64,000 nucleotides of DNA from Doris montereyensis (lineage: Eukaryota > Mollusca > Gastropoda > Nudibranchia > Dorididae): assembly GCA_037039925.1 (NCBI GenBank), contig JAXRKP010000699.1, positions 111,001 through 175,000 of the forward strand, read 5' to 3'. Shown here piece after piece: positions 1-64,000 of the stretch (position 1 is its first letter; each line of letters starts with the position of its first letter). A model generated the notes under the pieces. It was given only the letters and a program-made list of their open reading frames with translations. It did no database searches and was not told where the DNA came from. The translations under genes were made by a program, and so were the position numbers.

Positions 1-838
1 CACATTTTGTTTACCCATTTGCTATTCAAGGCGTAACTAGATAATTTGTCATATCGCGTGCAACACAACAACATGGTGTTAGTAAGATTTCTTGTGCATA
101 CACTATTTGAAATAATTAAAATTTTTAAAAACCCAACACTTTTAGTTTCTGAAATAATTCCCCTTCCATGTCATATATGACATGTATCCATAATGTCTTT
201 GACACTGTTCAGTTAGTTAGATCACTCAGAAGTTAATTGTTCAGGTGGAGATTGTGACTCTACATCAGCAGTAAAATTTCCATCTTATCTCGTATTAAAT
301 CATCTATACTCCTGTCATTCTCCAACTCAACATGAAAATCTCATTCACTTTCAAAATATGCTGCCTGAAACATCTTCATTCCACAAGGAATTGAGGAAAA
401 CAAAATACCTTTTCACAGCCGGCGCTCACACGTGTACTTGTTGAGAAATTTCGTTTGTCTCACAAAGTTAACAATTCGATAACCAGTGAAGCACTTTACA
501 TTAAGTGAACGAATATTTTTGTTGTGTGTTCTCACCACTTTCTCAAAGCAACAGAAGGGATTTATTAATTTTACCTGTAGTTTCAATGTAACTATCTGTT
601 GGTATGCCTGAATTGTTAAAAAAATAGGTTTGTTCAGTGATGTTAAGTGGGCATAAAATTATTATTGCAAACCTTCTATCCGATATATCAATTTCTTTTC
701 TTTTCTTGCAGAGCACATAGGTTTTAAAGCTTAAAAAAGAAAGAAAAATCTATTATATGTTTGGTATCAAGAGAGAGAAAGAGAGATGATGTTTATGCTT
801 TTCAATGTAATTTTGAGTTTTCCATATTTCCTTTTCAG
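1..838. other. intron or upstream sequence of the SENP-like gene
   Basis: This AT-rich sequence precedes the first visible SENP exon. It ends in a pyrimidine-rich tract and the AG at 837-838. I see no coding exon in it, only a short GA-rich stretch near 770-785. Confidence 0.5.
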
Positions 839-3570
839 AAAATATGTTGCGGATGAAAGCGTTGCCAAAAAACAGACCCCTATCAATACTTCAGAATGGA
901 AATTGGAAACAGCAACGGTAAAAATTGAATTAAAAAGTTACTTTGTTTTTACTTTAATATAAGTTTATCAGAGTTATGCTGTGCCAACAAGTAAAGAACA
1001 TATTTAGTTGTTTTATCTGTTAGCTGTATTTAAAAAAAGGAAAAGAAACCCTAAGTTAACGACAGAGACTCAGAGACATTGTGGTGATAGTTCAGAAACG
1101 CCAATCTGAGTTTAGAAAACTACCATTATTATATTATGCTGTGTCACACTTTCATATTATTTCTTCCTCACATACTTTTATTGATAATTTGAAATGAAAG
1201 ATTTTTCTCTCTTAATGTGGTACAATGCTTTTATGTGTATTTTGTAATAACTCTAATTTCAGGACAATCCTCATCAAATGAATGGTGGTGACTGTGGAAT
1301 GTTTGCATGCAAGTATGCTGAGTATATAACAAGAGGAAAGAAAATATCTTTTAGTCAGGTTTGTAAATCTTTGCAATGATGTTTTCTTATTGCTTAAACT
1401 TTAGATGAGCAGGGCTGCCAACTCCTTGAACAGAAATAGTGGGAGATTGCTTGTCTAAAATAGGTAGATTTGGGGAAAACGTGTACAATTTGAAAATGCC
1501 AACAAAACTTAATGTGGACAAGAGAAACAAAATAACGCTCGGAAAAAAAGGGCGTACAATCTCGAGACAACTACACCGTACAAATCCACTTTTTTAGCTG
1601 TAGGTTGGCAGCATTGCATGAAATACTTTCTTTGTCATCACCTTTATGTTAGGGTTTATTGTGGGTTTTTTTTTCTGAGTATTAGTAACCTATTGGTGTC
1701 TTTAATTATGTTTTTCCTTTGAAAACGCCATTGTGATCCTTTTTATGGAGGCATTGTGGCTCAATACTTTGACAAACAAGTGAATGGCCTGGACTTCGCT
1801 GATGATATCGCTTTGCTCTCTCACACACACACACACACACACAAGCAAATACAATAGAAAACTGATGCCATCGAGGACATAACATCATCTGTGGGACTCA
1901 GAGTCTACTGCAAGAAAACCAACACTCTTAGCAACTGCAATACCCTACCAATAACCCTGATGGAAGAACCGCTGAAAAATATGGACAAATTTTGCTACCT
2001 GGGGAGCATGATTGATGCCAAGGGAGGTGTGGAAGAAGATGTCAAAACCATGATACAAAAGGCAGTAACAGCATTATTAAGCCTTAACAAGGTATGGTCC
2101 AGCAAGAGTTTACCAGAAAGAATTAAACTAAGGATATTCAACCCAGATGTCAGGTCAGTGCTAAACATGGAAAACCACAAAAACAACCCTACAAAAAAAT
2201 ACACACAGATGCTTATGGAGAATTGTCAAAATATTCTGGCCTGAAGTTATCTCAAACACTAATCTATGGGAAAGAACTGGACACGAATCAGCTGAAAAAT
2301 ATTTAAAAGGAAAGAAATGGAGGCGGAAAGAACACACGCTCAGAAAGGACCCCAACACAATAACAAGACAAAGCCTAACATGGAACCCACAGGGTAAAAG
2401 ATCAAGGGTCGTCGGCCAAGGGCTGCATTGAGATCAGAACTGGAGGAAGAAATGAAGAAAACGGGGCAAGTCCTGAAATCTATGGAGCGGCTGGCCCAGG
2501 AGAGAATCGATAGGAGATTTTTTGTTGATGGCCTATGCTTCCCAAGCGAGCTAAACAGAAAGAAGAAGAAGATGAATTGTGGCTCAATTGGTAGTGTTAT
2601 GAGTTTGTAATCATCACGACATTGGTTCAAAACCATGGCTGGCATAGATTTTTCGCCACTACGTACTCTTGGGAAAGATACTTCACTTTGTTTTCCTCAC
2701 TTAACTCAAGTTGGAATTAGTATCCAGAGAATGATCTTGTGGGAGTGTTAGTATGAATAACATGCTACTGTAATGTATACTAGAGTAGTGTCGTACTCAT
2801 TATTTCAGTTTTGCAAGGTGCAAGCCTTGTACTTGAGTGTTGTGATCTGATTTGCATCTTGTAAGTAGTGATGTTGCAGTGAGCAAGTCAAATGAGCCCT
2901 ATTAGAAGTAAAACCCTAAATCAGTTGGCATAGAAGCAACACCCATGCAGGCTTTTTACTCAAAGTCAAAGCAAGACGAGTGACCACCATGTTGACTGTG
3001 TCACCATTGTGGATATGACACTATGCCGCTTCCCACACTCTTTCTTTGTCTCTCTCTCTCTCTCTCTGTCTTTCTTCTTTCACTGCAAACGCAGGGTGGG
3101 GTTTTGCAAGCCCAAGATAGGTTTGATCTCATCGGCTACCTAAAGTCTTGACTTAGCCTGCAGGCTTGAGTATTGCATCAGTCTTGCGAGTAGCAAGCAG
3201 TATTGCTGAGCTCAGTACAGCTTTGCTGTATACCCCTTCAGAAGTTAAAAGGGACTGAATGAAATGGTCTCCTGGGATATAAATGATGTAAGGTTAGTGA
3301 GCCTGCATTTGTTTGGGGATACAAAGTAGTAATAGAAATCCATCTGTATCTTTATTGTCTCCTAAAATTTCTCCTTGTCATGTTGTCTGAACACATTTAC
3401 AGAGATCTCAGTGATGTTGTGTCATGAAAATTTTGTTGAGATTTGTGTGTTATTCATTTATTTGTTGACCAAGATTTTTTCTCCTTTCTTTTCTTGTCAC
3501 TCAGAATGATATGCCATACTTTAGACTCCGGATGGTGTATGAAATCATTACAAAGAAGCTGTTGCAGTAA
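839..3570 (+). CDS. SENP/Ulp1 SUMO protease, last three coding exons
   Basis: This is the C-terminal end of a sentrin/SUMO-specific cysteine protease (peptidase C48), the enzyme that matures SUMO and removes it from nuclear proteins. Coding exons are 839-917, 1263-1358 and 3505-3570, all with AG/GT borders and compatible phases. Exon 839-917 encodes [10 protein letters not shown], like the segment before the active site in SENP1/2. Exon 1263-1358 encodes [18 protein letters not shown], holding the catalytic Cys in the family pattern Q-x-N-G-x-D-C-G. Exon 3505-3570 encodes [13 protein letters not shown] and ends KKLLQ-stop, as SENP1/2 C-termini do. The catalytic His and Asp must lie in exons upstream of the window. 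The 2.1 kb last intron carries an RTE LINE remnant. No clear AATAAA follows closely, so the 3' UTR end is not placed. SENP1/2 type is confident; the exact orthologue is not. Confidence 0.93.
1735..2612 (+). mobile_element. RTE-type non-LTR retrotransposon, 3' RT remnant
   Basis: A decayed reverse transcriptase C-terminal part lies in the last intron of the SENP-like gene, in sense. Near 1788 the frame reads [11 protein letters not shown], the RT catalytic ADD box. A CA microsatellite at 1818-1844 breaks it. From 1990 it reads [13 protein letters not shown] and [13 protein letters not shown], both typical of RTE elements of marine invertebrates. Around 2400-2560 the C-terminal tail is seen as [17 protein letters not shown] and FVDGLC, in several frames. 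The 5' part (endonuclease and most RT) is missing. It is a dead 5'-truncated copy. Confidence 0.85.
1818..1844. repeat. (CA)n microsatellite
   Basis: A run of CA dinucleotides interrupts the RT remnant just after its ADD box. Confidence 0.9.
2613..3504. other. rest of the last SENP intron
   Basis: I see no exon here. It contains a short (TC)n stretch at about 3046-3067 and otherwise unique-looking sequence, ending in the acceptor before 3505. Confidence 0.5.
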
Positions 3571-4515
3571 GACAGGAATGCAAGATCATCTGGTATTGAT
3601 GCCAAATCTGTTCTTCTGATTCTCTTTCTCTTTCTCTCCCTTCCTGTCTGTGTTGGTGAATAGTTGTACAAAGATTTTGCGACATGGTTAGGGAAACTCA
3701 GGTAGTTTAAAGTTGTCTCACTCTTGTTCCATGTTTAATGCTCTTAAAATCAAAATTTTGTATTTGTGCCTGGAATAGACATGCTGGCGTGAGGAGTGAG
3801 TGAGAATCCCCTTATCCTGTTATTTTTCATTTGTTCATCTCGTACTTGTGTGTCCTACTCTTGGGATGAAAGGAGGAGCAGAAAAACACTTCTATAACAT
3901 GTTAATGAATGTTGACTTGTGGTGCTAATTTTTGTGCTGAAATGGGAAATGTGGATGGTTGGCAGGCACTATTGTTAGGTTCTACATCTTTCTTTTCACT
4001 CTTTCCTGGGTTTTTCATCTTGCTATTTCACTATTTCCTCATAAGTATTGATTGTTGAGATTGTCGTGTATTGAGAAATGCCAACAAGACAAATAAGGCT
4101 TGTTCTTAATATGTTTTCTTGGGTCTGTTATTTCTTTTCAGTTAAGCCAGAGATTGGTAATATATCTTGACTGCTTTCTTTTTTTTATATTACTGATAGA
4201 TTTTTGATTGTTGTCTTTGGTAACAGAAATTATTAACGTTAGTTGCTGGTTGTGAAATCAAGACATTAGAAAGCAAGCTACAAATGCGTAGCTTCATATT
4301 TTTTAAAATTTAGTTGGTTTATAATAGCTGAGAAACAGCGAGTGGCTCTTGTAAGATTGACCTTGTGAAACTGTCCCACGATAATGATATGAGCAACAAT
4401 AATAACTAGTACTACATTATAATGCTGTCACAACTCCTATGGCAAGGACCATGTAAAGGGCTGACAAAGCTATCCCGGTGAAGTTTTAGCACTTCCTCTT
4501 CTCTTATTAATTTAC
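3571..4515. other. 3' UTR and intergenic sequence, no gene seen
   Basis: This follows the SENP stop codon. No convincing ORF, splice chain or RNA gene was found. It probably includes the 3' UTR. Confidence 0.4.
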
Positions 4516-4968
4516 ACATTGTCTGTGAAACTGTCTAAACGCATAAATACATGACATATAGGATATGAGATTTGTCTAACAAATAATCCAATGCACGCTT
4601 CTTACGTGTGTTTTTTTTTATAACTGTTAGAGGCCTTGATTCAACAGAAAGAGCCCAGTTATGCACAGTGATCAAAACGCAGATTTCTGTATTTCTTCCA
4701 GCCTTGGTAACTATAACCTTGTAAGTAAAGGAGTGGACTTGTTTGAATTGTTTAAACAGTTTAACTGTGTAAATCAGTTTTGTTCACATCTGAATGTTTT
4801 TCCATTTAATACATTCTAAAGACTAAAATGATTATTGAATTTAAATCCTAGCAGTATAACATAGCTAGTGTTTACAGTCTTATTAGATGATCTGTTACAT
4901 TGTTTTGCTTTTTTTGAAAAATGACACCACGCAGACTTACATGTTTAGACAGTTTCACCGACTATGTC
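4516..4968. mobile_element. MITE family A, copy 1 (TIR GTGAAACTGTCTA)
   Basis: The element begins with TGTCTGTGAAACTGTCTAAAC and ends with its reverse complement, TGTTTAGACAGTTTCACCGAC. It has no coding potential. A second copy lies at 31356-31788 in opposite orientation, and the pair shares internal sequence (GGAGTGGACTTGTTT here, its complement there). That makes a non-autonomous DNA transposon of about 0.45 kb. The superfamily was not identified. Confidence 0.75.
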
Positions 4969-5761
4969 CTTCTGATGTTCATGGCGTTCTGAAAGTGTAG
5001 CTAATTGGTTTTAGTGAAACAGACTCTTAATTTGTACTTAAATTGAATCATAATGTGCTGTCTTGACTTAGAGCAAATTCTTTCATATATACATAGTTTT
5101 GGCTCATAGAAGAAGCCTGGGTTTTCTCTCTCTCCTTATTTCGGTCTTTCTTGACAATTTCATGTATGAAATAACTTAGGTTGGAGCTTATTTCTGTCAG
5201 ATGATTTAAAGCAAACATGGTTTGCAGGTTTACACAGGCGAGACGTTAAGACAACAATTAATAGACTACAAAACAAATGTTTTATCACCGCTCTTTTAAG
5301 TTAAATGAATGGGTTACAAGACCCAAACACTTTTCTAATTGACAAACACGATTTGAATATTTTGAAAGGAAATGTCATGAAAAAGTCACGAGAGGAAGAC
5401 ATATGAAATTAGATTGAGTCTCTCTCCAGATAACAGAATGTCAACTCTTTAGTCTTGTCCTGTTTACGTATGGATCTATTTTAAAAAAAAGTTGAATTAT
5501 TGTCTATGTGGTAATAATCCCTTCATAATCTCAACACGTAACGTGATGGGTTTTTCTTCTTTTTTTAATTCGAAAGACCCGCATTTTTATGTTCAGATCT
5601 TTGGCTTTCAGTTCCAGAGCTCGTGTTACAAGTCGTCATTGGGTTATGCTTACAAAATTTCACCTTCAAAATGATCATCACAAAAAGTCAATGTGCAAGG
5701 GACATAACAAAAAATTCACTGCTTTATTGTATGTGTTATTATTAAATATTATGATCGCATT
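4969..5761. other. intergenic, no gene seen
   Basis: AT-rich sequence with only short chance ORFs of about 60 codons. I see no supported feature. Confidence 0.4.
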
Positions 5762-5777
5762 TATTATCAATAATAAT

Positions 5778-6303
5778 GGCGAAATATGACAATAAGTGAC
5801 AACTCCACTAATAAAGACAGAACAAACACGTGACGTTTCGGGTATAACCCTTCGTCAGACAACAAACGAGAAATATCTAGAATCTAGATCTAAGTTACCT
5901 CAGGCATCACACAATGTGATGTCAGAAGGGAGGAAGAAAGAAAGAAAAAGACAGTGATGATAAGAAACGTAGTAGATGGGGATGTGAAGAATGAGCGAGA
6001 TAAGGTTCAGATCTAGAATGAAATAAAAATACGAAAATAAGTAAGTAATAAAAGGTGATAAGGAGATAGAGAGAGAAAAAGGAAGAAAAAAACAGGGAAG
6101 AAAGAAAGGAGAGAGGTGTGAGTATGGGAAACAAGAACGAAAAAAGAGGATAACTATAAGACTAGATCTATATCTCACTGGGTCTAGAAAGAAGAAATGA
6201 TAGAGAATGAATGAAAGGAAGTATCAATCAAGGCAAAAATTTACACGTCACGTGTTTGTGCTGTCTTTATTAGTGGAGTTGTCACTTATTGTCATATTTC
6301 GCC
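5778..6303. mobile_element. Penelope-like inverted-repeat element with hammerhead-like core
   Basis: Two near-perfect inverted arms of about 57 bp (5778-5834 and about 6246-6303) enclose 0.4 kb of purine-rich sequence. A 17-bp direct repeat, TATTATCAATAATAATG, lies at 5762-5778 and again at 6333-6349, as expected of a target-site duplication. On the minus strand at 5836-5858, next to the left arm, is CTGACGA, then a GGG/CCC mini-stem, then GAAAC: the conserved core order of a hammerhead ribozyme. Penelope-like elements carry such motifs in their terminal repeats. There is no RT or GIY-YIG ORF, so this is a short or non-autonomous copy. Family assignment is inference. Confidence 0.6.
5834..5862 (-). 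ncRNA. hammerhead ribozyme-like motif
   Basis: Minus-strand order: CTGACGA, stem II GGG-TTATA-CCC, GAAA, then CGTC. The conserved catalytic-core bases are present. One extra A sits beside stem II, and stem III is extremely short and palindromic (ACGT), as in ribozymes thought to act as dimers. Stem I pairing is weak in this copy. Activity cannot be judged from sequence. Confidence 0.45.
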
Positions 6304-6349
6304 TTTGACTTCACTCCACTGTGGCTCCTTCGTATTATCAATAATAATG

Positions 6350-7048
6350 ATAACATCTTTGATGTTGATGCCCTTTTTCACAATGCTTCTTTCATGGATG
6401 CTGGGATAGGATGAATTTTTAACGTATTGATCAAATTTTGCATTTTGTTACATTGTTAGGTATTGAGAGAGAGAGTCTTTTATACAATTAATGTTCATAT
6501 AGAAAATTATCATTGTGCAAGCATTTCAGATCTTGTTATTCCTGGCTTTCATATATCATTGTCACATGCACATATGTGTACTAGGAATTACCTTTGGAGA
6601 TGAGATTGTGCACTTAAATTTTGACTTATCATGTCATGTTTCCACCAATGCCAAAACATCTTCGTTTATTTGCCTCTGTGCGTTGTTATTGCTGCTGAGT
6701 GTTTGTGTATGTGAACATGTCTGTTTGACGCACAATGTTGTTTTAAAATATTGATATGAATTTTTCCATGTATGCCCTGCATTTTTTTCATTAAGAAGTT
6801 AATGTTGAGCAAAGAAGCTAGTCAAGTGTAATGTTGCATGCAGTCATAAACTGTTTGGCAGTTCAAATCGTCTATGTATTAAATAACAATTTAGATAAAG
6901 TGATCTAGATTTCATGTCATTATTAACGAAAAGATATGCCTCATACTATTTCCTTTACGCATTTACACTCTTAAGCCAGGATATTTTAAAATATTCCAAT
7001 TTCAAATCTTAGAATCTTTTTCCTTGTCTAGTTTTTTCTCGCTTTCAG
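6350..7048. other. intergenic or intron upstream of the 7049 exon
   Basis: I could not find an upstream exon for the two exons that follow. AT-rich, no repeat recognised. Confidence 0.35.
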
Positions 7049-7819
7049 TAGTAGGGGACCAGGAAGGAAGAACGTTGTCAACAGTAGATGTGAATTCTGA
7101 TGATTGTATTATTAAGAAGGTACATGTACATGAATTACTTTTTTCTGCACCCATCTATAAGTACATGTATGTATGTATAAGAAAAAGTTGTCCATTCCTT
7201 AGGGATAATTACTGCCTGAGTTTGGCCTATCATGCTATAATTTACTTGTGTACATACTCAGTTCATGGAATGCTTGTTGCAGATAAATTTCTTGTACAGT
7301 TATTTGATGTAATTTCATGTGCAATTTATTGATTGAATGAAGACATTGTTTTACATTTAGATTTGTTTGAAATGAAGGCAAAGATAAAACAAAAAACATC
7401 ATGTATACGAATCATGAGAAACAAAACAGATCTTTCTGTTTTGTTTTCACTTGTCTCCTTGAATTATATTTTTCTGTGTTGCAAATAAACTAGATTTAGT
7501 AGTTTGGGCAATGCATACTTTTCCTTTCAATCATCTCCTGGTCATGTTAGTGTCAGAGTTTTCTGTAGAGCAGGGCACTCAGCCTGAAACTATGAATGGC
7601 TCAGGAATGCTGTCGTATGGATAATGAATTACCTCTATAACTACTTTTAAAGACATCCATGCCCTTTTTTGATGTTTTCAATACATCATCATGATTTCCA
7701 TGTTGCAGATCAAGAGTGATAGCAGTGATTTTCAATTATACGCTTTCTCATTCTCACTCCTGGAGGCCGATTCCGATTATTTAAAATCTCTCCTTTTGAA
7801 ACGTCTTTGTGAAGTATAA
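7049..7819 (+). CDS. two 3'-terminal exons of an unrecognised gene
   Basis: Exon 7049-7119 follows a TTTCAG acceptor and ends AAGAAG before GTACAT. Exon 7709-7819 follows a TTGCAG acceptor and ends in TAA at 7817-7819. The phases agree: two bases, 23 codons, then phase 0 into 36 codons and stop. The translation includes VGDQEGRTLSTVDVN and then FSLLEADSDYLKSLLLKRLC. It looks like a real acidic-to-leucine-rich C-terminus, but I do not recognise the family. Upstream exons were not found between the SENP stop and 7049. It may also be a fragment or a chance splice pair. Confidence 0.5.
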
Positions 7820-7984
7820 CTTTCAAGTCAATTATTATTTGTACACCTTTGTCATCATTTCTTCTATCTTTAATTTTTAACAGGATATAACGTGATTTAT
7901 CTCTAGTCTGGAATCACCATTTAAACATTGGACTTAATTAATGTAAGAAAAAGCAACTCAAGTGAATGTTTTTTAAGTTAAATG

Positions 7985-8660
7985 TAACTTGTCCAAACCG
8001 CCCCGTTTTTCCGTTCATCACAGCACGAGTCGCAGATTTCGCTAAATTTGGGTCCCATTCATCTTGCCTCCTCTCTTCTATACAACATAGTAGTGTAATA
8101 TGGCTTACACCATTGGAAAGCTCTATTCAAGCCCTTTCCAACCATGTGTGTTGTGGTAGGGAATGTGTAATACAATATGCTCTCACCACACTCTAGTAAA
8201 CAAGGGTGGTCGGACGTGAAAGCCAGTGGCGAGCCGGTGAGAAACCAGCTCTCCAGACACTCCTCTCTCTTTCTTCGCATTACGCGATAGCTCAATGAAT
8301 GGTAGTCGGCTATAATAATTGGTCAAATCAGATTATGCTAAAAATAAGCCTTTCAATGATACTATTGATACCCATTACCCCTGACGACGTCAAAGTTGAG
8401 AGCTCATCCGAGGTGATTCAAGTTTTTTGAACGCTCCATAGAGCCACTTACGTAAGGAACTCTGAGAAAACAAGCCCATCAAAAGAAAACTCATTCAATT
8501 TTGCATTAGAAACTACTAGTGTCATTAAATTTTTGCTGCGAGTTACCGCGACAGAACTTTGTACGCGTCCTCAACCAAAACCAAATCACAGCCTTCTTAC
8601 TAGATCTAGTAAGCTGGGACTGACTAGTCGATCGGCTCGGGCCATGTATGTATGTGTCCT
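7985..8660. repeat. dispersed repeat B, copy 1 (intact)
   Basis: Several blocks match copy 2 at 14905-15419 plus 17400-17510. Examples are TTTTTCCGTTCA, CCTTTCCAACCATGT, AAACAAGGGTGGTC and, at the end, GCGTCCTCAAC and GGCTCGGGCC. No coding capacity or terminal repeats were seen. It probably is an unclassified interspersed element. Confidence 0.65.
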
Positions 8661-8759
8661 CGATTCAGTGTGTAGAGACAAATTATGCCCTTTTTTTTCA
8701 TTTTCTACTCAAATCATGAAAAAAAATTGGGCTTGTTTTATGTAGTCATGACTTCCAAG

Positions 8760-10590
8760 TTTAAGAAGTGTGAGTTTTGTGAGTGATCATTTTTGCAAGA
8801 TATAGGTGTTTTGGCCCATTTGAAAATTATTTTTTTCCCCCTCCAAAATCAAAAAAATTCAAAATTCATTCAATTTAGTATATTGTCCTATGATTTGGGT
8901 ATCAAATTAGTAAAGTATTAAAGTGGTAGCAATTGCTTTCCATTGCTTACACTTGAGATTTCGGTTTGGACCACCTAGTAAATAATTACTTCTTTCTTCT
9001 TTTTGCTTTGGCATGAATTTTGTGGACACAACCGTTTTTGTCATGGGCGCTTGGTAAATCGCTGCTGGTAGGTCCCACTCCTTTTTTTTTTTTATCTACC
9101 TTTCGTCTTGCTGTTTCCTCTTAATTCACCCTGATGAAGGCTTCCGGAGATCACTGCAAATGAAATATAATGAAGCAATTGACCGTTTCTTTGACTTCTT
9201 TTGTTGTAGTTAAAATTTTCTTCTGTCCTCCAGATGTTTTGTTTCCTTTTGTTTTATTCTTTCTCGTGTTTTTACTATTATTTTCCTGTTCTGAAAGCCA
9301 GTTGAAATTTCTTGTTAGTGATAAAATCTTTTTAATGTATCCAGTGGTGATGAATCATATGGGGAAACAAGAAATTGGTCTATATCATTTCTGTTCACGT
9401 TCATACTTCAAATTTGTCAATGTTTGGTTAATTAGACATTTAATCTTAAATAAAATGAAGAATACATTGTTCCATGAAGTATATTTGTTTGTAATATTTA
9501 CATTTACTTGTTTGTGGTAACTTATGTCGGGCTGATGAAATTTAAAACTTTTTCAAGATCTCGCAGCTACTAAAAATGATATTGTGATATATAAAAAAAG
9601 AAACATGTGTATGTGTCTTGTGGTTGATACATCTATGGTTTCGAGGTCTTTTTATATTTCTATATAAATGTAAAAGTGACATATCTGCTACTTGTATATT
9701 TCCCCTTTCATAAGAGTCCACACCCTGCCACGCCTACTTCCTTCCGCATTTTAGCTATTTACTTTGGACTTTATTTATTTGCATGCCCATTTTAATTTTT
9801 GTTGTTTCAGTCGTTTCACCTCTCTCTCTCTCTCTCCCAGTTTCAGTTAACATTACTCTAGGCATCTACGATAATACTGACTTTATTGATAAGTTTGCGA
9901 TGAATGGAGTATTGCTACTTCTCCACCTGGCTCTTTTCTTTCCATTCTAATTCTACTACAGTCTGCATTAACTTGCTGAAAGATATGTGGGCGGTTGGCG
10001 GGAGTTGCTTGTAGGTCCTCCTCCTTCCCTTATAATCATCTTTCATCTTGTTTCCTCTTAATTCACTAAGAGATCATCACATTGGTGGACAGGGTAATTT
10101 TCCATGAAACAAAAGCGTGTCTTGCTGTTTCCTCAAAATTCACCCCGAAATTACCACATTTGGTGGATGGGGTGAATTTCAATAAAACAAACATCACTCT
10201 TTGTAGTGGATGTGGTCAGTTTTTATCCCATCAGTCACAAACTATTTTCATAGCTGCCAAACTGTCAAAAGCGTATTTAGTATGTTTTTTGTTGTTTTTA
10301 GTCCGTAAGTCTGGACCAGGGGAATGCACACATAGTAATTCAAGGAAGTTAAGTTATCCATGTTTTCGGGAATATTACAATACAACTATGATGAGCCGGT
10401 GTGCTAGTTAAAATTAGTTTGTGAGGCTAAAGTCTTTTCGATTTGAAAAGGTTGGCAGCTATGTATTTTTGTTAGGACACAAGAAGCTCTTTAACTTCAT
10501 CCACCTTCTGTCTCTCAATTTTACGTCTTTTCTATAATCGATGGATGATTTTGTAAACAGCAGTGAATGACCTTCATGTTGGTTCTTTTC
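8760..10590. other. intergenic with short dispersed-repeat pieces
   Basis: At 9100-9140 and 10030-10180 lie fragments of a repeat with TGCTGTTTCCTCTTAATTCACCC. The same sequence appears at 24340 as the apparent seed of a minisatellite, and at 37140-37190 in reverse. No gene was seen. Confidence 0.45.
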
Positions 10591-10593
10591 AAT

Positions 10594-11320
10594 GTCTATA
10601 GTATTAGTATTCTGTTCATCCATACCTGTACATGACTCAAGGCAAGACATACAATGTAAATTATGATTTCCTTTCTATGTAAAAAGTGTCTAAAATATGT
10701 CATTATCATTGTAACACGTTTGAAGTAAATCACTTACATCATCATTTGTTCACATAAGTACAGTCCATTACTGTAGAACAGTAAATGTATCTACAGATTC
10801 TTGTTATACAGAATTTCAAATTTTGCCTGTCTTTCAATATTTTCATTCAGTTAGTCACACACACATACACACACACACTTAAAAAGAAATCATCAGTCTT
10901 TGAGAGATAATTGAATGACAATTTCTTATTAAGAACATATGGAAGATTGATGTAAATATCATTTTGCGGCGTGAAAAAGTTTTGTTATCGCATGTCATTG
11001 TCATCTGGTTATTGTTATTGTTCACTCTGCCATTTTGTGAATAAAGTCATTTTTGTAACTTCAGTTTTCTTGTCACTTGTATATTGTGATGAATGCATTT
11101 TATCAGTAAATGTATAATAAAGGAAAGTTTATCAATTTACACATGCTTAGTACTAGGTACTAGTAGCAGTTTTGGTAGAGTTTTGTTAGGTGACTTCTAG
11201 TGTGATCCGAAGTCAGATATGGTTTTCTTCTGGCCCCCCCTGTCAACCCAGTAGGCAGTTGCAAAATAGACACCTAGTGTTATTTCTGTTCATACTCTGT
11301 GTGTAGAGAGCAATGGCAAA
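10594..11320. repeat. tandem segmental duplication, copy 1
   Basis: About 0.7 kb, from AGTATTCTGTTCATCCATACC to CTGTTCATACTCTGTGT, is repeated in the same orientation at 11450-12100. Both copies include a GAATAAAGTCATTTTTG stretch that resembles a polyadenylation site. Copy 1 is the longer one. Confidence 0.85.
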
Positions 11321-11444
11321 TTAATGACCTCCTTTTTTTTATCGTTCATGAGATAAGGATGTTGACCCACCAATTTACCAACTAACACATTATATGACCT
11401 CCTTTTTTTTATCGTCATCTCTTTGAGATAAGGATGTTGACCCA
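11321..11444 (-). mobile_element. SINE fragments between the duplicated blocks
   Basis: Two short pieces with GACCTCCTTTTTTTTATCG and AGGATGTTGACCCA match the minus-strand body of the tRNA-derived SINE seen at 35175 and 39590. They sit between the two duplicate copies. Confidence 0.5.
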
Positions 11445-11449
11445 ATGTC

Positions 11450-12100
11450 TATGTATTAGTATTCTGTTCATCCATACCTGTACATGACTCAAGGCAAGAC
11501 ATACAATGTAAATTATGGTAAAAAGTGGTCATTATTACATTGTAACACGTTTGAAGTAAATCCATCATCATTTGTTCACATAAGTACAGTCCATTACTGT
11601 AGAACAGTAAATGTATCTACAGATTCTTGTTATACAGAATTTCAAATTTTGCCTGTCTTTCAATATTTTCATTCAGTTACAGACACATACACACACACAC
11701 TTAAAAGAAATCATCAGTCTTTGAGAGATAATTGAATGACAATTTCTTATTAAGAACATATGGAAAGATTGATGTAAATATCATTTTCGTGAAAAGTTTT
11801 GTTGCGCATGTCATTGTCATCTGGTTATTGTTATTGTTCACTCTGCCATTTTGTGAATAAAGTCATTTTTGTAACTTCAGTTTTCTTGTCACTTGTATAT
11901 TGTGATGAATGCTATCGTAAATGTATAATAAAGGAAAGTTTAAACTTAGTACTAGTAGTAGTTTTTAAGTTTGTAAAAGTTGTTCTAGTGTGAAATCAGG
12001 TATGGTTTTCTTCTGGCCCCCCTGTCAACCCAGTAGGCAGTTGCAAAATAGACACCTAGTGTTATTTCTGTTCATACTCTGTGTAAGACAATGGCAAATG
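11450..12100. repeat. tandem segmental duplication, copy 2
   Basis: This is a second copy of 10594-11320. It differs mainly by many small deletions, for example TAAAAAGTGGTCATT here against TAAAAAGTGTCTAAAATATG in copy 1. There are few substitutions. Confidence 0.85.
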
Positions 12101-12104
12101 TCAT

Positions 12105-12240
12105 TTACCAAACACCTTTGACTCGTCGTCTCCAATGAGATTGACCCACCTACCCACACTACTCCGAAAAAAACCTGAGAATAGCCCAGTTGCGAGGCCA
12201 ACACATTGCCTTTGGACTACTGATTTAAACCAGTGGTTCT
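12105..12240 (-). mobile_element. tRNA-derived SINE, 3'-truncated fragment
   Basis: Minus-strand homology to the SINE body and head: CTCCAATGAGATTGACCCACC, then GCCTTTGGACTACTGA, the inverse of the head seen at 22230 and 60385. Immediately after it, CAGTGGTTCTTAACC at 12230 resembles a hAT terminus, without a visible partner. Confidence 0.5.
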
Positions 12241-12937
12241 TAACCTTGTAAAAAGTGAGTCATACATGTATTCACCAAACCCTTTGAAATTAAAACAATA
12301 TCAGACAAACACACACTACTGATATAGATTGAACTTTCTCCAGTTAAATTAAAAAGTGAATCCTTCGATCTATTGGTGTTTCCGTGCCAAAGGCCAATGC
12401 ATCGACTGGTCGTTTCCTGACAATTTTTCTCTCTCGATACAGTTAAAATTCATTGTACGGAAACATCCACAACCAATACATTGGCGTTTGGCACTCAATG
12501 CCTTTGACTTTGAAATGTATCACTCTTGCCGGCCGGGAAGAAAAATTAATCTGACATGGAGCAATAACTCTTTTGGCACTCAAAGTCAGAATTAAAACAT
12601 ACAGTACAACAAGCATTCCTAGCTTGTCAGACCACCAGATACAGTTTGAGGAATCCGTGATTCGGGAACATGTAAATGCATTAGGTGATGAGGGTACTTT
12701 CAGGGTATTTTATGACCTCATGGGTTTTTTCTTGACTTCAAATCGAAGATGAGTACGATTAATTTTCTTTTCTCAGCCATTTCCAGACCAGAAATGTAGA
12801 TTAAATTTCTTAACGTTATTAGAACTCGAGACGAACAGCGTATTGTTAATATATTGATAATGCAAGATGTACAGAAATGAACACAATGAGATGAGAATGT
12901 AGCATGGCGTGGGCCAGTAATACTATTAGTACAACTA

Positions 12938-13628
12938 CAGTGGAACCTCTCTAATCGGGTAACCCAGCCAATCAGGAAGAAATTCCAGGGAGGGAATTTT
13001 TTCTTTATATTTTATCTCTCAACGGAAAGGTCCCCGGCTAATACTTATATTGGGACAATTTTTTTGCAGGTTTTTGTCATTAATTATCATCACTATTTCC
13101 CCCATAATTATAAATTTCAACACTCAATTGTTATGCAAATTTGGTTTCCATGTCAGTAAAACATTAATTATTAAAACCTGCGTTATTAAAACATGTTATA
13201 CATTACATATTGTGTAATGTCAGTGCCAGTTTACGCAGTATTGGTCACACCAGACTCAGAAAGCAGACTCGTGCACTGTCACAGTTTTTCCTTGCCCACC
13301 TAACCTGTCAACACAACAGTGGACACGCGACAAGATTTAAGGGTTCACCATGCATTCCTGATTAAGTATCTTATCTATCTAGTCCAGTGAAGCGTGACTG
13401 TTACTGTTAGTGATACCACTGATCAATGCCATGCTTGTTTTAATCAACTGGTCCTATGGCTACAAGAAATTGTTTGTTTAATTCTGTATTTTATCTCTTA
13501 CAGAAGGGCTAAGTACCTCAAACTGTTGAGGCTGAGGCAACACCAAAATCCCTTAGTCCTCGGGAAATCTGGCTAATCAGGACAATTTTACAATCCACTG
13601 AAATTTTCCAATTTGAGAGGTTCCGCTG
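12938..13628. mobile_element. pogo/Tigger-like MITE, copy 1
   Basis: The element starts CAGTGGAACCTCTCTAATC and ends GAGAGGTTCCGCTG, flanked by TA at 12936-12937 and 13629-13630. This fits Tc1/mariner-superfamily (pogo-like) insertion. It is 691 bp with no transposase ORF. A diverged copy lies at 26262-26717. Confidence 0.8.
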
Positions 13629-13657
13629 TACTACAATATTATACCTGCCTTTAGGTC

Positions 13658-14099
13658 TTACACTAACACTGCTAACAGTGGGTTGGATCACAGGTAAATA
13701 ACCTTGAGACATTTAACTGGTTGATTAAAACAATGCATGATGACATTTTAGTCTTACAGGTTTTTTAGACATCTGAAAAGGGAAAAAATTGCTTTCCACT
13801 GCTTGAGCAACAACCGGTTTGGAGACTCCATGAAAACATTAAATGTATACGGGAAATAAAGATGTACATTACAGAAAAACAAGGAAATGAGTTTACATGA
13901 TGATGACATTTGGAGAATCTGTGACTTTGACTATATCTACATCAAAATGGCATTTTTTTTATCGTCACATTTCATTTATGTGAAGTGTTTTGTAGACGTC
14001 TTTCACTGCTCAGTCATCATGCATTGTTTTAATCAACCAGTTAAATGTCTCAAGGTTATTTACCTGTGATCCAACCCACTGTTAGCAATGTTAGTGTAA
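13658..14099. mobile_element. foldback element with about 88-bp inverted arms
   Basis: The left arm (13658-13744, with GGTAAATAACCTTGAGAC and TTAACTGGTTGATT) is repeated almost exactly in inverse orientation at 14012-14099. The 0.27 kb interior has no coding signal. It lies 30 bp right of the pogo-like MITE. Confidence 0.8.
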
Positions 14100-14203
14100 T
14101 GGTGATAACAGGACTCAGGAGAGAGATAGAACAATGGCACAAGTACAAGTACACGCAAGAGACAACAGATAGGAAAATGTGAACCTTCAACGCATATTCT
14201 GAT

Positions 14204-14520
14204 ACAAATGGATGGAGATTTCTTGCATTGAGCACTCCAACTCAAACACAAATGGATGGAGATTTCTTGCATTGACCACTCCAACTCATACACAAATGGA
14301 TGGAGATTTCTTGCATTGACCACTCCAACTCAAATACAAATGGATGGAGATTTCTTGCATTGACCACTCCAACTCAAACACGAATAGATGGAGATTTCTT
14401 GCATTGACCACTCCAACTCAAACACAAATGGATGGAGATTTCTTGCATTGACCACTCCAACTCATACACAAATGGATGGAGATTTCTTGCATTGACCACT
14501 CCAACTCAAATACAAATGGA
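14204..14520. repeat. 44-bp minisatellite, about 7 copies
   Basis: The unit contains ACAAATGGATGGAGATTTC and TTGCATTGACCACTCC. Starts at 14204 and 14248 give the 44-bp period. Copies differ by a few substitutions. The source sequence is not evident. Confidence 0.95.
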
Positions 14521-14904
14521 ACATTAAATACAAGTAGTCGATAATTTATAATTACATGTATGTCTAAATTCAATGGACACCAAAACCATCGGTTTGTGAA
14601 AGATAACATTTAATTTTATTGTTAATCTTGAGCAGTAAAAACGTTATTCTAACAAAACATTGGAAGTGGAGCAAAATAAATTTGTCTCTTTCCCTCTAGT
14701 GTTACTATTAGATTGTCAATGCCTGTGTTCATCAGTGTCTGCTGTTTGTCTGACTCTTTCTTTGTGTCTCCCGCCCTGTCTCTCTTTGACTTTCTCCACA
14801 CTCACAGTACTCACACACCTTCAACAGAACTCACTACCTGCTGCCTCAGGAAACAAATCTAAAATATGGGGGAAATGAAGACTTATTTCACCAGGACTGA
14901 GTGG

Positions 14905-15419
14905 GAAGCCCAAACCACGCAGTTTTTCCGTTCACCACAGCGAGTCTTGGATTTCACTACTTTTTACTTTTTGGTCTTCTTCACATTGCCTCTTCTCTCT
15001 ACAACGTGATAACGTACAAATGGCTTATACAACTGGAAAGATTTCTTTTAGTCCTTTCCAACCATGTATGTTGTGATAGGGAATGTAAAATACAATTTGC
15101 TCTTACATTCATAGTAAACAAGGGTGGTCAGACAGGAAAGCCAGTGGCAAGACAGTAAAAAAACCCAGCTAGCAAACACCCCTCTCTCTTTCGTCACGCT
15201 GTGCGTAGGTTTGATGAATGATAGTGGGCCCTGATCAGATGGTGCTAAAAATAGACTTCACAGTGATACTACTGATACTGATTGCTCTGCCTGATGTCAA
15301 AGTGAGTCTTGCGTCAAAATATTATTTTAAAAAATGAGTACACCCCTACAAAGCCCATCCCAATTTTGCATTAGTATGTACTAAAGTCATCGAATTTCGA
15401 ATTTCCGAGTAAACGCGCA
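14905..15419. repeat. dispersed repeat B, copy 2, left part
   Basis: Homologous to 7985 onward up to about 8545, then interrupted by the LINE at 15420-17399. The remainder of the repeat resumes at 17400-17510 (GCGTCCTCAAC, GGCTCGGGCC). Confidence 0.65.
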
Positions 15420-15454
<35 letters not shown>

Positions 15455-17399
15455 AGTTTTCTATAGTGCTTTACCCCAATACATGGGCTCAAAGTGCTTT
15501 ACAAAATGTCATAATATTATAACCACAGGATAGACATAAAAACAACATTTACATAAACCAAATCTTAAAAGCATGTTATGTTGTAAATTAATACTGTATG
15601 CAATTAAATCGACATGTAATGATACATTTGAATACAGGTACTGGCTTGCTTACACATGACATGTGCTCGCATACCACCCCTTCCTGCACACACATACACA
15701 CACACAAGCGCAATCGAACGGTAAGAATGTAAACGTATTCACTGCGTAAAAAGATTACATTTTAGTCTCGTCTTAAAAGTGTTAATTGTCTTATTGTCCC
15801 TCACGTGTTTTGGTAGGGCATTCCAATAGTGAGGTACCGAAGAAAAAAATGACTGTTCACTAATTTTTAATTTGTTTTGTTGTTTTTAAAATGCTGTTGT
15901 CATTGCTAGAACAAAGGTTCCTTGATGGAATATAAATTAAATGCTCAAAAGAATAGTTATGTAGATTAGTCCCTGGCCATGAAGAGATTTGAAACAATAG
16001 AACATATGTTTATAGACAATCCGCTTTCAGACTGACATCCAATGTAGCTCAAACAAAAGAGGTGCTGCCGAGTCAAATTTATCTTTTCGCTTTATAAGCC
16101 TGGCAGCACAACTTTGTACATGTTGTAAACTTTTGATTCTCTCTTTAGATAGATTACATAATAAAGAATTGCAATAATCTAGTTTAGATAATACGAGGGA
16201 GTAAACGAGTAATGTTACGACTTCCTGTCATATGATATTTCTTATCCTGCTAATTTTCCTTATTTCGATGAACATCATTCTAATCAGATTGTTGACCTGT
16301 CTGACCATGGACAACTCCGAGTCAATGTATACTCCAAGATCCTTCACACAATTTGAAAATTCAACATTGCTCTCACCAATTCGGATCTGTATTATGCTAA
16401 TATCTCTCAATAATAGTGATCTACCTGCTAGCATATATTCCGTCTTATCATCATTTAGCATCAGTCTATTCCTGTTCATCTTAATCTCCGAAATACAACT
16501 CTCGAAATTGTCAAAAAGACATTGCAGTTTATCAATCTTTGCTAAACTATATATTTGGGTATCATCAGCATAAAAATGATAATTCAAGTCAAATTTAGAT
16601 AGAACATCTGCAAGTTTTAAGTTTTAATTTTAGTTCCATGTTTTCAAATGTTGAAAAGTGCGACGACATTTTTGATGTTATGTTGATCATTGAAGCTAGA
16701 TCTTTTCTAAATATGGCAGCAATGCCACCTCCACATTGATTTTGTCATAGGAAAGATTTCATCACAGAGTAATGGCTGCAATAATGCCAATGGGTTTGTC
16801 GCCTGCGGCACAAAGCCATGTTTCTGTCAGAAATAAAATATCAGGATTCTCTTGAATGATTAGATTGTGGATTTCTTCAGTCTTATTTCTGCAACTGATA
16901 GTTTATATAACATACTTTATAACATACATTTAGTTTCGTTTCAATTTTGCGTTCACTGTTTTATATTGGTCAAGGTGAGAGGAGGCACGGTGAATGCTTT
17001 TCAGTCAATGGTTGCTAATGACCGGTATATTTGTTGGTTTGTGCCACGTCCACCAAGTCGCCCCCCGCACTGTCTTCTTGTTGAAAGAGAACAGACAGTA
17101 ACACAGGGTGAATAAAACTCCAAATGTAAAAATTAAAAGGTAGAATCTGCGAACTTGGTACATAAAAATGTTCATGGTCATAATATCCATTGTGCGTAAA
17201 GATATAAATTTCTTTAAAGTTCTTTAAAAATCACTGTTTAATGTTCACAATTTTTATGACATTCGACATAGAATATTGTCATAAAATAGTTGTATACAAA
17301 TCTTAAAGAACAAATGCTTGTGTCACTAGTAAAATTCACAAACACACAGAGTGACAAAACAGCTGCCTGTTGGGCACAACACAATAATATTCTTCTATG
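15420..17399 (-). mobile_element. L2/CR1-like LINE, internally deleted, inserted in repeat B
   Basis: On the minus strand, 16620-16735 encodes an endonuclease piece (GGGIAAIFRKDL, FENMELKLK), with LFLTETWL-type sequence further upstream. Directly after it comes the RT catalytic block LNYHFYADDTQIYS (16228-16587), then LDYCNSLLCNLSKERI and a typical C-terminal domain to about 15760. The stretch that normally separates endonuclease from the YADD box is missing, so the copy has an internal deletion. Its 3' end is at the left, finishing in (ATT)n at 15421-15452 after a GTGCTTTACC-type hairpin region. Stops and frame breaks show it is dead. The insertion splits repeat B. Confidence 0.85.
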
Positions 17400-17510
17400 C
17401 TTTGTTTAATGCGTCCTCAACTGAATCCCTGCACTCTAACTAGATCTAGTGAGTGGGACTGATTGAGCCTAAACGGCTCGGGCCGTGTGTGTGTTGTTGA
17501 TTCAGTGCGT
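17400..17510. repeat. dispersed repeat B, copy 2, right part
   Basis: Continuation of the copy broken by the LINE. It matches 8560-8670 of copy 1, including ACTAGATCTAGT and GGCTCGGGCC. Confidence 0.6.
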
Positions 17511-17842
17511 ATGGACTTAAGGGGGGGAGGGACTCAGTCACTGCCTTCGTGATATAGATAGCCTGATCCTGCCACCAGCTCGTGACCGTGTCGACCGGGG
17601 ATCTCTCTCGCTCTTCGTCTACTGATCTACACACCGTGTTAGTGTTAGATTTGTTTTTAAATTCACCGTTGTACTCCACAATGTATTATTTTAACAATAA
17701 GCTGACTCTGACATAGATCTATGATAATATTGCAAATAAAACACAGCACTAAATTAATATAATGTGTGCGAACTTCTTGCGGTAAATCAGTGCATGCGAT
17801 GACGATGATGAATGATAAAATAAGGAAGGATGATCTCTCCCC

Positions 17843-17844
17843 TC

Positions 17845-17915
<71 letters not shown>
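17843..17915. repeat. (TC)n microsatellite followed by (TTTC)n
   Basis: About 55 bp of pure TC, then TTTCTTTCTTTC. Confidence 0.95.
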
Positions 17916-17916
<1 letters not shown>

Positions 17917-18044
17917 CCTATCTAGCACCATTCCCCAATCGCTAACTCCTCCCAAATGTTACAGCTATAATAATATATTATATAAAGAACATGTACAGTA
18001 CCTATAATTATAATCAATAAAAATAACATTCTGATTTATAATTA

Positions 18045-18200
18045 TAACAATAATAATAATAACAATAATAATAATAATAATAATAATAGATTTATATAGC
18101 ACCTGAACATCCACATAATATTGTGCTCTGCGGCGCTTTACATTTACATAATAAAACATAGCATAAAGACATAAAAACACATTAGACACTAAAATAGTTG
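18045..18200 (-). mobile_element. LINE 3' tail (CR1/L2-like)
   Basis: (AAT)n followed by GATTTATATAGCACC and CTGCGGCGCTTTAC. In reverse this is the usual ...GCGCTATATAAAT(ATT)n end of invertebrate CR1/L2-type LINEs. Only the tail is present. Confidence 0.6.
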
Positions 18201-18799
18201 AAATAATCATTGCGGCTGCATTAAAAATATTTCTTTAAGGTGATGCAGATGATGATATTATATTCTGATATTGTGTGAAATATCAAACTCTTTTGGTGAA
18301 TGTTTTTAACTTTCTTTGTTCTTAGATGACACATTTTTGTCCATCAAGCTTTTAGAATAGTTATTCAGAAATATATTGACAGCTGGTTTGCATATCTTTG
18401 AAATGGAATCAGTGTGGTCCTTCTCACATTCTTGACACTTTTGGTCCAAAAGATTTAATTCGTTAAGTCGCTGCTTCACTAGTCTTGTTACAAGCAGTCG
18501 TTGATTGAAACATGACAAAAACTTCTCTTCATGTGAAGAGCTTCCAATAAGGAATTGAAAAACTTTGAAAGTCTCTGTCACAATATTTAAAACAAAGTCT
18601 GATGGCCATTTGAGACCTCCTCGGTCCAATGCAGAAATATAGGAGTAGCATTCATTTGATGCCTCGACTTGGATTGGAGTTGACGGTCAATGCTCAATTC
18701 ATGTTTGCAAGTATCACATACAGTTTCACGCAAAAAGTTTAACAATACAATATCCAGCAATGAAAACAAGTACTTTTTGTTGCTCGTTGTTGATATCAA

Positions 18800-19062
18800 T
18801 ATTGTCACAATCACATAACAGTGGATTGAAAAAATCAAACTGTGTGTCACAATCACATAATAGTGGATTAAAAAAAATCAAACTGTGTGTCACAATCACA
18901 TAACAGTGGATTGAAAAAATCAAACTGTGTGTCACAATCACATAACAGTGGATTGAAAAAATCAAACTGTGTGTCACAATCACATAACAGTGGATTGAAA
19001 AAATCAAACTGTGTGTCACAATCACATAACAGTGGATTGAAAAAATCAAACTGTGTGTCACA
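18800..19062 (-). repeat. 42-bp in-frame coding minisatellite in the THAP transposase
   Basis: Six copies of a 42-bp unit encode DTQFDFFNPLLCDC. One copy (about 18845-18887) is 43 bp because of an extra A and shifts the frame. A single unit is probably the original transposase sequence. Confidence 0.9.
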
Positions 19063-20904
19063 AGAATGTAATTCCATTTGGGCTTTCGTCTCTTCAAGAG
19101 GAAGAGTAATATCTTTGAGCTTAAGTAAGCCCTTTGATGCTGAGATCATGTATAGAACACTAAGAATTTTATTTTTTCTCTCCTTCAAGTAGTTGCTGAA
19201 CAGATACATGGAAATTACATCCACTCAATCGTCGGTACAGACTAAAACGCAATTCAAGATCATCCGTTTGGAATTTTCCAAGCAGGACATATTTGTATCC
19301 TCTTTCCTGCAGAAGATATATGCACAGTTCAATGGATGCAGACAAAGTATGACTTAGGGCAGTCATTGTTTCATTGGAAAGAATTCCTTCCCTTGGTTTC
19401 AGACCACGGCCTTTCCACTCCTCCAACCATCTAAATGCATGTTGCATGACAGATAGATTTTGGTCCTCAGTCGATGAAATTGGATTACAGTTGTCATTCC
19501 TTTGCCGTGCTCCTTTGTAAGGGTGTTTAACATTGAAAATATTCCACAATTTATTTATAAAAGAAATGAACTCTCTCGTTCCTTGTGTATCAATTTTCCA
19601 CTTTCTTTCAAAATGCTCTAAGGCAGTGATATTCCTGATGTCAAAAGCGTTGAGCATAAGTTGAACATTTTGTTTCTCCAATGAAGTAGGATGCAAAGAT
19701 TTATAATTCAGACTTGGGGCAAGCTTGACAGGTGAACATTTTTCATGATTATAAGTTATAAAGTTTTATCAAATGAGAAAAGGAAGATCGCAACAAACTG
19801 GTGTTATTCATGGTGTCTACACTTAGAGAAGGAAACATGAAGGTTTTTTCGACATCTTTTTGCATTAACCAATTGTTTCGAATGCATTTGAACAAATGTA
19901 CTGAATCGAACAGAAAATACAAACGTTGCGTAGGATCATTTGGGTGTGTGATAGAGGTTTGCAAGGTCCCTCCTGTCATAATTGTGAAAGCATTTCTATT
20001 CACTCGGTTGTTGTCGTCAGAAATTATGCACAGGACTGAATATCCAGTAGCGTGTAACAGATCTAGAACATTCTGAATGGCTTCCTTCAACCAGGCTGCA
20101 TTAACATTTTTAACAGGTATGATTGCCACAACGTCTTTTGATTTCGATAACACAGAAGAAATCATGAACACTTGTGCAGTGCTTGCTTCAGCTATAGGAC
20201 AATTGGCAGCTGATCCTTCCAACTTGCCTTCTTTGTAAGAAACACGTGGCGATATATGTATCTCATCCAACATTAAGATGACACTTCGCTCTCTTGGAGC
20301 GAGATTGGAACATTTTTGTTTTAAGTATTCTGTACGAACATTTTCCTCTGTCAAGCCACTCCTTATCTGAAAGACCGAAGCAAGCTTCCTTAAATAAGAA
20401 GGATGAGGAAGTGTAAGGTATGAACTTCTCATGATCACGTAGGCACGAGGAGCTAAGGCATGAATTTTGAAAGCCCAAAATCAAAGTGTAACAGGAATAT
20501 TTCTTTGAAGAGGATACACTTAATTTCATTTGCTGGACTAGAAACACCAACCTGTCTTTCTTGGCATCATTTTCTTCATCTTCACAATCAACAGAGCAAA
20601 TCTCTTCCACTGTATTCATCAAAAGTTTAAGTTTTTGATCAAGATCAACACTTTCCATACCAGAATGTCCACTTGAGAAATGTGACAGAATCGTATCAAA
20701 CTGAGACCATGTTTTGAGGATTGAAGATTGAGGCTTCCCAAAAATCCAAGACAATGATGCTTTCTGTACACGACCTGGAAAAAACAATTAGAAAAGACCA
20801 TTACCAGTTAGTATAGTCAGTCAGAAATACAATTTTAAAAAAATTAAAAATAGATCAGATTGACACACAACATAAGAACTCAACACATCAAAATTCTTGA
20901 CTTA

Positions 20905-20927
20905 ACTATATATATATATATATATAG

Positions 20928-20997
<70 letters not shown>
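20905..20997. repeat. (AT)n microsatellite
   Basis: Nearly pure AT run in the intron of the THAP gene. Confidence 0.95.
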
Positions 20998-20998
<1 letters not shown>

Positions 20999-21089
20999 CT
21001 CACTGATTTCCCTCCCCAGACCCGTTAAATTATCTCCCACATGAAATTGTAAAAATATATGAATTAAGCATATTATGTTGTCATCATCA

Positions 21090-21312
21090 TTATCGACTCA
21101 GTTGAAAATGAGTGCCTGGCTATTATAGGTAGTGATGGACATTGTCAGTAGTATTGAAGCGCTTAAACAGCGCTGGTACTGTACACTCCCAAGGGAGTTG
21201 AAAATGAATTTGGTTTCATTTGGCCTATCAGGGAGTAAATGTTGTACAGCGCATAGAGCCTGATATTATCGGGAATATTATGCGCTATATAAGTGTACAC
21301 TTTACTTTATAA
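21090..21312 (+). mobile_element. LINE 3' tail in the THAP intron
   Basis: Contains AAGCGCTTAAACAGCGCTGG, CACTCCCAAGGGAG and GCGCTATATAAGTG near the end, the pattern of CR1-like LINE 3' ends. No RT is left. It ends next to the exon 1 donor. Confidence 0.5.
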
Positions 21313-22224
21313 TACAGAAAAAATCAAATTCAAACTCACCTCCTTTACTTGTAAAGATTTCCACATGCATGTCTATGAAAACTTTGACTGTTGCCGTCAG
21401 CATAGGTGCACTTTCCCGATCATCGAGGAGCCTATAGAAACTCCAGTAATCATCCATGATAGATACTGATGGTTGGTCGTGGTCAGCAATGTTGTCGTTG
21501 CCATTTTGGAATCTGTACAACCACTTAGAATCTATTCGTGTTTTAAAATCCTCATTGAAATGAGAAAAATCTTTGATTTTATCGTTCTCTAACCATTCAG
21601 TAAAAGAACTGTTGTCCCATTCCTCCATCTCATGACGTCTATCTTCAGGTTTCTTTCGTTTCAAAGGATTCGTTTCAGATAGATAGGATGGGCAGTTAGG
21701 AAAGATAGAAGGATAAGCATCAGCAGTAAGTTTAGGTTTTGATCTAGGCACTGTCAAAACACTACCATCTTTTCTTGTCGCTGAGTCAATCCTGACAATG
21801 AAATGATCAACAAAATGTCTCTCACATACAACAGTAGTTGATGAAGGCACAAAATTATCTCTAGGAATTTTATTCATCCACAAAGACCTCCTCTCTTCAT
21901 TTTTTGGTAAGAGAAAAACAGAAACTTTTTCCTTCTCGTCGTAGTTCCCCCTACAGTTGGGGACACAGCACTTTTTACCACCCATTGTTGATTAACAATA
22001 GATCTAGCAATTCCACAAATGAATAAAAGTGAACAATCACTTAAAAGAATATTAAATATAACAATATAAGAATATAATAGATTGAGACTGGCAGAATGAT
22101 TTAATCCAACTGAAATTGCTCTTCAACGATTTGAAAGAACCGCCAACACACTCGACACATGATGCTTCTTGTGACGTCACGAGACGGAAACGAGAGCACA
22201 CTCAGGCTATATATATCACGACGG

Positions 22225-22475
22225 TGACGACTCAGTGGTTCAGAGGCAAGGCCTCTCAACCAAAAGATAGTGGATTCGTGCACTGCCCGTGGTTGAAATA
22301 TTTTCTCGAGTTTTTAGAGCACAATCTACTGCCTTGGTCCAGGTAGGTGGATAGACATCGGAGATGGACGATAAAAAGGAAGTCCCTTGTGCAGATCACA
22401 ACACTCTGTGCACATTAAGGATCCCTTGGCAAATCTAAAAATCCTATTAAAAACCCTCAGATCACCTCAGTTGTG
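22225..22475 (+). mobile_element. tRNA-derived SINE copy
   Basis: The head reads CAGTGGTTCAGAGGCAAGG, then TCTCAACCAAAAG and GTGGATTCGTGC, a decayed pol III B box. The body has GGTCCAGGTAGGTGGAT, GACGATAAAAAGGA and CACTCTGTGCACATTAAGGA. It matches copies at 35175, 39590 and 60385. Confidence 0.75.
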
Positions 22476-22577
22476 AATGTGCGTAAAATCAAATAAAAAT
22501 TGGGTTAGCAGGAATTTTGCATTTTCGAGGGCTAAATTATGATCTACTATCTCTATCGGAGTTAGAGCTATATTCAT

Positions 22578-23405
22578 ATACAGTCCAACCTGCCCCAACG
22601 ACCAACCTGTCCAGAACGACCACCTGACTCAAGCATCACCACCCTTACACCTGTCCAGAACGACCACCTGACTCAAGCATCACCCAACCTGGTCCAGAAC
22701 GACCACCTGACTCAAGCATCACCAGTCAATTGACAGGTTGGACTGCTTACATTTTTCTATACTGCTTCTCAGAAGAGGAAGGTTTTTTTGTTCATTAGAC
22801 AAATTTTATCCACCCATACCTGCCAAGAATGACCACCTGTCCATTGACGACCACTTTGGTCTATGGTCATTGGTGGTCGTTATGGACAGGTTGGACCATT
22901 TTGGTCTATGGTCATTGGTGGTCGTTATGGACAGGTTGGACTGTACGACCACTTTGGTCTATGGTCATTGGTGGTCGTTATGGACAGGTTGGACTGTACT
23001 ACCATTTTGGTCTATGGTCATTGGTGGTCGTTATGGTCATTGGTTGGACTGGACAGGTTGGACTGTACTACCACTTTGGTCTGTGGTCATTGATGGTCGT
23101 TATGGACAGGTTGGACTGTACTACCATTTTGGTCTGTGGTCATTGGTGGTCGTTATGGACAGGTTGGACTGTACTACCATTTTGGTCTATGGTCATTGGT
23201 GGTCGTTATGGACAGGTTGGACTGTACTACCACTTTGGTCTGTGGTCACTACCACTTTGGTCTGTGGTCATTGGTGGTCGTTATGGACAGGTTGGACTGT
23301 ACTACCACTTTGGTCTGTGGTCATTGGTGGTCGTTATGGACAGGTTGGGTACTACCATTTTGGTCTATGGTAAATGGTGGTCGTTATGGACAGGTTGGAC
23401 TCTAC
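22578..23405. mobile_element. pogo-like MITE expanded by TIR-derived minisatellite
   Basis: The left end reads TA-CAGTCCAACCTG...ACGACCACC. The right end (about 23371-23403) reads GGTGGTCGTTATGGACAGG, then TTGGACT and TA, its reverse complement. The interior is almost wholly tandem copies of the terminal sequence. An irregular set in left-end orientation lies at 22588-22735 and a 53-bp array in right-end orientation at 22850-23403. No transposase is present. Long open frames on the plus strand are a by-product of the repeat. Confidence 0.75.
22850..23403. repeat. 53-bp minisatellite, about 10 copies
   Basis: The unit contains GGTCTATGGTCATTGGTGGT and GGACAGGTTGGACTGTACTA. Unit starts at 23131 and 23184 give 53 bp. 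Some copies are partial, for example at 23025-23050 and 23245-23260. Confidence 0.95.
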
Positions 23406-24065
23406 TTTGCATTTATATTTACGGCAAAAAGGTCCTAACCGATAATAATTTCATGTTGTATCTCCGTCTAAATAATTTGACTACATGTATGTGATATCCC
23501 GAAAAGTAACAGAAAAGATTGGTGTTGGGTTTGGCAGCAAACAGGCATTTTGAGGAGACCCGATATGTGTTGGTAATGGCAGTGACTGAGTTGGCAGAGG
23601 TCTCCGTTAAAGTAAATAGAAGGCATCTGTTGTCATAAGATCCATCTGCTCACACATTGTGCATCTGCGCTAAAAATCTTCACCCTGGGTCAGTAGACAG
23701 CACACTGTTATCTTTCTTTATGTCTTTACCAGCCTGAGGGAAAATAAAATCAGAGCAACTTCAAATTTGTTACACGTACTTATAAAATCTTTAATCATTT
23801 GCCATTAGACGATTAAAAAAATGTGTTCTTAACCATAGTCAAATTCAATTTCGGATGGTTAAAACTTAAAATGTTTTTAAAAAATCCAACGTATTATGGA
23901 CTACATTTGTTAAGTAGTACCTCTACCAATACTTACTTGTCTAATAAAATCTTATTCTATTACTGCTACTGCTAGCACATCTGCGCCAGTTTGCCAAATG
24001 TCTTTTAAATCAGTGTGAGCAGTTAGTGGGTGCCTCTGGTATTTCCTACTTCTGTCTTTTCACTC
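23406..24065. other. intergenic, no gene seen
   Basis: No supported coding or RNA feature. Confidence 0.4.
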
Positions 24066-24340
24066 ATTCACATGGCTTTCATATTGCTGTTTCCTCTGAA
24101 TTCACATGGCTTTCATATTGCTGTTTCCTCTGAATTCACATGGCTTTCATATTGCTGTTTCCTCTGAATTCACATGGCTTTCATATTGCTGTTTCCTCTG
24201 AATTCACATGGCTTTCATATTGCTGTTTCCTCTGAATTCACATGGCTTTCATATTGCTGTTTCCTCTGAATTCACATGGCTTTCATATTGCTGTTTCCTC
24301 TGAATTCACATGGCTTTCATATTGCTGTTTCCTCTGAGTT
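24066..24340. repeat. 34-bp minisatellite, about 8 copies
   Basis: The unit contains CACATGGCTTTCATATTGC and TGTTTCCTCTGAATT, with starts at 24069 and 24103. The last unit runs straight into TTCACCCTGGGATTACCACA and GGTGGATGA, the continuation of the dispersed repeat also seen at 9100 and 10030. Confidence 0.95.
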
Positions 24341-24420
24341 CACCCTGGGATTACCACATATGGTGGATGACCTTGACGAGGTAATAAGTTTCAGTCAAAC
24401 CAGTTCCAATTCAGCAAAAT

Positions 24421-26261
24421 ATTCCTATGAAAATCTGAGCTGAGATTTACTAACAAGGAGGAGAATATACTCCTTTCCTAAATCATCTACATCTAATATA
24501 TGTAAGTGAGCAAGAGACAAAATTAAACATGCTTGCTCCCAAAACTCTATACAGTGAATGTTGATTAAGTCGATGTTCTTGATTAAAAGTAACAGATAAA
24601 CTCATGAAAAATCATGTGATTTAAGTGAGTTATCTCTTTCCCTTGATTTGTAGAGGGAGTCGAAAAATATAAATTTTATATATAGATCCATCAAAGTACA
24701 TTAAATTTTCAATTTTCAATTTCCAATTTTAAATGTCAGTTGTCAATATGTACATCTCATGTGTCAATATCTCAAGCACTATGTCTATGCCTTGAATGGA
24801 CAATAAAGATTTACAATTATTATTGCTAACTGTAGGCACCAAGCGTTGCCAGTTTAACCGATTAAATTTGTAAATTAAATTTTTGTGTAATCATTTGTCT
24901 GCGCCCTCGGGTTGAACAACGTTGAATTTTTGGGGTAGTAACCACGAAGGACATTGTCTTAAATGAAAATTAACTTATCTCACGTTGCCCTAAGTGGCAT
25001 CCATTGCATCTCTTTTGAATTCCAATTCTCAAATTCTGTGCATGGGTATGATATAAGTAAATTGCTTGGAATCGAAATGAAATTATGAGCTGAAAAAACC
25101 CCATACCTGAGCTAATACTTGAAATGCTAATTCATGAAGTTCTTTCTCTGTCATGACATACACTGTTTTACTACACCTGAAAATTAAGACCAAGAGAACA
25201 GTATGTACAAATTAACACATATATACATTCGAAAACGTTAAGTCCAAAAACGCTTAGTCTAAAACTTACGTCGGTCCGAAAGATTTGCCAAGTCCTAATT
25301 TTTTCTTTGATAAATTTCCCCCTGTAATCCAAATTTTCACTCCAATTCAATCTGAAATCTACCTTTAGTCCACAACAATTTCTATTGCCAACACAGTCCA
25401 TTCTTTTGGGTAAAGTCAGTGTAACCCAATCCTACAACTTACAACAAGAATTAAAAGGAAAAACAAAGCAAAATTTGAAAGGTATACTGTTTCTGTTTTT
25501 TTGCTGTTTCAAGATGGTTAATAGAATGTTTCTGTGACCAAATGTGAAGATCATTGTATTAGTACAGTAGTTATTTCTTATAAAAAAATTGAAAGCACTT
25601 GAAAAATTCCAGTATTGTGCGCATGTGGAGCCGAAAAAAAACTCAGTAGTAAGTGAGTTAAGTCTAGCTACTGATGATAATATTTACTGATCAAAGAAAA
25701 TAAAAGCTCCTTTGAATTTTAACTGTCTGTCGTGACGGACTTGTCACTCATCACTGCACATTTATTAACAGTAAACGGAACATAAAACATAATCCAGTCA
25801 GATATTTCAGCTCCCAAAAAACCAATGGCTATGTAAGTGACCATCTGAGCCCACAACCACGAGTTAGCAGGTAATATAATGAGATATACGATGTATCAAA
25901 TTTCGGACGTACCCAACAAATGTGGGTGTGGAGATTTTAAGTGTTGTCTAACAGTCTTGAGCAAAGTTACCTTTTCTTTCATCAAAATTAGTTCAAAATT
26001 ATGCATTTTATATAAAAAATGGCTTTGATGCATTTTTCTCTGGGGTTTTGTAAATCGCTTGTGTTTTTGTTATTTCTGAGCCAAATTTATCGATGTTGGC
26101 GTCAATATGAAAATGACAATAAGACAAGTATTTTACAAGTTTCGAAAAAGGCTGCAAACCAGTTTCAGATTGCTTGAGCTGAGAACTTGTCAGGCGTGTA
26201 ATTGAATGCAGGAAGCCTCAGAGGAGGGAAAGGCGTGAAGCGAAACGCAGGCTTGCATTGA
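24421..26261. other. intergenic with a LINE tail
   Basis: No gene was found. At about 24690-24822 the sequence ends GAATGGACAATAAAGATTTAC and ATTATTATT, resembling a plus-strand LINE 3' end. Confidence 0.4.
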
Positions 26262-26717
26262 TCATACACCATTTACCCCATGATTAAACTTATTCTAACA
26301 TTCACTTGCTTTCTAAATTTGATTCCCGTGTCAAAGAATCAATTATTATATCTGCGTTAGTGATAGATGTGTTATACATTACAAATATAGACGACGTTGT
26401 AAGTGCCAGTTCACGATGACCATAAGCCAGACACACCAGCCAGTCATTTCACAGGTTTAAAATCAGGCGCCACGCTAGTCCTTTCTTTTCTACCTAATAA
26501 TACAGTACAGTATCCACATGGGATGAAACTTATAAAGCAGACTCATGCACTGTCATAGCCTGCAACTGTGAGTGACACCACTGATGAGTGCCTAGATGTG
26601 CTTAAATAAAATGGCATGGCAGAATGTTGAGGGAAAACCAAAATTCCTCAGTTCAGGAAACCCGGTTAATCGGGACAATTTTACAATCCATCGAGATTTC
26701 CTGATTAGAGAGGTTCT
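26262..26717. mobile_element. pogo/Tigger-like MITE, copy 2
   Basis: Diverged homologue of 12938-13628. It shares GTTATACATTACA, GCAGACTCRTGCACTGTCA and the right end GGACAATTTTACAATCCA plus AGAGAGGTTCTAC. The left terminus is lost. Confidence 0.7.
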
Positions 26718-26861
26718 ACTAAAGATATCAACAAGGCAAATTTGAATCCAATTTTTTGCATCTTTTGACCTTGGCTCACCATATATACAAAATTCTACAA
26801 GATATGCTTAAATCTAAGTAAGAGCATTTAACAAGAAATTAAAATTTTTCTTAAAGAACAT

Positions 26862-40117
<13,256 letters not shown>

Positions 40118-40691
40118 CGCTGCCTGATTTGTGCAGAATCAATGAATAGATCTAGATATCTAGATCCAAAACTCGTTCAAGATCGCGCTTTTACTGAATC
40201 GAGACCAATCAATAATTAATGAATGATCAATGGTCGAGTCAGTTGAGTGAAATTTCCACGAACTACGAACCGAAGAATCTACGAGAGTTCCACATTTTCA
40301 TCTCTTGCCTACGTTTTGTTTTCAGCTTTACCTCTTTATTGTAGCTCTACGATAAACACACGCACGAGCGCATGTGATATGTTTTGAGTGTTGTACAAGA
40401 ATGGGTCCTGAAGAAGATAAATTAAAGTAAATTAATTTTTACTCCGACTAATACAATAAAATCACATAATAAGTATTGATATATTATATAGAGTGTATCT
40501 GTAAAAAAAAAGAAAATAATTGAAATTCACCGTGGGCAAGGAAAGCGAAAATCACAACCAATGTATGTTCCTTTTAATAATATTGTTCACTGTTGTGTGT
40601 GTATATCTTTGATGTTGTAAAAAAGGTTGACATGTGTGCATGAGAATGAACGTTCGACAAGAAATGTGAATGGTTTTTTTTTATCGAAGTG

Positions 40692-40815
40692 CTTATTTTC
40701 CCGAAGGGTCGGGGAAATAATTTTAGATCTTACTTTCCCGAAGGGTCGGGGAATAATTTCAGAACTTATTTTCCCGAACGGTCGGGGGTAATAATTTCAG
40801 AACTTATTTCCCGAC
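40692..40815. repeat. about 37-bp tandem repeat, 3.5 copies
   Basis: The unit contains TTTCCCGAAGGGTCGGGGAA and TAATTTTAGA/TTCAGAACTTA, with starts near 40697, 40734 and 40770. Confidence 0.85.
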
Positions 40816-40962
40816 GTCGCACATGGCGGAGAGCATAGACGTAGGGAAACGGTTCTCTGATTATCCTCGTCAAGACTGCTTTTGATCACTACTGTGGTTC
40901 TGAAGGTTTACTTTACAGCAAAAATGGAAAGACGATAGAGTCAGCCAACAGGATCATAAAAA

Positions 40963-42746
40963 ATGCCAGCCTTGTGTAGGTTTCATGTTCTTAAAGCTTT
41001 CCGATCGGGCATAAGCGTTCATGCTTCAGCCGATACGAAAGAAGAGATTACTGACTTAATTGAAGGCATGGTCTATTCACGAAATGAAGAAAACTACGAG
41101 GAAATCAAAGAACAGTTACACCGCCTTGATCAGACATTTTACAGGTATTTTGTTGCATATTGGGATGGTTTGAAGCATTCATGGGCTGGCTGTTTTGCCC
41201 GATCTCACACTCATGGTGGACACTTCACAAACAATATGTTAGAATCCCACAATCAGAAAATAAAAGAGTGCCATAAAGAGACTTTCGACAATCTCCTCAC
41301 TCATCACTCAGCTCATGAAAATCACCGCCAGCAAGGGCTTCTCAAACAAACAAAAAGTCAGTGAAATGATACTAAAAATGCCAAGCATTCCAACAGGAGC
41401 TTCCTTCAGGAACAAAGATGTCATCTTTGCCATACATAAAGCAGCAAGTAAGTCAGCTGCTGTGAAAATACAAGGACAGCTAGAAAAGGCATTCACAGTA
41501 GTATACTGTATGGAAGAAGTTGGGGAAGGTCACATTGTTTCCCGAAAAAGATAAACAGACAATGTATCATTTTGCCAGGCTCAATAAGTGCTCATGTTTA
41601 TTTTTTTGGACACGTCTCTGCCATGTGCACATGCATTTGCGGCTGGGAGATTTGCTGATGTTGAGCTTTTTTGTGAGGATATGGTTCCGGCACAGACAAG
41701 CAGAACACGGCTCATACATACAGTGCAAGAAGATGTAGAAAACATGGATAGTGTGGAACAACTAGAATTCACCTCTCAGCCCGGCAGACGAAAACCAGCA
41801 ATTTTGACTTGCCAAGAAAAATATTCCGTGGCTTTACAAAACTTGAAAATCTTAGCCAATACGATGTCCACTTCCAATCATGATATTTTTCAACAACGGC
41901 TGAATGTTATGAGTGGCGTGAATGACATGTGGCTACAAATGAAAGATGTTGTACTAGTTGAGTCTGTGAACCACGAACCGTGATCACATGAGGATGATGT
42001 TTCATTCATTTTGGACAACGCTGGGCATGTCGTTTTTCATTGCCTGATGATGCAGCAGCAACTTTGGATGTGGAGGAGAAAGAGAACAGAGAAGCTGGTG
42101 TATCAATTTTAGCTCTTTCTGAAAGTGGAGAGTCCGTTTCAACTTTGGTTCGTGAAAATGACAATGTCGCCTCACAAGTAATCTCGTCGCATGGGGATAT
42201 GGGGTCAGCGGGAACGTTAGTGGATGTGGCTCTTTGGCAAATGTTAAGCTGCCTCTGCCAATAAAAGTGAGAGGTTGGCCTAAGGGTTTAGCTTTAACAG
42301 TAGTGGGGAAACGCAAGAAGAAAGGTGCTCTGAATGTTAAAAGTAAAGAAAAGTAAAAGAACCAATTTCAATACAGAGTATTACTTAAAAATGATAGTAG
42401 ATGTGGATGTAGTAGGATGAAGTTTTGTCAAGATCCCGATTGATCGAGGAAGATATGATTGAATGTTGCCAAACTTCAGTTAGTAATGGAATTGTCAACT
42501 GCAATCTTGAAGATATGCGGCCATATTTTAGCGAAGATGGTTGGTCATGCTTTTGCAATGTAATATTATGTATTGAGTGAAAAAAAGAAAGTTGTTGAGT
42601 GTTGCCCTGTTTGCAACAAAACAGATGAAGATGATTTGCTGTGATGGCTTAGACTGTGAACAGTGGTTTCATTTTGAGTGTGTTGGCATTAGAAGCAAGC
42701 ATAATCCAAGACAAATTATCTGGACCTGCCCAAAATGTTCATAAGA
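40963..42746 (+). pseudogene. MULE transposase remnant with SWIM and PHD-like zinc motifs
   Basis: At 40963-41364 the frame reads LCRFHVLKAFRSG and later WDGLKHSWAGCF and FTNNMLESHNQKIK, the C-terminal transposase core of Mutator-like elements. After a shift, 41315-41554 continues (KQKVSEMILKMPS). At about 41587-41640 a SWIM zinc motif is split over two frames: CSC, then TSLPCAHAFAAGRFAD. From 42590 CCPVCNK and then ICCDGLDCEQWFHFECVG and WTCPKCS-stop (stop near 42740) form a PHD-type finger, also split by a one-base shift. The N-terminal part and the DDE start are missing, and terminal repeats were not identified. It is dead, and domesticated relatives (ZSWIM-like) are possible. Confidence 0.8.
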
Positions 42747-43367
42747 GATTGGTGGTAAAACTGGAGATTTTTAGGGAATACTTTCACATTTGATTGAAAT
42801 GCTCTCCACAGATTTTTGAAACATTTTTAATACAGCTTTGGCTTTTGTGTGTGTATGTGTTTTGCATCTTGAGGTATTGTAATTACAAACTTGCACAAAA
42901 TTTCCTACATCTCAATAAAGTTCCTTATATGCTGCTCATTCTTGTGATATTATTTTAAAGAAAAAAATTGGTCAAGTTATATGTAATATGTATAATCCTG
43001 GAGTTGGATATTTAGAGGATGGGGACAGGTGCATAGACCTGGATGTTGTGGATACCAAAGGGGTGGGTCATACCAGGGATAGGCCTGAAGGTATATATGA
43101 AGAGGATGGCCCATACTTGGGGACAATTAGACAGTTAGACAGAAAGAGCGAGACGTATTGACTGAAGAGAGGGACATAGAGAGTAACAGAACGGGGGTTG
43201 CGTTTTAAGCCTATTTGGCTTGATAACGTGGATGAGAGCAACCTAGCTAGCTAGAAAGAAATTAATTGCATGGAACAGGCGAAAAAGGCTTCATCATATG
43301 ATATAAGTACAACACCTTAGGAAATAAGTTCTCAAATTATTGCCGGCCTTTTTTTTATTGGTGTGTG

Positions 43368-43625
43368 CAGAATTGCTAAAATTTGGAATGCACTACCTTC
43401 TAATACCAAATACATGTATGTACCAAAACTCAGCAGCTTAAAAAAGCTCTCAGATGAAGACCCTAAATTGAAAAGCCTTTTACTTTAAGTATACAGATTG
43501 ACTATAATGTTATGTCATAAGATAGGCATGCAAACAGGTATCAACAAAATTGACAAACACTGAAGGAACACATAGAGGCCGCGAGACCTAAGGCCGTTAG
43601 CCAGTCCCCACTATTATTACTAGTT
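43368..43625 (+). mobile_element. LINE 3' fragment
   Basis: RIAKIWNALPSNTK and LSSLKKLS match the last residues of many CR1-type ORF2 proteins. They are followed by GAGACCTAAGGCCGTTAGCC and (ATT)n, a typical 3' end. Confidence 0.6.
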
Positions 43626-44424
43626 CCACTAGAAATAAACGAAAGGCACGATGCAAACAGGAGCTCAAACAAAAGCGTGCAATCATTGACCAGTCACAAG
43701 TGATTAATATCTTATAAAATCTCAAATAAAGATAAATATGGATTTATAGTCTGTATCCCCGCGCACTTGTAAGCTCACCGTTTGTTATAGTACATCATTT
43801 ATCCTCCAGCCATTAAATTCAAAGTCCTTTTCAACTCCATAACGAGTATGCAGTACAGTAGCCTGTTAGGCATTTCGTACTAACACTCTGACAAAATATT
43901 TATCTGCCCATAGCTGAGTACTCATTCACACCTGAGTAAAGTGAGGAAAGCAGAATAAACTACGTCATGAAAAAACCCACCTGGGCCAGCCGCGTAGTCT
44001 GAACCAGTGTTGTGATTACAAACTTACAAGACTACAGGTTCGCAACAACGCCTTTATTACTACAGTGCTTTGAAACGCCATTGATCGAGGAAGTGGTTTA
44101 GCTTTTCATTCACACAATTTTAATATCATTATATGGCTACGTTTTTTCGAGATATCTGTTTTTATATTACATCGTTTCATGTTTAAATGTTGCACACTTA
44201 GGCCTACTTATAACCTCATTTATGTCACAATATGGCTATATTTTTAGTACAATTTTAACGTAAGATGACAAATAATCCATCGGAAAACTATACATTTCAC
44301 GGACAATGTTTTTTCTGTAAATAACCAAGGGTACACTAAGTATTGAGCTTGGAAAAGAGATCACAGTCTTTTTCGTGGCATCTCGACGGGATAAAAATAG
44401 TATCATTAAACGACCATTATCAAA
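43626..44424. other. intergenic, no gene seen
   Basis: No supported feature up to the 5-bp target site of the BEL/Pao element. Confidence 0.4.
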
Positions 44425-44429
44425 AGAAC

Positions 44430-44630
44430 TGTTAAAAAACTAAGGGTAACGAAACTTAAGGGTACCTCAATTTTAGAGGATTTTCAGTAAAGGGAAACTA
44501 GCTAGCTGGTGTGAGCTGTTAGCAAGTTAGTTGGAATAAAGATCTGGAAGAAAGAAGACGGCTCCTTTATTTGGCTTTGAAAATCTGTGTTGTAAAATAA
44601 GTGTCCTACATCACTTGTGTTACGTTAGCC
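44430..44630 (+). repeat. BEL/Pao 5' LTR
   Basis: Starts TGTTAAAAAACTAAGGGTAA and is homologous to 56130-56327. Its right border is set by the primer-binding-like site at 44632, so it is accurate to a few bases. Confidence 0.88.
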
Positions 44631-44823
44631 GTGGTGCCGAAATCCGGGACGATATTCCTAGTATGTTCGGAATAATATCAGTGTCATTTTGATGTAGGTT
44701 TTACAGTAGCTGTGAGTGAAAGCATTAGTGGAATTCCAGATCAAGGTAACTCAAAGTCAGTGTCTTCCATTGTTATGTTTTTTACCTGTGCGGAGATAGG
44801 TCAACAGCACGGTATCGGAGAGC

Positions 44824-45760
44824 ATGGCCCAAGGTGTGGCGAGTACCAAAAGGCGACAAACCACTGCAAAAAGGGTGGCTGTGCGAGGTGATGAATTTAG
44901 ACCGTCTGTTGGCAAACACAGAGTTAAACGAAACAGAACGGACGGGGGCCGTCTCAGAGTACCATAGGAGACAAAGTAAGTTGCTCCAAATTTCAGAACA
45001 TGTATAGCTCCTCTTAAGTGGAGAAGAACTCGATACTGATATATAAAGACTGATCATTCATTTCTTGTAGATTGTAGAAAAAACAGAAACGAAAGCGGTC
45101 AACCGATTGGAGAAGTTGATGAAGGGTGATACTGATGGTGACAGATCACAAGTAGGTGAAGTTTTTCACATAAATAACTAGGAGACACCAACCTATTCGG
45201 ATGAGGAATTTGCCAAAAGCGTTTATCTTCCCAAATTACAGATTGGGAAGTTCAGAGGTAAACATACTGAATGGCAATCGTTCATTGACAAATATGTGGC
45301 TGCCATCAGCAACTCCAAGCTGTCTCAGAGGACAGAATGCAGTTACCTCCAGTCACTTTTGTCCGGCGATGCGTTGGCGTGTATAAAGGGTTTGAGCCTT
45401 ACAGCGGGTAACTATAATCATGCTCTAGTAATTTGGAAGAACGATTCGGCAGAAAGGACAAAATTATATACGAACACATTCAACGGTTGCTTTCCATCCA
45501 TGTCGGCAGCGCCAGAAACATGCGACATCTGTGGTCGCTGCACAATCAGCTCCAGTCTCATGTCTGTAGTCTCTAGAACCTCGGCATCATGGGAGAATAA
45601 TATGGAGTCCTCCTCACTCCATTGATAATCATCCGTCTCCCCAACGATATTCGCCTCGAGTGTGCACGTTCCAGTGACAAGAGGGAATCAGATCTTTGGT
45701 TGTGCCTCGTCACCTTTTCTCTTGGGTGCCATGATAAGGCATCATTAAAACAAGTATGAA
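44824..45760 (+). pseudogene. BEL/Pao gag (DUF1759-type), broken
   Basis: An ATG at 44824 opens MAQGVASTKRRQ, which stops within about 50 codons. From about 45220 the frame has YLPKLQIGKFRGKHTEWQSF and then LLSGDALACIKGLSLTA, the hallmark of Pao gag (capsid-like DUF1759). Continuing in another frame to 45740 are LENLGIMGEQYGVLL and RLPNDIRLE. The whole is in several frames with stops, so it cannot make a Gag protein. Confidence 0.8.
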
Positions 45761-45769
45761 CCAAGCAGA

Positions 45770-46099
45770 GTTATTCATGAAATGAAGAGCAACATGTATA
45801 TGGAAGATCTCCTAACAGGAGCTGATGACACAACTCAAGCTTGTTAAATGATTGACGATGCCTGAAGAATTATGTCTGGGGCAAAAATGCAATTGTCCAA
45901 GTGGGGATCGAATAGTGAAGTGGTCAAGGAAAAGCTGTTCAAAGAGTTTAAGGACACCACAGTTCAGGTGGACGTAATAAAGATTTTGGATCTGAAATGG
46001 GATTCTTCTTCAGACCATTTTGAATTCAGTGGTTTTCCTGTGTCACCAGATGTTGTAGTGACTAAACGTTTGATCTTGAATCCTCGATCCTTTGGGTTT
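45770..46099 (+). pseudogene. BEL/Pao RT fragment
   Basis: Directly after gag comes NMYMEDLLTGADD, the RT active-site block (usually YVDD, here YMED), then KMQLSKWGSNSEVV and VVTKRLIL. The protease and the N-terminal half of RT are missing, which marks an internal deletion. It ends at DPLGF, cut by the LINE insertion. The matching continuation IPFTVAAKLLFQKLW resumes at 50243. Confidence 0.85.
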
Positions 46100-46830
46100 T
46101 TTGTGTTTCCACCTTTTGAATCCCTGCTTCGACTATGCATTATACCAGCGCCATGTTGGGAAGTCTAAACAGACCGTGTGTGTTCAATGTCAACATCGTG
46201 AGTATCATGACGTCACTAAACACAAACATAGACAAAAAGAGGAAGGAAGGGTAGGACACGCGTAAAGAACAAACAAGGACAATGAAGACCTTTCATTTCA
46301 ATAATTTCATCATTGGTTTTGGGCAACGTAAGATCTTCAGCCAATAAATTGGAGGAATTACAGACGACAAGCAAATATCTTCATCAATACAATGAAACAT
46401 CATGTTTAGCTTTCGTTCAAACTTGGTTTAGCCAAAATATTAGCGAATCCAGTACAATGATAGATAACTTCTTCGTGATTCGTTCCGATCGGACACCAGG
46501 GGTGGGCGAGAGTAGAGGTGGTGGTGTGCCTTTATGTGAATGATAGATGGGCCAACAAAAAAACAATGTCACCGTCAAAGAGACACTATGTACACCAAAC
46601 ATAGAGCTTTTGACGGGGAGCATGGTACCATTGTATTTACCACGAGAGTTCACATGTGTGTTGGTAAACGTGGTCTATGTGCCACCAGCGGCAAATGAGA
46701 CAGAGGCAATTGACACGCTGACCTCACGCATTCATGATAAGAGACCAAATTGCCGGACGCTGTGAAACTTATACTTGGTGATTTTAACCATTGCTCACTG
46801 GACTCCACTCTCCCTCATTATCTCCAATAT

Positions 46831-47680
<850 letters not shown>

Positions 47681-50242
47681 GCTCCACAATATGTGCCATG
47701 CTACACAAAGGAGACCGAACACTTGATTTGTGCTACTGCAATATTCCTGGTGTGTACCATTGCCCCCTTTGGGAAATTCGTTCACCTGATACCTAAATAT
47801 AGGCCACTATTAAAACGTTCAAAACCGGCTGTGAAGACAGTGAGACTGAGACAGTGGACCCCAGATGCTACTCACAAGCTAATGCAGTGGTATGAAATGA
47901 CAAACTTGGATGTCTTCATAAATAATTGTACTGATATTAATGATTTGACTGATACATTTCATCGTATGTAAAAAAAATTGAGGAAACTATTATAACACTC
48001 ATGACCCTTAAAGTATACCCAAATGGGTTACTAGAGAATTAAAGGAGGTAATTGTTAATAAGAAAAAGAAATTCAAAGAAAACAAGGATGGATAGACTGA
48101 AATCAATCAATAGGGAAATAAAACTTAAGATTAAAGAACGTAACCAAAAATACAAAGCTAAAATTGAATCCTATTTTGAATGAGGAAATCAAAACAGACA
48201 TGGGAGGGAATGAAGAAAGTGACAGGCTATGAATCAGTTAAATCAAGTTTGAATGTGGAAAATGAAAGTGAATATGTGAATGATCTAAATAATTTTAATG
48301 CCAGATTTGATAACCATAAATTTAGAGAAGAACAACGCAAATTAAGAAACATCTTGAATGAGAAGGCATTTGAAGAAACTATTGAAGATGAAGTTATGAA
48401 ATGCATGCTCAGTATCAATGTAAATAAACCTTGTGGCCCAGATAAGATAAACCGCAAGCTTCTCAAGACTTCTGCTCATCAGCTTGTAAAAATCTGTACC
48501 TATCTGTTTAATCTGTCTATTGATACTAACACCATACCAACTATATGGAAGACTGTAAATATTGTGCCAGTACCAAAAGTAACCTCCATATCCTCCATGA
48601 ATGATTTAAGACCTGTTGCATTGACTTCAGTAATTTTTAAATGTTTTGAAAAAATAATGCTTCCAAAACTTTTCAAAAAAATCAAGTGGACACATCATTA
48701 CATCTGTATTATCAGTTTCCCTACAACGCAGAAAGAAATGTTGAAGATGCAGTCTTGGTTTTCATCAATGATCTCCTGAAACATATTGAAACCCTCAAAA
48801 CTTATGCAAGGGCCCTTTTTTATTATAGATTTTTCCTCTGCTGTTAATACCATCCAACCCCACCTAATGATTGAAAACTTACTTTCCCTTAATGTTTCGT
48901 CTAAACTAGCTGGCTAGGTGCTTGACTTTCTTACAGAGATATAAAATCTCAATATGTTTTCCTCAATAACAACATGTCAGAGGTCATAACCACCAACACT
49001 GGCGCGCCACAGGGCTGTGTTTTGTCCCCTGTTCTTTACATTATTTATACAAATGATTTTAGAACATCTTCTTCAAATGTAAAGCTTAGCAAAATTGCTG
49101 GTGATTCAAATTTTCAGGGGCTTTTTTTTTTTTAAAGATGAGTCATCTTACTTTGCAGAGGTAGTTAAGTTTGTCAGATGGTGTGAGGACAATTTCTTCC
49201 AGATCAACGTCACTAAAACGAAAGAAGTTATTTATGATTTTAGGAGAAAAATTCAACAATATCCTACCGCTTCAAATCCACGACAAAACATAGACATTAC
49301 TAGTGTTTATAGATATTTATGACTTTTATTAAATAATAAATTAAAATAAAATTCTCACGTGAACGCACTGTACAAACGAGCGAATCAGCGTTTGTAGTTT
49401 CTGTGAAAACTGAGCTCTTTTGAGGTAAGAAATGAACTTCTAAAAATCTACCATTCAAAGTATATTGACTTTTGGAGTAACTGTCTGGGGGGGGAACTAT
49501 CTCCATGAAAGATAAAAAACCCATCAAATAGAATAATAACAAAAGAATCAAACATAATACAACTTAGTCTTCCACCCTTTGACGAACTGCACTCTGTAAA
49601 TGTTATTATAAAGGGTGTTGGAATATTACAAGACCAGTCCCATCCCTTGAATAAAAAATACGGAAGATCACAAAGATACCAACGCGTCATGTGCAAAAGA
49701 TCGAGAACAGAGAGATATAAAAATTCATTTGTTCCCACCTCCATTAAAAAAAAACTTCAATAAGTGTTTCGTTTAAATTATACTATTTCTTAGTCTTAAA
49801 CTCTTACTTTCAGTTTTAAGCTCTTATTTATCGATTTTACTAGATTTATTAAACATTTACTTTTTGTGGTACAATACTGCAGATTTTGAAAAGGACTGCA
49901 TTAAGGAATTACAGCTATTAAGACAGGCTGCTTAGACATTTATTTATATTATGAATGGAACGCGATTTTTGTATTTGTGATACCATTTACAAAGATTTTA
50001 AAACATATCTATATTTATATTTATACAACATAATCATTATGATTTGATATTGTCCATATCTATAAAGCATCGGTTTTGTAATGTATTGATTTTAGTCGTG
50101 CAATAGAGAATCAAAGAGAGAATGAAAGTGAAAGAGATGAATTGTATTGTAATTTATTCATGTTGATTTGAAACGTGACCAGAGCAAATTTCGTTTTGGA
50201 CAAAATAAAGACCTCTTATCTTATCTTACCTTATCGTATCTT

Positions 50243-51910
50243 TCTGATCCCTTTCACTGTTGCTGCTAAACTGCTTTTCCAGAAGCTCTGGAAATTGGGA
50301 TTGGACTGCGATGAAGAGGTTTCCAGTGAACTTAGTTTCCAATTTGTCACTTGGATCAAATGTCTTGGTGACCGTAAACCTTTAAAGATCGAAATATTTT
50401 GTAACCCAGCCAGGGACGAATAGCAAATTTATTGAGCTACATTCGTTCAGTGATGCATCAGGAGAAGTTTATTGTGCTGTTGTTTATGCGAAGATAATTG
50501 AAATTGATGGCAGCGAAAGTGTTTCAATGATTGTGGCGAAGGCTAGAGTCGCCCCCGTGAAAACCGTAACCTTGCCACGTTTAGAGTTGTTGGGTTGTCT
50601 GCTTAGTGCACGCCTCGTCAGGTTTGTGTTGTCAGAAGATGCTTCATACGTCTGTTGGACAGACTCGATGGTTGCCTTACATTGGATGCGGAGTGATTAC
50701 CCCAAATGGAAAACGTTCGTTGCCAAAAGAATCGCAATTATCCGAGTATTGACATGTCCCTCTAGGTGGGAACACTGTCCTGGATCAAAGAACCCGGTTG
50801 ATATGGGAACTCGAGGACTCACCGCAAAGGCATTGATGACCTCCTTCGATTGGATGCATGACCCTACTTCCCTGCTTGATAGCGACAGCGAGGTCATACG
50901 CGAAGACATAGAATCTTCAGGAGAAACAAATTTTATTTGCTCTTCCGAGCACCAGACTACGGGGCAAATCCTTCAAACAATGGATAAGCCCGTTCTTCCT
51001 ACTGAACGGTGGGAGAATTCACGAAAGCTATGAGAATAGTGACATGGATTTTGATATTCATATTATCTAACCTTCGACAGAAGAAAACTGAAATGAACCT
51101 TTCCAAACATTTGAATGTATCTGAAATGGACATGAGGGTCATTCTAAAGTGTGAACAGCGACGCTATTTCTCAGGAGAAATTAAAACCTTACAAAGGGCA
51201 ATTGTGTTTCAAAACTGTCTTGTTTGTACAAATTGAATCCATTCCTTGGGAGGGACGGCTTGCTCAGATTGAGAGGCCGACTTGACCATTCAGAGTTGTT
51301 GTATGAATCAAAACATCCTATCATATTGCCAAAGAGTCATGTTTCGAAATTGATTATTGGACGTGAACATTTGAAATCGAAGCATGGGGGTGTATCTCAT
51401 ATGGTATCAACTATCCGAAATGAGTTCGGAATTATTGGTCTGAGAAATTTGACTACAAATGTAAAAAGGGAATGTGTCACATGTGTCAGGTTTGACTCCC
51501 TTCCATGTCAGCAGCCAATGACACCCTTCCCCTCCCCAAAGAACGAGTGAAAAGAATATCTTCTTTTGCGGTCACTGGAGTCAATTTTGCAGGGCCTATG
51601 CACACAATATATCTCCCAGGTATGAAACATTATTTTTGTCTTTTTACTTGTGGCACTTTCAGAGCTGTTCATCTGGAACTGGTGAACAATCTTTCAATAG
51701 CCCAGTTTATGTTGGCATTCAAAAGGTTTATAGCGCGCAGAGGTTTACCAATATGTATTTTCAGTGACCAGGCGCAAACATTCAAAGCAGCTGAAAGACA
51801 CATTTTGACTGAATACGCCGAGAATAGTCCAAAATGGAAATTCACAAAACCCCGAAGCCCATGGGCAGGGTATATGGGAACGGACGGTTCGCTCCATGAA
51901 ATCAAGCATG
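50243..51910 (+). pseudogene. BEL/Pao pol: RT end, RNase H, integrase N-terminus and core
   Basis: RT tail IPFTVAAKLLFQKLW, then RNase H (HSFSDASGEVYCAVVY, VTLPRLELLGCLLSARL, CWTDSMVALHWM). Integrase follows: the zinc region (HGGVSHMVSTIRNEFGI, CVTCVRF), then the core TGVNFAGPMHT, where the first catalytic Asp of the DDE triad is Asn, then ARRGLPICIFSDQAQTFKAA with the second Asp. The third block (W-E-R-x-V) lies in the first unit of the array that follows. Frames shift several times (near 50430, 51030, 51225 and 51545). Not functional. Confidence 0.88.
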
Positions 51911-53930
51911 AAGAAATGCATTGGAACGAATGGTTTGCTCCGTGAAATCAAGCATGAAGAAATGCATCGGAACGAATGGTTCGCTCCGTGAAATCAAGCA
52001 TGAAGAAATGCATTGGAACGAATGGTTTGCTCCGTGAAATCAAGCATGAAGAAATGCATTGGAACGAATGGTTTGCTCCGTGAAATCAAGCATGAAGAAA
52101 TGCATTGGAACGAATGGTTTGCTCCGTGAAATCAAGCATGAAGAAATGCATTGGAACGAATGGTTTGCTCCGTGAAATCAAGCATGAAGAAATGCATTGG
52201 AACGAATGGTTCGCTCCGTGAAATCAAGCATGAAGAAATGCATTGGAACGAATGAAATCATGAAGCTCATTGAAAGCTCCGTGAAATCAATGATGAAAAA
52301 TGCATTGGAACATTGGAATGGTTTGCTCCGTGAAATCAAGCATGAAGAAATGCATTGGAACGAACAAGAAGTGCATTTGGCTCCATGAAATCAAGCATGA
52401 AGAAGTGCATTGGAACGAATGGTTCGCTCCATGAAATCAAGCTTGAAGAAGTAATTCGAATGGTTCGCTCATGAAATGAAGAAATGCATTGGAACGAATG
52501 GTTCGCTCGTGAAATCAATGAAATGCATTCAATGGTTCGCTCCATGAAATCAAGCATGACGAAGTGCATTGGAACAAATGGTTCGCTCCGTATCAAGCAT
52601 GAAGAAGTGCATTCGAACGAACGGTTCGCTCCATGAAATCAAACATGAAGTATGATGAAAAAGTGCATTGGAACAAATGGTTCGCTCCGTATGAAGCATG
52701 AAGAGATGCATTGGAACGATGGTTCGCTCCATGAAATCAAGCATGACGAACTTCAAGAAGTGCATTCGAACGAATGGTTCGCTCCATGAAATCAAGCATG
52801 AAGAAGTGCATTGGAACGAATGGTTCGCTCCATGAAATCAAGCATGAAGTGCATTGGAACGAATGGTTCGCTCCGTGAAATCAAGCATGAAGAAGTACAT
52901 TGGAACGAATGGTTCGCTCCTATGAAATCAAGCATGAAGAAGTACATTGGAACGAATGGTTCGCTCCATGAAATCAAGCATGAAGAAGTACATTGGAACG
53001 AATGGTTCGCTCCGTGAAATCAAGCATGAAGAAGTACATTGGAACGAATGGTTCGCTCCGTGAAATCAAGCATGAAGAAGTGCATTGGAACGAATGGTTC
53101 GCTCATGAAATCAAACATGAAATCAAGCATGAAGAAGTGCATTGGAACGAATGGTTCGCTCCGTGAAATCAAGCATGAAGAAGTACATTGGAACGAATGG
53201 TTCGCTCCGTGAAATCAAGCATGAAGAAGTACATTAGAACGAATGATTCGCTCCGTGAAATCAAGCATGAAGAAGTGCATTAGAACGAATGATTCGCTCC
53301 GTGAAATCAAGCATGAAGAAGTGCATTGGAACGAATGATTCGCTCCGTGAAATCAAGCATGAAGAAGTGCATTAGAACGAATGGTTCGCTCCGTGAAATC
53401 AAGCATGAAGAAGTGCATTAGAACGAATGATTCGCTCCGTATCAAGCATGAAGAAGTACATTGGAACGAATGGTTCGCTCCGTGAAATCAAGCATGAAGA
53501 AGTACATTAGAACGAATGGTTCGCTCCGTGAAATCAAGCATGAAAGTGCATTAGAATGATTCGCTCCATTGGAAGTGCATTAGAACGAATGGTTCGCTCC
53601 ATGAAATCAAGCATGAAGAAGTGCATTAGAACGAATGATTGGTTCGCTCCATGAAATCAAACATGAAGAAGTGCATTAGAACGAATGGTTCGCTCCGTGA
53701 AATCAAGCATGAAGAAGTGCATTAGAACGAAATGGTTCGCATTCGAATGGTTCGTGAAATCAAGCATGAAGAAGTGCATTAGAACGAATGGTTCGCTCCG
53801 TGAAATCAAGCATGAAGAAGTGCATTAGAACGAATGGTTCGCTCCGTATCCAAGCATGAAAATCTCCATGAAGAATGAAATCAAGCATGAAGAAGTGCAT
53901 TGGAACGAAATGTCATGAAATCACCATTGG
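51876..53930. repeat. 46-bp minisatellite made from the integrase active-site region, over 40 copies
   Basis: The unit contains GGAACGAATGGTTCGCTCCG and TGAAATCAAGCATGAAGAA, then RTGCATT. In one frame a unit reads ERMVRSVKSSMKKCI, the Pao integrase block that holds the third catalytic residue. Because 46 is not a multiple of 3, successive units rotate through three frames. Left copies have AAATGCATT, right copies mostly AAGTACATT or AAGTGCATTAG, so variants are grouped. Many partial units occur at 52250-52760. Confidence 0.97.
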
Positions 53931-54480
53931 AAGAAACTCACCAAGACTGAGTTGATCACTCTATTGTGTAGAATAGAACAATGTATCAATAGTCGTCCTC
54001 TTATTTATGTGGGAAACTCCGCAGACAGTCTTAATTCGTCGCTTACTCCACAAATCATTTCCTCAATGAGGAGATAGTCTTTTTCTATCAGTAGATCGAA
54101 CCCAAGATACTCAATAATTTTCGAGAGATTTGCAGAAAACTCTCGAATCGAAGGAAAAATTAGATAAATTTCGGGATATTTGGAGCAAGGACTATATCAA
54201 ACATTGCCATATGCACCAGTGGCAAAACCAAGAGGAAAACTGGAGGTAAGTTTTATCATTTTGATAAGAGAAGATAACTGCCCTAAACTGTTTTGGCTCT
54301 TGGGCAGGGTTACAAAATTGATGCGACGTTCGAACTGTGGAAGTAAAACTGAGATAGGCTGGTTTGTCACATCCATTCAAAGGCTCCATAAACTGGAGGT
54401 AAGTGATGTAGGCAATGAGATCAGTGAAAGACAATTGGGATCTGAAGTGAAAAAAAAGTGAATGCGATGATAAACGTGAT
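53931..54480 (+). pseudogene. BEL/Pao integrase C-terminal part
   Basis: After the array come KLTKTELITLLCRIEQCINS and RPLIYVGN, then LTPQII, and LIREDNCPKLFW with LGRVTKLMR near 54260-54320. This is the C-terminal DUF5641-type end of Pao integrase, in several frames. Confidence 0.8.
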
Positions 54481-54892
54481 AATCTGAATGTGGGAATTAA
54501 GACCAGATATGGTCGAAGGATTAATCTCAGACATACTTTGGATTTATAAATATTTAGACACCAGGTATTTATTTGATTGGTTTGAGTCGATCTCGCATGC
54601 GATTATTCTTATACTGAATTTACAAATAAGTTTCTCACACTTGCTTTGCGCACTTGGTGTACTATTATTTTATGCGTTTTAGTTTGTTTTTCTTCTTTAA
54701 TGATTTGCATGAAAGTATTCACGTTATCGTTGTGTCCAGCATAATACATGGTTATCAAGACCTCTGTATTAAAGTTGGTATCAGCATCAAGTACAGATAC
54801 TAGAAAATTAGAACTAATCAAAGCCCTTTGAGATGTTCCCTCAATGGACTCAGTGTGTGTCGCCCCTCCCTCCCTCAGGCGTCCCTTTGTTT

Positions 54893-55556
54893 CACAGGTA
54901 CCTTTTGACCTGTAGGTACCTTGTTCTAACTGCATAGCAATTAGAGACCACACAGGTACCTTGTTCTAACCTGCATAGACCACACAGGTACCTTGTTCTC
55001 ACCTGCATAGCAATTAGAGACCACACAGGTACCTTGTTCTAACCTGCCTATCAATTAGTGACCACACAGGTACCTTGTTCTCACCTGCCTATCAATTAGT
55101 GACCACACAGGTACCTTGTTCTAACCTGCCTATCAATTAGTGACCACACAGGTACCTTGTTCTAACCTGCATAGCAATTAGAGACCACACAGGTACCTTG
55201 TTCTCACCTGCATAGCAATTGATCACACAGGTACCTTGTTCTCACCTGCATGGCAATTAATGACCACACAGGTACCTTGTTCTCACCTGCATAGCAATTA
55301 GAGATCACACAGGTACCTTGTTCTAACCTGCATAGCAATTAATGATCACACAGGTACCTTGTTCTCACCTGCATAGCAATTAATGATCACACAGGTACCT
55401 TGTTCTCACCTGCATAGCAATTAGAGACCACACAGGTACCTTGTTCTCACCTGCATGGCAATTAGTGATCACACAGGTACCTTGTTCTAAGCTGCATGGC
55501 AATTAGTGATCACACAGGTACCTTGTTCTAAGCTGCATGGCAATTAGTGATCACGC
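54893..55556. repeat. 41-bp minisatellite, about 16 copies
   Basis: The unit contains ACCACACAGGTACCTTGTTC and AACCTGCATAGCAATTAGAG, with starts at 55143 and 55184. It lies in the BEL/Pao spacer between pol and the 3' LTR. Variants (CATAGC/CTATC/CATGGC, GAGACC/GTGATC) are clustered. Confidence 0.95.
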
Positions 55557-56129
55557 AGGCCAAATTTAGCTGGTTCCTTTAGGTCTGCAGGTAAACTGAA
55601 CCCCCCGTGCCGCCTTCTATGAATTAAGAAGAGAGTGGGATGGATTTGTAGAGAGCATTATCCCCCGATTTATTGTGTTCACAGTTTGGAAAGTTTACCG
55701 TACCAGGCTGTATAAAAGTAATTAGATGAGCTACAAGATGTGGACTGTTCCAGTAAGTATCGTGTCTCATGTTTGCAAGAATTGCAATTCGAGTATTTTA
55801 GCAACATTTTACCCGAGAAAGAGAGCGAAAAATGCCTAGAGATGGGAAGGTGACATTTCCACATCTATTGGCAGTGAGCTTCCTTTTCTTTCTAAATGTA
55901 TATGTATATGTGCTTGCTTTTCAAGTTCGTATCTTGTCAATGTCATGCACATGTAATTTGCTGTTTGATCAAGTAGCTATGGTATTTCAGTATTTGCAAT
56001 CACGTTGTCATGTGTTAAATTTGCATGCTGTGTCGATGCTTTGATAAGTTTGAAAGTTACACTAATTAGTGTTTGCATTATATTGAAACATTGCTTTATT
56101 GTTGGTTATTGCATAACCAAGGCGGGATG

Positions 56130-56327
56130 TGTTAAGAAACTAAGGGTAACGAAACTTAAGGGTACCTCAATTTAAGAGTATTTACAGTAAAGAGAAACTA
56201 TCTTGCTGGTGTGAGCTGTTAGCAAGTTAGTTGGAATAAAGATTTTGGAAAGAAAGAAAACGGCTCCTTTATGTGGCTTTGAAAATCTGTGTTGTAAAGT
56301 GTCCTACATTTCTTGTGTTACTTAACA
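56130..56327 (+). repeat. BEL/Pao 3' LTR
   Basis: Starts TGTTAAGAAACTAAGGGTAA and ends GTGTTACTTAACA, followed by AGAAC. It differs from the 5' LTR by substitutions and small indels, so the insertion is old. Confidence 0.9.
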
Positions 56328-56399
56328 AGAACACAATACAACTAATTGTTGTATTGCAACGCCTCGTTTCATGTAAGCAAATATATTGCTCACAGTTGA

Positions 56400-57290
56400 A
56401 GAATGGGGAAAAAAAGGATTGGTGATAGGACCATTGGTATTAGTAGTTTTCAATATAACGACCTTCCTGTGATATCATGGATTCCACGGTACATCTGTTC
56501 GCCGATGATATCAATATATTCAACATAGTTAGAAAATCAGACAAAATATGGAGGCTTTTCAAAATGATTTTGATGAACTTACAGCTTGGAGCAATACATG
56601 GCTACTACGGTTCCACCTTGTGTATGCACACTGGTAAACACAAGCCAGGACTAAACTATATTTACTCATTAATGGGGAAACAACTGGAATTGGTGACGGA
56701 TGAAAAGGATATTGGAGTGACTACAGACAGTGATTTCAGTTTAAAAACTCACATAATTGAGAAAATAAGAAAATCAACATCGACGTTTGCAATGATTAGG
56801 AGAATTCACCAACACGTTAATGAAGAAACATTCATTCCGCTGTAGAAGTCTTTAGTGTGTGTACCCATTTGGGCTAACCAGTTCAGTGTGGGCACCTTTC
56901 AAGACCAGGCGCATAGAACTAATACAGCGAGTTCAAAGAAGAGCAACAAAACAGATTGCAGGCATGGAGATGAAAGGCTGTGGAAAGACAGATTGCCAAT
57001 ATTTAGTTACAGGAGAGTTCGGGCCCATAATATAAAAGTGTACAAGATAGTAAACGACGATTATGGCGCAAAAAGTAGAAAGCTTCACCAAACAAGGCGT
57101 CTGATATATCTGTATGAAAAGGAACTAGAGGAACTAGAAATACATTGTTTCACCAAAGGGTAAGATTAGACCTTTGGAGGTCGGTTTAGTGGGAGGGTAA
57201 CACAACTTTGGAACAGCTTACAAGATAAAATTGTATGCGCCAAGACTCTAGAGTTACATTTAAATTTGATTTAACTTGACAAGTTCTGGG
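56400..57290 (+). mobile_element. CR1-like LINE RT remnant
   Basis: Near 56420 VIGPLVLVVF, then VHLFADDINIFNI at 56489 (RT active site), EKDIGVTTDSDFSLKTH at 56700, IPLYKSLV-like sequence broken at 56842, RAHNIKVYKIVND near 57020 and QLWNSLQDKIVCAKTLE at 57208. This is the thumb and C-terminus of a CR1-type ORF2, with several shifts. Confidence 0.8.
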
Positions 57291-57419
57291 GGAAGCAGAA
57301 AATAGTCCATAACTCTGTAAAGCCACAATACCACACGCCATGAGAAAAACAATTAAGAAAAACCCAACCCACCACAGGAGTCCAGAGGAGGGGATCATTA
57401 AAACCTTGCTGGAAGTCAG

Positions 57420-58072
57420 CGCTAAATAACGCTACGTGCCTGAGTAATAAAATTAGATTAGTCTGAATCTGAAGAAGCTGATGGCGAAGACGAAAAAGAC
57501 GATCCTGTTACCTTTAAAAAGAAAGAATGGATTTGCTTTTTATTAAGAATGAAGTGAAAGGCAAACTCAGACTGTAAACCATGTCAAATTAGGGGCGTGG
57601 CGATCACTTCGTTCTTTTGCAAAATTAATGCTATGAAGAAAACTTTTTCTTTCGAGATAAAACAAATTATTATGAAAACAGTGGGAACTGTACAGATTTG
57701 GGATTTGCTTTGTTGTAAAGTATCAAAAAGTTATTTGCAAGAAACATTGCCTATAATAATATGAAGTGAAATTGACCAAGGGTAGTCTGATATTGCTTAT
57801 CTTCTTTTTTTGTTTTTTGTTTTATCATCCGTGTAATGTGATAGCAGATTCGAATTCAGCGAATCAAATTGATGTCATATAAGAGTAAAAATGCAAACAT
57901 TAAGCGTCGTTTTGGAAGAACAGGCTTTAAAGAAAAAGTTATTTTGTTATAACTAGTCATTTAATCGTTTGCATTCCTATTGGTTCAATGTATAGAATTA
58001 CACACCTACCCCCACCCCCCCACCCCCAACAAAAAAGGCAAACACAGTGTCAGTGTCACTAGTGTCAACCCC
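57420..58072. other. intergenic, no gene seen
   Basis: No supported gene. A C-rich tract lies at 58008-58027. Confidence 0.4.
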
Positions 58073-59590
58073 AAGGCAAAAAATCTCTCACCTTGTTTTT
58101 AACGTACAAGGCAATAAATCTCTCACCTTCTTTTTAACGTACAAGGCAATAAATCTCTCACCTTCTTTTTAACGTACAAGGCAATAAATCTCTCACCTTG
58201 TTTTTAACGTACAAGGCAATAAATCTCTCACCTTCTTTTTAACGTATAAGGCAATAAATCTCTCACCTTCTTTTTAACGTACAAGGCAATAAATCTCTCA
58301 CCTTCTTTTTAACGTACAAGGCAATAAATCTCTCACCTTCTTTTAACGTACAAGGCAATAAATCTCTCACCTTCTTTTTAACGTACAAGGCAATAAATCT
58401 CTCACCTTCTTTTTAACGTACAAGGCAATAAATCTCTCACCTTCTTTTTAACATACAAGGCAATAAATCTCTCACATTCTTTTTAACGTACAAGGCAATA
58501 AATCTCTCACCTTGTTTTTAACATACAAGGCAATAAATCTCTCACCTTCTTTTTAACGTACAAGGCAATAAATCTCTCACCCTTCTTTTTAACGTACAAG
58601 GCAATACATCTCTCACCTTCTTTTTAACGTACAAGGCAATAAATCTCTCACCTTCTTTTTAACGTACAAGGCAATACATCTCTCACCTTTTTTAACGTAC
58701 AAGGCAATAAATCTCTCACCTTCTTTTTAACGTACAAGGCAATAAATCTCTCACCTTCTTTTTAACGTACAAGGCAATAAATCTCTCACCTTCTTTTTAA
58801 CGTACAAGGCAATAAATCTCTCACCTTCTTTTTAACGTACAAGGCAATAAATCTCTCACCTTCTTTTTAACGTACAAGGCAATAAATCTCACCCTTCTTT
58901 TTAACGTACAAGGCAATAAATCTCTCACCTTCTTTTTAACGTACAAGGCAATAAATCTCTCACCTTCTTTTTAACGTACAAGGCAATAAATCTCACCTTC
59001 TTTTTAACGTACAAGGCAATAAATCTCACCCTTCTTTTTAACGTACAAGGCAATAAATCTCACCCTTCTTTTTAACGTACAAGGCAATAAATCTCTCATC
59101 TTTTTCGTACAAGGCCTTCTTTTTAACGTACAAGGCAATAAATCACCTTCTTTTTAACGTACAAGGCAATAAATCTTCACCTTGTTTTTAACGTACAAGG
59201 CAATAAATCTCTCACCTTCTTTTTAACGTACAAGGCAATAAATCTCTCACCCTTCTTTTTAACGTACAAGGCAATAAATCTCTCACCTTCTTTTTTAACC
59301 TACAAGGCAATAAATCTCTCACCTTCTTTTTAACGTACAAGGCAATAAATCTCTCACCTTCTTTTTAACGTACAAGGCAATAAATCTCACCCTTCTTTTT
59401 AACGTACAAGGCAATAAATCTCTCACCCTTCTTTTTAACGTACAAGGCAATAAATCTCTCACCTTCTTTTTAACGTACAAGGCAATAAATCTCTCACCTT
59501 CTTTTTAACGTACAAGGCAATAAATCTCTCACCTTCTTTTTAACGTACAAGGCAATAAATCTCTCACCTTCTTTTTAACGTACACCCTTC
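58073..59590. repeat. 35-bp minisatellite, about 43 copies
   Basis: The unit is GTACAAGGCAATAAATCTCT plus CACCTTCTTTTTAAC. Variants lose CT (AATCTCACC) or gain C (CACCCTTC). The right end passes directly into the 50-bp array through mixed sequence at 59580-59630. Confidence 0.97.
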
Positions 59591-59627
59591 TTTTTTAACT
59601 GGGAACAAGGCAATAAATCTCTCACAA

Positions 59628-60388
59628 CCGATTGGGCATCCTACTTGGGAAGCAAGGTGTCGACCTTTCAACCACACCCATTGGGCAATGGGAAGCGTCG
59701 ACCTTCTCAACCACACCCATTGGGCATCCTTTGGGAAGCGTCGACCTTCTCAACCAAATTGGGCATCCTACTTGGGAAGCGTCGACCTTCTCAACCACAC
59801 CCTTCTTGGGCTTTACCTGGGAAGCGTCAACCTTCTCAACCACACCCATTGGGCATCCTATAAAGCGTCGACCTTCTCAACCACACCCATTGGGCTTCCT
59901 ACCTGGGAAGCAAGGTGTCGACCTTCTCAACCACACCCATTGGGCTTCCTACCTGGGAAGCAATGAGTCGACCTTCTCAACCACACCCATTGGGTATCCT
60001 ACCTGGGAAGCAATGAGTCGACCTTCTCAACCACACCCATTGGGTATCCTACCTGGGAAGCAATGAGTCGACCTTCTCAACCACACCCATTGGGCTTCCT
60101 ACCTGGGAAGCAATGAGTCGACCTTCTCAACCACACCCATTGGGCATCCTACCTGGGAAGCAAGGAGTCGACCTTCTCAACCACACCCATTGGGCTTCCT
60201 ACCTGGGAAGCAATGAGTCGACCTTCTCAACCACACCCATTGGGCATCCTACCTGGGAAGCAAGGAGTCGACCTTCTCAACCACACCCATTGGGCTTCCT
60301 ACCTGGGAAGCAATGAGTCGACCTTCTCAACCACACCCATTGGGCTTCCTACCTGGGAAGCAAGGTGTCGACCTTCTCAACCACACGG
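59628..60388. repeat. 50-bp minisatellite made from a SINE head, about 15 copies
   Basis: The unit contains TTGGGCATCCTACCTGGGAA and GCAATGAGTCGACCTTCTCA, then ACCACACCCA. The last copy continues as GGTAGTGGATTCGAGCTCC, the B-box part of the SINE at 60385. GCAAGGTGTCGACCTTCTCA of the unit is the preceding part of that SINE head. Confidence 0.95.
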
Positions 60389-60600
60389 TAGTGGATTCGA
60401 GCTCCACCAATGGTTGAAATATTTAAAACCTGGTCCAGGTAGGTGGAACGATATCTAGTCCCATCGGAGACGGACGATAAAAAGGAGGTCCCATGTATAG
60501 ATCACAACACTCTGCGCACATTAAAGATCCCATGGCTATTTACGGGGCAGTCCAGTCAAAATTTAAAATCCTACCAAAAACTCCCGAGAAAAATCAAACC
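60385..60600 (+). mobile_element. tRNA-derived SINE copy next to the 50-bp array
   Basis: GTGGATTCGAGCTCC (pol III B-box type), CTGGTCCAGGTAGGTGGAA, GACGATAAAAAGGAGGTCC, CACTCTGCGCACATTAAAGA and TTACGGGGCAGTCCAG match the other SINE copies. Confidence 0.78.
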
Positions 60601-61440
60601 AGACCTCCATAAGTTGTATGAATTATTACATCAAATACATAAGGTCTATATACATATATATTTTTGGTGATTAGACCTGATCATGCCAAATTCAAAAACG
60701 GTTATATCGTTTTTCTAAACCCTGTGGAAAATTAAAAAGTAGGAACAGATCAGTTTGAATTTGTGTCTGTTCATGTCCAATATTGGACACAAACAGAAAC
60801 AAATTCAAATGAATTAATGGTAACAATGGTAACAATAGTAATAATAGAACGAATCTAGTAACTGTAATGATAGTCATGAAAACATAAGTTAAAAAGTTTA
60901 CAGAGAAAGTTAAGATTGTTTCACACTCACATTTCCTATTTAATTGGCAAAAAAGAAGAAGAAGAAAAAAAAGTACACTTGTACATGTATTAGATATCCA
61001 GCTTTGTAAACCGAATCCACGGACACATGATGTCATGACCATGTTTTCTTTAAAAATATCTCAGAATTTCTTGAATTTGGTATTTTTAGAAATGTTAATT
61101 GAATTTGATATCTAGATCTACTATGAGCAGTGCTGCAGGCAGTGGAATACGATGGAGGTGTAATAGAACGCGTAATACATGTACGTGTAATGCCAATCCC
61201 AAAACGGGAAGTGCCAAGTTGTGTAACCGAGAAAAACAATGTTATACTAGAATGGCAGTGATAATCTCCCCTAATTCTGTAATTTTGGTAATTGGCCAGT
61301 ATTACCCCGTATTTCATCACCACAGTAATTGTGATTTTGGCCTATCTTTCTAGACCCCCCCCCCCCTACTCCCTCCTTTAATAGCATAGCCTACCAAGAA
61401 TATCCCTTATACCTTACACTCAAACACAGGAGGATATCAC
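60601..61440. other. flank of the first tRNA-like gene
   Basis: No coding gene. From about 61200 the sequence is related to 63360-63535 (TGTGTAACC.AG.AAAAACAA; TTACCCCG.ATTTCATCA.CACAG). Confidence 0.4.
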
Positions 61441-61514
61441 GGTCGGTTAGCTCAATTGGTTAGAGCGTTGTTCTGATAAGACAAAGGTTGTGGGTTCAAA
61501 TCCCACATCGGCTA
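61441..61514 (+). tRNA. tRNA-Ile(GAT)-like gene
   Basis: All arms fold: acceptor GGTCGGT/ATCGGCT with three G-U pairs, D arm GCTC/GAGC, anticodon stem TTGTT/GACAA with loop CTGATAA, T arm GTGGG-TTCAAAT-CCCAC. Anticodon GAT would read Ile. Animals normally use AAT for this, so a pseudogene or atypical tRNA is possible. A TTTTT terminator follows at about 61518. No intron and no encoded CCA. Confidence 0.7.
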
Positions 61515-61560
61515 TATCTTTTTGTTTTTACTTCTTGTTTGTGTTCTTTTTAGATTCTCC

Positions 61561-61645
61561 TTAATTTGATTTGATTTGATTTGATTTGATTTGATTTGAT
61601 TTGATTTGATTTGATTTGATTTGATTTGATTTGATTTGATTTGAT
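61561..61645. repeat. (TTTGA)n microsatellite
   Basis: About 17 pentamers, 47 bp after the tRNA-like gene. Confidence 0.95.
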
Positions 61646-61837
61646 TAAAACGGTGATTTTAACAGATGATGAAGTTTTAATAAATCGTTACTAAACTTAT
61701 TTATGTGAACCGTGATGAATTTCCCCCAAAACGCAAGCATGTCCATGATATCAATGTGCTCACGTCGTATATCAACGTATCCATCCAGGCGTACTATTTT
61801 TATTGTCTATTGATCAGCACAAATAGGGAACAGCACA

Positions 61838-63126
61838 AATATGGTATATGTATATGAATCAGTGTACATGACAAATATGGTATATGTATATGAATCAGTG
61901 TACATGGCAAATATAGTATATGTATATGAATCAGTGTACATGTATATGAATCAGTGTACATGCAAATATAGTATATGTATATGAATCAGTGTACATGACA
62001 AATATAGTATATGTATATGAATCAGTGTACATGGCAAATATGGTATATGTATATGAATCAGTGTACATGGCAAATATAGTATATGTATATGAATCAGTGT
62101 ACATGGCAAATATGGTATATGTATGAATCAGTGTAATCAAATAGTGTACATGACAAATATAGTATATGTATATGAATCAGTGTGACAAATATGGTATATG
62201 TATATGAATCATGTACATGACAAATATGGTATATGTATATGAATCAGTGTACATGACAAATATGGTATATGTATATGAATCAGTGTACATGACAAATATG
62301 GTATATGTATATGAATCAGTGTACATGACAAATATGGTATATGTATATGAATCAGTGTACATGACAAATATGGTATATGTATATGAATCAGTGTACATGA
62401 CAAATATGGTATATGTATATGAATCAGTGTACATGGCAAATATGGTATATGTATATGAATCAGTGTACATGGCAAATATAGTATATGTATATGAATCAGT
62501 GTACATGACAAATATGGTATATGTATATGAATCAGTGTACATGACAAATATGGTATATGTATATGAATCAGTGTACATGACAAATATGGTATATGTATAT
62601 GAATCATACATGGCAAATATGGTATATGTATATGAATCAGTGTACATGGCAAATATGGTATATGTATATGAATCAGTGTACATGACAAATATGGTATATG
62701 TATATGAATCAGTGTACATGACAAATATGGTATATGTATATGAATCAGTGTACATGACAAATATGGTATATGTATATGAATCAGTGTACATGACAAATAT
62801 GGTATATGTATATGAATCAGTGTACATGACAAATATGGTATATGTATATGAATCAGTGTACATGACAAATATGGTATATGTATATGAATCAGTGTACATG
62901 GCAAATATGGTATATGTATATGAATCAGTGTACATGGCAAATGAATGTGTATATGTATATGAATCAGTGTACATGGCAAATATGGTATATGTATATGAAT
63001 CAGTGTACATGGCAAATATGGTATATGTATATGAATCAGTGTACATGGCAAATATGGTATATGTATATGAATCAGTGTACATGGCAAATATGGTATATGT
63101 ATATGAATCAGTGTACATGGCAAATA
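61838..63126. repeat. 36-bp minisatellite, about 35 copies, open on both strands
   Basis: The unit contains ACAAATATGGTATATGTATA and TGAATCAGTGTACATG, with ATGACA/ATGGCA and ATGG/ATAG variants. As 36 is a multiple of 3 and the unit lacks stops in several frames, ORFs over 300 codons arise on both strands. They are an artefact of the repeat. Confidence 0.97.
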
Positions 63127-63535
63127 TAGTGATTTAATCATGCCACACTACTCACACTGGTGTAACAATCGAGGCACAATACAAACAGAAATTTAGATCA
63201 CTTCCGACTACCTTGATATTTCTGAAAACGTATTTACTTGATTTGAAAAGATTTAAAAAAGATGTAGAAAAAGAAAAGAAACCGTTTCATAGTTTGAGCT
63301 CTGCTCCGAGAAATAAAATGAAATGAAACAACACGAAATGACGCCGGAAAAAAAGAAAAGAATACTAAGGTGTGTAACCAAGTAAAAACAAATATCTGTA
63401 AATGTTACAACGATGATCTCCCTTCTGTTGAGGCTTGTCACTTTTAACATTACCCCGCATTTCATCAGCACAGAATATTTTATTTGTTACCAGCTCAAAT
63501 AGTATTATAGATGTTATTGTGTTGTGTATCATAAG

Positions 63536-63609
63536 GACCGGTTAGCTCAACTGGATAGAGCAGTGCTCTTCTAAGGCATTGGTTGTGGGTTCAAGTCCCA
63601 TACCGGTCT
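63536..63609 (+). tRNA. tRNA-Arg(TCT)-like gene
   Basis: The acceptor GACCGGT/ACCGGTC is perfect, D arm GCTC/GAGC, anticodon stem GTGCT/GGCAT with loop CTTCTAA (anticodon TCT), T arm GTGGG-TTCAAGT-CCCAT. A TTTTTT terminator lies at about 63615. It shares GGTTAGCTCAA, TAGAGC and GGTTGTGGGTTCAA with the tRNA-like gene at 61441, so the two look paralogous. Confidence 0.78.
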
Positions 63610-63844
63610 TCTGACTTTTTTGGGATTTGTTTTTACATATCCAGACTGAATACCTTAAAGGGGGGGAGGGTTTATAATTAATTTCGTTATATTATAATTC
63701 TTCATATGGTTATTACTAGTCTTTCATTTTCTGTTCTTTTCTTGTCATTTGAATAAAGATTTTGTATCTGGAAGAAAAATATAATTGGGTGATTTAAGAA
63801 AGTTAAATATCGACATTTAAAACTCAGTAACCAAGAAGAAAAAG

Positions 63845-64000
63845 TTTTTACAATAAAGCAATATGTGCAGTGAGAGTAGCTGGAAACATATCTGCAGAAT
63901 TTAATGTAGATATAGAAGTAAGAGAGGGTTGTATCCTAAGTCCTCTTTTGTTTATCACATTTATGGATTCAGTCGCAAAGGCATCCTTAAAAGAAGAAAA
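63845..64000 (+). mobile_element. RTE-like reverse transcriptase fragment, cut by the window edge
   Basis: One open frame reads AEFNVDIEVREGCILSPLLF, the conserved R-x-G-C-x-L-S-P-x-L-F block of non-LTR RTs, upstream of the ADD box. No stop is seen up to base 64000, so the element continues to the right. Confidence 0.75.

Follow-up and report, generated by a model that had tools for sequence, protein, structure and literature searches.

Minisatellites are reportedly born through slippage between short flanking direct repeats, a view credited to Haber and Louis (1998) and to Taylor and Breden (2000), as cited in PMC6947457 and PMC3389668. Transposable elements (TEs) are known to feed tandem repeats, and this general picture is left unchanged by the results presented here. 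A human survey (Ahmed and Liang 2012, PMC3389668) assigns to TEs a minimum of 7,276 tandem repeats, or 23% of the human minisatellites and satellites. The same survey states that the postulated initiation mechanisms explain just 6% of these TE-assigned repeats and that 5,747 of 5,932 clusters of TE-derived repeats are found at a single locus, and a figure legend adds that a repeat can begin in any region of a TE. Tandem repeats are also described inside particular families of elements. According to portions of two reports (PMC7004042, PMC3305785), plant LTR retrotransposons of the Ogre and Gmr9 type carry them in the 3′ untranslated region, where many copies share them, and a section of another report (PMC5857280) describes internal tandem repeats in the Drosophila foldback element.

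In this study we analyzed a 46-bp minisatellite that lies in a BEL/Pao retrotransposon, within a 64-kb stretch of DNA from the nudibranch Doris montereyensis (the window, whose own numbering is used throughout). The array resembles the human TE-derived minisatellites, as these are presented in the survey (PMC3389668), in that its units appear to come from an internal piece of a TE and to have grown in place. It differs from them in its source, a block of the BEL/Pao integrase, and in its size, since more than 40 units are present here whereas Alu-derived repeats average about 2.3–2.4 units in that survey. Like the Ogre and Gmr9 repeats in the portions cited (PMC7004042, PMC3305785), it is a minisatellite within an LTR retrotransposon; a further array at our locus, with a 41-bp unit, occupies the corresponding position, after pol and before the 3′ LTR, whereas the 46-bp array lies within pol. 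The repeats derived from maize centromeric retrotransposons, in the part of the literature that describes them (PMC3648361), likewise originate in an LTR element that had inserted, and illegitimate recombination has been proposed for them, but their source is the LTR-UTR and they are located at or near centromeres. A literature search by titles and abstract openings, which covered few subscription journals, found no minisatellite derived from a BEL/Pao integrase block. Many minisatellites bear no trace of their source, and in the present case the ancestor of the unit can be named to the residue. The locus looks like a clean, traceable case of a known route from mobile DNA to short tandem repeats.

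The host element

BEL/Pao elements generate target site duplications of 4–6 bp and possess a pol gene that ends with DUF5641. Judged by its sequence organization, the host of the array is an LTR-to-LTR BEL/Pao copy (44430–56327) with a 5-bp target duplication. Table 1 presents its features, which include a pair of LTRs, the target duplication, a DUF1759 gag, Peptidase_A17 and, after the peptidase, an H2C2 and DDE integrase. An inserted BEL/Pao element around the array had been proposed in the initial annotation, and the LTR pair, the 5-bp duplication and the gag/pol order bear that proposal out. The two LTRs differ by 12 substitutions over 190 aligned positions (6.3%); a CA terminus is clear in the 3′ LTR only, and the two sequences qualify as an LTR pair. 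The peptidase region is read in two parts, with Peptidase_A17 matching at 50416–50667 (E 3.3e-20, 73.1 bits) and at 50241–50390 (E 0.0011, 19.4 bits, under the cut-off of 22.3). The peptidase piece has 156 relatives; among the best 120 of these, the top identity is 52% over two thirds of the query, and the named relatives in this set, from spiders and a beetle, show 34–44% identity.

The pol gene is broken at several places apart from the array. Its readings change frame and run into stops, and the interval 46200–50243 is occupied by what we take, from its motifs, to be a nested LINE. The RVT_1 match within this interval (48926–49132; E 5.7e-6, 26.6 bits) falls under the curated cut-off of 29.6, and a TTATC-like tail is present at about 50213–50243. 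The pieces scanned, among them 45866–46165, yielded no recognisable reverse transcriptase of BEL type. Taken together, the apparent nested LINE, the failure to recognise a BEL-type reverse transcriptase in those pieces, the stops and the frame changes make the host copy look dead.

Table 1. Coordinates of the host element, the 46-bp array and associated features in the window.
Feature	Position	Strand	Basis
Target site duplication, left, AGAAC, 5 bp	44425–44429		Read at outer LTR border
5′ LTR, TG start, aligned extent	44430–44627	+	Pairs with 3′ LTR
gag remnant, DUF1759	45182–45622	+	PF03564, E 4.3e-12, 46.7 bits
Apparent nested LINE remnant, borders approximate; RT piece 48926–49132	46200–50243	+	RVT_1, tail
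Pao retrotransposon peptidase region of pol, two frames	50241–50667	+	Peptidase_A17
Integrase zinc-binding (H2C2) region	51185–51547	+	PF17921, E 2.5e-4, 21.5 bits, under cut-off 25.5
Integrase core, first two catalytic blocks, ends P-W-A-G-Y	51496–51876	+	Homologs
46-bp minisatellite, about 44 units, every one derived from third catalytic block (ERMVRSVKSSMKKCI)	51877–53901	+	Tandem Repeats Finder, alignment, profile
Degenerate remnant of last unit, 3′ border	53902–53928	+	Sequence reading; border set at 53929
Integrase continuation 3′ of array (KKLTKTEL...NSRPL)	53929–54074	+	Profile match
DUF5641 piece, 3′ end of BEL/Pao pol	54168–54458	+	PF18701, E 0.0031, 18.2 bits, under cut-off 23.1
Second minisatellite, 41-bp unit, 14.3 copies, interval between pol and 3′ LTR	54978–55559		Tandem repeat scan
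3′ LTR, TG...CA	56130–56327	+	LTR pairing
Target site duplication, right, AGAAC, 5 bp	56328–56332		Read at outer LTR border

The array and its unit

The array was outlined with Tandem Repeats Finder and then by wrap-around alignment to the unit consensus. The former called a period of 46 and 42.5 copies at 51877–53847, and the latter gave a span of 51874–53909 with 46 rows, counting the partial ends. All 46 positions are covered in 44 of these rows, 23 of which contain no indel and measure exactly 46 bp. A 46-bp unit in more than 40 copies had been reported at 51876–53930, in good agreement with the approximately 44 units entered in Table 1. In the integrase frame the consensus of the unit translates as ERMVRSVKSSMKKCI, as anticipated by the earlier claim that each unit can encode E-R-M-V-R-S-V-K-S-S, and a stop codon interrupts this frame in 2 of the 44 units. 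Because 46 is not divisible by 3, successive units shift the frame, so that the block is not encoded over and over in a single frame. A blastn search within the 64-kb window (E 1e-3) found no match to the array elsewhere, and an origin by copying from another place in the window was rejected on this basis. A degenerate pattern of the unit, compared with viral contigs, gave 0 matches.

Identification of the unit with an integrase block

Since a Pfam scan of the integrase core gave no integrase match, homologs were used to characterize it. With the core (51496–51876) as query, 25 homologs at E ≤0.001 were found among 28 candidates, the best with an E of 1.0e-20. Nineteen of the 25 were aligned, and their identity to the core is 37–51%; relatives at this distance do not show the ancestral DNA sequence of the block. 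A search with a longer relative, P0005, produced 1368 matches, and the top 120 were taken. Solved structures searched with the core gave one weak, irrelevant match, and a comparison with viral contigs gave 3 stretches by pattern and 79 by alignment A1, none of which was confirmed as a relative. The core reads V-N-F-A-G-P at 51580–51597; among the 17 aligned relatives that extend to this column, 16 have D and one, P0004, has N, and P0002, which is outside that alignment, also has N in this column.

Is a single copy of the block present at the matching site in relatives of the element? A pattern that spans the block, running from P-W-GG through E-R to N-x-R-P-L/I, is matched by 31 of 141 relatives, and a looser block pattern by 68. 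A stricter motif for the block occurs once in 46 of the 141 and not at all in the other 95, and at the protein level none of the 141 has it in duplicate. Relatives with a single-copy block at the matching site were therefore found at the protein level, with the qualification that the spanning pattern requires N-x-R-P-L/I to lie within some 60 residues of the block and is for that reason biased toward single-copy forms. The initial annotation had held that its reading would fail if the relatives all lacked the segment; at the protein level this is not the case, as the 31 matches to the spanning pattern attest.

The array flanks translate as PRSPWAGY on the 5′ side and as KKLTKTELITLLCRIEQCINSRPL on the 3′ side. 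A profile of 85 positions was built from 28 of the 31 BEL/Pao-type relatives that match the spanning pattern, after P0023, P0061 and P0074 had been excluded as divergent or shortened. The unit was scanned as three successive copies of its consensus, and pieces of the window were scanned separately. The upstream flank (51796–51870) corresponds to profile positions 5–29, with a weak score of 10.4 bits (E 0.028 for 1000 sequences). A single unit corresponds to positions 32–50 (19.9 bits) and the downstream flank (53934–54029) to positions 51–82 (23.3 bits). The three pieces tile the profile in order and without overlap, which implies that one unit fills the gap between the flanks. The tiling supports the prediction that the unit represents the third catalytic block of a BEL/Pao integrase, bearing the last catalytic residue. 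It also bears out both the placement of the array at this block and the statement that the reading resumes after the array with KLTKTELIT and NSRPL. In the triplicated unit all three forward frames match the profile (19.9, 18.1 and 14.7 bits), as is expected for a period of 46, and the reverse frames do not, the best of them scoring −1.4 bits.

Growth of the array

Among the 44 units the mean pairwise substitution divergence is 6.9%, and the mean for adjacent units is 5.0%. Divergence is correlated with distance along the array (Mantel r 0.31), and a correlation as high was reached in 0 of 5000 permutations; a similarity between neighbours as strong as the real one was likewise obtained in 0 of 5000. 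When plotted by lag, mean divergence is about 0.05 at lags of 1–5, forms a plateau of 0.064–0.067 at 8–12 and is 0.075 at 15. Individual variants fall into zones. T at unit position 14 is present in six units, every one within the first ten, and A at position 40 is present in units 1–10, 13 and 18. Toward the other end, A at position 42 is carried by eight units in the range 22–35 and A at position 1 by eleven units in the range 30–43. Five or more gap or inserted bases are found in 12 units, 8 of which lie within units 9–19. The left-to-right grouping of variants that had been noticed earlier is therefore real. Since units that lie close together resemble each other more than units far apart do, growth appears to have been local, and this decay with distance supports the stepwise amplification that had been suggested, leaving its direction aside. 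Later growth would have proceeded through successive local duplications, each involving one or a few units.

Two further ideas about the units were considered. The notion that edge units escape homogenisation was not cleanly borne out: unit 43 departs from the consensus by 7 substitutions and unit 1 by 4, but 4 is also the count in inner units 9, 17 and 18, and the final unit shows 0. The idea of coding constraint was rejected. The variant types are spread over the three codon positions (8, 10 and 10), and the synonymous share, 4 of 26 classifiable variant types, compares with an expected share of 0.22, so that there is no sign of such constraint.

Origin of the first duplication

ATGGGAA is read at the 5′ border of the array and ATTGGAA at the 3′ border; the sequence at the internal junction is CATTGGAACG. 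GGAA, exact at this junction, is common to both borders at a spacing of 46 bp, and over the full ATGGGAA/ATTGGAA comparison 6 of 7 positions match. An overlap of at least 4 bases has P 0.017 at a random junction, a value that applies to a microhomology sought once the unit was known. In 1590 positions of upstream pol there is no 7-base window with a 6/7 match at a spacing of 46, which adds little, as about 2 would be expected by our own estimate. The occurrence of GGAA at both borders, one unit apart, fits slippage or unequal exchange. The first duplication may have resulted when two short stretches of similar sequence, spaced by 46 bp at the W-E codons where the block opens and the G-R codons where it closes, underwent slippage (or unequal exchange). 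As set out in part of one account of the slippage model (PMC6947457), the border direct repeats are 5–10 bp long. Our locus resembles that account in having short similar border sequences one unit apart, with a proposed later expansion between longer repeats, and differs from it in that the border repeat, exact over 4 bp and imperfect over 7, is at or below the stated length.

As a whole, these results make it very probable that the minisatellite was formed in place, its source being a single copy of the third catalytic block of the BEL/Pao integrase. The profile tiling, the block in the relatives and the clustering of variants give strong support to the in-place amplification put forward in the initial annotation, a support that does not extend to its timing or to the idea that it split a working gene. 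The array would have been born in an inserted copy that was already inactive, and because of this it would have no coding role.

It may be asked whether the array was formed before this insertion, either within a parent element or in the course of reverse transcription, and then arrived with the copy, integrase being supplied in trans. The divergence among the units is close to that between the LTRs, so that a younger age of the array relative to the insertion is not evident, and the comparison is compatible with birth either after insertion or in a parent; furthermore, LTR retrotransposons with internal minisatellites are known from the portions cited of PMC3305785 and PMC7004042. However, the arrays described in those portions sit 3′ of the coding region, outside the integrase, whereas the present array breaks the integrase frame. 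In addition, the 64-kb window contains no second copy of the array, and unit divergence is altered by homogenisation and is a poor clock. We regard earlier formation as unlikely and infer that birth occurred in the host copy rather than in a parent copy.

Alternatively, the array might be genuine in kind but have a length that was created by collapse or expansion during assembly. It is generally known that 2-kb tandem arrays are prone to misassembly, but an assembler would hardly make ordered zones of variants and many private indels, features that nevertheless do not fix the exact number of units. We consider such an assembly product quite improbable. The most skeptical view would be that the likeness between unit and integrase is due to chance, an unrelated minisatellite having formed in that part of the gene. 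Minisatellites are common in the window, which lends this view some initial appeal. Nonetheless, 300 base-shuffled units read in six frames attained a top score of 5.5 bits, and 48 frames from eight other minisatellite units of the window a top score of 0.9 bits, compared with 19.9 for the real unit. As no control unit scored as high as the real one, and given the orderly tiling of the profile, chance likeness was rejected and retains a negligible probability.

A broader reading is that the conserved W-E-R and I-G-R codons that bracket the last block constitute a recurrent microhomology at a 46-bp spacing, making the block a repeated birthplace of minisatellites in BEL/Pao elements. We think this very doubtful. 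Were it true, independent arrays of the same period would be expected in other BEL/Pao copies and species, and a protein motif would be seeding DNA repeats. Because the ancestor is known, both borders survive and the order of the variants has been kept, the locus can serve to test both the first duplication and later growth. It also carries a warning for annotation, in that the decay of a mobile element can leave behind an array that lies in a gene-like frame.

Other minisatellites in the window

Ten other regions of the window are minisatellites with units of about 34–53 bp in at least 3 copies (the region at 22.6–23.4 kb being counted once), and eight of their units served as the profile controls. 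With ten further regions of this kind the genome seems prone to minisatellite formation, which renders the 46-bp array less exceptional. One of them, at 18803–19063, has 6.2 copies of a 42-bp unit, a length divisible by 3, and lies beside minus-strand remnants of a P-like/THAP transposase (THAP at 21305–21991, TNP-like_RNaseH_N at 19752–20480). Pfam and PDB searches of the region of this array gave nothing useful. The minus-strand reading after the array has no Pfam match, and we take it to resemble a transposase tail. Like the 46-bp array, the 42-bp array may have originated within a transposon gene. Elsewhere in the window, a 1.3-kb minisatellite with a 36-bp unit is flanked by two tRNA genes, tRNA-Ile at 61441–61514 and tRNA-Arg at 63535–63611.
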